From IMG/VR virus record IMGVR_UViG_3300044617_001078, positions 1 to 44,947 of that record: DNA of 44,947 bases. One strand, written 5' to 3'. Below the pieces are notes generated by a model. The model did no database searches. It was given only the letters and a program-made list of their open reading frames with translations, and was not told the DNA's origin. Below, in pieces: positions 1-44,947 of the stretch. This DNA comes from a virus. Position 1 is the stretch's first letter. Each line of letters starts with the position of its first letter. Made by a program: the position numbers and the translations under genes.

Positions 1-135
1 ACACGACCATCAACGGTTCCCCCCTGACGCTCGCGCAGTTTGGGGCGAAGCTCGACGCTGCCGACCCCAACTATGAAGACCATGCCCACTTCCGGCTCTC
101 CGAGAAGCTGGGACGCAGGCCCCGCGGCATGGCAC
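1..135. repeat. Left copy of the terminal direct overlap (circle junction)
   Basis: Bases 1-135 match 44813-44947 except at positions 5 and 9; bases 10-135 match exactly (126 bp). One tail gene reads through the junction in frame. An exact repeat of this size at contig ends is what a circular or circularly permuted molecule gives after short-read assembly. It is therefore better read as an assembly overlap than as a packaged terminal repeat. Confidence 0.9.
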
Positions 136-767
136 CGTTCGCCCTCGCGGTGGACAGCACCGGGCGCACAGCGTTCGGTGGGACCAACACCGGATTCGGA
201 CCAACCGACGCGACTCCTCCCAACGGCGTCGGCGGGTACTCGACCGTCGGCGTCATCTCCGCCGGCAGCTCGACGGCCACCCTCGCGTGGGAAGGTGACA
301 CCCTCTCCCGCCGCGACAACTGGCTCGGCACCGGCAACTACAACGACATCCCTTATCAGGCGGATATGCAGTGGATTCCGGGGCTCGCGGACGCGCCGGG
401 GGTCAACGGGCTCGCGTTTGACGGCGACGGGAACGTCTACGCGGTCGGTCGGCCCAACTCGGCGGGCCAAAACGTGTTCAAGCTCCGCGGCTCGGACGGG
501 GCTCTTGTGTGGCAGAACACCACCGGGGCGCTCGTCCACCAACACGGGGTTTGGTACGACTCGTTTAGCGGGCTCGTCACCGTCGTCGGAGTCGCCAGCG
601 ACACATGGCCCAACTCGGGCGGCCAAACGGTCCACCTTTGGCGGTTCAGCCCGATCACGGGCGAGATTGTCAGCACGTTCTATCTGGAGCAGCCGGTCAC
701 TGCCTACGGAGTGGACGTTCACCCCACCACGGGCAAGACCCTCATCGTCACGGAGTTCATCGCGTGA
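1..767 (+). CDS. Beta-propeller-like tail protein, C-terminal part of a gene split by the circle junction
   Basis: The frame is open from base 3 to the stop at 767 and lacks a start here. It is the continuation of the gene that begins at 43987, because the 135-bp overlap joins the two in the same frame; the rejoined protein has about 530 residues. Short repeated blades rich in Gly, Asp and Trp are visible, such as FDGDGNVYAVGR and HPTTGKTLIV, resembling WD40/PQQ/YVTN-type beta propellers. Such propellers occur in virion tail proteins and adhesins, but no catalytic residues stand out. The stop overlaps the GTG of the lipoprotein gene (GTGA), so the two are translationally coupled. Role as a tail component is inferred from position among virion genes. 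Confidence 0.7.
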   Translation, partial: TTINGSPLTLAQFGAKLDAADPNYEDHAHFRLSEKLGRRPRGMAPFALAVDSTGRTAFGGTNTGFGPTDATPPNGVGGYSTVGVISAGSSTATLAWEGDTLSRRDNWLGTGNYNDIPYQADMQWIPGLADAPGVNGLAFDGDGNVYAVGRPNSAGQNVFKLRGSDGALVWQNTTGALVHQHGVWYDSFSGLVTVVGVASDTWPNSGGQTVHLWRFSPITGEIVSTFYLEQPVTAYGVDVHPTTGKTLIVTEFIA

Positions 768-1621
768 AACAGCAGATCCGAGTTCTCGGCACCATCGGCA
801 TTGCCAGCAGCGTTCTCCTCGCGGCGGTCGCGTGCTTCCTGTTGCTTGCGGGGTGTGAGTTTACTGCGGCCGACGAGAACGGCAAGCAGCGGACGGCGGC
901 GGAATGGGAGGAGCGGGCCGAGCGCGTTCGACGCCAGGTCGAAACCGACACCAAGCAGGCCCTCGCGGCCAAGGACGCCGAAGTCGCCCGCGTGCTCGCG
1001 GAATCGGCGGCGGCGGCGGCGGCGGCAAAGTCCGAGGCCGAGATGCGGCGCAAGCGGTTTGACGCCGAGGTCGCCAAGTTGCAGGCTCAGGCGGGTATGG
1101 AACTGGCCGACCTGACCCTGATCTTTGAGCAGGGGGAGGCCGAATCCGCGGCACGGCTCGCGGCGACACTCGCCAACCTCAACGCCCGCGCCCAGGAAAT
1201 CGACCGGGCGACCGCTTCCAGGATCGACCAGAACGCGGCGACCGTTGCGGAGGCGTCGGCCCAGACCGAGGCGGCATTGCAGCGGATCGAAGAGAAGCAG
1301 GCCCGAATCATGGGCGGGCTCAAGTTTGCAGAGGGGGCGGCGTCCACGTTTGGCGGGCCGCTTGGCGCGACGCTGGTGAGCGTGCTCGGGACCGGCGGCA
1401 TCGGTGGGTTGATCTTCGGCGCGTCGCAGCGGAAGAAGGCCCTGAACATCGAGGCCGAGAAGAACCGCCGCGAGGCTACCACCAAAGACATCCTGTTGGC
1501 CCTCGAGCACATCAAGGGCGTGGATGCGGAGTTCAAGGCCAAACTCAAGCAGCACAAGGAAGCGCTGAACGATTGGATGGGGCAGGACGGAATCAAACTT
1601 GTGAATGAACTGACCGCCTAA
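764..1621 (+). CDS. Phage lipoprotein with long coiled coil and C-terminal membrane segment
   Basis: A 285-residue protein starting at GTG 764, overlapping the previous stop. Residues 1-30 form a basic then hydrophobic signal sequence ending in a lipobox (LAGC, Cys31), so a lipid-anchored, signal-peptidase-II-processed protein is predicted. Residues about 45-180 are Ala/Glu/Arg-rich and strongly predicted as coiled coil, including a run of seven Ala from a GCG triplet repeat. Residues about 185-222 are Gly-rich and hydrophobic, followed by a charged helix. The next gene encodes a holin-like membrane protein, so the pair may act in lysis (spanin-like bridging) or form an envelope conduit during DNA entry. 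No family was recognised; lipobox and coiled coil are seen, function is inferred. Confidence 0.75.
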   Translation: MKQQIRVLGTIGIASSVLLAAVACFLLLAGCEFTAADENGKQRTAAEWEERAERVRRQVETDTKQALAAKDAEVARVLAESAAAAAAAKSEAEMRRKRFDAEVAKLQAQAGMELADLTLIFEQGEAESAARLAATLANLNARAQEIDRATASRIDQNAATVAEASAQTEAALQRIEEKQARIMGGLKFAEGAASTFGGPLGATLVSVLGTGGIGGLIFGASQRKKALNIEAEKNRREATTKDILLALEHIKGVDAEFKAKLKQHKEALNDWMGQDGIKLVNELTA

Positions 1622-1637
1622 CACCCCGGAGCTACAC

Positions 1638-1916
1638 ATGCCCCCGAAGGACGATCCCGAAGTGTTGACCCTGTTGCACGCCATTCGTGACGAGCAGGTG
1701 AGACATAGCGAAAAGCTCGACGAGCTTTCCCACCGCGTCACGGGCGGGCTCGACGCTCGCAACGGCTTGGAGTTCCGCACGGCTCAACTGGAGTCCAAAG
1801 AGGAATCCCGCAAGTTTTGGATGCAGGCGTTCGGTGTGACCGCGATCGGCTCCGCGTTCACCGCAATCGGCACCCTTATCAGCCACCTCATCAGAGGGAG
1901 TAGCGCACACCCGTGA
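1638..1916 (+). CDS. Small holin-like (XhlA-like) membrane protein
   Basis: A 92-residue protein with an N-terminal charged amphipathic helix (residues 5-60, heptad-like) and one hydrophobic segment near residues 63-86, then a short tail. This layout, a coiled coil followed by a single C-terminal transmembrane helix, matches hemolysin XhlA-like accessory holins. A GGAG Shine-Dalgarno lies at 1628-1631. The stop overlaps the GTG of the next tail gene. It follows the lipoprotein gene and is the best candidate for a lysis-associated membrane protein in the genome; no endolysin was recognised beside it. Confidence 0.6.
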   Translation: MPPKDDPEVLTLLHAIRDEQVRHSEKLDELSHRVTGGLDARNGLEFRTAQLESKEESRKFWMQAFGVTAIGSAFTAIGTLISHLIRGSSAHP

Positions 1917-4108
1917 CCTGGACCCGGAACACCACCAGCGGAACACTCACCCATGCCGGGATCTACCGCTCGGCATGGCACTGTGACGGGCTCCGCGCGC
2001 CCACGTCCGGCCGCATCACGCTCCAGAGCAAGAGCTACGGCGACCATGTTCGGGTGGTGTGCCCGTGCTCGACCGACGACCGCACCGGCTGGGAAGTCGG
2101 GATCATGGGCGACGGGTTCGCGGCAAAGACCAACCTGACCATCCGCCGGATCGTCATGGGCGTCCCCGAGGCCCCGACGCAGCAGGTGGCTCACGGGATC
2201 GGCTTGGGTGTCACCTTCACGCTCCAGGTGGACTACACCGACAACACCATCACCGCCAGCATGGTCGGGGCGGGAACGACCGTCACCCTCTCGCACACCA
2301 ACACGGTTGAACCGACGTTCACGACGTTCCGCAGCGTCGCAGTAGCGTCCGACATCGACGGGGCGACGGTTGACCGGCTCACGGTGTCGGAACTGGTGCG
2401 CGACTCCGCGACCATCCGCGACGCCCTTGTCGCCGTTGGGGACGACGGGAGCGTCTACGCCAGCTTCGACGGCTCGAGCATGACCCCGATAGCCTCCCGC
2501 GTGCTCGGGCAGACCGGGCAGGCGTCCATCGGTCAGTACCTCGGCACCTTGTACGCGGTCGGCGGCGGCAAGGCCCGAAAGGTCGATCTGGTCAACCGGG
2601 TCACAACCCCATGGACCGCGACGAGCGGCAGCCTGCCGGGTGCATCCGGGGCCGGCACGACCGACGCGCAGGTGGTGGCGTTCTGGGGCTCCCGTGCCCT
2701 CCTCGCCCGCTCTCAGGCCAACCCCAACGGTCTGTATGCGTCCGCGATCGACGACCCGGACGACTTCAACACCGGCAGCAGCATCTACGGCGCGGCGTTC
2801 GTCCTGAACCTCCCCGAGCCCATCGTGGCCCTGCTTCCCGTCACCGATCAGCAACTCATCGTGTGCTGCGAGCGGTCGGCTCATCTGGTGCTCGGCGATC
2901 CGGGGCTCGGCGCGTCCGAAGTCATCCCGATCCTCGGCTCCACCGGCGCGAGCGGCCCGACGGCTGTGCTCCCCGTGCAAAGCCCCGGCGGCCCCCTGAT
3001 CCACTCGCCTGAGGGGGTGTATCTGGTTCGCCAGAACACCGCCGTCAACATCACCAAGAACATCCTGACGCAGTACGCGGAAATCGACCGCGACGACATC
3101 GGCGTCAACACCGTCAGCGTCGTGCGCGACCCGCAGAACGCCCGCGTCCACATCTTCATCACCCCGACGACTTCCAGCACCCAGGGCACGCATCTGGTGT
3201 ACGAGGAGGCCGTCGGCGGCTTCGATCCCAACGGGGGCGGGTGGTTCCTCGACACCTTTCCGGCGACGTTCGGACCCACCGCGGCGGCGATCCACAAAGG
3301 CCGCATGTACCTCGGCGGTCACGACGGCGTGATCCGGCTCCTCGACGTGGAGGCGGAGGACGACGACGGGCAGGACATGGACGTGAAGCTCCCCGTTCGC
3401 GTGATCCACAAGGGGCTCACGGAGGGCGGGGTCCATCTCGAACGCACCGCGCCGCAGCTCACGACCGACACGACGGGCAGCGTCACCGTCACCCTCTACG
3501 CCGGAGCGACCGCCCAGCAGGTCATGGACGTGGACGAGCGGACGGAACTGTGGAGCACCACCTACGCCCAACTCGCTCCGCCGATCATCCGCACGGGCGC
3601 GGACACCGCTCTCCTCCTCGAGTTCAGCAGCACGGGGGCGACGTGGGCCATGCAGCAGGTGGACGTGGTTGCAACCCCGTTCATGGGGCTCGGCCGTCGG
3701 GTTCGGGTGGCCGTCACCGCGTCCGCGCCATGCACATATCCCGTTGTCGATGGTGGCACGAGCCCACCGGGCGGCGGCACTGGACCGGGAGCACCGGGCG
3801 GCGGCGTGGTCGGTCCCGTTGCGTTGGCGGAGGAATGGATCTGGTACGACGGGTTCGAGTTCATCCGCTCGCCGATTTCGTTCGCGTCCAACGGCACCGT
3901 TGAGATTGCGTTCCGCGACCCGCTCGACGACGGGCTCAGCGGCGGACGCGACAGCACCAACCCCCCACCGGGCGACCCGTTCGAGATGGTGGACAAGTCA
4001 CAAGGCGGATTCAGCCGCACAAACCCGTGGATTCCAGGCGTGAACGAAAACCTCACGGATGGAGGCGACGGGTACATGGATTACACAGCACCCCCCACGG
4101 AGGAATGA
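1913..4108 (+). CDS. Tail nozzle / tail tubular B-like structural protein
   Basis: A 731-residue protein starting at GTG 1913 in a GTGA overlap. The central part carries a phrase near residue 283 (YASAIDDPDDFNTG) that closely resembles the conserved stretch of podovirus tail nozzle / tail tubular protein B families, where a statement of position and value precedes beta-propeller-like blades. The N-terminal 170 residues look like a separate beta-rich domain, and a Gly/Pro linker near residues 615-640 precedes a short C-terminal domain. It likely forms the distal tail tube or hub. The assignment rests on motif memory and neighbourhood, not on a search. Confidence 0.6.
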   Translation: MTWTRNTTSGTLTHAGIYRSAWHCDGLRAPTSGRITLQSKSYGDHVRVVCPCSTDDRTGWEVGIMGDGFAAKTNLTIRRIVMGVPEAPTQQVAHGIGLGVTFTLQVDYTDNTITASMVGAGTTVTLSHTNTVEPTFTTFRSVAVASDIDGATVDRLTVSELVRDSATIRDALVAVGDDGSVYASFDGSSMTPIASRVLGQTGQASIGQYLGTLYAVGGGKARKVDLVNRVTTPWTATSGSLPGASGAGTTDAQVVAFWGSRALLARSQANPNGLYASAIDDPDDFNTGSSIYGAAFVLNLPEPIVALLPVTDQQLIVCCERSAHLVLGDPGLGASEVIPILGSTGASGPTAVLPVQSPGGPLIHSPEGVYLVRQNTAVNITKNILTQYAEIDRDDIGVNTVSVVRDPQNARVHIFITPTTSSTQGTHLVYEEAVGGFDPNGGGWFLDTFPATFGPTAAAIHKGRMYLGGHDGVIRLLDVEAEDDDGQDMDVKLPVRVIHKGLTEGGVHLERTAPQLTTDTTGSVTVTLYAGATAQQVMDVDERTELWSTTYAQLAPPIIRTGADTALLLEFSSTGATWAMQQVDVVATPFMGLGRRVRVAVTASAPCTYPVVDGGTSPPGGGTGPGAPGGGVVGPVALAEEWIWYDGFEFIRSPISFASNGTVEIAFRDPLDDGLSGGRDSTNPPPGDPFEMVDKSQGGFSRTNPWIPGVNENLTDGGDGYMDYTAPPTEE

Positions 4109-4111
4109 AAA

Positions 4112-4534
4112 ATGGCCGTTGTTCATACCAGTTACACCAAGTCTGTCACCGCCGGCGCCGAGGAGCTTGTCGCCCGCGTCACCGCTCCCGCCAACATCAA
4201 GCCCCAGGTTCGCATCCGCGTCCACAACACCAGCGGCAGCACGGGGACGACGGTTCGCCTGCTCCGCGCGGCGACGGGTGGAACGACGGGCTCGCTGACG
4301 TTCGTGCGACTCAGCAGCCAGGAAACCGAAACCGTCCAGACCACGGCCAACAGCATCACCAGCGTCACCGCGCCGGGTGGCTCTCCCGTGGAGCTGGATG
4401 TCGCTTGGATTCCCGCCAACGGCTCTCGCGAGTTCCGCCCGGTCGAGATTGCCGGCGGCACCACCCTGAGCGTCACCGGCAACTGTACCGGCTCAGCCGT
4501 CACCCACATTGTCAGCATCGACGTGGACGAGTAA
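4112..4534 (+). CDS. Small beta-rich virion protein
   Basis: A 140-residue protein with a GGAGG Shine-Dalgarno just upstream (in the end of the previous gene). It is Thr/Val/Ser-rich with few charged residues, typical of a small beta-sandwich structural or fibre-associated protein. No enzyme motif and no membrane segment is visible. It lies between the nozzle-like protein and two other beta-rich proteins, so a tail-accessory role is inferred. I do not recognise the family. Confidence 0.55.
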   Translation: MAVVHTSYTKSVTAGAEELVARVTAPANIKPQVRIRVHNTSGSTGTTVRLLRAATGGTTGSLTFVRLSSQETETVQTTANSITSVTAPGGSPVELDVAWIPANGSREFRPVEIAGGTTLSVTGNCTGSAVTHIVSIDVDE

Positions 4535-4537
4535 ACC

Positions 4538-5428
4538 ATGCCCCTTCTCCAGTCCATCCAGCCCCAGGTCAGCGGCGACCAGCGAACGCAGAAGTTCGCG
4601 GCCGACGTTGCCAAGTGGATGGACACCCGGCGAGTGGGCATGAGGATCACGACGGGGGCGGAGGTCGCGGGCGTCAGAACCATCACCCTGCAAGTCATCG
4701 ACCGGCTCAGCCGGGAGCCCATTTCGGGCAGGTGGCTCGTGCGATGGTGGATTGCCACAACCGAATGGGGGCAGCCCGGCGGCGATCAGGACGTTGCGAT
4801 CACGACCGGAACGCTCGTCGAGAACACCAACGACCAGATCATCGAAGCCGCCACCGACGACGGCGGCACGCTTGTCTTCACCCTCGAAATCGGCGCGGTC
4901 GGCAGCCGGTACGTCTACATCGCCAATCTCGAGGAACTGACCAGCTCGGGGCAGGTGGCGAGCGCGGGCGGGGGCACGGTGTCATCGGGCGGAGGCTCGT
5001 TTGCACCGGACGATGCGGTCTATCTGCTCAACTCGTCCGACCCGGACCTACCCAATGGGCTCGTGCTCACGGCGGGCTCGAACATCACCCTCACCCCCGG
5101 CGCGGGTACGCTCACTGTGGCGTCTACGGCGAGCGGCGGGACGACGGTGCAGAGCGGGACGGCAGAAGTGGACTTCGGTTCGCCGCACGAGGACGGGACC
5201 GCGACCGTGACGGTGACGGGGCAGGCGTGGGTTACGGCCGACTCGATCATCACGGCGACGGCCCCGGTAGTGGCGTCGGCGGATCACGACGCGATCGACG
5301 CGGCGCTGGAAGGTTTGACGTGTCACGTTGGGAACATCGTGGCGGGAACAGGCTTCGACATCACCGTGAGCGCCCGGAACGGGACTTGGGGGCGATTCGC
5401 GATTCACTGGACAGGGATTGACCCATGA
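4538..5428 (+). CDS. Virion protein, probable tail/fibre component
   Basis: A 296-residue protein whose first 120 residues look like an all-beta head domain. A Gly/Ser-rich linker near residues 138-153 follows, then a repetitive Thr/Val/Gly C-terminal half typical of fibre shafts or receptor-facing domains. The start follows the previous stop by 3 bases. Its stop overlaps the next ATG (ATGA). A short-fibre or tail-accessory role is likely from composition and location, but the family is not recognised. Confidence 0.55.
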   Translation: MPLLQSIQPQVSGDQRTQKFAADVAKWMDTRRVGMRITTGAEVAGVRTITLQVIDRLSREPISGRWLVRWWIATTEWGQPGGDQDVAITTGTLVENTNDQIIEAATDDGGTLVFTLEIGAVGSRYVYIANLEELTSSGQVASAGGGTVSSGGGSFAPDDAVYLLNSSDPDLPNGLVLTAGSNITLTPGAGTLTVASTASGGTTVQSGTAEVDFGSPHEDGTATVTVTGQAWVTADSIITATAPVVASADHDAIDAALEGLTCHVGNIVAGTGFDITVSARNGTWGRFAIHWTGIDP

Positions 5429-6852
5429 GTACCAGCATCAAGGGCGGCGGCAGCAGCAACCTCGCGGCGGTGACCGCCGACGGCAACCTCCAAGTGACCA
5501 CCCCGGTCGCGGCGGAGGATGCGGGCTGGATCAAGATCGGCAGCGAGAACGACCCAGGCACGATCAGCGGGACGGCTTACGTCCTGTCGCCCGAAACCAC
5601 CGACGACTTCCAGATCCGCGCGTCGGTGGACACCGTGTTCGACAATGAGACGTTCTGCTACGCGGCCCAGAACACCGCCAGGCACACGTACTCCAACACG
5701 ACCATCACCAACGCATGGAGCGGCGGGTATCTGGTCACGAACTCGGGGCTCGCGACGACGACCAGCACGGGCACCCTCTTCCAGACGCGGCGATACTTCC
5801 CGATCATCGGCTCGGCTGCCCTCTACTTCGAGTTCAACGCAGCACTGACGGCGACGGCGGTGGGTGCAAACACGGTGATCGACTTCGGGGCGTTCCTGAC
5901 CTCGGGCGCGAACCCGTACGCACCGACCGATGGCGCGTACTTCCGGTGGAACAACTCGGGGCTGTTCGGGGTCACGAACAACGGCGGCGAGACGACCACA
6001 TCCCCGTTCACGTTCACCCCGGTCGCCAACCAGAACTACAAGTTCACGATCACCGTGACCGAGGCCCACACCCGCTTCTGGATCGATGATGTGCTGTACG
6101 GCACGATTCACACGCCGGTGTCGGTGGGGCAGCCCTTCTCGTCCGGGTCGCTTCCGCTGTCGATCCGGCACGCGCACACGGGCGTCGCGGGCGTGGCGTT
6201 GTCGTTCAAGGTGTCGGACTACACGGTGTCGGTGGGCGGCGCGACCCTCGCCCGGACGTGGGATGAGGCTTGCGCTGGCATGGGCAAGCACGCGAGCCAA
6301 GGTGCATCCGGCGGCACGATGGGCTCGACGGCCCTCTACACCAACTCCCTCGCGGCGGGTGCGGGCGCGGCGGCGACAAACACGACGGCCGCGCTGGGCT
6401 CGGGCCTCGGCGGCCAGTTTGCGGTACAGCCGACGCTCGCGGTTCCAACGGACGGCATCATCAGCAGCTACCAGAACCCGGCGGGTACGGCGGCCCTTCC
6501 GGGTCGGAACCTCGTGATCTACGGCGTGAAGATCGACGGCATCGTCACCACGGCGTTCACTGGTGGCCCGGTCTATTACGCCTGGTCGCTCGCGTACGGG
6601 CACACGGCGGTGTCGCTCGCGACGGCCGAGGCCGCGACGACGAAGGCGGCCCGGCGTATCCCGCTCGGCATCCAGACGTACGTTGTCACGTCGCCGGTGG
6701 GCACGCTTGGGCAGACGATTCAGGTGAGGTTCCAGAACCCCATCGTCGTTCAGCCCGGCGAGTTCGTGCAGACGGTGGCAAAGAACCTCGGAACGGTCAC
6801 GAGTGCGGGTGTCATCACAAACCTCATCTCCTTCGACGCGAAGTGGGAATGA
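5425..6852 (+). CDS. Virion protein with a jelly-roll/lectin-like fold, probable receptor-binding component
   Basis: A 475-residue protein. Residues about 30-270 have the alternating aromatic/Thr pattern of a concanavalin/LamG-like beta sandwich, including FTITVTEAHTRFWIDD near residue 205, a common element of such folds. The C-terminal 200 residues resemble a second beta domain rich in Gly and Ala. The start ATG overlaps the previous stop; the protein ends in an ATGA with an alternative upstream ATG of the next gene. Binding of carbohydrate is possible but no specific site can be named. Confidence 0.55.
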   Translation: MSTSIKGGGSSNLAAVTADGNLQVTTPVAAEDAGWIKIGSENDPGTISGTAYVLSPETTDDFQIRASVDTVFDNETFCYAAQNTARHTYSNTTITNAWSGGYLVTNSGLATTTSTGTLFQTRRYFPIIGSAALYFEFNAALTATAVGANTVIDFGAFLTSGANPYAPTDGAYFRWNNSGLFGVTNNGGETTTSPFTFTPVANQNYKFTITVTEAHTRFWIDDVLYGTIHTPVSVGQPFSSGSLPLSIRHAHTGVAGVALSFKVSDYTVSVGGATLARTWDEACAGMGKHASQGASGGTMGSTALYTNSLAAGAGAAATNTTAALGSGLGGQFAVQPTLAVPTDGIISSYQNPAGTAALPGRNLVIYGVKIDGIVTTAFTGGPVYYAWSLAYGHTAVSLATAEAATTKAARRIPLGIQTYVVTSPVGTLGQTIQVRFQNPIVVQPGEFVQTVAKNLGTVTSAGVITNLISFDAKWE

Positions 6853-6872
6853 TCCTGAAAGGGGTGTGGCTC

Positions 6873-8084
6873 ATGGGCTTCTTGGACGGCATCATCGGCG
6901 GAGTGTTGGGAATCGGCGGGGCCGCCTTGGGTGCGGAGAGTGCCCGCGAAGGTGCTCAGGCCCAGATTCAGGCCGGGCGCGACGCGCAGAAGCTCTACAC
7001 CAACGAAACCGACCTCGGGCAAGCCCGCGCCCTCCTCTTCGCCATGGGCGATCAGGCTCTCCCCTACCTCCAGGCGACGCTCCCACGCGACCGCTACCAG
7101 CGGCTCTTTGGGCGTCCCGCGGCGACGGCGGAGGACCGTACCCGCTTCCAGACGGAACTCGATCAGGCCCGTCAAACCCTCGCCCGGTACAAGACCAGCG
7201 GCGGAAACGGCTACCTCGACAACGCGGCACGCGCGGCCGGCGTGGACATCCCCGCGCTGACGGCCCGCGTCGGCGAACTCCAGCAGATCCTCGACAACCC
7301 CAACGACACCGGCAGCCCCGGCGCGTTTGACCAGAACGCCATTTCCGGCATGACGCAGGGCGGCGGGTACTTGGGGCAGCTCGGCACCCTCGCCGGCCAG
7401 TTTGCCGACCGCGGCGCCGGCACCATGGCCGATTTCAACCGGGACACCTCCCGGCTCGAAGGCATGGGGCAGAGCATGGGTCTGGGGCTTTCGACCTACG
7501 GCGACTCCGAGCGTGCTCGCGTGCGCCGGGAGGGGCAGGACACGAACAAGGCCATGGATCGGGCGGCGGTTGCGCGGCTCAACGCTTCCGGGCTTGGGCA
7601 ATCCACACTGACGGCCAACGCCCTCAGCGAGAACGCCCGGCGCGTGGGCAACGACACCAGCGACAAACTCGGCCGGATCAATGATGCGCAGTTTGACCGC
7701 GGGCTCGGCATCCAGCAGGCGAATCTGGGGCTTGCGACCGACCGCGCGACCCGCCGGACGGGCTTGCAGGGCACGCTGAACGATCAGGAGTACCAGTACC
7801 GCCTGGCCCCGCTCGCGGCGAAACAGTCGCTCCTCACCTCCAACGTCTTCCAGCCGTTCTTGGGGCAGAGCACCACGCAGTATTTCCCCGGCGTCAGCCC
7901 GTCAGCATCGGCGGGGAACACCTGGGGGAGCTTCATGGGGGGCACGGGTGGGTTGATGGCGGGGAACGCCATGGCGGGCGGTCAGGGACTTTTCGGCTCG
8001 CTCGGCTCGCGCGGACGGTCCAACGGGCTCGGCAACCTCTCGAACGGCGTCCCGATTCAAGGCCCCCTGTACGGCGGGGGTTGA
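6873..8084 (+). CDS. Internal virion (ejection-like) protein, glycine/alanine-rich
   Basis: The start at 6873 is chosen because GAAAGGGG lies 7-15 bases upstream; an in-frame ATG at 6849 also exists in an ATGA overlap. The 403-residue product begins with a short hydrophobic Gly-rich helix (residues 2-20), continues with Gln/Arg/Asp-rich helices through residue 330, and ends in a Gly/Met-rich tail. This layout resembles the small internal core or ejection proteins that podoviruses place just before a giant internal protein. Together with the product of 8846-10081 it probably enters the cell envelope during DNA delivery. Inference from architecture only. Confidence 0.55.
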   Translation: MGFLDGIIGGVLGIGGAALGAESAREGAQAQIQAGRDAQKLYTNETDLGQARALLFAMGDQALPYLQATLPRDRYQRLFGRPAATAEDRTRFQTELDQARQTLARYKTSGGNGYLDNAARAAGVDIPALTARVGELQQILDNPNDTGSPGAFDQNAISGMTQGGGYLGQLGTLAGQFADRGAGTMADFNRDTSRLEGMGQSMGLGLSTYGDSERARVRREGQDTNKAMDRAAVARLNASGLGQSTLTANALSENARRVGNDTSDKLGRINDAQFDRGLGIQQANLGLATDRATRRTGLQGTLNDQEYQYRLAPLAAKQSLLTSNVFQPFLGQSTTQYFPGVSPSASAGNTWGSFMGGTGGLMAGNAMAGGQGLFGSLGSRGRSNGLGNLSNGVPIQGPLYGGG

Positions 8085-8093
8085 AAGGCACAC

Positions 8094-8606
8094 ATGGCAA
8101 ACTTTCAGTTCGCTTGGCAGGCGTCACTCACCGAAAACTCGTCGATCCTCGTGACGGCGGGCTCGCTCGATGCGGTGAAGCTCACCGAATACACCACCGG
8201 GACCATCCTCTACCGGCGCGTCACCCTCCCGGCCTACGCCGACTCCTCCGACGTGGTGAAGCTCTGGGACTACACCCAGGGCGATTGGAGCACGTTTATC
8301 GTCCAGGTGACGGACGCCGCGGGGTATTGCGTCGTCGCCGGGCAGTGCGACACGTTCACCGCGGGGGCTCCGACGGGCTCGGCGGCGCGGGTGCAGGCGT
8401 TCGATCTGTCCTGTTACCAGCCCCTCGTCCTCGGCCCGCAGGCGGTTCGGTGTCATGCGACATTGAACACGGCGACGGGTGTGAGTGGTGGCATCCCTAC
8501 CATCCTCACGGACGGCTCGACGGTCGCGGGCAAGTGGGCGACGATGTACGCGAAGAACGCCAGCACGACGACCGCGACCGAGGTTGACGTGTGGGTCTTG
8601 GGGTGA
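8094..8606 (+). CDS. Small virion-associated protein
   Basis: A 170-residue, Thr/Ala/Val-rich protein preceded by GAAAGG seven bases upstream of ATG 8094. The composition suggests a beta-sandwich. Four Cys residues are spread without a CxxC pattern. It sits between two internal-virion-like genes, so it is probably a capsid or tail accessory. No family recognised. Confidence 0.5.
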   Translation: MANFQFAWQASLTENSSILVTAGSLDAVKLTEYTTGTILYRRVTLPAYADSSDVVKLWDYTQGDWSTFIVQVTDAAGYCVVAGQCDTFTAGAPTGSAARVQAFDLSCYQPLVLGPQAVRCHATLNTATGVSGGIPTILTDGSTVAGKWATMYAKNASTTTATEVDVWVLG

Positions 8607-8609
8607 CAC

Positions 8610-8849
8610 ATGGCAAGTGATCCGATGGATGTTGAGCTTGCGTTTGCGACGATGGATCAGCTCGTCGATGAGATTCGCAAGCGCGTCACCGCCATGATGT
8701 TGGTGACGGAGACACACGACGACAACGGCGCGAACATGGCCCTGTACCGCAAGGGAAGCGCGTCCCACATCATTGGAATCGCAGAGGTCGCCAAACAGCA
8801 GCTTTTCAGAATCGCCACAACTCCCGAATACGAGGACGATGACACATGA
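8610..8849 (+). CDS. Small acidic protein of unknown function
   Basis: A 79-residue protein, mostly helical by composition, with an acidic C-terminus (EYEDDDT). Its start follows the previous stop by 3 bases and its stop overlaps the next ATG. It has no membrane segment and no known motif. Its conserved coupling inside the internal-virion-protein operon suggests an assembly or chaperone-like role, which is a guess. Confidence 0.5.
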   Translation: MASDPMDVELAFATMDQLVDEIRKRVTAMMLVTETHDDNGANMALYRKGSASHIIGIAEVAKQQLFRIATTPEYEDDDT

Positions 8850-10081
8850 GCGCATGGATGACCGGCCTCGGAATGGGAATGGACCTCGCGCGGCAGCGTG
8901 CGAGTCAGGACATGCAGGAACGCGCGTTCGCCGAGCAGCAGCGGCGGGCGCTGATCGACGACTCGCAGCAGGATCGGGCGTTCCAGTTCAACCAGGAACA
9001 GGCGGGCATCAACAACGCCCAGCAAGATCGGGCGTTTGCCGAGCAGCAGCAATACAACAAGTTCATGCGGCAGGAGGCCGAGCGGGACTACGCCGACCGC
9101 ACGGCCCGGCTTGCTCGGGAGTTGGACGGCAAGAGGGCAACCGCGGCGATCTTCCGGGCGGTCAGCAGCCCCGAGATGGGACCAGCCCCCGGCGGAATCG
9201 GACCCGTCCAGCAGCACCCGACCGCGGAAATCACCGACGATCAAATCATGGCCGCCAGCCCGGAAGGGCGCCGCGCTCTCTTCGACTACGCCGGGAACAA
9301 GCAGGCCACGGCGCAGCGGCGGGCGGAGGGGATGAAACAGGTGCAGTTTGCACGCGCCGCCGGCCAGATCAAGAACGTCAGCGACAAGCAGGCCGCCGAA
9401 TGGGCGTCGCTCGGCTTCTACGAAGACGGAACCATCGGCCCCGACGAGTTCCCGCTTTCCATGCGGAAGCAGATGGAGCAGCAGCAGGAGGCCGTGGCGT
9501 CGATCCTTGCAACCGACTGGAACGAGGACGGCGAGCAGGTGATGGACCCCAACGTCTACCAGCAGTGGAAGAACGCCCCCCCGGAAATGGCGACCAAGGC
9601 GTTTGAGGCCAAGCGCAAGTATGACGCGAGCTATGTGTTCTGGCGTCAGCGGGGGAGCGACCACCAGACCGCGCAGGCGTTCGCCCAGCGTGAGGCGGCC
9701 GGTATGACCATCCCCAGCGAGATGACGACCGGGCCGACCCCCGGCCAGCGGTTCCAGCAGGCCGCGGCCATGATGACCCAGGCGGAGAAGGAATACCGCT
9801 CTCTGTCCGGTCAGGTCGGCAAGACGGGCACGCTCGTACCGCCGTCGAAGTCCGAGATAACCGCAGGCGACGACATTGCGGCGGGCAAGGGCCACTGGTT
9901 CAAGACCGACGCGACCCAGGAGCGGATGCGGGCCAAAGTCGAGGCGTGGCGGAAGTACCAAGAGGCCAAGGCCGCGGTTCAGGGTGCGTATGAGTCGAGC
10001 GTGGTGGAGAGCGAAGCGGGTGCGGAGGCTCCCGGCGACCCGATTGACGCGCTGATTCAGGAAGCCATGCAGTCTCCGTAG
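8846..10081 (+). CDS. Internal virion protein, Gln/Ala-rich helical
   Basis: A 411-residue protein dominated by Gln, Arg and Ala. Residues 20-90 contain repeated QQDRAF and AEQQ units, a likely long coiled coil. The rest is helical with no enzyme motif. It precedes the giant polyvalent gene, as ejection proteins precede large internal proteins in T7-like and N4-like phages. The last codons end at 10081 and a promoter-like element for the giant gene follows at once. Role inferred from architecture and position. Confidence 0.55.
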   Translation: MSAWMTGLGMGMDLARQRASQDMQERAFAEQQRRALIDDSQQDRAFQFNQEQAGINNAQQDRAFAEQQQYNKFMRQEAERDYADRTARLARELDGKRATAAIFRAVSSPEMGPAPGGIGPVQQHPTAEITDDQIMAASPEGRRALFDYAGNKQATAQRRAEGMKQVQFARAAGQIKNVSDKQAAEWASLGFYEDGTIGPDEFPLSMRKQMEQQQEAVASILATDWNEDGEQVMDPNVYQQWKNAPPEMATKAFEAKRKYDASYVFWRQRGSDHQTAQAFAQREAAGMTIPSEMTTGPTPGQRFQQAAAMMTQAEKEYRSLSGQVGKTGTLVPPSKSEITAGDDIAAGKGHWFKTDATQERMRAKVEAWRKYQEAKAAVQGAYESSVVESEAGAEAPGDPIDALIQEAMQSP

Positions 10082-10094
10082 CCCCCGGCGGTGG

Positions 10095-10134
10095 TACAAT
10101 CGAACCGACGGCGGGCTCCACTTCGGAGCCTGAT
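10095..10134 (+). promoter_or_regulatory. Extended -10-like element plus hairpin upstream of the giant gene
   Basis: TGG-TACAAT (10092-10100) is an extended -10-like sequence with no clear -35. It is followed by a hairpin with six base pairs (10114-10119 with 10125-10130). The Shine-Dalgarno GGAG (10125-10128) is in the 3' arm, and the ATG at 10135 starts 4 bases after the hairpin. The same layout recurs at several other genes. Confidence 0.55.
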
Positions 10135-13100
10135 ATGGCAATCGCACCCCCGCAGGACGACATTCTCATCCGTGTGCAGCAACGGCTCGCACAGCGGGGT
10201 ATCACCGGCGCCGAAGCCGCCTCCATCGTCGCGAAGATCGAGGCCAAACTTGGCCGCGTGTCCGGTCCCGGCGTGGGGATGCAGCGGGCGGTGGGCCAGC
10301 CGTCCATTCCGACCCCGCGCGGGGAGCCCGTTGATCCGCGGTATGCAAAGTTCCAGGTCGATCCGAACGACCCCCTCGTCGCTCGCGGGCTCAAGCCTCG
10401 CCAGATCGCGGCAACCCCCGAGGAAATCGCGGCCAACGGAACGCGGTTCGCCGCGCCGACCACTCAGCCGGTCGAGAGCATGGGGATGTTCAGAAGCGGC
10501 GCGAAAGCCCTCTACGGCGGGCTCGAGGACGCGGGCGACTTCGGCATCACGGCCGACATGCTCGCCGCCGACAACCGTGTGACTCCGGAGGTCGGCAACA
10601 GGTTCGCCCAGATTCAGGCCCAGAAGCGTTCCCGGCCCATGTCCGAGGGTGCCGCGGCATACGCGCAGGCGTCCCAGGGCGGGGCCATGTCGCTCCTCAG
10701 CTTCGCGGCGGATCGACCGGGCGCGTTCTTGCAGGGCGCAATCGACCAGAACCTCCAAAGCCTCGGCAGCACGGCCGCCAGCATCGTCGGGGCTCCTCTC
10801 GCCGGAGCGCTTGCCCCCACCCTCATGGGCTCGGGTTCGGGTTTGGCGGAAGCCTCCAACGAACTCGCCGCGGCACTCGAGGCCGAGGGCGTCGATGTGA
10901 CCGACGGCGGTGCGGTGACGCGGGCCATGAACACCCCCGATGTTCGGGCGCGGGTCAGGGATCGCGTGCTCACCAAGTCAACCACGGTGGGCGCGGCAGA
11001 CTTCGCCACCATGGGCATCGCCTCCCGCATCCCCGGCGGCAAGACGTTCATGGGAAAGCTCGCAAGCCAGGTAGCCCAGACCGGCGTGGAGGGCGTGGGA
11101 GGCATGGCGGGCGAGGCGTTGAGCCAAGTCGCCAGCGGTCAGGAACTCCAGACCGGCGACATCCTCAGCGAAGGCATCGGGGAACTCCTGCCCGGCTCGG
11201 CGCAGGTCGCGGCGCTCGGTGCTCGGCGACTCCTCAACCCGACCACTCCGCCCCCGTCGTCCCCGGCGTCGCCCACCCCCGGCGGTCCTGCACCGGGGGG
11301 TGTGGGGGGGAACGCGCGACCCCCCTCCCCCCCCTCTACCCCTCCCGTCGATCCGATGGACGCGGTTGCCGACAGCCTTGACGAGCGTTTCAAGATGAAG
11401 CCGTCGGTGCTGAATCCGTTGGCGCCTCCGCCGGCGGTCAACCCCGGTCCTGTACCTTCACAGACCGGGCGGGACAATGGGATCAACACCGTCAGGCCAG
11501 GAAGCCGTGAGGAAGTGACGGCGCGCATGGACCAGAAGATCGCTTCTGGAATGGACCGCGAATCCGCGTTCAAGGCCGTGCAAGAGGAGTTGACCGCCGA
11601 AGCAGAAGATCGCCTAAGCGTGGACGGCGAAATCCTTGTGGATGAGTACGGCGACGAGTGGCAGGTGGAGCACTTCAGAACCGAGAGGGGCGGTCCAAAG
11701 AACAAGAGAGGACTCGCCAAGCTCACCAACGACAACGGCGAGCCAGTTCCACCAAACGAAAGGGGAACCATTCTTGGTGACGGCGCAATTGTGTTCGCTC
11801 GGTCACTCAGGAGAAGGTCAGAGGTAGGCGGAAGCCCCGGCACGCCGTCGGGGGTGGATACCACCTCCCAAGCCCCCCGCGAGCCGTGGCAGATGACAAG
11901 GGTGGAGTGGGACAATCTGATAGCCGAGCACCCGTTTGTCAACGACCCTTCCAACTCCAAGAACGATATTGCGTACTTTATTGCAAAACAGAGGACGAAA
12001 CACGCCAACAGTGTGGGCATTGCGTATCACGGAGGCAAGCCCGTTCCCCCCGAAGTGCTCGCGGGGTACGGGTATACCCCCAAACCTCCGGCGAAACCGG
12101 ACAGTTCGAGCGAGCAGCAGGCCCCCGAGGCCGACCCATACGAGCAGGCGACACAGAACCTCCTCCAGCAGCGTGCCGAGCGCAAGAAGGCCCGAGCCGC
12201 GGCCGACGAGCTTGCGGTGATCGACGGTGCGCTCGCCAACATCAAGGAGCAGCGGGCGGCGCGACGCGCGGGGCGGATCGGGACCAACGCCTACACCCCC
12301 GTCCCGGCCAAACAACCCCCCACGTTTGAGCAGCAGTTTGAGGCCAACATCCTCGAGCAGCGGAACGCCCGGCGCGCCGCTCGAGCCCAGCAGGCCCCGG
12401 CGGCCGCGCCCGCGCAGGCCATGGAGTCGGTTCTGCGGGATGAAACCCCCGACGAAATCGCCATTCGGGCGATCATGCAGCAGCGGGCAGCGGCAAAGAC
12501 CAAGCGGCAGGTCCGCGACATCTTCCGCGCCCGCGTCGACGCCCCCGTGAGCGAAGATCAGGCCGCGGCGTTCAGGGCGGAGGCGGAGGCCCGGCGCGAG
12601 GGGATCCGCGGGCAGCGGACGTCGCCCCCGCTCTCTCGCACCGAGCAGCAGTACCAGGACCAGAACGCGCAGCGGGTCGCACGGATCCGCGCCCAGCGCG
12701 AAGATCCCAACTTCACGGACAGGCTTGGGACGGAGCAGTGGCCGGCGGCGGGACAGATTCGCGGGGCACGCGGGCAGTGGCCGGCGGGGAACCAGCCCAG
12801 GAGCGAAGGTCAGCAGCAGGGCGCGGCCAGTCGATCCCAGCCGGGGGGCAGTGTCCCGGCAGCCACCAACCAGGAGCGCGCAAATGGCGAAGAAGCCCCG
12901 CAAGCCGAAAGGCTGCTGAAAGACGAAGAGGACGTTTTTGAGCGACTGGGCCGTGAGTCCGACGAACGCAAGAAGCAGATGCGCGAGTTTCTTGACGCCA
13001 ATCGCGGCAAGCCGTTCACGGTTCACAGCACCGAGTACGGAGCCACCATCGCGTTCACTCCGTCGGCCAAGCACCCCGGCGAGTGGCAGGTCACTTGGTT

Positions 13101-16100
13101 CTCCCCGCGTGACGGGAAGCCGTCGGGAGACACCAGATATGCGACATGGGACGCGGCGGTCGCTGCTGAAGGCCGCTTTGGGCAGTTGAAGCCCGAAACG
13201 GCCAAGGTGATTGGCACCGCTGCCCCCGCTGAATCCTCTGCACCGCAGGGGACGGGGGCGGTGGGTGCTGAGACTGACGCGGATGCGATGCTCGAGAAGA
13301 TCAAGGAGCAACTTGGGCGAGGATCGGGCCGCCAGTCTGCCGACATGATCCGCGCGTTTCAAGAACTCGGATCAACCCTTGTCCCAGGCGTGCGATTGCA
13401 GGACGCCGAAGAAGTCGGACGCATGTACGCCATGCTGGACGACGGCACGGTGACGCTCGCGGAATACACCAACTACATCGACGACCTTCGCAAGAGCGGA
13501 AAAGTGGCGAAGACTGCGCCCGCGAAGTCCAAGCCGCTCGCCAAATCCCAGATCATCGACCAGTTGGAGCCCAAACTCCCCGACAGCACGCGAGCTGATG
13601 TACGCGCCACAAGCAATGTGCGGCGAGATGAACTCAGGAAGAAGACGCGCGACCAACTCCTGAAAATGCTGGAGGATCGCACCAAGATCCGGCAGGACAT
13701 CGAAGCCACCAAGCCGCTCATGGATGCGTGGTATGCGAGTCTGATGCAGACCGCTGAGGGCGCCGGATCTTCGTGGCAATTGGCGCTCAAGGCGGTGGCC
13801 GACAAGCACGGTGTTGGTATGCCCCCGCCGGCGACTCGCGGAGAAATGGCCGCATCGCTCGCCTCCAAACTGGCACAGAAGGGCGTAGACGCGCCTAAAC
13901 TCATCCCGCAGGAGAACGCCGATGGCACTGATCGAGGTACAACCGGGGGTGTGGGAGCTGCGCGGGGCGACGGGCAAGGCCCTGGGCAGGGGCAGCAAGG
14001 AACAAATGCTCAAGCAACGCGAGGAAATGCGGCTCCAGCGGGAGGCGTTCGAGAAGAACCGCCAGCGGCCCAAGCCCAAGTAGGCGGGTCGTCCGATTCC
14101 CAGATCCGCGCCGCAAAGCGGCAGGCAGAGGAAGACAAGAAGAAGCAGCGGAGAGCGGAGGCCGCCAAGAAGGCCGCAGAAACCAGGGCGTTCAACAATC
14201 GCAATCCAAGCCACTTCACCCGCGGCCACATCGCCGAGCAGATCATGCGCCTCGCCCGCTCGCTTCCCGACACGGATACGCAGTATGGCGTACTCGGGAA
14301 CGCAGAGGATTCCCAGGCACCCGGCGACTACATCAGCTTCTCGTTTACCGGGAAGCTCCCAACAGAGGTGTTGCAAGCAATCGACGCCGAGCCGCACCTC
14401 AGAACGCTTCTCCGCGTGGTTCCCAGTGGTGGGCTTGGGGCTGACTGGATGGGGCACCTAGGCGTTGACGAGTACGTTCGGCAACTCCGCCTCACGTTCT
14501 ACGAAGGGCACGGGAAAGACAACTACGGGCTTGTGGTCGCCCGTCGCAAACTCGAACACTGGCGGGGGGGAAATGCGGAGGCCGATTTCCTGCTGTGGGC
14601 TCTCGACCGCATCGAGAACAGCCCCGACATGCGGCCCGATTGGGAGATGGTTCCGGCGGCAGACATCACGCCCGGATCGACGCTCAAGATCATCGGGGAG
14701 GACTTCGACGCCACTGCCGCCAAGTACGGTGAAATCGTGCTTTCCGACGGCATCGAGTTCCCGTTGCAAGTGCTCGAGGCGTATGGCGTTCCCGTTGACA
14801 AGGGCACCATGAAGAAGGGCACGCAGGAGCCCGCGCCTAAGCCCGAAACTCCCGACTTCGGCATTGAGGACGCGGCCGATCCGCTCGCGGCCGTCAGCGA
14901 CCGCATCGAGAGCACCGAAACCATCACGATGGACGACGGCGAAACCGCAACCATCTACAAGCTCGCCGACGGGTTTGAGGTTGTCGATTCCCCGGAGGGC
15001 GTGGAACTCCGCCGGCGGATCGGTCCAGGCGTCCAGAGGCTTGGAACCTACTCCTCGGTCGAGGACGCGATTGGATCGGTCGCGCCCAAGATTGCACCCG
15101 AGAATGAATGGCTGCCTCCCAACGACGACGGCGAGGAGTTCCGCGCATGGGCGATGTCGCTCGTCACGGGTTTGGAGAGCCGGGTCGATATGGTCAGGAC
15201 GGCCACCAACGAGGCCGACGAAAGAGGCGTGTTCTTCACGGTGAGCAACAAAGCCGGAGGCCAAAGCACCTACGGCGTCCGCGCGTTCAAGGGTCGCGCG
15301 TTCGTGGTCGAGAGCACCCGCGGCTACATGACCAAGGGGGCCGCGCATGTGCTTTCGGAGCACCCCAACGCCCGGACGGCACTCGTCGAGGCGATCACGC
15401 TCGAGGACGCCCCCAAGCCCGCCAAGGCCGAGCCCGCACCCGTCAGCACGGATGCGGCCACCAAGATCCTCGCCGACAAGGGCATCATCGTCACCAAGAC
15501 GACCACCAAGAACGGCACCCCCGTTTGGGAGTTGACCGGGCAGACGTTTGACCACAAGGACGCGATACGATCCGCGGGCGGGCGCTGGTACGGCCCCAAG
15601 AAAGCATGGAGCGTTTACGATGAGCAGGCAATCACCAAACTCGCCGGGACCATCGGAGGAGGCAGTACGGTCGATGGTGGCGTCGCTGGGCAAGCGGCCG
15701 GGGTTGTTGCAGACAGCGATGACGATTTGGCGAGACAGCGAGCCCGAGAGAGACTCGACGCAACTCCCGACGAACGAGGAACTGGCGCGGATTATGCTCG
15801 CACGGTCACGCCGGGTACTGCCGCGCTGATCCGCAAGGGCGAAGCGTTCGGCATCCCGACCGACGTGGCGACCGAACAGATCGAAGACATCGGCATGGCA
15901 ATGGCTGCGCACCGCCAGGGCCGCAAACTGTTCATCATCGGCAACGACGCGGGCAGCGGCAAGACGTTCGTTCTCGGCGGCATCATCCGTGAGATGCGGG
16001 CGAAGTTTCCCGCGGTCGTCTACGTCACGATGAACCAAGACCTCATCGAGCAGATCAAGCGGAACCTCAAGGACTACGACATCGGCGGCGTCACGTTTGC

Positions 16101-19100
16101 GACCTACTCCGACCTCTCTTCCGGCAAGGTGGAAAGCACACCCGGCCAGCTCCTCATCCTCGACGAAGCGCACAACATCAAGAACACGGAGAGCGCCCGA
16201 GGGAAGAACGGGAAGAAGGCGGTCGCCAACGCTGGATTCACGGTGTTCGCCAGCGCGACCCCATACGAGAACCCCGTTCAGGCGGAGTACCTTGCGCCGA
16301 CTGGCGTGTTCGACGAGGCGGGCGGTCACACCGAATGGGCCAAAATCTACGGCGCGGCCGTGCGCAAGTGGAAGGACAGCGAGGGGACGCACGAAGAGGT
16401 GTATTGGGTTTCGACCAAGGACAGCACGAAAGACGCATTGCAGGCAAAGGGGTGGCTGGAGCGCAAAGGCGTGTTCACGCAGCGCCGCATCCGGTTGGAC
16501 CCCGCGATGGTTCAGGCCCGTTTCCGCCGAGTGCCTGTGGAACAGAAATGGCTCGATCTGTTCAATCGCGTTCTGGCCGTGTACGACGACGCACTGAGCG
16601 AGTGGAAAGACCCGCTCACCGGGCGGTCGCGTGATCCCAGGGTGGCCGCGATGGTGGCGATGCACCGCGAAAACGCACTCAAGCGGATTCTGGAGGCCGC
16701 AAAGGTCAACGCCGCAATCGACCGGGCCAAGGAAGAACTGGCCGCCGGCCGCAAGGTCGCCATGTTCGTCGAAACCAAGTCCGAGCGGGAAATCGGGCGA
16801 TACCGCAAGTCCAACGCAAAACCCAACTCCGAGAGTTACACGTTCCCCCAGATGCAGGCGATCATGCGCGAGTGGGAACAGGACCGCGCCGCCGACCGGG
16901 CCGCGGGCGACCGTGGGCAGCCGCCCCCGTTCAGCCCCGCGATCCTGACCATTGCAGCCGCCATGCACGACGCGGGGATCGACGAAACCCTGCCGAGCGT
17001 TGTGGACGAGATTGAGGCCGCGTTTGGCAAGGACGCCGCCCTCTACACCGGCAGCGTCACCCCCGCCAAGGCCGCGCAGAACCGAGAGGCGTGGAGGCTC
17101 GGGAAGTTCAAGGTGCTCATCATCACGATGGACAAGGGCGGCACGGGGTTGTCGCTGCATGACACCGTGGGCGACCAGCCGACGACGCAGATCAACGTCA
17201 ATATGCCATGGACCGCGACCAAGGTGAAGCAGGTGAGCGCGAGAACCGGGCGGTACGGGCTCAAGAGCAAGGTCGTGATGGAGTGGCTGTTTTCCGCAGA
17301 CATCCCGTTCGAGAAGCGACTCGCCCGCCGGGTGGGTGGCCGCATCCGCGACATGGGCGCGACCGTCAGCGGCATCAACATCGCCAGCGCGACGAAACTG
17401 GCCGACTTCGATTTCAAGGCCGACGAGGACATCGGCGACATGGCTCTCGGCGTGGGCACGGAGCCCGAGGCCGACACCAACGGCACCGAGGAGCAGTATC
17501 GGCAGGCCAACCGGCTCGAGGCCGCGGAACGCCGCGCCGACGACACTTCGGGCGACTTCTTCCAGACCCCGCATCCCATCGCGTTGTTCATGGCGCGGGT
17601 GGCGGGCATCACGAGCGGGACCAAGGTTCTCGAGCCCTCCGCCGGCATGGGCCGCATTGTGCGGTACATCCCCGCCGGCGCGAGCCTGACCATGATCGAG
17701 CAGCACCCCGGCCGCGTGCGGAAACTGGAGGCGATGAACCGAGGCAAGGTGGTGAACACCGATTTCGTTCAGTGGGCCAAGGACAACAAGGACACTCAGG
17801 ACGTGGTTCTGATGAATCCCCCGTTCAGCCGCATCGCGGGCGAGGGGTGGCAGGACGTTTCGCACGTCATGGCCGCGTGGGACACGCTCCGCGAGGGCGG
17901 CCGGCTCGTCGCCGTGATGTCGGTGGGATTCACGTTCCACCAGGACCAGCAGAGCGCGGAGTTCCGAGAGTGGGTCGAGAGCACCGGCGCGACCGTGTTC
18001 AAGCTCCCCGAACGGGCGTTCAAGAACAGCGGCACAGGCGTGCGGACGGTCCTTCTGATTGCCGACAAGCGGACGGGAGACTACGCCGACGCGGGCGAGT
18101 ACCAAGTCGATTCGATGGATGAACTGCCGTCGCTGGAGGACGAGGTTCCGTCGAGAGCGTTGGACCGCGACGAGAAGCCGAATGAGCCTGCGCCGACCGC
18201 ACCCCCCAAGTTCTCCGACAGTGAAGGCGTCTTCGGCCAGAAGACCGAGAGCATCACGGGGACGCAGCGCGGCATGTTCGGCGACATCTCGCCCGATCCC
18301 ATGCCCGAGATGCAGGATGAATACCCCGGCATCCGACGCGGCGAGTCCGTCGAGCAGTACCGCAAGCGAATGGGGACGACCGACACGCCGGATATGTTCG
18401 GCGGTCCCTCCTCCTCCGGCGGCGACCCCAAGCGGCCCCAGCGTGCCCCATCCAACATGGCCGACCGCGCCATCGGAGCACTCGAGCGGATCGCCGCCGA
18501 CGCCGAGGCCCGGATGCAGGCCCGCGCCAAGAAGCGGGGCACGCGCCTCTACTCCACCCCCATCCCCAACCCCCGCGACGTGATCGACACCGCGGCATGG
18601 GCCGCAAGCAAGGCGCTCGTCGCCCAGATCAAGGGGGCCAGGGCAATCGGCAAGTTCATCACCGACCAGGTTGCCGCGCGTTGGCCAGATGCGAAGTTTG
18701 ACCCCGCCGTCCTGCGCCGCACCGCCCGCCGGTTCATGGACGGGGCCAAGACGCCGCAGGACGTGTACGCCCGTTGGCAGGCTGCCCGCAACAAGGACGA
18801 CGCCGCACGCACCAAGACCGCCGCAGGGGCCGCCGTTGACCCCAAGGCCGTCAAGGAGGCCGCAGCCGTTGGGACCGCTCAGAGGCCCGACGTGGCCGCC
18901 CGGATCGTCGCCGAAGTCCGCAAGTCGTTCCGCGCGGGCAAGGAGGCGGGGCGCGTGCAGGCGCTCGCGGCGCTCAAGCCTGTCATCACCAAAGCCAAGC
19001 AGGCCGCCATTCGGGCCGAGCAGATGCGCAAGATCGAGCAGCGCGGTGGCAAGGACGCCGCCGCTGCTGCGACCCAGGCCGCCAAGGTGCAGGCCGAAAC

Positions 19101-21615
19101 CGAGGCCGGAATCCGCGATGAGGCCGTCAGGCTGGTGCAGTCCATCCCCGGAGTGGGCCGCCGCTACCTCAAGTCCGTCAGCACCGCCAAGGGGATGCGC
19201 GACCTCCAGCGGATTCTCCACCGGCTTCGCAAGGATCTTGCCAAATCGGTCGCCCGCGACTCCCGCCGGCGTGCTCAGGCCATGGCAAAGATGTTCAAGA
19301 AGCTCAACGACGACCGCCTCGCTCTCGCCCGTAAGGCCCTGTACGACATCGAGGAGGCTTGGAAGGCGATCAAGTCCAAGGACACCGGGACTATCCGGGC
19401 CGAAGAACTGGCCCAAGCCATGCGGGAGTCGGCCGAGCAGATCAAGGCTCTCATCACCGAGCAGCGCGACGAGGACAAGGTTCGGGTTCTCGGCAAGATC
19501 ATCCTGATGAGCGAGCACCGGGACGACATGGTTGAGCGGATCACGAAGCAGAAGGAACTGCCCCAGACCGAGAAGGTAGGCGCCGACCGCACGCCGGGCG
19601 GGGTTCGCCTGTTCATGCGGAAATACGCCAACTTCCGGACCCTCATGCAGATCCTTGATGGGCAGTTTGACGAAAACGGGATCTTCGCCCGTGCCCACCG
19701 CGCCATGGCTGCGCGTCGGACGCTGGAGCTTGGGAAGAACCAGGAGTTCATCGACCGGGCCGAGGCGATCGTCAAGGCGAACGGGTACAAGTCTTGGGCC
19801 GACTTCACCAAGCGGACGACCGGCTCGCTCGGGGACGCCTCCGTCGATTTCGTGAACATCGAGCTTGGCGACCGCAAGCGAATCCCCGTTGGGCTCGCCA
19901 TGGCCCTCTACGCCCAAGACCCCGAAACCAAGTCCCTCATGCACGAGGGGCAGGTGTTCAAGTTCCACCGCAACGACCTCAAGGGCTTCACGGTTGACGA
20001 TTACAAACTCGCGGAACTGGAGGCCGCACTGACCCCGGCGCAGAAGACCATCGCCGTTGCGATCAACCGCCTGCGGTCGGAGATGCAGTACGACCGGGCC
20101 GATGCGGTTTACAAGGACATCACCGGCAATCGCTTGGTGAAAGTCCCGGACCACTACCCCCGCCAGCGAATCCTCGACCAGATCGGAAACCCTGACACCG
20201 TGGACGTGGCCCGCGTGGCAATCGGAGAATGGGCGGTTCAGTCGCTTGAGAACTCGGGGTTCACCATCCAGCGCGTCAACTCCCGCGCGCCCTTGCTCCT
20301 CTCCGACTTCGCCGAAACCCAGGTGAGGGCGTTCCAGGGCACCGAGATGATGATTCAGCGGGCGCAGCTCGTCAAGTACCTCAAGGGAACGATCATGCAC
20401 CCGGATGTCATCAACCAGATCAACGCGCGGTATGGCACCGCGATGGTCAAACGGCTCGCCGGCGTCATCGCCGAATACTCCGGGCACACCCAGCCGGAAG
20501 CCGACCCGCTTGCCCGCCGTGCCGCCTCCAAGATCGCGCAGACTATGACGCAGACCAACCCCCTGACCTGGCTGCGCAACCTCTCAACGGTGTTCCGTCT
20601 TCCCCTTGCCCTTGTGGATGGGTCGGCCGTGGCGACCAGCGACGTGCTCGCGGCGATGCCCAAGGCGGCCGCCAGCATGAACAAGACCATGGGGCTTCTG
20701 CTCAAACACTCCCCGGATCTTCGCCACCGTTGGAGTCACGCCGGGGCCGCCATCTCCCTCATGCCCACCGGCGCCGCGCCCGACGCCGATTCGCATTTCG
20801 CCGACGCTAGCAAGGCCACCATGCGGCAACTCCTCCATGCGTTCAAGGGGCTCAAAACCGGCAACTTCACCGAGCGAGCGGGGCAGGCTGGGCGTGCGTA
20901 TGACGCCACCCTCGACGCGATCAAACTCGGCAACACCTTCGACGGCTATGCCGCCGCCGTCGCCTATCACGTCTTCCGGGCCAAGGCGCCCACCAACCTG
21001 AGCCCGGCCGCCCAAGACCGTTGGGCCGCACGGCGCGCCTCCGATGCGTTCATGCAGACCGCCAACACGAACGACCTCCTCAACGCGACCGAGTTCCAGA
21101 CCGAAGCGCGGCGGAGCATCACGGCCGCCCTGCTGCTGACGTTCACGTCTGACATCGCCAAAATGCAGAACCTCGCGTACCTCTCCGGCAAGCGGGGCGG
21201 GAAGTCCATGGGCGTCACCGCCGGCTCCATCGTCGCAAGCGTGGCGTGGTCCACGGCGATCCGCTACGTTGCCGCTGCGATTCTCGGCGACGACGCGGAG
21301 AAGCGGGACGAGGAGGCGGTTCAGTCTGTGATGGACGAGCTGTTGAGCCTGCTTCCCCTCGGCGTCAACGTCATCGCCCCGCTCGCCAAGTTCCTCACAA
21401 GCGGCTCGACGTACAGAGGCTCGGGGCTGCTGGATACGCCATTTACCTCGCTGGTCAAGCACTTCGAGGCGATCGTCGGGCAGATCCAGAGGGAAGACAC
21501 CAACGTCGCGGAAGTGGCATACCGCACGTTCCGGCTGGTGTTCGATCCCATCGGAAACCCCCTCGGCCCGATCAGCGGCATGGCACGGCGGGCGATCAAG
21601 AACTACGGAGAATGA
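10135..21615 (+). CDS. Giant polyvalent virion protein: SNF2-type helicase plus N6-adenine methyltransferase
   Basis: A 3,826-residue single frame. From the N-terminus: helical Gly/Ala region (to about 370); Pro-rich linker (about 374-412); Gln/Arg repeats (about 665-860); mixed domains; a DUF5710-like patch near 1803-1827 (AGGRW, KAW). A superfamily 2 helicase follows, with Walker A GSGKT at 1940-1944, DEAH at 2010-2013, and motifs V and VI at 2333-2342 and 2368-2375. The methyltransferase has a SAM motif at 2499-2506 (LEPSAGMG) and NPPF at 2561-2564. The C-terminal thousand residues are helical, Ala-rich, with hydrophobic helices near 3697-3717. Helicase-methyltransferase proteins of this kind (polyvalent proteins, DarB-like) are thought to enter with phage DNA and protect it from restriction. 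Promoter-like hairpin element upstream; last gene of the late block. Confidence 0.85.
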   Translation: MAIAPPQDDILIRVQQRLAQRGITGAEAASIVAKIEAKLGRVSGPGVGMQRAVGQPSIPTPRGEPVDPRYAKFQVDPNDPLVARGLKPRQIAATPEEIAANGTRFAAPTTQPVESMGMFRSGAKALYGGLEDAGDFGITADMLAADNRVTPEVGNRFAQIQAQKRSRPMSEGAAAYAQASQGGAMSLLSFAADRPGAFLQGAIDQNLQSLGSTAASIVGAPLAGALAPTLMGSGSGLAEASNELAAALEAEGVDVTDGGAVTRAMNTPDVRARVRDRVLTKSTTVGAADFATMGIASRIPGGKTFMGKLASQVAQTGVEGVGGMAGEALSQVASGQELQTGDILSEGIGELLPGSAQVAALGARRLLNPTTPPPSSPASPTPGGPAPGGVGGNARPPSPPSTPPVDPMDAVADSLDERFKMKPSVLNPLAPPPAVNPGPVPSQTGRDNGINTVRPGSREEVTARMDQKIASGMDRESAFKAVQEELTAEAEDRLSVDGEILVDEYGDEWQVEHFRTERGGPKNKRGLAKLTNDNGEPVPPNERGTILGDGAIVFARSLRRRSEVGGSPGTPSGVDTTSQAPREPWQMTRVEWDNLIAEHPFVNDPSNSKNDIAYFIAKQRTKHANSVGIAYHGGKPVPPEVLAGYGYTPKPPAKPDSSSEQQAPEADPYEQATQNLLQQRAERKKARAAADELAVIDGALANIKEQRAARRAGRIGTNAYTPVPAKQPPTFEQQFEANILEQRNARRAARAQQAPAAAPAQAMESVLRDETPDEIAIRAIMQQRAAAKTKRQVRDIFRARVDAPVSEDQAAAFRAEAEARREGIRGQRTSPPLSRTEQQYQDQNAQRVARIRAQREDPNFTDRLGTEQWPAAGQIRGARGQWPAGNQPRSEGQQQGAASRSQPGGSVPAATNQERANGEEAPQAERLLKDEEDVFERLGRESDERKKQMREFLDANRGKPFTVHSTEYGATIAFTPSAKHPGEWQVTWFSPRDGKPSGDTRYATWDAAVAAEGRFGQLKPETAKVIGTAAPAESSAPQGTGAVGAETDADAMLEKIKEQLGRGSGRQSADMIRAFQELGSTLVPGVRLQDAEEVGRMYAMLDDGTVTLAEYTNYIDDLRKSGKVAKTAPAKSKPLAKSQIIDQLEPKLPDSTRADVRATSNVRRDELRKKTRDQLLKMLEDRTKIRQDIEATKPLMDAWYASLMQTAEGAGSSWQLALKAVADKHGVGMPPPATRGEMAASLASKLAQKGVDAPKLIPQENADGTDRGTTGGVGAARGDGQGPGQGQQGTNAQATRGNAAPAGGVREEPPAAQAQVGGSSDSQIRAAKRQAEEDKKKQRRAEAAKKAAETRAFNNRNPSHFTRGHIAEQIMRLARSLPDTDTQYGVLGNAEDSQAPGDYISFSFTGKLPTEVLQAIDAEPHLRTLLRVVPSGGLGADWMGHLGVDEYVRQLRLTFYEGHGKDNYGLVVARRKLEHWRGGNAEADFLLWALDRIENSPDMRPDWEMVPAADITPGSTLKIIGEDFDATAAKYGEIVLSDGIEFPLQVLEAYGVPVDKGTMKKGTQEPAPKPETPDFGIEDAADPLAAVSDRIESTETITMDDGETATIYKLADGFEVVDSPEGVELRRRIGPGVQRLGTYSSVEDAIGSVAPKIAPENEWLPPNDDGEEFRAWAMSLVTGLESRVDMVRTATNEADERGVFFTVSNKAGGQSTYGVRAFKGRAFVVESTRGYMTKGAAHVLSEHPNARTALVEAITLEDAPKPAKAEPAPVSTDAATKILADKGIIVTKTTTKNGTPVWELTGQTFDHKDAIRSAGGRWYGPKKAWSVYDEQAITKLAGTIGGGSTVDGGVAGQAAGVVADSDDDLARQRARERLDATPDERGTGADYARTVTPGTAALIRKGEAFGIPTDVATEQIEDIGMAMAAHRQGRKLFIIGNDAGSGKTFVLGGIIREMRAKFPAVVYVTMNQDLIEQIKRNLKDYDIGGVTFATYSDLSSGKVESTPGQLLILDEAHNIKNTESARGKNGKKAVANAGFTVFASATPYENPVQAEYLAPTGVFDEAGGHTEWAKIYGAAVRKWKDSEGTHEEVYWVSTKDSTKDALQAKGWLERKGVFTQRRIRLDPAMVQARFRRVPVEQKWLDLFNRVLAVYDDALSEWKDPLTGRSRDPRVAAMVAMHRENALKRILEAAKVNAAIDRAKEELAAGRKVAMFVETKSEREIGRYRKSNAKPNSESYTFPQMQAIMREWEQDRAADRAAGDRGQPPPFSPAILTIAAAMHDAGIDETLPSVVDEIEAAFGKDAALYTGSVTPAKAAQNREAWRLGKFKVLIITMDKGGTGLSLHDTVGDQPTTQINVNMPWTATKVKQVSARTGRYGLKSKVVMEWLFSADIPFEKRLARRVGGRIRDMGATVSGINIASATKLADFDFKADEDIGDMALGVGTEPEADTNGTEEQYRQANRLEAAERRADDTSGDFFQTPHPIALFMARVAGITSGTKVLEPSAGMGRIVRYIPAGASLTMIEQHPGRVRKLEAMNRGKVVNTDFVQWAKDNKDTQDVVLMNPPFSRIAGEGWQDVSHVMAAWDTLREGGRLVAVMSVGFTFHQDQQSAEFREWVESTGATVFKLPERAFKNSGTGVRTVLLIADKRTGDYADAGEYQVDSMDELPSLEDEVPSRALDRDEKPNEPAPTAPPKFSDSEGVFGQKTESITGTQRGMFGDISPDPMPEMQDEYPGIRRGESVEQYRKRMGTTDTPDMFGGPSSSGGDPKRPQRAPSNMADRAIGALERIAADAEARMQARAKKRGTRLYSTPIPNPRDVIDTAAWAASKALVAQIKGARAIGKFITDQVAARWPDAKFDPAVLRRTARRFMDGAKTPQDVYARWQAARNKDDAARTKTAAGAAVDPKAVKEAAAVGTAQRPDVAARIVAEVRKSFRAGKEAGRVQALAALKPVITKAKQAAIRAEQMRKIEQRGGKDAAAAATQAAKVQAETEAGIRDEAVRLVQSIPGVGRRYLKSVSTAKGMRDLQRILHRLRKDLAKSVARDSRRRAQAMAKMFKKLNDDRLALARKALYDIEEAWKAIKSKDTGTIRAEELAQAMRESAEQIKALITEQRDEDKVRVLGKIILMSEHRDDMVERITKQKELPQTEKVGADRTPGGVRLFMRKYANFRTLMQILDGQFDENGIFARAHRAMAARRTLELGKNQEFIDRAEAIVKANGYKSWADFTKRTTGSLGDASVDFVNIELGDRKRIPVGLAMALYAQDPETKSLMHEGQVFKFHRNDLKGFTVDDYKLAELEAALTPAQKTIAVAINRLRSEMQYDRADAVYKDITGNRLVKVPDHYPRQRILDQIGNPDTVDVARVAIGEWAVQSLENSGFTIQRVNSRAPLLLSDFAETQVRAFQGTEMMIQRAQLVKYLKGTIMHPDVINQINARYGTAMVKRLAGVIAEYSGHTQPEADPLARRAASKIAQTMTQTNPLTWLRNLSTVFRLPLALVDGSAVATSDVLAAMPKAAASMNKTMGLLLKHSPDLRHRWSHAGAAISLMPTGAAPDADSHFADASKATMRQLLHAFKGLKTGNFTERAGQAGRAYDATLDAIKLGNTFDGYAAAVAYHVFRAKAPTNLSPAAQDRWAARRASDAFMQTANTNDLLNATEFQTEARRSITAALLLTFTSDIAKMQNLAYLSGKRGGKSMGVTAGSIVASVAWSTAIRYVAAAILGDDAEKRDEEAVQSVMDELLSLLPLGVNVIAPLAKFLTSGSTYRGSGLLDTPFTSLVKHFEAIVGQIQREDTNVAEVAYRTFRLVFDPIGNPLGPISGMARRAIKNYGE

Positions 21616-21616
21616 C

Positions 21617-21757
21617 CTACTTGACCATCGCGTAGATGAGCACGGCCAGGCATCCGCCCACCCAAACGCGCGCCATGATCTTCGCGCGCCATGATCCACA
21701 CTCGGCATCCCGCCAGCGGATGAACTCCTCCACGAACGCGCGGTAGGTGCTTGCCAT
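21617..21757 (-). CDS. 46-residue single-membrane-helix protein on the opposite strand
   Basis: An open frame of 46 codons, below usual ORF cutoffs. It begins MASTYRAFVEEFIRWRD and ends with a hydrophobic stretch (GGCLAVLIYAMV), consistent with a small membrane anchor. A TAGGAT hexamer lies only 6 bases before the ATG (21764-21769, minus strand), which would make a nearly leaderless message. Its stop is 1 base beyond the stop of the giant gene on the other strand. A 14-bp tandem repeat lies inside it. It could be spurious; the evidence is composition and an open frame only. Confidence 0.35.
   Translation of the reverse strand: MASTYRAFVEEFIRWRDAECGSWRAKIMARVWVGGCLAVLIYAMVK
21667..21696. repeat. 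Tandem 14-bp direct repeat (16-bp spacing)
   Basis: CGCGCGCCATGATC occurs at 21667-21680 and again at 21683-21696. The 16-bp period is not a multiple of three, so it is not driven by the overlapping small reading frame. It lies between the end of the late block and the integrase gene, where an operator or recombination-accessory site would fit. Confidence 0.6.
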
Positions 21758-21855
21758 ACCCCAATCCTACCGCCGCCCCACCTAAACACAATCCCCAACA
21801 ACACGCGAACGGCGCGAACACCCCCCCGATAACCCCATCCCCTCGCGCTTTGGTA

Positions 21856-21904
21856 TTGCGGACATCGTTGCCAAGCCGTAGATTTGCCCCCTCTGGGGGT
21901 TCCA
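21856..21904 (+). promoter_or_regulatory. Candidate integrase promoter and leader hairpin
   Basis: TTGCGG (21856-21861) and TAGATT (21879-21884) are 17 bases apart, a plausible weak sigma70-type pair. A hairpin CCCCC-TCT-GGGGG (21887-21899) follows and ends 5 bases before ATG 21905. The G run in the 3' arm is the only Shine-Dalgarno-like sequence, so it would be partly occluded. Confidence 0.45.
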
Positions 21905-23290
21905 ATGGAGTTACTTCTACGGTTGACCGCAGCCGATCTGCAACGCAACCCAATACTTTGCAAAACCTTACGCTCGCAGCTCGGCGTACTGTTCGGCATG
22001 TCAAGGCCAGCACGCGGGACCGCGCGCACGGATGCGCCGCGTCGTGACCCACCCGATAATCGCCTCCGAGAGTGGGGGCGGGTTCTTACCGATTCCAGCG
22101 GCTTCACCGCGAAGCACGCCGCGAAGTCCTGCGCAGCCGTCGCGGAGTTCCTGACGCACTCCGGCGGCTCTCTGACGCGCAAGGCGGGCCGTGAGTGGCT
22201 TGCGCACCTCAACGCCTCCGGAAGTCGCAAGACCGCCGCAAACAAGCTCTCCGCCCTTCGCCAGTGGGGCGAGTTCTTGGAGGCTGAGGGCCATATCGAC
22301 CGCAACCCGTGGGCGGGTATCGCCGTCGCCCGAGGATTCCGCGCGCCGGGCTGGGCACCGTTCACGCTCGAGCAGGTTCAGGCCCTCATCCGCGTCGCCG
22401 AGAAGCGGGAGAGCACGCCGAAGCGGGGGACCAACACGGGGCCATTGGCAAGCACATGGTACGCCTTGCTCGCGCTCACAGGGCTCCGGTACTCCGAGTG
22501 TCGGGCGCTCAAGTGGGCTCACGTTGACCTCGCCGCCGGCACGCTGACTGTCCGAGCGGACAAGGCCCGCCGCGCCGACACCATCCCCCTCGCCACCGAG
22601 GCCATTGCCGCTCTGGAAATATGGCGCGCCTACGCCCGCGGCAGGAAATGGAGCCGGGGGGACGCGCCCAAGCGGCAAAAGTCCGGCTTCATCTTCCCGC
22701 AGGCACCGAGCCATCACACGCTGGAGGCCGACATGGCCGCGTGCGGGATCACGAAAGACGCCGAAAACAAAGGGCAATGGCACCGTTTCAGGAAAACCGC
22801 GATTGCCGAACGAGCTGCCCGCGGCGCGAGCGTGCGCGACCTGTACCACTTCGCGCGGCACTCCGATCCGACCACGACGCTAAAAATCTATGACCGTGCG
22901 AATGTTGCGCAACTTCGGGACGTTGCGGAACTTATGCCGAGGCTCAACGGATTCTTGCAGAAATGTGTGGACCATGGCCCTGGTGCTGTCGATACTCATG
23001 GGGTCAAGGCAAATCAGGGAAGTCTTATGCCAACCAGAGAACAACCAACCCCCTCACCCGCCACGGCTTCCCGCGGCCTTGACAATCGCGCAATCGGCGC
23101 GGGTGCAGGGGTTGGCTGTTCTCAAGATCGCGAGCCGTCGCCAGCAACCCGAGAAGAATGGAGCCGGGGGGAATTGAACCCCAGGCTCTTGGACTGTCTC
23201 ATCCAGTCCCATCTCGGACTTCTGGCGGCGCTCGAAGGAGCGTCCCGTGTCCGATCCCAAGACCTGTCAGCACTGCGGCCGTCCAACTGA
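21905..23290 (+). CDS. int: Tyrosine-family integrase
   Basis: A 461-residue protein starting at ATG 21905. Residues about 50-130 look like the SAM-like core-binding domain. The catalytic domain shows Arg195 (TGLRYSE), His293-x-x-Arg296 (HRFR), His319 (ARHSDP) and nucleophile Tyr329 (LKIYDR). These are the tyrosine recombinase residues that cut and rejoin attP and attB. The known fold would normally end near residue 360; about 100 further residues follow with codon use unlike the rest, and the tRNA-like attP candidate lies within that extension. The reading frame therefore crosses attP, so integration would change the C-terminus. Integrase identity is certain; the biological reality of the tail is not. 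Confidence 0.9.
   Translation: MELLLRLTAADLQRNPILCKTLRSQLGVLFGMSRPARGTARTDAPRRDPPDNRLREWGRVLTDSSGFTAKHAAKSCAAVAEFLTHSGGSLTRKAGREWLAHLNASGSRKTAANKLSALRQWGEFLEAEGHIDRNPWAGIAVARGFRAPGWAPFTLEQVQALIRVAEKRESTPKRGTNTGPLASTWYALLALTGLRYSECRALKWAHVDLAAGTLTVRADKARRADTIPLATEAIAALEIWRAYARGRKWSRGDAPKRQKSGFIFPQAPSHHTLEADMAACGITKDAENKGQWHRFRKTAIAERAARGASVRDLYHFARHSDPTTTLKIYDRANVAQLRDVAELMPRLNGFLQKCVDHGPGAVDTHGVKANQGSLMPTREQPTPSPATASRGLDNRAIGAGAGVGCSQDREPSPATREEWSRGELNPRLLDCLIQSHLGLLAALEGASRVRSQDLSALRPSN
23037..23210. other. attP: Probable attP region: inverted repeat plus tRNA/tmRNA 3'-end-like core
   Basis: A 16-bp inverted repeat (GAGAACAACCAACCCC at 23037-23052 against 23108-23123, one mismatch) lies next to a tRNA 3'-half-like sequence on the minus strand (23159-23209). 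Integrases of this family usually cross over at the 3' end of a tRNA or tmRNA gene and carry a copy of that end as attP, near int. Position directly beyond the catalytic part of int supports this. The exact core length cannot be set without the host attB. Confidence 0.6.
23159..23209 (-). other. tRNA/tmRNA 3'-end-like fragment
   Basis: Read on the minus strand it shows a T-arm-like stem around TTCAATT (plus positions 23172-23178), then an acceptor-like CGGCTCC with discriminator A at 23159, and a 6-bp stem GGACTG/CAGTCC upstream. No 5' acceptor strand (GGAGCCG) is present nearby, so it is only a 3' fragment and not a working tRNA. The 3' end resembles that of bacterial tmRNA, which often serves as an integration target, or a tRNA. 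The int frame reads through it in antisense. Confidence 0.6.
23229..23242 (+). promoter_or_regulatory. Hairpin holding the Shine-Dalgarno of the next gene
   Basis: CGCTC-GAAG-GAGCG folds into five base pairs with a tetraloop; the Shine-Dalgarno AAGGAG spans loop and 3' arm. The GTG start at 23247 follows 4 bases later. It lies within the integrase reading frame. Confidence 0.4.
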
Positions 23291-23561
23291 GTCGGTAGAC
23301 CAAAGGCTGCGCGGCTTGTTCGCCGCCCGCGTGGGGATGCCCGCGCGTTTGAACCGTCGCAGCGACGCCGCGAGCACGAACGAGCTGGCGACGGCCATGC
23401 GTGCGGCGAAGGACGGGGACATCGTTGGTCCGTTTGCTGAGGATGTGATCGACCCCCGCAGCGCGTACGCCTCGCCCCGCCGCGCGGTGGGGTTCATCGA
23501 GTTCAAGCCCGGCGAGGAGCCGGAGCGGTGGGATGCTGATTGGGACGGGGGTGTGAAGTGA
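23247..23561 (+). CDS. Small zinc-finger-like protein
   Basis: A 104-residue protein starting at GTG 23247. A single CxxC (CQHC, residues 7-10) near the N-terminus suggests half of a zinc site; the rest is charged and helical. It overlaps the 3' end of int by 44 bp in another frame, and its stop overlaps the next GTG. Shine-Dalgarno GAAGGAG precedes it within a hairpin. Function unknown. It is the first gene of the early operon and could be regulatory. Confidence 0.6.
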   Translation: MSDPKTCQHCGRPTESVDQRLRGLFAARVGMPARLNRRSDAASTNELATAMRAAKDGDIVGPFAEDVIDPRSAYASPRRAVGFIEFKPGEEPERWDADWDGGVK

Positions 23562-23830
23562 ATACCACGAACTACCACGAAAACCTCAAAACCCTCATTC
23601 TGGTGCTGGAGCGCGGGCAGGAAGAGGAAACATTCGAGTGCACGATCATTTCCGTGTTTCCCGATCACATCGCGTTCATCTGGGAAGACTCTGACAGCCT
23701 CCGGCTGGATGTTGAAGCACTTGCCAAAGCCGCGGCAAGCATCGACATGAAAGCGACCGTGATGCACTTCGGTGAATCAATGGCGGTGGAACTGTGGCCG
23801 CTCACCAAGACCGAAGGGGGTGTGGGATGA
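23558..23830 (+). CDS. Unknown early protein
   Basis: A 90-residue protein starting at GTG 23558 within a GTGA overlap; an upstream ATG frame (23540) is in the previous gene and lacks support. Predicted alpha/beta, acidic, soluble. Its partner downstream has similar size and its C-terminal half shares a pattern (hydrophobic strand, helix with Ala/Lys, then strand ending in LW), so the two may be paralogues. No family recognised. Confidence 0.6.
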   Translation: MNTTNYHENLKTLILVLERGQEEETFECTIISVFPDHIAFIWEDSDSLRLDVEALAKAAASIDMKATVMHFGESMAVELWPLTKTEGGVG

Positions 23831-24153
23831 GCGTGCTCCTCGATGCGAACGGAAAGAGCGTCGGCTGGAACATCATCAACAACCTCAATGCGATGCTGAA
23901 TGAGATGGACGAGGGCAACGACGAGCACTCGATAGGTCACGCGGAAGTAGTGGTCGGCGAGCCGCTGGAACTACGTTTCCCCGACATCAAAGTCTTGTGC
24001 GGTGTGGATATGGCGCATGTCGCCAACGTGGCCGCCAAGTACGGGTTTGAGTCAACCCTGAACGGGTACAACGGGGTGGTAGCGATTCACCTGTGGGCCC
24101 ACGACACCACCAAAAACGACACCGCGACAGAAACACAGAACGCACACACCTAG
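23827..24153 (+). CDS. Unknown early protein, possible paralogue of the preceding gene product
   Basis: A 108-residue soluble protein starting at ATG 23827 in an ATGA overlap. It has several Asn and Asp residues and a C-terminal stretch (GVVAIHLWA) resembling the end of the preceding protein (MAVELWP). It lies between the integrase region and the recombination genes. No domain can be named. Confidence 0.6.
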   Translation: MSVLLDANGKSVGWNIINNLNAMLNEMDEGNDEHSIGHAEVVVGEPLELRFPDIKVLCGVDMAHVANVAAKYGFESTLNGYNGVVAIHLWAHDTTKNDTATETQNAHT

Positions 24154-24231
24154 CGCCGCGTGGCGCTCGCTCGACCGCCGTTCACACCCGGCGGGAGAGC
24201 CTGCACCACCCTGCGGGAGAAAGGCCACCAC

Positions 24232-25146
24232 ATGGCTATTACAGAACTGCAAAGGACGAAGAGACAGCAAACGCTCGGAGCATCGGACATTCCGACCATC
24301 TTTGGGCTCAACCCGTGGAAGACGCCCGCGGATCTGTGGCTTGAGAAGACCGGCCGCGTCGAGGCTCCCGACGCAGGCGAAGCCGCTGAAATCGGTGACG
24401 CGCTCGAAGCGGGCATCAAGCCCCTCGCGGAACGCCGCTTGGGCTTCAAGCTCGTCAAGCCGACCGGGACGTTTGTTCACGAGAACGGCGTGATGTCCGC
24501 AAACGTGGACCTGATGGTGAACAAGGCCCAGCGCGGCAGCGCGATCTGTGAAATCAAGACCACCGGCAAGGCTGACGAGTGGGAGAACGATTCGATTCCG
24601 TCCCGCGTGCTGGTGCAGGTCGCCGCCCAAATGGCGTGCGCCGGTTCGGTGCAGGCCCACATCGCGGCACTGGTCGCCCGGTTCGGGCTCTCGATGGAGA
24701 TGCGGCTGGTCGAGCGCAACCAGGAGGTTGCCGAGTTGATCGAGGCGATCGAGACTCGGGCGTGCGAGTGGTGGCGGAAGCACATCGAGGGCGACACCCC
24801 GCCGGAAGGCGTTGCGTCGCTGGACTACCTGAGCAAAAGGGTCAGGGCCGCCGGCAAGGTGGTAAAGGTGCCCGTCGTGCTCGTCACGCAGTACCAGGCT
24901 GCAAAGGACGTGGCGAAGGCGGCCGAAGAGGCAGCGGACGCGGCAAAGGCGGCACTGGTTCAGGCTCTCGGAGACGGCGACGCGGGCGAGGCTGAGGACG
25001 GGAGCGTGGTGAAATACACCAACGTGGTGACGACCAGACTGGACAGCACGGCGCTCAAGGCCGCGCACCCGGTTCTGTTCGCGGAGTTCAGCAAAGACTC
25101 GGCCTATCGCCGGTTGACGGTGAAGACCGCGAAGGGAGGCGTGTGA
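24232..25146 (+). CDS. YqaJ-type (lambda exonuclease-like) viral recombinase
   Basis: A 304-residue protein starting at ATG 24232 with GAGAAAGG 8-15 bases upstream. It matches the YqaJ viral recombinase family of PD-(D/E)xK nucleases: S-D at 18-19, Glu59 in the GDALE patch, Asp93 (NVDLM) and the catalytic EIK at 107-109. Its job is 5'-3' resection of double-stranded DNA ends, giving 3' single strands for the annealing protein encoded next. The C-terminal 80 residues are Ala-rich and helical. Stop overlaps the recT start. Confident family call. Confidence 0.9.
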   Translation: MAITELQRTKRQQTLGASDIPTIFGLNPWKTPADLWLEKTGRVEAPDAGEAAEIGDALEAGIKPLAERRLGFKLVKPTGTFVHENGVMSANVDLMVNKAQRGSAICEIKTTGKADEWENDSIPSRVLVQVAAQMACAGSVQAHIAALVARFGLSMEMRLVERNQEVAELIEAIETRACEWWRKHIEGDTPPEGVASLDYLSKRVRAAGKVVKVPVVLVTQYQAAKDVAKAAEEAADAAKAALVQALGDGDAGEAEDGSVVKYTNVVTTRLDSTALKAAHPVLFAEFSKDSAYRRLTVKTAKGGV

Positions 25147-26141
25147 TGACGACGACAGACACAACCATCGTTCCGCTCAATGGCGAAGGTCACGAGATTC
25201 AGGCCGTCAAGGGGCCGCCGATGACCGTGGCGTCACTGCTCAAGGGCGGGAAGCTCAAGGAGTTGCAGCAGTTGGCGGGCGCGGCGATGAGCGCGGAGCG
25301 GCTTATCAAGATGTTCGCCATGGCAGCGAGCCGAAACCCCAAGCTCATGCACTGCACTCCGATCAGCGTGCTCGACGCGATGACCAAGTGCGCCGAGTTG
25401 AACCTGATGCCTGGTACGCTCGGCAGCGTCTACCTCATCCCCTACGAGAACCGCAAGAACGGCACTTGTGAGTGCCAGTTCATCCTCGGCTACCGCGGCA
25501 TGATGACCCTCGCCCGGCGCTCGGGTGAAATCTCGACCATCACGGCCGATGTTGTTCGCAACGGGGACGAGTTCGAGTACGAGCACGGGATTGATTCCAA
25601 GTTCCGGCACAAGCCCAAGGGGATCGACGGCGCGAGCCCGACGCACGCTTGGGCCATGGCGAAGTTCAAGGACGGTTCACACCAGTTGGTGGTGATGTCC
25701 AAGTCCGAAATCGAGTCGATCCGGCGGCGTTCTCGAGCGGGCGATTACGGCCCGTGGAAGACCGACACCGAAGAGATGTGGAAGAAGACTGCTCTCCGCC
25801 GGCTCTGCAAGTACCTCCCGCTTGAGCCCGATGTCGAGGCCGCAATCACGGGCGTGGACCGGGCGGAGATGGAGTTCGACATGCCGAGCACGGGCACGGG
25901 TGACGACGAGCAGCCGCAGGACGAGGCTAAGCCCGCGACGACGACCCAGGCCGCCAAGCTCGCGGCGCAGATCAAGCAATCCACTGTGGTGGTGGACACT
26001 CCGGCGGCTCAGGAACAGGCGGCGGCGCAGGGTGGCGGGAGTCCTGATCCCGTCGCGCCGCCGCCTGCCGCTGGGGAACAGCAATCCCTCCTCCCGCAAG
26101 AGACTCGCGTGACCAACGGCGTCCGTCGCCGCGGCAACTGA
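25146..26141 (+). CDS. recT: RecT-family single-strand annealing protein
   Basis: A 331-residue protein. The ATG at 25146 (TGATG overlap) has AGGGAGG 6 bases upstream; a GTG at 25143 is only 3 bases from it. The N-terminal half carries RecT features: a helical lead with LKELQQLAG, then the conserved central fold with LNLMPGTLGSVYLIPY and FILGYRGMM. The last 80 residues are Gln/Ala/Pro-rich and disordered. It pairs with the exonuclease before it as a RecET-type module for repairing and concatenating phage DNA. A strong terminator-like hairpin follows at 26199. Confidence 0.92.
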   Translation: MTTTDTTIVPLNGEGHEIQAVKGPPMTVASLLKGGKLKELQQLAGAAMSAERLIKMFAMAASRNPKLMHCTPISVLDAMTKCAELNLMPGTLGSVYLIPYENRKNGTCECQFILGYRGMMTLARRSGEISTITADVVRNGDEFEYEHGIDSKFRHKPKGIDGASPTHAWAMAKFKDGSHQLVVMSKSEIESIRRRSRAGDYGPWKTDTEEMWKKTALRRLCKYLPLEPDVEAAITGVDRAEMEFDMPSTGTGDDEQPQDEAKPATTTQAAKLAAQIKQSTVVVDTPAAQEQAAAQGGGSPDPVAPPPAAGEQQSLLPQETRVTNGVRRRGN

Positions 26142-26198
26142 TCGACCGTCGGGGCGTGGGTAACGCCTGCCCCGGCTTTGCTCTCTCTCTCCCCCCAC

Positions 26199-26235
26199 GG
26201 TGCGGCCGGTCAGGGATCGGCCGCACCATTTCGGA
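26199..26235 (+). terminator. Strong hairpin after recT
   Basis: GGTGCGGCCG (26199-26208) pairs perfectly with CGGCCGCACC (26218-26227), loop of 9 bases, followed by ATTT. The T run is short, so termination may be partial. A weaker GGGGC/GCCCC hairpin lies just upstream. Confidence 0.6.
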
Positions 26236-26239
26236 TACC

Positions 26240-26256
26240 GCGGCTCAGCCGCAGAA
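26240..26256 (+). repeat. 17-bp leader repeat, copy 1
   Basis: GCGGCTCAGCCGCAGAA, itself a 6-bp hairpin with a one-base loop plus AGAA, stands 7 bases before ATG 26264. An identical copy stands before ATG 26611. It looks like a shared leader element for the two small genes. Confidence 0.6.
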
Positions 26257-26263
26257 GGCGACC

Positions 26264-26581
26264 ATGCTCACCACGATCACCATCATCGCGTCCATGGCAC
26301 TGACCGCCGAGCCCCCCGTCCGCTGGTTCCCGCCGCGCGGCGACTCGCGGTGTTGGAACGACTACCAGGCGTGCATCATGGAGGCGGGCCGCGACTCGGC
26401 GGAGGGCAGGCTGTCACCCAAGCAGCTCGCGGAACGCCTCTTCGGATGTCGGCAGAGGTTGGGTTGGTGCGCACTGGTCGAATACCTCCAGCCGATGCTC
26501 GGCGACGACGCCGCGGCGGTGATCGACGCGATCGGCGTGGAGGACGCGGCGGAGTTGGTGGAGTTCTTTGAGTCCAAGTAA
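26264..26581 (+). CDS. Small protein with hydrophobic N-terminus
   Basis: A 105-residue protein; ATG 26264 is chosen because the leader hairpin and GAAGG lie directly upstream, and the upstream frame has no coding character. Residues 1-15 are hydrophobic (LTTITIIASMALTA), a possible signal or anchor, then four Cys (about residues 29, 36, 60 and 67) and an acidic helix at the end. It may be exported. No family recognised. Its stop is followed by the second leader repeat. Confidence 0.5.
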   Translation: MLTTITIIASMALTAEPPVRWFPPRGDSRCWNDYQACIMEAGRDSAEGRLSPKQLAERLFGCRQRLGWCALVEYLQPMLGDDAAAVIDAIGVEDAAELVEFFESK

Positions 26582-26583
26582 CA

Positions 26584-26600
26584 GCGGCTCAGCCGCAGAA
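26584..26600 (+). repeat. 17-bp leader repeat, copy 2
   Basis: Identical to 26240-26256; overlaps the Shine-Dalgarno AAAGGAGG (26599-26606) of a 27-codon gene. Confidence 0.6.
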
Positions 26601-26610
26601 AGGAGGGCGT

Positions 26611-26694
26611 ATGCCCCTCGTCGATCAGGTTCTGTTGGTGGCGTTCGTGGCGGTCGAGCTGGTCCGGCTTGCGGTCGGCATCGGCCCCGGTTGA
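26611..26694 (+). CDS. 27-residue hydrophobic microprotein
   Basis: Too short for standard calling, but ATG 26611 has a perfect AAAGGAGG at 26599-26606. The product is almost entirely hydrophobic (VLLVAFVAVELV core), a single membrane helix with a short Gly/Pro tail. It follows the 105-residue gene with the same leader. A role as a small membrane effector (for example anti-holin or envelope regulator) is possible, but nothing proves it. Confidence 0.45.
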   Translation: MPLVDQVLLVAFVAVELVRLAVGIGPG

Positions 26695-26735
26695 TGGTCC
26701 TCGCTCTCCGCAGAGATGCGGCGAGCGGGTTTCCC

Positions 26736-26810
26736 CTTGGTGAAGCTCAAAGGAACGAGCGCCTGAGGTGATACCTCAGGAGGGTGCGGGTTCGAGCCCC
26801 GTCACCTCGG
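26736..26810 (+). tRNA. tRNA-like gene, anticodon-loop reading GAT, nonstandard
   Basis: Folds as a tRNA: D-arm GCTC/GAGC (26745-26748, 26757-26760) with a GG in the loop, variable AGGGT, T-arm GCGGG-TTCGAGC-CCCGT (26786-26802), acceptor ends at 26809. The acceptor stem (26736-26742) has two mismatches. The anticodon stem CCTGA/TCAGG encloses a 9-base loop, GGTGATACC, in which T-GAT-A sits as U33, anticodon GAU (Ile) and A37. The oversize loop could pair GGT with ACC. It may be a decayed or specialised tRNA; a scanner score would decide. Confidence 0.45.
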
Positions 26811-26814
26811 GTTT

Positions 26815-26919
26815 GGTGCGGTAGCGCAGTGGCAAGCGAGCCGCCACAACCGGGCCGAGTTAGGCCAGTGCGTCCCGGTGATACGGCGGAGGTCGTGGGT
26901 TCGAGTCCCACCCGCACCT
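26815..26919 (+). tRNA. tRNA-like gene with a 32-base insertion in the anticodon loop
   Basis: All outer arms are good: acceptor GGTGCGG/CCGCACC (26815-26821, 26912-26918), D-arm with GCGC and GG, anticodon stem CCGCC/GGCGG (26841-26845, 26885-26889), variable AGGTC, T-arm GTGGG-TTCGAGT-CCCAC. Between the two anticodon strands are 39 bases; removing the first 32 leaves a GTGATAC loop, U33 with anticodon GAU, identical to the tRNA-like gene 4 bases upstream. The inserted segment contains an ACCGGG/CCCGGT hairpin. Either a small intron-like insertion, a tRNA fusion, or a decayed gene. Confidence 0.5.
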
Positions 26920-26980
26920 TTGGCACACGAGAGCCCCCGCATCCGGGACACCGGACCAAGGGGGATTGCAGGAGGCACGC

Positions 26981-27853
26981 ATGTACGCGATCAAGAACTG
27001 GAACGCGATCTTTGAGAACAACCGCTCGCGCACCTTCGACGAGCCCAAGTACGTCAACTGGCCCGTGCGACGCGACTCCGAGGGCTTCGCGAGCCTCATG
27101 CGGGATGCGAAGGGCATGGCCGCGTTCGGTGTCTTCGGCGCCCTGGTGCAGTGGATCGGGCGCCAGCCGGTTCGGAATCGTCGCCACGGTGTTCTCGCCG
27201 ACGACAAGGGACCGATGACGCCCGAACGCTTCGCCGTCAGGATGGGCGCACCAATCCGCGACGTGCGGGCGGCGTGGGATCGTTTGGTGTCAATCGGGTG
27301 GCTCATCACCGTCGATGCGGCGTCACTTGACTGTCACTCGACTGACACCGAAGTGACGCCCGACTGCCACCCAACTGACACCGTGCTGCCACCCAAGTGC
27401 TACGGAGCGGAGCGGAGCGGAGCGGAGAGGAGAGGAGCGGATAGGAGCGGAGGGCAGAACGACGCTGGCGGCGTCGGTGGGGGGAGCCCGGAAAGCCACT
27501 CGCTTGGACACCCGCCCGCCCGCCCGCCGAAACCCCCGCCCGCAGCCGTGGAGGCCGTCAGGGACGCCCGGAGCGTTCGCGACGCACTCGCCGCCCTCCA
27601 CATCGACGGGAAGGCCCTGGGCGATCTGGCGGCCTCGGAAACGCTGACGCTGGACGTGCTGAGGGCGACGGTGGACGAAATCGTGAACAGGCCCGGCGTC
27701 CGCAACCCGAAACGGCTGTTGGTGTCGGTTCTGTGCGAGCGGCATGGCGTGAAGATCGAGAAGGGGGCGAAGTACCGCATCGGCTCCGAGGTGTCCGGGG
27801 TGGTCGCGCAGTTTGAGGCGGTGCGGCGCTCGAAGATGGGGGGTGGGGCATGA
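26981..27853 (+). CDS. Replication initiator-like protein (lambda O-type layout)
   Basis: A 290-residue protein, ATG 26981 with GGAGG 5-9 bases upstream. The N-terminal 115 residues look like a winged-helix DNA-binding domain (LMRDAKGMAAFGVFGAL, then RDVRAAWDRLVSIGWL). A low-complexity linker at about residues 115-190 carries the DNA repeats described below. The C-terminal 100 residues are helical and could contact a helicase or loader. Phage initiators such as lambda O have the origin iterons inside the gene, between the DNA-binding and C-terminal domains; the same layout is seen here. Next gene overlaps by ATGA. Family not confirmed. Confidence 0.6.
   Translation: MYAIKNWNAIFENNRSRTFDEPKYVNWPVRRDSEGFASLMRDAKGMAAFGVFGALVQWIGRQPVRNRRHGVLADDKGPMTPERFAVRMGAPIRDVRAAWDRLVSIGWLITVDAASLDCHSTDTEVTPDCHPTDTVLPPKCYGAERSGAERRGADRSGGQNDAGGVGGGSPESHSLGHPPARPPKPPPAAVEAVRDARSVRDALAALHIDGKALGDLAASETLTLDVLRATVDEIVNRPGVRNPKRLLVSVLCERHGVKIEKGAKYRIGSEVSGVVAQFEAVRRSKMGGGA
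27318..27405. repeat. 11-bp iteron array inside the initiator-like gene (candidate origin)
   Basis: Six tandem 11-bp units begin at 27329, 27340, 27351, 27362, 27373 and 27384, consensus RACTGNCACCS, with degenerate units on both sides (27318, 27395). A period of 11 bp, about one helical turn, is not a multiple of three, so it is not just an amino acid repeat. Iteron arrays with this spacing bind initiators on one DNA face. Confidence 0.65.
27404..27453 (+). repeat. GGAGC pentamer-type purine tract beside the iterons
   Basis: GGAGC and close variants (GGAGA, GGATA) run for about 50 bases directly after the iteron array. The + strand is nearly all purine apart from the C of each unit. It encodes an Arg/Gly/Ser/Glu linker of the initiator-like protein. 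It could be slippage-prone or form unusual DNA near an origin. Confidence 0.6.
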
Positions 27854-28287
27854 TGACCTCCGCGGTATTTCGTGACCGGGCGACCCCGGCGATGTGGGCG
27901 AAGGTGTTCGCGGCGGCCAAGGTTCACCCGTTCGAGGCGCAGCGCGACCTGTACCGCGAATACGTTGACTCGGCGGCGTGGGACGGCCGGCGTCACGAGG
28001 AGATTGCGAAGGCCGGAGGCGAGTGCTCCGAGTGCAGGAACAGGGCAACCCCTGGTATCCCGTTGCAGGTTCATCACCTGTCGTACGAGCGCCTTGGGGC
28101 GGAGTTGCCGACGGATCTGGTCGTGTTGTGCCGCCTGTGCCACGAGTGCAAGCACGGGCGGAGCCAAATCGCCCGCGTCGTTGAAGCGGTGTTCGGCCGG
28201 GAAGACCCGGAACGCGAGCGCCGGCGGGAAGAGAACAAGCGGCGGTGTGGGCACTACCGCGACCGCGGGCGTGGAGGTGTCGCATGA
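27850..28287 (+). CDS. HNH endonuclease-like protein
   Basis: A 145-residue protein, ATG 27850 in an ATGA overlap (ATG 27853 also possible). It shows the zinc-HNH layout: CxxC at residues 59-62, the catalytic HH at 75-76 (VHHLSY), and CxxCH at 94-98 (LCRLCH), ending in a very basic tail. HNH proteins nick or cut DNA, and in phages some assist packaging while others are homing-like. Position between the initiator and a methyltransferase-like gene suggests DNA processing. Domain clear, role not. Confidence 0.75.
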   Translation: MMTSAVFRDRATPAMWAKVFAAAKVHPFEAQRDLYREYVDSAAWDGRRHEEIAKAGGECSECRNRATPGIPLQVHHLSYERLGAELPTDLVVLCRLCHECKHGRSQIARVVEAVFGREDPERERRREENKRRCGHYRDRGRGGVA

Positions 28288-28880
28288 GCCGCACCCCACC
28301 AAGGCTACTCGTCGCCTGCGAGCGGTTCGGGCGGGTACGCGATTCGTTCCGTCGGCTGGGCATCGACGCGGTTTCGTGCGACATTGAAGCGAGCGAGGCA
28401 CCAGGGCCGCACATTCGCGGGGACGTTCTGGAAGTCCTCGACGACGGATGGGATGCGATGATTGCGTTTCCGCCGTGCACACATCTCGCGTCCAGTGGAG
28501 CCCGGTGGTTTCCGGCCAAGCGTGCGGACGGACGACAGGCCAAAGCAATCGCGTTCTTCATGGCCTTGGCAAACTGCCGCATCCCGAAGAAGGGACTCGA
28601 GAACCCCATCGGCATCATGTCCACCGAGTACCGCAAGCCTGACCAGATCATCCAGCCGTGGCAATACGGGCACGGGGAAACGAAAGCGACGTGCCTCTGG
28701 CTGCAAGGGCTCCCGGTTCTCACTCCCACCAAGATCGTGAGCGGGAGGCATCCGGCGGTGTGGCTTGCGGCCCCGAGCCCCGAGCGGGCCGCAATTCGCG
28801 GGAAGACATACCAGGGCATCGCTGACGCAATGGCCGCGCAGTGGGCTCCCGTGTTGACTGGCGAAAGGAGTGAGCCATGA
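28284..28880 (+). CDS. C5 cytosine methyltransferase-like protein
   Basis: A 198-residue protein, ATG 28284 in an ATGA overlap. The FPPCTHL patch (residues 62-68) has the catalytic Pro-Cys of C5-cytosine methyltransferases, and GLENPIG near residue 107 fits the Glu-Asn motif. It is much shorter than a full enzyme and lacks an obvious target-recognition domain. Small phage proteins of this type are common in early operons and may modify phage DNA. An N-terminal SAM-binding loop is less clear than in the type enzymes. Activity is inferred. Confidence 0.65.
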   Translation: MSRTPPRLLVACERFGRVRDSFRRLGIDAVSCDIEASEAPGPHIRGDVLEVLDDGWDAMIAFPPCTHLASSGARWFPAKRADGRQAKAIAFFMALANCRIPKKGLENPIGIMSTEYRKPDQIIQPWQYGHGETKATCLWLQGLPVLTPTKIVSGRHPAVWLAAPSPERAAIRGKTYQGIADAMAAQWAPVLTGERSEP

Positions 28881-29203
28881 GCCGCACCCCACCCCCCATC
28901 GGCAGCCTGTGGAGCGACGTGGCCCGCGCGACCGACCCCGTGACCTCTCACGCGGCGGGCGTCCAAGTGACCCAGGACGAGACGCGAGCGAAGCAGGCCC
29001 GCGAAGTCGCCGAAGCGGTCCAGGAGACACCGGGGCACACGTCGGCCGAGCTGGCTGGGATTCACGGGCTCGACCGCTACGCCGTCGCTCGGAGGCTCCC
29101 GGAAGTGGAGCGGGCGGGCTCGGTGCGGCGCGGGGCGGCGAAGCACTGCACCGTGGCGGGTCGGGCGGCTATGACGTGGTGGCCGGTGGAGGTGTCACCA
29201 TGA
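28877..29203 (+). CDS. Small winged-helix DNA-binding protein
   Basis: A 108-residue protein, ATGA overlap at 28877. Residues 40-95 read as a winged helix (TSAELAGIHGLDRYAVARRLPEV then a basic wing). Its first 17 bases are identical to those of the preceding gene, which looks like a local duplication of the start region. It is probably a transcription or replication accessory factor. Family unnamed. Confidence 0.6.
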   Translation: MSRTPPPIGSLWSDVARATDPVTSHAAGVQVTQDETRAKQAREVAEAVQETPGHTSAELAGIHGLDRYAVARRLPEVERAGSVRRGAAKHCTVAGRAAMTWWPVEVSP

Positions 29204-29727
29204 CCATCCTCGCCTTCGACCCCTCCACAACCTGCACCGGCTGGGCGGTCCTCGGTGACGCCGGCGATGATGGGAAGTTCCTCGGCGCCGGGATGATCCG
29301 GCCCGACAAGTTCGACAACCTGACCGACCGGCTCCTCGACATGGCCGAGGCGGTACGGGAGCGGGTGCGAGTCGCCGGCGCGGATGTCGTCGTCGTCGAA
29401 ACCCCCGCGGCAACGGGCAGGGCTCGAGCGGCGCAGGGCTTCAAGGGCACGCCCCTGACCATCCCGATCTACGGGGCAGCGGTCGGCGCGGCAATCGTCG
29501 CGTGCGGGAGCACGGGCAAGGGCGTGAAGGTCTGCGGTGTGGCGTCCGACGAGTGGACCAAGCACCGGGTTCCGACCGGCCGCGACCCACACAAGGCGAT
29601 GCGCGTGGAGTACGTCAAGCGGCTGTACGGGATCGAAGACCTGGGGCCGCGGTCCCTTGCCGGGAACGTCGCCGACGCCATTCTCATCGCGCGGTGGCGT
29701 CTGTGGCGAGAGAGGGGGCTTGTGTGA
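29200..29727 (+). CDS. RuvC-like Holliday junction resolvase
   Basis: A 175-residue protein of RNase H fold, ATG 29200 in an ATGA overlap. Acidic residues match the RuvC active site: Asp7 (LAFDPS), Glu67 (VVVETP), and Asp159 (GNVADAILIA) in the C-terminal helix, with a His at 131. RuvC-type enzymes cut four-way junctions; in phages they resolve branched DNA before packaging, which fits the RecET genes upstream. Next gene starts in a GTGA overlap. Confidence 0.85.
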   Translation: MTILAFDPSTTCTGWAVLGDAGDDGKFLGAGMIRPDKFDNLTDRLLDMAEAVRERVRVAGADVVVVETPAATGRARAAQGFKGTPLTIPIYGAAVGAAIVACGSTGKGVKVCGVASDEWTKHRVPTGRDPHKAMRVEYVKRLYGIEDLGPRSLAGNVADAILIARWRLWRERGLV

Positions 29728-29915
29728 AGCAGCGGATTCGGGAGCGTGTGTTGCTCAAGGCGATGGACAAATGCAGATGCGGGAAGGGAGTGCGAAGGTG
29801 GCAATGTCAGTATTGCGGGCGGATCGACGGAGTTTGTCGCGAGTGTCACGACACGGCGGTGCATTGCAGGGGGCCGGGGATGCGAGTGCGGTGGGGGAGA
29901 AGGGTCGAGCCATGA
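29724..29915 (+). CDS. Small zinc-ribbon-like protein
   Basis: A 63-residue protein from GTG 29724. Cys residues form CxC (CRC, 17-19), CxxC (CQYC, 28-31) and CxxC (CREC, 38-41), compatible with two zinc sites. It is basic at both ends. Such small zinc ribbons in early phage operons often bind nucleic acid or RNA polymerase, but no target is indicated here. Confidence 0.6.
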   Translation: MKQRIRERVLLKAMDKCRCGKGVRRWQCQYCGRIDGVCRECHDTAVHCRGPGMRVRWGRRVEP

Positions 29916-30235
29916 AGGTTTGCGTGTTTGAGGAGGCGATTGTGACCTGGATGAAGGGCCGCGGGTGGGTGTCGCGCGGGGCGATCAGGACCGGATTGTC
30001 GGCGGGGTTCAGCCTGAACGGTGCCGACCGCATCGGGCCGGCGGTGAACTCGCTGGTGCGGCAGGGGGTTCTGGTGCAGGAGTGGCGGAATCACGTTTAC
30101 CGGGTGTGCCTCGCGGGCGAGAAGGACAGTGTCCCCGACTTCTCGCCGTGGTCGGTGGGGGGATTCGGGGCACGGCCGGAGGCCCCGTCGAAGCCCGACC
30201 CGCGGGATGCGGTGGTGGAGGCTGACGGTGGCTAA
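29912..30235 (+). CDS. Winged-helix-like protein
   Basis: A 107-residue protein, ATGA overlap. Residues 8-70 read as a winged helix (VTWMKGRGWVSRGAIRTGL, then NSLVRQGVLVQEW), followed by a Pro-rich, acidic tail. Its end overlaps the next GTG by 8 bases. It is likely DNA-binding and small. No named family. Confidence 0.55.
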   Translation: MKVCVFEEAIVTWMKGRGWVSRGAIRTGLSAGFSLNGADRIGPAVNSLVRQGVLVQEWRNHVYRVCLAGEKDSVPDFSPWSVGGFGARPEAPSKPDPRDAVVEADGG

Positions 30236-30461
30236 GAAACCCAAGCCCGCGACGGCGGGAGAGAAGATCGCGGCAAGTTTCACGATCAACCACTACACGG
30301 ACCGCCCCAGGCTCGCCCGACGCATCGACGCGGCACTAAAGCGGGAGCGGATGAAGGAACGTCGGCGGTGTTCGCGGATCGTGGTGGCGTGGATCGGTGG
30401 CGAGATTGATGACGCGACGATGCTCGCGAAGGTGCGAAGCGGGGAGGCGATGTGGACATGA
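30228..30461 (+). CDS. Small basic protein
   Basis: A 77-residue protein starting at GTG 30228, overlapping the previous gene by 8 bases. It is Lys/Arg-rich, with a helix DRPRLARRIDAALKRERM. No membrane or zinc motif. Its stop overlaps the ATG of the next gene. Nucleic-acid binding is plausible from charge only. Confidence 0.5.
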   Translation: MAKKPKPATAGEKIAASFTINHYTDRPRLARRIDAALKRERMKERRRCSRIVVAWIGGEIDDATMLAKVRSGEAMWT

Positions 30462-30664
30462 GCGACCTTTGCCAACAGTGCCAAGCCGAGCCCCGCAAGC
30501 CGAAGGAGCGGTATTGTGCCAAGTGCGGGCAGGATGTTCGGCGAGAGGCACGCCGCAAGGCGTGGGAGATGACGCCCGACCCGATCATCAAGCACAACGA
30601 GCTGCGGGGACGCAAGACGCGAGCGATCGACAACAGCCCCAAAACCTATTTGGACGACGAATGA
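30458..30664 (+). CDS. Small zinc-ribbon protein
   Basis: A 68-residue protein at ATG 30458. Two CxxC pairs (CQQC at 5-8 and CAKC at 22-25) form a compact zinc ribbon; the rest is basic and helical. A GTG start at 30452 is also in frame but the ATG gives the ATGA overlap. Role unknown; similar ribbons accompany phage replication genes. Confidence 0.6.
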   Translation: MSDLCQQCQAEPRKPKERYCAKCGQDVRREARRKAWEMTPDPIIKHNELRGRKTRAIDNSPKTYLDDE

Positions 30665-31155
30665 ACAACCCCCCAATCTCCGCCGGCGACGCGGCCGAGG
30701 CATACGCCATTGGCCTCCGTCGCAACCAGGGCCACGTTGACCGCGGCGGCGACCACAAACACGGGCTCAAGCGGACAGCGGCCGACCAGGATCGTGACGG
30801 CATGGCGGCTATGTCAGAGGCGACCGTCGCCGCGATGCTGGGGATGGACTGGGCGCGGGACACAAAGGGCGCCGACGGTGGAACCGACGTTGGGGGCGTG
30901 ATCGGCGTGCGATGGACCCCGCTCCCATACGGGAGCCTCATCATTCACCCCGAGGACCGTGAGGACGTGCCGCAGGTGTTGGTGGTGGGGACGGCTCACC
31001 CGCTGCGCGTCGTCGGATGGGCGTGGCCCCGAGAAATCAAGCGGCCGGAATATTGGCGTGAGAACGTCAGGAACCCGGCGTTCTTCGGGCCACCGTGGGC
31101 GCTGCGTCCGATGAAATCGTTGATGGAATGGCTGGAAAGTATCACCACCGAATGA
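30661..31155 (+). CDS. Putative PD-(D/E)xK-type or unknown early protein
   Basis: A 164-residue protein in an ATGA overlap. The segment GADGGTDVGGVIGVRWT (from about residue 75) has the Gly-Val pattern and acidic residues found before the core strand of some phage nuclease-like proteins, followed by LIIHPEDRED and a conserved Trp-rich stretch (GWAWPREIKRP). The catalytic Lys of a PD-(D/E)xK site is not clear. A typical phage early gene of uncertain activity. Confidence 0.5.
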   Translation: MNNPPISAGDAAEAYAIGLRRNQGHVDRGGDHKHGLKRTAADQDRDGMAAMSEATVAAMLGMDWARDTKGADGGTDVGGVIGVRWTPLPYGSLIIHPEDREDVPQVLVVGTAHPLRVVGWAWPREIKRPEYWRENVRNPAFFGPPWALRPMKSLMEWLESITTE

Positions 31156-31162
31156 TGGTGCG

Positions 31163-31204
31163 TACAAATACTCGGAGTGGCCGGCAGGCCAGAAAGGCGA
31201 AGCG
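31163..31204 (+). promoter_or_regulatory. -10-like element and hairpin before the 124-residue gene
   Basis: TACAAA(T) at 31163-31169 follows GGTGCG, resembling the extended -10 elements elsewhere. The hairpin TGGCC-GGCA-GGCCA (31178-31191) then precedes GAAAGGCG and the ATG at 31205. Confidence 0.4.
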
Positions 31205-31579
31205 ATGATTCTGGTTCACGCAAAGGGCTCAGCGGACCCCAACGGCACGCAAGAAACCGTGATGAAGCTGCTGGCGGGGGCGCCGTACCCCACCCCGCAG
31301 GCGGTCATCGAGTCTCACATCCTCCAGGTGTGCGGTACTCACGCGATGCAGGCCCTCGAGTATTTGGGCAACTCCGGCGCGATCGAGAAGCCCGACGGCA
31401 GCACCCACGTCTTCCGCCTGAGCGCCGCCGGCCGCGAGTGGTGCCGCGAGAGAGGGCTGCGCGTGCGGTCGCTGTCAGACCCCGATGAGGTCGAAACCCC
31501 CAAGGAGAACACGGATGTCCCGAAAACCCCGCGCAAGCGAGGCCGTCGTCCTGCTTCCACACCCGGAACTGTGGAATGA
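31205..31579 (+). CDS. Helix-turn-helix protein with basic tail
   Basis: A 124-residue protein. Residues 15-75 look like a small winged helix (QAVIESHILQVCGTHAMQALEYL, then a strand-turn-strand). The C-terminus contains KRGRRPAS, reminiscent of an AT-hook core. The 3' end overlaps the LuxR-type gene by 65 bp in another frame, and the Shine-Dalgarno of that gene lies inside it. Likely a regulator. No named family. Confidence 0.55.
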   Translation: MILVHAKGSADPNGTQETVMKLLAGAPYPTPQAVIESHILQVCGTHAMQALEYLGNSGAIEKPDGSTHVFRLSAAGREWCRERGLRVRSLSDPDEVETPKENTDVPKTPRKRGRRPASTPGTVE

Positions 31580-31775
31580 ACTCTCCCCGCGGGAGCAGCT
31601 GATTGTCAGGATGCAGGCGCACGGGCTCTCGGTTCCGCAAATCTCGAGCAGGCTTCGGCGAGCGGATGCGACGATTGAGCGGACGGCCCTGAACGCCCGA
31701 AGGAAGCTCGGACTCCCGCGCGTCACGGCCGTCGTCAGGTACGCGGTTTCGATTGGGCAAGTTTGGAGCCCGTAA
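31515..31775 (+). CDS. LuxR/GerE-type DNA-binding protein, candidate late regulator
   Basis: An 86-residue protein at ATG 31515, AAGGAGA at 31502-31508. Residues about 24-78 form a GerE helix-turn-helix: LSPREQLIVRMQAHGLS, VPQISSRLRRADATIE, then RRKLGL, matching the LuxR C-terminal domain including the LSxRE start. It lacks a sensory domain. It is the last gene of the early block, just before the terminator and the late-block promoter, so it may activate late genes. Also possible as a host-directed regulator. Confidence 0.75.
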   Translation: MSRKPRASEAVVLLPHPELWNELSPREQLIVRMQAHGLSVPQISSRLRRADATIERTALNARRKLGLPRVTAVVRYAVSIGQVWSP

Positions 31776-32076
31776 CGTAGGAAACAATCGGACGGCCGCG
31801 CTCGCAAATGGACCCGAGCGCGGCCGCTTCGATTTTTGGGCGACCGCATGAGAGGCGAACCAAGCGAGCGGGCCACATCTCGACGCCGTTGCGCGGGTAG
31901 AGCGCGACAGGCTCGACCGTGCAGGACAGGCTACCGTCGGCGTAGAGGCGTGCGAAGTGGCGAGAGGCGGGCGCGTCGAAGAGTCGCGAGAGGACGCCGG
32001 ACGCGGGCATCTCCTCCAGGTCGCGCCGAACGTGGAGGGTGTGGGGCCTGATGGGGAGGTCGTTCTTCTCGTTCAC
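31735..32076 (-). CDS. Unknown opposite-strand protein in the control interval
   Basis: A 113-residue frame on the minus strand starting at GTG 32076. Its third codon positions are nearly all G or C, like the real genes here, and composition is protein-like (for example FARLYADGSLSCTVEP). No clear Shine-Dalgarno or domain was recognised. It converges with the LuxR-type gene, overlapping its end by 41 bp, and diverges from the late block. A TTGACT hexamer lies upstream (32103-32098) but no matching -10. A lysis/lysogeny regulator would fit the position but no helix-turn-helix is visible. Confidence 0.5.
   Translation of the reverse strand: MNEKNDLPIRPHTLHVRRDLEEMPASGVLSRLFDAPASRHFARLYADGSLSCTVEPVALYPRNGVEMWPARLVRLSCGRPKIEAAALGSICERGRPIVSYVTGSKLAQSKPRT
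31793..31838 (+). terminator. Intrinsic terminator at the end of the early block
   Basis: CGGCCGCGCTC (31793-31803) pairs with GAGCGCGGCCG (31816-31826), 11 bp with a 12-base loop, followed by CTTCGATTTTT. It lies inside the opposite-strand gene. It would stop + strand transcripts from the LuxR-type gene. Confidence 0.75.
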
Positions 32077-32114
32077 CGTGGTGAGGGTAGGCCCCCTAGT
32101 CAAGTCGGCGTGGG

Positions 32115-32151
32115 TACTATCAGGCGACGGCGGGCTCAAGGGAGCCCAGGC
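32115..32151 (+). promoter_or_regulatory. Candidate late-block promoter and hairpin
   Basis: TACTAT at 32115-32120 (after GTGGG), then the hairpin GGGCTC-AAGG-GAGCCC (32132-32147). The Shine-Dalgarno GGAG (32141-32144) is in the hairpin, and the ATG at 32152 follows. It is preceded by GGCGTGGG like the element at 10095. No -35 is recognisable, so an activator-dependent promoter is possible. Confidence 0.5.
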
Positions 32152-32775
32152 ATGGCCTCGATCACAACGCTCGGCACGCGAACGCCCTCCATCGCAATCG
32201 GAACGAACCAAGAGCCGTTCGAGCCGATGGCGCCGGCGTCGTCTGCGTCACCGCTCATCACCAGCACCAGCGCCGTCACGACCGCCAACCTCATCGGAGG
32301 CCACGATGTTCCCGCCGGCACGACCGGCCAGTGTCTTTACCGGCAGTGCACGCCGGGCAGCACCATCAAACTTTGGCCCATCATCGGGCACGCCACGACC
32401 CCCGCGGCCAAGACCGCCACGCTGTACCTCGTCCACGTCGAGGAGGTTCGCCCCGCTGGCGTGAGCAAGGTGGTGGGGTACAAGAGAACTGTTACCGGCA
32501 CGCTTGCGTTGACTGGTGCGGCATCTGGCGGCAATCTCTCGGCGAGCTGGTTGAGCCTGTTGTCGGACACCCTGAGCGGGTTCGCGACCTGGGCGCCGTG
32601 CGACATTGTTGCCACCAGCTATTTGCCGGGGGGTGGCATTGAAGGCTTGGGCGTCGGCTACACCCCGAACAACCAGGTGGAGAAGTGGGACGCGCACGGC
32701 GCAAGCTTCTTGGAAGTCTGGGGCGTGAACGGCGCGGGCTCGCAGGGTGTGGCGGTGTTTGCTTCGCAGTGCTGA
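32152..32775 (+). CDS. First late protein, small virion component
   Basis: A 207-residue protein, start chosen at ATG 32152 because the promoter-hairpin element precedes it; upstream codons in frame look noncoding. Thr/Ala/Gly-rich, mostly beta, with a Gly-rich C-terminal part (GVNGAGSQGVAVF). It is followed after 12 bases by the large fibre. Probably a fibre-associated or decoration protein. No family recognised. Confidence 0.6.
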   Translation: MASITTLGTRTPSIAIGTNQEPFEPMAPASSASPLITSTSAVTTANLIGGHDVPAGTTGQCLYRQCTPGSTIKLWPIIGHATTPAAKTATLYLVHVEEVRPAGVSKVVGYKRTVTGTLALTGAASGGNLSASWLSLLSDTLSGFATWAPCDIVATSYLPGGGIEGLGVGYTPNNQVEKWDAHGASFLEVWGVNGAGSQGVAVFASQC

Positions 32776-32787
32776 GAGGGGGATTCC

Positions 32788-35739
32788 ATGTCGTTTCGAC
32801 TGACCAGCATTACCGAAGCAACCCAGCGGATCACCGCGATCCCCATCTCGGCGACCACCGGAGCAGCGATCAAGTGCGACCTCGCGACCCAAAACGACAC
32901 CGTGACCTTCTGCTGGTGGGTCTACATCGAAGACTGGGGATCGGATGGCGAGGTGACTATCGCGGGCACCTACACCGCGCCAACGACTCAGCATGTGGGG
33001 CTGCTCCTCGACCGAAGCGCGTCCGGAGCGACGTGGCGGCTTCGGATGATCCTCAAGAACAACTCGCTCGGGTACTTCCACACCTTCCCATCTTCCCCGG
33101 TTGGGAAGTGGTATCTCATCACCACGACGGCGTACACGGCGCTCGCTGCAACGCTCTGCCGTGCCGTCACGACCATTCACGATCCGGCACTTGGCACAAC
33201 CACCGTCGTCGATCACGGGTACAACGCGACCACAGGAACAGCCCCCGACAACGCGGTCATCGGTAACGGCGGGATCTTCCTAGCTGGTGGACAACGCAAC
33301 TTCACGGGCATCGTGTTGTTCTCAGCAATCAAGGGCTATTTTCTCGCAGGCGGTGCGACCTACGACAGCGTTCCCTCCATCAACATCGTACCGGCACTTG
33401 TGACCGGCAAGGGTCTGTCTGGGCCGATCACCTTCGGAACGGAAACTCAGACCCTCACCACCAGCGGATCACCCACGGGTGGAACGATTCGCCTGACGTT
33501 CGAGGGCCAGCAGACCGGCACGATCAACCACAACGCGAACGCCGCGACGATCAAATCCGCCCTTGAAGCCCTGTCCAACATCGGTGTTGACGACATCGTG
33601 GTCACAGGTGGACCACTCAACACAACCCCCGTCGTCATCGAGTTCGTCGGGGCCTTGTGCCAGGGTGCGAACCGTACGCTCATCACGCTGACATCGAACG
33701 CCCTTACCGGCGGCAGCTCTCCGACGGTTGCTATCTCTCGCTCCCGCGAGTTCGGCACGTTCTCGGCATGTCGGTACGCGACCAACTATGCGGCGGGGGC
33801 ACTCGCCAACTTCACATCGGACGCCAGAACCGGGAAGTCGCTGGTGGGCGGAGGCGATCCGACCGGCAACCTCAGCACCTTCGACGTTGGTTCCGCGTCG
33901 TTCCCGAACTACCACCAGCTCCCTCGCGGCTCGACGGTCACGGGGGCGATCCTATCCGTCAACCCGTACACCTACGGGTCAATGGCGTACCCGGTCCCGA
34001 CCGACATCACCGTTGGCAGCGAATCCTCGCCCGCCACGGCGTTGACGCTCGCGGCGTCCGGTCGGCGTGGCCCCAACCTCACCAAGCTCGCCAACTGGAT
34101 CAACAACGGAACCGGCAGCGGACAACTGCGCGTCGGCATCCACGGCAACTCGCGTGCCCAGATTGCATCTCAATACCCGCTGCGGCTTTCAGACGGCACC
34201 TATCCCGGCCGCACGTTGATGAACAACTTCAACGATATGGGGCTGATCGGGCAGGCAGGACTGTGGAACAACGGCCGCATCGTCGGGAAGTTCTCGCCCA
34301 TCCCAACGTGCCAATGGACAGGCACCAACGCCCTCGAAGGCGAGTACGGGTGCGATTGCTCGGCGGCCCTGCCCCGATGCACCAACGCAGTCCCTACCGT
34401 CGTCAACCCGTCAGCGGTCCTTACGTCGCTGGTGAATAGCACGCTCGGGTCGCGGTTCACTCCGGCAAGCCGAACCGCTACCAGCGTCCCGTCGAGTGCG
34501 GGCGACGCGAACAACTACCGGGGCAACGGCTCTGCGGTGCGGCTCTCGCCCGGATGCACCTACCGCATCATGATTCGGGAGGAGAACGGGCTGCCGGTCA
34601 CGGACCCGCTGACCGTCAAACTCCACATCCTCAACTATCCGGCATCTTCCACCATTTCGGCGGCGAAGAAGGTCATTGGTGCGGGCCAACTCAACACTGA
34701 AGACACCTCCTCAGTTCTCTCGCCCCCTGTCCTCGGTGGAACACCGCCAACGGCCAAGGCGATCACAGCGGTTTCGGCGGCAAGCCTGACCAGCCAGGTC
34801 GCGCACACGTCTTACGGCTCGGTCACGGTCAACGACGTAGACAATGGTTTCTCCACGCTCGAAGCCGGCGACCTGATGCAGCTTGCAGACTCGGGCGGCG
34901 TCACGAACGTCTACAACGAGGCGTGGATCGTTCGGAGTGTGACCAACAAGGGCCAAGTCAACTGCACCATCACCTACGAATGGCTGCCGCGGCAGGCCCC
35001 GATCATCGGCGACAAGGTGACGTACATAAAGGCGTCCGAAATCCTCCAGACCGTCACGGCGACGTTCATCGCTGGCGAGGCTGGCGCGACCAAGTGGCGC
35101 GGCATCGAAATCACCGCGTCTGCTGGTGGCGACGGCGTCATCCTGTGGGGGCTGGAGTTCGTCAACCCGTCCCGCGACGGCATCATCCCCGTCACGCTCG
35201 GACGCAACGGATGCGGCGCGTGGATTCAGGCGGCCCGCTGGCCCCGCGTCGAAGACTCAACCGGCGTGAGCCTGTCCGAACGGCTGTTCCAAACCCTCGA
35301 CCTTGACGTTGCCGTACTCGCGACCGCCGACCAGGGCACCGCAGGCAACAACTACGTCACGAGCTACGACACCATCATTGACTACTTCCAAGCCGACACC
35401 CCAAGCACCGAGCTTGTGCTGTACGGCACCGGCCCCGAGTGGTCGGTGTCAGGCGAGAACTCACTCAACAAGGCCGACGACGGGAACAAGTACGACTGGG
35501 CGGCGGTGTTGCAGTACGCGGCGAGGTCCGCTGGCCTGCCCAACACGGCGTACCTCTTCTCACGCTACACGAGTGCCTTTGGTCGGATGATGGCGGGCGA
35601 CGACACCACCGAGAGCCCTACGCACCCGTCCTGCGTGTTGGATGTGTCATTCTTGGGGCAGCAGCTCGGCGGCCTTTCTCCGATCAACACAATCAGCCGT
35701 ATTGATCGCACGGGCCGCATCTTCCGAACAAGGCGGTAA
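32788..35739 (+). CDS. Large tail fibre/spike with lectin-like and possible SGNH-like domains
   Basis: A 983-residue protein with GAGAGGGGGA Shine-Dalgarno. Residues about 1-200 look like a LamG/concanavalin sandwich. About 212-330 match a beta repeat common in phage minor tail proteins (phrases like GSPTGGTIRLTF and ALEALSNIGVDDI). From residue 452 a GNS motif (catalytic Ser455 of a possible SGNH esterase) appears, with TGPEWS and THPS (His946) at the end; the expected Asp three residues before the His is Ser here, so activity is unsure. It is the main receptor-binding or polysaccharide-modifying candidate. Confidence 0.7.
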   Translation: MSFRLTSITEATQRITAIPISATTGAAIKCDLATQNDTVTFCWWVYIEDWGSDGEVTIAGTYTAPTTQHVGLLLDRSASGATWRLRMILKNNSLGYFHTFPSSPVGKWYLITTTAYTALAATLCRAVTTIHDPALGTTTVVDHGYNATTGTAPDNAVIGNGGIFLAGGQRNFTGIVLFSAIKGYFLAGGATYDSVPSINIVPALVTGKGLSGPITFGTETQTLTTSGSPTGGTIRLTFEGQQTGTINHNANAATIKSALEALSNIGVDDIVVTGGPLNTTPVVIEFVGALCQGANRTLITLTSNALTGGSSPTVAISRSREFGTFSACRYATNYAAGALANFTSDARTGKSLVGGGDPTGNLSTFDVGSASFPNYHQLPRGSTVTGAILSVNPYTYGSMAYPVPTDITVGSESSPATALTLAASGRRGPNLTKLANWINNGTGSGQLRVGIHGNSRAQIASQYPLRLSDGTYPGRTLMNNFNDMGLIGQAGLWNNGRIVGKFSPIPTCQWTGTNALEGEYGCDCSAALPRCTNAVPTVVNPSAVLTSLVNSTLGSRFTPASRTATSVPSSAGDANNYRGNGSAVRLSPGCTYRIMIREENGLPVTDPLTVKLHILNYPASSTISAAKKVIGAGQLNTEDTSSVLSPPVLGGTPPTAKAITAVSAASLTSQVAHTSYGSVTVNDVDNGFSTLEAGDLMQLADSGGVTNVYNEAWIVRSVTNKGQVNCTITYEWLPRQAPIIGDKVTYIKASEILQTVTATFIAGEAGATKWRGIEITASAGGDGVILWGLEFVNPSRDGIIPVTLGRNGCGAWIQAARWPRVEDSTGVSLSERLFQTLDLDVAVLATADQGTAGNNYVTSYDTIIDYFQADTPSTELVLYGTGPEWSVSGENSLNKADDGNKYDWAAVLQYAARSAGLPNTAYLFSRYTSAFGRMMAGDDTTESPTHPSCVLDVSFLGQQLGGLSPINTISRIDRTGRIFRTRR

Positions 35740-35741
35740 GC

Positions 35742-36134
35742 ATGGCGAAGGGCCGAAAGACAGGCGGCAAGGACTTCAAGAAGGGAGACAACGGATCGGA
35801 GGCGGCCCCCAGGCTGTTCAATGGCCGTCCCGACATGAAGGTCTACCGCGCGGTCCAAGACGCTCTGGACAACCCGGATCTGATCCCAGGCGAGAAAGAG
35901 GCACTGATCGCGCGGGTGTTCAAGACCATCAGCGAGGGCGTGAACCGACGCGACGAACTCGGACGCCCCGACAACGTGACGTTCCAGTTCTGCCAGCTCG
36001 TTTCCACCCTCTACTTCGGAAAGAACGGGGACGGCAGGCTCGGCGCAGAGAGCGACCCCAACGTCTTCCGCGTGCGCGTGGTGTATGACGACCAGATTCA
36101 GACCCGGCTGAACCTCGACGAAACCAAGCCATGA
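35742..36134 (+). CDS. terS: Putative terminase small subunit
   Basis: A 130-residue, basic N-terminus protein placed directly before the large terminase and overlapping it by ATGA. Helical middle (VYRAVQDALDN, then EALIARVFKTI) suits small terminase oligomer cores. No canonical helix-turn-helix is evident. The assignment rests mainly on position; an alternative is a small virion protein. Confidence 0.5.
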   Translation: MAKGRKTGGKDFKKGDNGSEAAPRLFNGRPDMKVYRAVQDALDNPDLIPGEKEALIARVFKTISEGVNRRDELGRPDNVTFQFCQLVSTLYFGKNGDGRLGAESDPNVFRVRVVYDDQIQTRLNLDETKP

Positions 36135-37681
36135 CGGCCACCATGCCGACCATCACGCGGCCCCGAGCCCATGCAGGTCAGCGAAAGATCATCGACGACC
36201 CCGCGCGGTTCAAGATCGTGCGGTGCGGCCGTCGGTTCGGCAAGACCACCATGGGGATGGATCAGACCATCGCCGCGTTTCTGGACGAGTCGCGGACCTG
36301 GGGAGCGCGGTGGGGGCCTCGCATCGGCTGGTTCACCCCGCTTGATCGGTACACCTCGCCCGTGTTCGAGGAGCTGCGCGAGCGGCTGAGCCCGTGGGTC
36401 AAGGCGTCGGACGGCTCGAAGAAGACCATCACCCTCGGCCATGGAAGCATCATCGAGTGCTGGACGCTCCACAACAACCCAGAAGCGGGGCGTTCGCGGT
36501 TCTACGACCTGGCCGTCGTCGATGAGGCGGGGCTGATTCCGGGGCTCCGCAAGTGGTTTACGACCTGTCTGCGGCCGACGCTCATGGACCGCAAAGGCCG
36601 GTTGCTGATGCTCGGAACTCCGCACGCCATTGGACCCGACTTCAACGACTTTTATGACTCCGCGCCGAAATCCGACGGGTGGCGGGCGTTCACGGCGAGC
36701 ACATTCGACAACCCGCACATCCCGCAGGAGGAGAAGGACGCCATTCTCGCGGCCAAGGCGACCATGCCCGAATGGCTCTGGAATCAGGAATATATGGGCA
36801 TCCCGGCAGACACGGCCGCGGGTATCTTCGGGCGTCAGATGCTCAACGACTACATCGCCGAGCAGTGCAGGGAGCCCCAATGGCGGGGCCGAATCGGCGT
36901 GGACGTGGATGACGAATGGAGGTTCACGACCCTCGCCCAGACCCGGAAACTCGAGGCGTTCTATGCGTTCGATGATCCCCGCGGCGCGTGGTCGGTGTGG
37001 GGCGAGCCTGACGAGGAGCGGGGCGGTGAGATTGTGATGGGGGTGGACCTCTCCGCCGGCGTGGGCTCGAGCAACACGGTCATCTCGGTCGCGCACGCCG
37101 ACACGGGCAGCAAGTTTGCCGAGTTTGCGAGCCCAGGCGTCACCCCCGAGGAGGCGGCCCGGATCGCGGTAGCGGCGGGCCTGTTCTTTGGCGGTGAGTC
37201 ACCCGCGTGGATCTGGTTCGAGGCGAACGGCGGCGGCGGCGAGCAGTTTGGGCGGGAACTCTGTCGGCTCCGATACCCCCGCATCCGCACGCGAGGGGAG
37301 GAGCGATGGACCAACAGCGACCCCGCGCCCGAGAAACTTGGCTGGTGGAGCACCGAGGGGGCCAAGGAAAGCATGGTTCTGGCGTACGCCGCGGACCTCA
37401 AGGGACGCCGGTTCCTCAACCCGAGCACGAAGGCGCTCAACGAGTGCCGGACCTACATCTACCACAAGGGCCGGGTCGTCAGCGTCAACGCCGAGAGTGA
37501 CGGGCTCGACGAGCTTGCCGGCGCCCCGCACGGTGATCGCGTCATCGCCGACGCGCTCGCCTCCGCCATGTGCCGATGGGTGCTCAAGACCAAGCCCGCA
37601 CCGCCCAGACCGCCCGCCAAAGGTGGCATCCACGAGCGGATCGCCGAGAGCCGGAAGACCAAGAAGCCGTATGGGTGGTAG
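36131..37681 (+). CDS. terL: Terminase large subunit
   Basis: A 516-residue packaging motor. ATPase: Walker A CGRRFGKTT at residues 32-40 (Lys38), Walker B LAVVDEAG with Asp131 and Glu132. Nuclease: Asp306 (MGVDLSAG), Glu364 (WFEANGG), Asp469/Asp474 (GDRVIADA), the RNase H-like acidic set. It cuts concatemeric DNA and drives it through the portal. It starts in an ATGA overlap, and its TAG stop forms part of the promoter-like element for the portal gene. Confident. Confidence 0.95.
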   Translation: MTATMPTITRPRAHAGQRKIIDDPARFKIVRCGRRFGKTTMGMDQTIAAFLDESRTWGARWGPRIGWFTPLDRYTSPVFEELRERLSPWVKASDGSKKTITLGHGSIIECWTLHNNPEAGRSRFYDLAVVDEAGLIPGLRKWFTTCLRPTLMDRKGRLLMLGTPHAIGPDFNDFYDSAPKSDGWRAFTASTFDNPHIPQEEKDAILAAKATMPEWLWNQEYMGIPADTAAGIFGRQMLNDYIAEQCREPQWRGRIGVDVDDEWRFTTLAQTRKLEAFYAFDDPRGAWSVWGEPDEERGGEIVMGVDLSAGVGSSNTVISVAHADTGSKFAEFASPGVTPEEAARIAVAAGLFFGGESPAWIWFEANGGGGEQFGRELCRLRYPRIRTRGEERWTNSDPAPEKLGWWSTEGAKESMVLAYAADLKGRRFLNPSTKALNECRTYIYHKGRVVSVNAESDGLDELAGAPHGDRVIADALASAMCRWVLKTKPAPPRPPAKGGIHERIAESRKTKKPYGW

Positions 37682-37713
37682 AATCGTGGGACGGCGGGCA
37701 CCGAGAGGTGCCC
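37677..37713 (+). promoter_or_regulatory. Extended -10-like element and hairpin before the portal
   Basis: TGG-TAGAAT (37676-37684) overlaps the terminase stop. The hairpin GGGCACC-GAGA-GGTGCCC (37696-37713) ends directly at ATG 37714. GAGG (37705-37708) in loop and stem is the only Shine-Dalgarno-like sequence. Confidence 0.55.
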
Positions 37714-39462
37714 ATGCGGCTTGACGACACAACTCTGACGCGAGCGATCCACGACGGGATGCTGCGCATGGACGCCCACCGCGTCACCCGTGCTCGAGTC
37801 TGCGAGGAAATCGCCGGCCCGTGGTACGGTCGCACCCACACGCCAAACTCCCGCGACCTGACCGATAAGCGGCCCGTCAACGTGCTCGCCGAGATGGTGT
37901 ACGCCTACCAGGCTCAGCTCGTCGGCAACTACGTCACCACCCGCGTCACCGCCAAGAGCCATTTTCTCCGCGGCGAGGCCAAGCTGCGGGAACTCATGCT
38001 CAACGACCTCAGCCGGGAGATTGACCTGGCCCGCACGGTGCGGCTCGCGGTGCTCGACGCGCTGACCGGAGGGCTCGGCATCATCCGTGTAGGCAACAGG
38101 GCAGGCGCCGAAGTCTGCCACATCGAGGGCAAGAACTACGACGTGGGGCAGGTGTACGCCGCGCGCGTGGACCTAGACGACTACTGCCGCGACCCCCTCA
38201 GCCGCGACGAAAGCGAAGACCGTTGGCGCTGCTACCGATACCGGACGGACTTGGAAACCGCGCTGGTGCTCTGGCCCGAGGCCGCCGACATTCTGATGTC
38301 AGCCCCCAAGACCCGCGACATCACCGACACCTTCGACAGCGGGCTCGACGAGCTTGGCGGGATTCGCGGCAGGCAGGACGAAACCGCCGACATCATCGAA
38401 CTCTGGGACTTCTTCGCGTTCGAGAAGGGCGTCGTTCTTCACACCACGCTCGCGGGCACCATCGACAAGCTCAGCAAGATCCGGGAGCCCAAGGAATACG
38501 AGGGCTATGAGAATGGCCCCCTGCACCTGCTTAGCTTCCGCCACATCCCCAACAACGCGCAGCCCATCGCGATCTGCCAGCAGCTCATGGACCTGCACCT
38601 CGCCATGGCGAACACCAGCGCGAAGATGGTCGATCAGATCCTCACGGCGAAGAACGTGTATGTCACACGGCCCGAAGGCGAACAGACCGCGCTCGAAATC
38701 CGTGACGGGGTGGACCAGTCCATCGTCCACGGCGACCCCACCGCGATCACGTCCATCGAGGTCGGCGGGGTGATGCAGAAGTTGCTGCCGGCGTTCGATT
38801 GGATGCGGGCGGAGGCCAACAACGCCAGCGGTGCGGCCAGCCTCATCGCGGGCCAGAGCGACGTGAGCAAGACCGCGACGGGTGCGTCATACATGGCGAA
38901 CCAGGCGAGCATCCGCCTGAACGACATGAAGGGCGCGGTTCAGAAGTTCACGGGCGACGTGCTCCGTCATTGCGCTTGGTATCACGACAACCACCCCGCG
39001 CTCAGGCAGACGTTCAGCCACAAACTGCCGTCCGGGGCGGGCACCATCGACATCATGTATGACTCCGACGCCAAAGAAGGGGCGTTCACGGAGTTCCAGT
39101 TTGAGTCTGTGCCCGTCAGCGAGTCGGCGATGGACCCGAGCATCCGGCAGGCCCGCATCGGCCAGTTCATGCAGACCGGCGTTCCGTTCCTCCAGTTCGT
39201 TATGGCGGCCGGCGGCGATATGCAGGCGACTCTGGCCCACCTTGGCGACGTGTACGACTGGCCGGAACTCCCGGCGATCTTCCCAACCCCCGAGGCTCTT
39301 GCGATTGCCCAGATGATCGCGCAGGCGGTTCCGCAGGGCATGGGCGGTATGCCGCAGCGACCCGGACAGCCGCAAGGACAGCAGCCCGCGCAGCCGTCAC
39401 CGACCGGCGGCCCGATCAACCAGATCCGCAGCGACATGGCCCCGACCGTTCCCACCGCCTAG
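37714..39462 (+). CDS. Portal protein
   Basis: A 582-residue protein directly after terL. It has the helical portal layout, beginning with AIHDGMLRMDAHR and RPVNVLAEMVYAYQAQLVG, a mixed wing domain and a Gln/Pro-rich C-terminal tail (about 545-582). It forms the dodecameric ring for DNA entry and tail attachment. Start ATG 37714 is fixed by the hairpin element; codons upstream in frame belong to terL overlap. Position and size (500-700 typical for podoviruses) support the call. Confidence 0.85.
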   Translation: MRLDDTTLTRAIHDGMLRMDAHRVTRARVCEEIAGPWYGRTHTPNSRDLTDKRPVNVLAEMVYAYQAQLVGNYVTTRVTAKSHFLRGEAKLRELMLNDLSREIDLARTVRLAVLDALTGGLGIIRVGNRAGAEVCHIEGKNYDVGQVYAARVDLDDYCRDPLSRDESEDRWRCYRYRTDLETALVLWPEAADILMSAPKTRDITDTFDSGLDELGGIRGRQDETADIIELWDFFAFEKGVVLHTTLAGTIDKLSKIREPKEYEGYENGPLHLLSFRHIPNNAQPIAICQQLMDLHLAMANTSAKMVDQILTAKNVYVTRPEGEQTALEIRDGVDQSIVHGDPTAITSIEVGGVMQKLLPAFDWMRAEANNASGAASLIAGQSDVSKTATGASYMANQASIRLNDMKGAVQKFTGDVLRHCAWYHDNHPALRQTFSHKLPSGAGTIDIMYDSDAKEGAFTEFQFESVPVSESAMDPSIRQARIGQFMQTGVPFLQFVMAAGGDMQATLAHLGDVYDWPELPAIFPTPEALAIAQMIAQAVPQGMGGMPQRPGQPQGQQPAQPSPTGGPINQIRSDMAPTVPTA

Positions 39463-39474
39463 ACCCCGGTGACA

Positions 39475-39507
39475 GCGTGCCCGTGCTTGACAGTGCGGGC
39501 GTGCTTT
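39475..39507 (+). promoter_or_regulatory. Stable hairpin ending just before a zinc-ribbon gene
   Basis: GCGTGCCCGTGC (39475-39486) pairs over all 12 positions with GTGCGGGCGTGC (39493-39504) counting four G-T pairs; loop TTGACA. Three T follow, then ATG 39508. No Shine-Dalgarno outside the hairpin is seen. Confidence 0.5.
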
Positions 39508-39873
39508 ATGCCCCTATACCAATGCTCTTGTAAAGCGTGCCGGTTCTCCGGCGAGGTGTTCGCCAAGGTCGCCGAGCTTGACGACAAGGGCCGCGTGCTC
39601 TGTCCCGAGTGCGGGGAGCGTGCCGCGCAGGACTGGAGCACCAAGACCGTCGGCGCCGGCGGCGCTGCCCGATCCTTCCACGGCGGGAAGCAGGTGAGTC
39701 TGATGGAGGGCTTCCACCCGACGGAAGTGGCGGAGGCTCGCCAGATGTTCGGCGAGAAGCATGGGCAGTGCATCCGCGACGATGGAAGCGTCCAGTTTGC
39801 CAACCGCGAGGAGCAGCGCGGGTACGCGAAGCGGAAAGCCGAAATCTACGCGATCAACCACAAGCTCAAGTAA
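39508..39873 (+). CDS. FmdB-type zinc-ribbon protein
   Basis: A 121-residue protein starting at ATG 39508 (a GTG at 39469 is in frame but lies upstream of the hairpin). MPLYQCSCKACRF and CPECGERA give the four Cys of an FmdB-like zinc ribbon (CxxC 8-11 and CPEC 32-35). The C-terminal half is charged and helical. It sits between portal and scaffold genes, where small head-assembly factors occur. Role beyond zinc binding unknown. Confidence 0.7.
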   Translation: MPLYQCSCKACRFSGEVFAKVAELDDKGRVLCPECGERAAQDWSTKTVGAGGAARSFHGGKQVSLMEGFHPTEVAEARQMFGEKHGQCIRDDGSVQFANREEQRGYAKRKAEIYAINHKLK

Positions 39874-39915
39874 AAATCATCACATCCATGTAAGTGTGTC
39901 GGCGGAAACGTCCGG

Positions 39916-39954
39916 TATTCTTCTGGCGGTGAATGGGACACGGAGCGACTCCGC
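39916..39954 (+). promoter_or_regulatory. -10-like element and hairpin before the scaffold gene
   Basis: TATTCT (39916-39921) after CCGG, then CGGAG-CGA-CTCCG (39941-39953) with the Shine-Dalgarno GGAG in its 5' arm, one base before ATG 39955. Weaker -10 than the other elements but the same layout. Confidence 0.4.
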
Positions 39955-40689
39955 ATGTCCCAGGGCGAAGGAAACGCATTGGACTTGGACATTGACGACG
40001 GCACTGCGCCTGTTGCAGACGCCGCACAGACCGACGAAACCGCCGACGAAACCGTTGACGCCGAGGCGCAGATCGACGGCGATGCTGGTGACGCCGACAC
40101 CACCCAACGCGACGAAGTGACCGAAACGACCGAGGCCGCCGAAGAGGCCGCGCCCGTCGCCGAGGCCAAGCCCGAAACCAAGACCGAGCAGGCCGCGCCG
40201 ACCAGAACCGAAATGGACGAGGCTGCCGAGCGAATCGCCGAGGAGTTTGGCTCCGAAGCCGCTGCCCCGTTCGTCAAGGCCCTCAAGGAAATCGACCAGC
40301 TCAAGGCGGAACTCGCCAGCATCCGCGGGGAGCGCGAGGCAATCGCCCGTCAGACCGAGTATCAGGCCGTGACGGCGAGGGCGACCGCTGCCGGCGTGCC
40401 CACCGCCAAGATCCAGACGGTGTATCAGGACGCGATCGACTACCTCAACCTGCGCCGCAGCCAAGGGCGACAGATCGGCGGCGACGAGGCCCTGACGTGG
40501 GCCATTCGTGCGCACGGCGGCAATCCCGAAGCGGCCGCCAAGACCACGACCAAGACGACCAAGACCGAGAAGGCCGAGCGTTTGCAGGGCCTTCGGAGTG
40601 TTCCCCCGCGTTCCCGTGCTGGGGGCGCCTTGCTTGATCCCGACGACCCCGCGGTGGTGGACGGTACTGCCCCGCGTCGCAGCTCGTAA
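39955..40689 (+). CDS. Scaffolding protein
   Basis: A 244-residue protein, very acidic and Ala/Thr-rich in the first 85 residues, a coiled-coil middle (EIDQLKAELASIRGEREAI, about 113-131), and a basic C-terminal end (about 190-244). This acidic-helical-basic order and the place just before the capsid gene are typical of phage scaffolds that guide procapsid assembly and then leave. Sequence identity to a family is not claimed. Confidence 0.75.
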   Translation: MSQGEGNALDLDIDDGTAPVADAAQTDETADETVDAEAQIDGDAGDADTTQRDEVTETTEAAEEAAPVAEAKPETKTEQAAPTRTEMDEAAERIAEEFGSEAAAPFVKALKEIDQLKAELASIRGEREAIARQTEYQAVTARATAAGVPTAKIQTVYQDAIDYLNLRRSQGRQIGGDEALTWAIRAHGGNPEAAAKTTTKTTKTEKAERLQGLRSVPPRSRAGGALLDPDDPAVVDGTAPRRSS

Positions 40690-40722
40690 ACCCGAACGTG
40701 AAACCCCATAGGGGACACAGCA

Positions 40723-41820
40723 ATGCCTGGTTTGACTCTCGCTCAGCTCCAGAACTTCCAGAACAGCAGCCGCGCGAAGGTTTCCAAGACCTTCGCGGAA
40801 ACCCTCTCGCTCAACTCGTATTCCGGGCTGGAGGAGTTCATTTGGCGGAACCCGAACACCAAGCCCGCTGGCGGCACGAAGTACGAGAAGCGCATCCGCC
40901 TCAAGGCCAACACCGGCGCGACCCGCGGCGTTGACCTATACGAAGCCACGGCCGCCCAGAAGGCGCCCCCGGTTGCCGTCGCAGCCGTGAACTATGTGTT
41001 CTACGAGAACAAGGGCATCGTCTTCGACCTCCGCGAAGAGGCGCTGAACACCGGCGAAGAAGCGATCATCCGGCACATGGACTCCGAAAGGTCCGCGAAC
41101 TACGAGGACATCGCGAACAAGCTCGAGAACGACGTTTGGACGACCCCGCTCACGTCCAGCGACACCAAGCACCTCATGGGCGTGCCGACCTGGATGCGGC
41201 CGTCCATGGCGAGCAACGGATCGTTCACCGCCGACCTCACCGGCGGGTTCAACGGCACCTACATCCGCTACCTCAACGGCTCGACGGCCACGGTGAGCGC
41301 GACCCTCGCGAACATCGACGCCAGCAACACCGACAACGAGCGTTGGCGTAACTGGGTGGCGACTCGCCCCAGCGGCGACCTCACGCTCCCGACCTGCCAC
41401 ACCATCCGCCGCGGCATGAACGCGACCAACTTCAAGGCGCTCCCCATGCTCAAGGGCGAGCAGAAGACGACCGACGCGGTTGTGTTCATGTCCGAAACCG
41501 ACCACGACGTTTACATGACCCTCACCGAAGCGGGTTCGGACGACCGCAACGGCGACGTGTTCCCCTTCTCCGAGTTCACCATGGGCCAGGCCCGCATCAA
41601 GCGCACGCCCAGCCTGAACTCCGACGCGCTCCGCCCCATCTACTTCCTCCGCCTCAACCTCTTCACCCTCATCAAGATGCCCGGCTACTGGATGAAGGAG
41701 GGCAAGGCCCGCGAGAAGACCGACAGCCACAACACGGTCTACATCCCCATCGACATCGCCGGCCAGTTGTTCTGTGAGAACCCCCGTTCCGCCGGCGGCG
41801 TCGTTCACGCCTCGTTCTAA
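40723..41820 (+). CDS. Major capsid protein
   Basis: A 365-residue protein following the scaffold. An N-terminal helix (residues 2-33) precedes a loop (GLEEFIWRN), and the body has HK97-type capsid character: mixed alpha/beta with long loops, ending near SAGGVVHASF. Shine-Dalgarno AGGGGA lies 8 bases before ATG 40723, beside a small CCCC/GGGG hairpin. High, even codon use. A strong terminator follows the next gene. Confidence 0.85.
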   Translation: MPGLTLAQLQNFQNSSRAKVSKTFAETLSLNSYSGLEEFIWRNPNTKPAGGTKYEKRIRLKANTGATRGVDLYEATAAQKAPPVAVAAVNYVFYENKGIVFDLREEALNTGEEAIIRHMDSERSANYEDIANKLENDVWTTPLTSSDTKHLMGVPTWMRPSMASNGSFTADLTGGFNGTYIRYLNGSTATVSATLANIDASNTDNERWRNWVATRPSGDLTLPTCHTIRRGMNATNFKALPMLKGEQKTTDAVVFMSETDHDVYMTLTEAGSDDRNGDVFPFSEFTMGQARIKRTPSLNSDALRPIYFLRLNLFTLIKMPGYWMKEGKAREKTDSHNTVYIPIDIAGQLFCENPRSAGGVVHASF

Positions 41821-41858
41821 ACCAGTCACCCACACCGACCCAGATCGGAGATTGAATC

Positions 41859-42374
41859 ATGTCTCAGACTGTCCAGCAGAACCCCCTGTATGCCGAGATG
41901 ACCGTGAACTACACGGGCCTCACGACCGACCACAGCACGGCCGTCACCGCGGACCTGTCCGTCGGCGATTGCGTGATCGCGTATGGCACCGACAGCGACG
42001 GCACGCTCCGCGTGTGCCGACCGGCGACCGGCACCAACCACCTCGCCTATCCCAAGTTCATCGTGAACGCGATGCCCGCGTCGGTGAATGACCGGATTTC
42101 CTCGGGCTCGACCACCCGCAAGGGCGGGCTCATCAAGGTGATCCCCGTTGGCGCAGGCAGCGGCACCGTCGGCATCATCCAAGCCAAGTGCGCAGCCAAC
42201 CAGGCGGCCGGCGTCGCCGTCGGCGTCGTCAACGGCTCGTTTGAGCTGACCACGGTGACGGATGCGGCCATTGACACCGCTGCGAAGGCCGGCACCCGCG
42301 TCGGCATCCAGGTTGGGCAGACCACCAGCCCCAACGCGGCGGCCGTCGTCAGCGTCATCGTCGGCGGAATCTGA
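41859..42374 (+). CDS. Capsid decoration-like protein
   Basis: A 171-residue, Thr/Ala/Val/Gly-rich, all-beta protein with GGAGA Shine-Dalgarno, following the capsid gene and followed by an intrinsic terminator. Small beta proteins at this place often bind the outside of the capsid as decoration or cement proteins. No motif proves it; a head-fibre role is an alternative. Confidence 0.6.
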   Translation: MSQTVQQNPLYAEMTVNYTGLTTDHSTAVTADLSVGDCVIAYGTDSDGTLRVCRPATGTNHLAYPKFIVNAMPASVNDRISSGSTTRKGGLIKVIPVGAGSGTVGIIQAKCAANQAAGVAVGVVNGSFELTTVTDAAIDTAAKAGTRVGIQVGQTTSPNAAAVVSVIVGGI

Positions 42375-42381
42375 CCCCTCC

Positions 42382-42415
42382 ACGGCCCTCCCGCAGAGAT
42401 GCGAAGGGCCGTTTT
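42382..42415 (+). terminator. Intrinsic terminator after the capsid/decoration genes
   Basis: ACGGCCCT (42382-42389) pairs with AGGGCCGT (42405-42412), 15-base loop, followed by TTT. The position after the most abundant virion proteins is typical of a polarity-setting terminator. Confidence 0.75.
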
Positions 42416-42428
42416 CCCATTCACCGCT

Positions 42429-42486
42429 CACGCAGGCGTGAAAGAACACAGTGCCCGCCGTCACCGGGATCGCCTGCGTGGGACTC
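42429..42486 (+). promoter_or_regulatory. Long inverted repeat before the adaptor gene
   Basis: CACGCAGGCG (42429-42438) and CGCCTGCGTG (42471-42480) are perfect inverted repeats with a 32-base loop; ATG 42487 follows after 6 bases. The repeats argue for starting the gene at ATG 42487 and not at the GTG at 42451 in the loop. Confidence 0.5.
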
Positions 42487-43305
42487 ATGTACCCCGACCT
42501 TGACCACAGCCTGAACTTCCGAGACTTGCAGGTGCGGGTTTCGGAAATGGCCGGGCTCGCTGACCACAGCGGGTCTACCGCGGCGCCGCCTACCGACGCC
42601 ATTGCGATAGACCGGATCAAGCGGGCAATCAACGACGCTGCCGCGGATGTCGCCCGCAAGGCATCCTGGACGTGGCTCCGTCAGAGTGTGACCATCACGC
42701 TCGACAGCGACGGCGACAGTGTTCTCAACATCGACGGCGACGCCACCCGGTACATGCTGCCGGTTCACGTCGTTTCGGCCCCCTACGGGCGCGTCACTTG
42801 GCGGAACGCGGACCAGACCATCGGTGGGCAGGTGTTCAGCACCGCGACCGATCGCCTGCTCCACATGACCGCAATCGACCCGAGTTCAACGGGTGCGCCG
42901 CGGTACATCAGTGTCCAGCCCGCGTCGGGTGTGAATCGTCCCTCTGGCAGTCGCCCCATCCTCGAGATGCGCGTGTGGCCCAAGCCCAGCGAGGCGTACA
43001 CGGTGACGGGCACGTTCTCCATGACCCCGGTTCCGCTCGTCCTCGACGGGGACCGCGGCATCTGGCCGGCGTACATGGACCTTCCGATCATCCGGCGGGC
43101 CTACGTCAACCTCCGCAAATACACCGATTCCGACTTCGCAGCGGCCAACGAGGCCGCCGATCAGGCTCTCGCAGAGGCACGCGCCCACGAGGGCGAGAAC
43201 CGTAACCGCACACTCGGCAGGATGCAGCCCGGCCGCCCCGAAGCGGCCACCGTCCTCCGGGACGTTTCTGTCACGATCCCCCACCTCGGCTTTACGATGG
43301 AGTAG
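42487..43305 (+). CDS. Head-tail adaptor / tail tubular A-like protein
   Basis: A 272-residue protein. Residues 1-60 begin with LNFRDLQVRVSEMAG and RIKRAINDAAADVARKA, a helical lead common to podovirus head-tail adaptor proteins; the middle is beta-rich, and LPIIRRAYVNLRKYTDS and an acidic helix (ANEAADQALAEARAHEGEN) come near the end, also typical. It would join portal to tail. Family assignment is by pattern; GTG 42451 is an alternative start. Confidence 0.6.
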   Translation: MYPDLDHSLNFRDLQVRVSEMAGLADHSGSTAAPPTDAIAIDRIKRAINDAAADVARKASWTWLRQSVTITLDSDGDSVLNIDGDATRYMLPVHVVSAPYGRVTWRNADQTIGGQVFSTATDRLLHMTAIDPSSTGAPRYISVQPASGVNRPSGSRPILEMRVWPKPSEAYTVTGTFSMTPVPLVLDGDRGIWPAYMDLPIIRRAYVNLRKYTDSDFAAANEAADQALAEARAHEGENRNRTLGRMQPGRPEAATVLRDVSVTIPHLGFTME

Positions 43306-43309
43306 AACC

Positions 43310-43981
43310 ATGTCATCTTCCCGCCTCACCCTTGAGAAGAACATCCAGACCTCTGTTCCCAGCAACAGCGGCATTGAGCGAGTGCTTCCCCTCACCATCG
43401 AATCCGCTCGCGTGGGGCTTGGAGCAATCAGCGGCTCGACGGCTCCCGAAACCGTTGCGATTGAAACCAACCAGATCGCGGCAAAGTGGGACCACGGCGA
43501 CGGCACCAGTGCCGTGCTTCACTGGCAGTTCCCCGTGCCGTACGACTACAACCCGCTCGCCTACGGCGTGTCTCCGACCAGCGGGACGATGGTGCAGCAG
43601 AACCTGTACCTCAAGGCCGACATCCGCAAGATTGACAGCGTGGACGAGAACGCCGACCTTGCGTACACCTGCAAAATCTACTTCCGGTCCACCGGGGACG
43701 CCGACCTCTCGACCAACACCACCGTCATCACCCAGACGCTCAGCGCGACGCTCGCCGCGGCCAGCACCAACCTCGACGGCTTCATCACCTACACATGGGA
43801 CATCGGCGCTGCGCTCCGCACGGATTCCCTCCGCATTGATCCGGGCGACATTCTTCGCATCTGCATCGCTCCGCACGAAACCGTCGGCACCACCGACATG
43901 GACGTTGAAATGACCGACGCGGTTCTCTACTACCGCGCCACGGCCGCGGGCATCAGCACGGTCGCCAACCGCTCAGTGTGA
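43310..43981 (+). CDS. Structural protein of the neck/tail region
   Basis: A 223-residue, beta-rich protein (Thr, Val, Asp) with GATGGAG Shine-Dalgarno upstream of ATG 43310. It lies between the adaptor and the tail protein that crosses the circle junction. Probably a neck or tail accessory. No family recognised. Confidence 0.6.
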   Translation: MSSSRLTLEKNIQTSVPSNSGIERVLPLTIESARVGLGAISGSTAPETVAIETNQIAAKWDHGDGTSAVLHWQFPVPYDYNPLAYGVSPTSGTMVQQNLYLKADIRKIDSVDENADLAYTCKIYFRSTGDADLSTNTTVITQTLSATLAAASTNLDGFITYTWDIGAALRTDSLRIDPGDILRICIAPHETVGTTDMDVEMTDAVLYYRATAAGISTVANRSV

Positions 43982-43986
43982 GATGA

Positions 43987-44947
43987 ATGGACGGCACACC
44001 CATCCAACTTCCCGTGAGGGGCGTGTCCGACGCGCTCCCTCACATCCAGCAGCCCGGCGACTTGGCCGGGCCGGAAGCCGCTCGGAACATCCGCCTCAAC
44101 GCAGCCGGCCGCGCGAACGCCACCATGGGGCCGCGCGAGGGGTTGTCGGAGGCGTTTGACGCGATCGGCACGGGGGGACGGGTCCAAGCCCTGTTCAACG
44201 TCAGCACCGCCAGCGGCGTCGCGCTCCGGCTCGGCGACTCTACCGTCGTCAGCACGGGCACCAGCAAGCCCGGCCTCGCCATTCGGGGCCAAGCCTGGAT
44301 CATCGACACCGACAACAGCCTCGCGCTCGCCTTCGAGGACAGCGCAGCCCCTTCGCCGGGGGCCTACTCCTGCTCCTGGCACCCCGACGGCACCAAGGCG
44401 GCCATGACCAGCATCTACGCCAACGGTGCGGACGTGGACAGCCGCGTCACCCTGTTCAACGCGACGACGGGGGCAACGATCTGGAGCACCGTCATCAAGG
44501 ACAAGGAGCCCGGCGGTTCGCCCGCCAGCCCCAGCATCCTCTACGCCAACTCCGTGCGGGTCTACAACACCTTCACATTCGTGTGCGCGGGGCCGTACCT
44601 GTACGTTCTCCGCACCTCGGACGGCGAGTATCTGAAGCGGTACAACGTCAACGGGTGGGCGTGGGAAGTCCAAGACGCCCGCGTGCGGCCCGACAACACC
44701 CTCGTCGTCCTGTTCCTCGGCACCAGCGCCGTCCAGGGGCCAGTGACCGCCAGCAGCTACAACGCCGGCGCCTACTTCCGCTCGGCGGTGGCCCTCTACA
44801 CCGTCAACAACGACACCACCGTCAACGGTTCCCCCCTGACGCTCGCGCAGTTTGGGGCGAAGCTCGACGCTGCCGACCCCAACTATGAAGACCATGCCCA
44901 CTTCCGGCTCTCCGAGAAGCTGGGACGCAGGCCCCGCGGCATGGCAC
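43987..44947 (+). CDS. Beta-propeller-like tail protein, N-terminal part (continues at base 1)
   Basis: Open from ATG 43987 to the window end (an ATG at 43983 is in another frame). The first 60 residues (IRLNAAGRANATMGPREGLSEAF) look like the N-terminal binding domain of podovirus tail/nozzle proteins, where such an NAxG pattern precedes blades. It continues in frame at base 1 of the window after the 135-bp overlap; total about 530 residues with WD40/PQQ-type repeats. It lies between a neck gene and the lipoprotein gene. Tail role by location. Confidence 0.7.
   Translation, partial: MDGTPIQLPVRGVSDALPHIQQPGDLAGPEAARNIRLNAAGRANATMGPREGLSEAFDAIGTGGRVQALFNVSTASGVALRLGDSTVVSTGTSKPGLAIRGQAWIIDTDNSLALAFEDSAAPSPGAYSCSWHPDGTKAAMTSIYANGADVDSRVTLFNATTGATIWSTVIKDKEPGGSPASPSILYANSVRVYNTFTFVCAGPYLYVLRTSDGEYLKRYNVNGWAWEVQDARVRPDNTLVVLFLGTSAVQGPVTASSYNAGAYFRSAVALYTVNNDTTVNGSPLTLAQFGAKLDAADPNYEDHAHFRLSEKLGRRPRGMA
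44813..44947. repeat. Right copy of the terminal direct overlap (circle junction)
   Basis: Matches 1-135 except two bases (44817 and 44821). See the left copy. Confidence 0.9.

What the first reader, a model, noticed from the sequence alone, without database searches (positions are those of the whole stretch)
27318..27405. Six-unit 11-bp iteron array inside an initiator-like gene: candidate replication origin
Six units (RACTGNCACCS) repeat every 11 bp from 27329 to 27394, with decayed units on both flanks. A period of 11, one helical turn, is not a multiple of three, so selection acted on DNA, not on amino acids. The host gene has an N-terminal winged-helix-like domain and sits among replication and recombination genes. 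Lambda O has its iterons in the same place inside its gene. I know of no described 11-bp array like this in an initiator gene, but I cannot search.
Basis: partly seen in the sequence, partly recalled or inferred. Interest (0 to 1): 0.75.

Follow-up and report, generated by a model that had tools for sequence, protein, structure and literature searches.

The report
Phage initiator gene containing its origin
An uncultured phage seems to keep its replication start site, a row of 11-letter DNA repeats followed by a 5-letter repeat tract, inside the gene for the protein that probably binds it, and distant relatives keep the same layout even where the letters differ.

Summary
The array is real. It is the strongest 11-bp periodicity in the window and does not arise in resampled sequence. 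It survives a control that keeps the protein and shuffles synonymous codons, so the DNA itself is patterned. The host gene (26981-27853) is an undescribed phage protein with a confidently modelled winged-helix N-terminal domain, a disordered linker written by the array, and a helical C-terminal part. I built the family from the N-terminal domain. Among 13 relatives found by protein sequence alone, 9 carry a significant 11-bp array just behind that domain, although iteron sequence, iteron orientation and C-terminal domain all differ. Some relatives have C-terminal domains of known phage replication-initiation families. The best explanation is an initiator gene with its replication origin inside it. 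It works like lambda O, SPP1 gene 38 and plasmid pSK41 rep, but it belongs to no family I could test, has 11-bp iterons, and lacks an AT-rich unwinding element. Binding and origin activity are inferred. This is a new variant of a known kind.

The parts
26981..27853 (+). Initiator-like CDS, 290 aa (P0001); an in-frame TTG start at 26966 is also possible
   Evidence: no Pfam, PHROG or NCBIfam hit for this protein
26981..27331 (+). N-terminal winged-helix domain (aa 1-117), presumed iteron-binding domain
   Evidence: AlphaFold mean pLDDT 90.9 for the domain alone; family alignments A4-A6
27318..27405 (+). 11-bp iteron array: six units 27329-27394 plus one decayed unit on each side; overlaps the codons of the disordered linker
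27319..27328 (+). Left arm GGCGTCACTT of a perfect 10-bp inverted repeat (right arm AAGTGACGCC 27351-27360)
   Evidence: 8-mer inverted repeats: 3 seen, 0.58 expected, up to 5 in shuffles, so weak
27403..27452 (+). 5-bp-period, G-rich strand-asymmetric tract (GGAGC)n, candidate strand-opening or single-strand-binding element
   Evidence: TRF 10 copies, score 72; lag-5 p=0.002 against synonymous shuffles
27335..27560 (+). Region encoding the linker (aa 119-193), mostly low model confidence
   Evidence: pLDDT below 50 for aa 118-175 and 184-193
27566..27850 (+). C-terminal helical part (aa 196-290), presumed contact to helicase loader or primosome (inference)
   Evidence: helices 196-254 at pLDDT about 77-82; conserved in L002
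24160..25146 (+). RecE-like / YqaJ exonuclease (context)
   Evidence: PF09588 3e-20, phrog_434 4e-64
25143..26141 (+). RecT-like annealing protein (context)
   Evidence: PF03837 2e-47, phrog_148 9e-70
27850..28287 (+). HNH endonuclease, directly downstream (context)
   Evidence: phrog_8048 3e-8
29200..29727 (+). RuvC-like resolvase (context)
   Evidence: PF02075 1e-5, phrog_159 7e-15

Best explanation
The gene encodes the phage's replication initiator, and the array inside it is the initiator's binding site and the core of the phage origin. Copies of the N-terminal winged-helix domain bind the 11-bp iterons side by side on one face of the helix, probably in 22-bp pairs. The nucleoprotein complex opens the neighbouring 5-bp-period strand-asymmetric tract or captures one of its strands, and the C-terminal domain brings in the host or phage helicase loader. 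SHOWN here: the DNA-level array, its conserved place and period in the protein family, the adjacent tract, the domain layout, and the link of relatives to replication-initiation families. INFERRED: binding by the gene's own product, strand opening at the tract, helicase loading, and that replication starts here.
For: DNA-level selection: window 0/500 shuffles at lags 11 and 5; 11-bp signal in 12 of 16 non-redundant family genes; 22-bp in 7, 5-bp in 9, two of these outside the linker; lags unrelated to 5 or 11 that are not multiples of 3 mostly 0-3. Among 13 members found by protein only, 9 have it. Same place behind the N-terminal domain in nearly all members (nt about 325-445 of the gene). 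Iteron sequence, orientation and C-terminus vary: L080 GCGCACACCGC, L081 AAGTCACCGCC, L083 CTGCCG-based, L066 reversed GGTGCCAGCAG. Relatives L076/L079 carry replication-initiation C-termini (phrog_9474 1e-23 and 1e-21), and the N-terminus of L076 scores 3e-4 to Phage_rep_org_N. Best structural matches of the N-terminus are plasmid Rep initiators 4pql/5kbj/4pt7/4pta, Z 6.3-7.0, and 4pql, 5kbj and primosomal DnaB for the domain alone. pSK41 Rep has the same layout: 120-aa DNA-binding domain, linker encoded by the origin, C-terminal domain (PMC5703833).
Against: The window protein itself has no family hit. Structural Z-scores are below 8 and Foldseek E-values are not significant. The tract is GC-rich (about 69% GC), not an AT-rich unwinding element. 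GC skew has no inflection at 27.3 kb. No helicase loader gene directly follows. In viral contigs at large, TGNCACC triplets at 10 bp (45 stretches) and 12 bp (120 or more) are about as common as at 11 bp (57), so motif counts alone prove nothing. Four of the 16 non-redundant family genes do not reach p<=0.005 at lag 11 (L070, L077, L072, L076).
Confidence: 0.8

Rival explanations
1. The array is an operator inside the gene: the protein, or another phage regulator, binds it to control transcription of the early operon, and replication starts elsewhere.
For: 11-bp TGNCACC arrays also occur between genes in other phages (L007, L016, L024, L053). Tandem one-turn sites suit cooperative repressors.
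Against: It lies about 340 bp inside the coding sequence in the linker of the gene, far from a promoter position, in an initiator-like gene and next to a conserved tract. Unrelated replication-initiation genes carry the same array internally (L012, L020, L028, L030).
Confidence: 0.1
2. The repeat belongs to the protein: a low-complexity linker with an 11-residue repeat (DCHPTDTEVTP) that happens to look periodic at DNA level.
For: 11 bp x 3 gives an 11-residue pseudo-repeat visible in the protein.
Against: Synonymous shuffles that keep the protein lose the lag-11 signal (0/500 reach it). The same DNA core is read in three frames as CHP, TDT and VTP. Relatives spell the array with different residues.
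Confidence: 0.03
3. Neutral repeat expansion by replication slippage, without function.
For: Units at both ends are decayed, and tracts of 5 bp resemble microsatellites.
Against: Slippage by 11 or 5 bp breaks the reading frame. Period and place persist at 25-35% protein identity with unrelated iteron sequences. Signals sit at 11/22 and 5/10, not at other lags.
Confidence: 0.05
4. A partition (centromere-like) site bound by a ribbon-helix-helix protein, as 11-bp repeats are in some plasmid par systems (from memory).
For: Period of 11 bp.
Against: No partition gene was recognised near the array among the genes scanned, and the site is inside the coding sequence of a winged-helix gene.
Confidence: 0.02

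Closest known systems
Bacteriophage lambda O and ori-lambda (also Stx phages)
   Same: Iterons lie in the middle of the initiator gene, followed by an asymmetric A/purine-rich stretch (PMC7466680).
   Different: Lambda iterons are 18 bp at 20-24-bp spacing (lag 20 p=0.027, lag 23 p=0.003, no lag-11 signal). Its unwinding region is AT-rich, and gene P follows. No sequence relation was found.
RepA_N plasmid replicons (pSK41, pTZ2162 Rep)
   Same: About 120-aa winged-helix N-terminus, linker encoded by the origin, separate C-terminal domain (PMC5703833). They give the top structural matches of the N-terminal domain.
   Different: [quoted passage not shown] No RepA_N Pfam hit here. Structural match Z below 8.
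Phage replisome organisers (Pfam PF09681; SPP1 gp38/oriL; TP901-1 Rep)
   Same: Phage initiators; oriL lies within SPP1 gene 38 (PMC6316719). One family relative scores 3e-4 to PF09681.
   Different: The window protein does not hit PF09681. TP901-1 rep shows no 11-bp array. SPP1 oriL uses an AT-rich unwinding element.
Initiator genes found here in Verrucomicrobiota genomes by phrog_9474 and HTH_36
   Same: Several carry internal 22- or 11-bp arrays and 5-bp tracts.
   Different: Only 4 of 40 show lag 11 and 7 of 40 show lag 22. Most were picked through other N-terminal or C-terminal families.

Membership tests
Initiator gene with internal iteron origin (general kind) | Tandem DNA-level repeats inside the initiator coding sequence | tested here: met
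Initiator gene with internal iteron origin (general kind) | Gene product is a replication initiator | tested here: inconclusive
   Family relatives carry replication-initiation C-termini; the window protein itself has no family hit
Initiator gene with internal iteron origin (general kind) | Initiator binds the repeats and replication starts there | not testable with these tools
   needs EMSA, footprint, mini-replicon, marker-frequency data
Lambda O / ori-lambda | AT-rich unwinding region beside the iterons | tested here: not met
   tract 27403-27452 is about 69% GC
Lambda O / ori-lambda | 18-bp iterons at 20-24-bp spacing | tested here: not met
   11-bp contiguous units; lambda O tested alongside
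Lambda O / ori-lambda | Helicase-loader gene (P) directly downstream | tested here: not met
   next gene is an HNH endonuclease
RepA_N plasmid initiators (PF06970) | RepA_N domain by sequence | tested here: not met
   no Pfam hit up to E=1 except a weak EutK_C
RepA_N plasmid initiators (PF06970) | RepA_N-like fold of the N-terminal domain | tested here: inconclusive
   top structural matches are RepA_N structures at Z 6.3-7.0; Foldseek E-values not significant
Phage_rep_org_N (PF09681) | Domain match at or above the gathering score | tested here: not met
   P0001 no hit; relative L076 21.2 bits against a cut-off of 23.3

The most novel reading that the evidence does not exclude
The 5-bp-period, strand-asymmetric tract beside the iterons is a distinct kind of origin element: a periodic single-strand landing strip with a 5-nucleotide step, not an AT-rich melting region. 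It recurs with 11/22-bp iterons across several unrelated phage initiator families.
Probability: 0.25. Interest if true: 0.75.

Novelty: new variant of a known kind. Interest (0 to 1): 0.52.

Why it matters
If true, the origin of many uncultured temperate phages could be read straight from the linker of the initiator gene, because the DNA period betrays it even when the protein family is unknown. The family also offers a natural experiment: the same DNA-binding domain fold paired with many different 11-bp iterons. It poses a testable question about how a GC-rich, 5-bp-periodic tract can serve where textbook origins use AT-rich DNA.

Tried and rejected
(1) Counting TGNCACC triplets in viral contigs as proof that 11 bp is special: rejected, because 10-bp spacing gives 45 stretches and 12-bp at least 120, against 57 at 11 bp. 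The contexts differ (in-gene purine tract behind the array in 12/57 against 1/45 and 0/80), but most of those 12 are one close family. (2) Isolated phages: tblastn of P0001 and two relatives in 50,697 phage records gave nothing. (3) First genome scan with a two-member alignment: nothing. (4) GC skew as origin evidence: no inflection at the array. (5) Sequence search against solved structures: nothing usable. (6) Literature searches for 11-bp repeats in phage initiators and for 5-bp origin repeats: nothing described in the held library. Most subscription papers are not held, so this is no proof of novelty. (7) SPP1 record not held under the accession tried. (8) R-loop priming at the purine tract as the general mechanism: rejected, because L071 and L072 tracts are pyrimidine-rich and L067-L069 tracts are A/C-rich on the same strand.

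Full report
WHAT IS THERE. The window is a 44,947-base virus record with integrase, RecE- and RecT-like genes, an HNH nuclease, a methyltransferase, a RuvC-like resolvase, terminase, portal and head genes, so a temperate tailed phage is likely. The finding lies in a 290-aa gene, 26981-27853. In 11-bp register the DNA reads six units, 27329-27394, with one decayed unit on each side. Units alternate slightly, so that period 22 scores best.

IS IT CHANCE OR PROTEIN? In 200 first-order resamplings of the window, the best lag-11 score never exceeded 36/66; the observed score is 44. The decisive control keeps the protein and redraws synonymous codons by the gene's own usage. None of 500 such genes reached the observed lag-11 or lag-5 score. 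The period is not a multiple of three, and the core TGNCACC is read as CHP, TDT and VTP in turn. Selection, or at least conservation, is on DNA.

THE FAMILY. P0001 has no hit in Pfam, PHROGs or NCBIfam and none in 50,697 phage records. One viral contig encodes a 69%-identical relative with the same array and tract. With that pair, a distant relative at 25% identity over the N-terminus turned up, and it too has its best 11-bp periodicity at the same place. A pattern scan added two more branches (L010 type, L018/L066), and profile scans added others, including Chthoniobacter flavus and Verrucomicrobia LW23. All share a domain of about 110 residues with W, FEN, R, P and G positions conserved.

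THE ARRAY ACROSS THE FAMILY. Under the synonymous test (p<=0.005), 12 of 16 non-redundant genes show lag 11, 7 show lag 22, 9 show lag 5 (two of these, L077 and L083, far from the linker) and 5 show lag 10; the remaining lags are 0 to 3. Two of the 16 were found through the motif itself (L010, L066) and one is the window. Among the 13 found by protein alone, 9 have the lag-11 signal. The array sits just behind the N-terminal domain in nearly all. The iteron itself is not conserved: GCGCACACCGC in L080, AAGTCACCGCC in L081, CTGCCG-based units in L083, GTAG-based units in L067, and the reverse orientation in L066. L070 has 21-bp repeats instead, L077 has no clear array, and L071 has its strongest 11-bp block behind the tract. 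The tract is usually purine-rich, but A/C-rich in L067-L069, pyrimidine-rich in L071-L072 and G/T-rich in L080. What is shared is the 5-bp step, in many members, and strand asymmetry, not a base composition. In L010-type members the tract is polypurine without a 5-bp step.

FUNCTION. C-terminal parts of L076 and L079 belong to PHROG replication-initiation families (1e-23 and 1e-21); those of L066, L071 and L081 share another family (phrog_15768, unknown function); the window's is different again. The N-terminus with its array thus behaves as a module that is combined with different C-termini. The pPR9/pSK41 plasmid pair shows just such an exchange of N-terminus plus origin (PMC5703833). The N-terminal domain models at pLDDT 90.9, and its best structural matches are RepA_N plasmid initiators and primosomal DnaB. 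These are at Z below 8, which may be only a common arrangement, and Foldseek alone is not significant. In the viral structure library the second match is a putative replication protein of phage PhiPLPE at E 1.7e-3. The model shows an ordered domain, a disordered linker that coincides with array and tract, and a helical C-terminus. This is the layout of pSK41 Rep, whose linker is encoded by its origin and is dispensable as protein (PMC5703833).

MECHANISM, WITH STATUS. Shown: DNA-level array, its conservation by period and place, its association with a second periodic tract, and the initiator-like domain plan. Inferred: the domain binds the iterons one per helical turn, the complex opens or captures the tract, the C-terminus recruits the helicase loader, and replication starts here. 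GC skew neither supports nor refutes this.

CONTROLS THAT LIMIT THE CLAIM. The motif triplet is not rarer at 10 or 12 bp than at 11 bp in a way that would single out 11 bp across viral contigs (45, 57 and at least 120 stretches). In 40 other initiator genes picked by family from Verrucomicrobiota, lag 22 was significant in 7, lag 5 in 7, lag 11 in 4 and lag 10 in 3, others 0-2. Internal arrays and 5-bp tracts are therefore found more widely in phage initiator genes, and the 11-bp form is the norm only in this family. Lambda O gives its known 20/23-bp spacing with the same test, and TP901-1 rep gives no 11-bp signal.

KNOWN OR NEW. An origin inside the initiator gene is textbook for lambda (PMC7466680), SPP1 (PMC6316719) and pSK41 (PMC5703833). 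I found no description of this protein family, of contiguous 11-bp iterons in such a gene, or of the 5-bp tract in the held library, which lacks most subscription papers. I therefore rate it a new variant of a known kind.

Noticed in passing
window 26735-26811 and 26815-26919: A tRNA-Ile(GAT) gene is followed at once by a second tRNA-Ile-like fold with a 32-nt insertion in its anticodon arm, just upstream of the initiator gene. Neither reaches the Rfam gathering score.
   Followed up: partly
window 10135-21615: A single 3826-aa open frame with helicase motifs (ResIII, Helicase_C) takes up a quarter of the record.
   Followed up: no
L007:2393, L016, L024, L053, L022 (viral contigs): Tandem 11-bp TGNCACC arrays between genes in unrelated phages; purpose unknown.
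   Followed up: no
L012, L020, L028, L030, L041, L062: Other replication-initiation or DnaD-like loader genes, unrelated to the window family, carry TGNCACC-type 11-bp arrays inside, some in reverse orientation.
   Followed up: partly
L070:3348-3440: A family member in which the array is replaced by four perfect 21-bp repeats GACGTTTCGGGAAAATCCCCC.
   Followed up: no
L256, L258, L282 (Verrucomicrobiota initiator genes): 5-bp-period tracts also occur in initiator genes picked through other families.
   Followed up: partly
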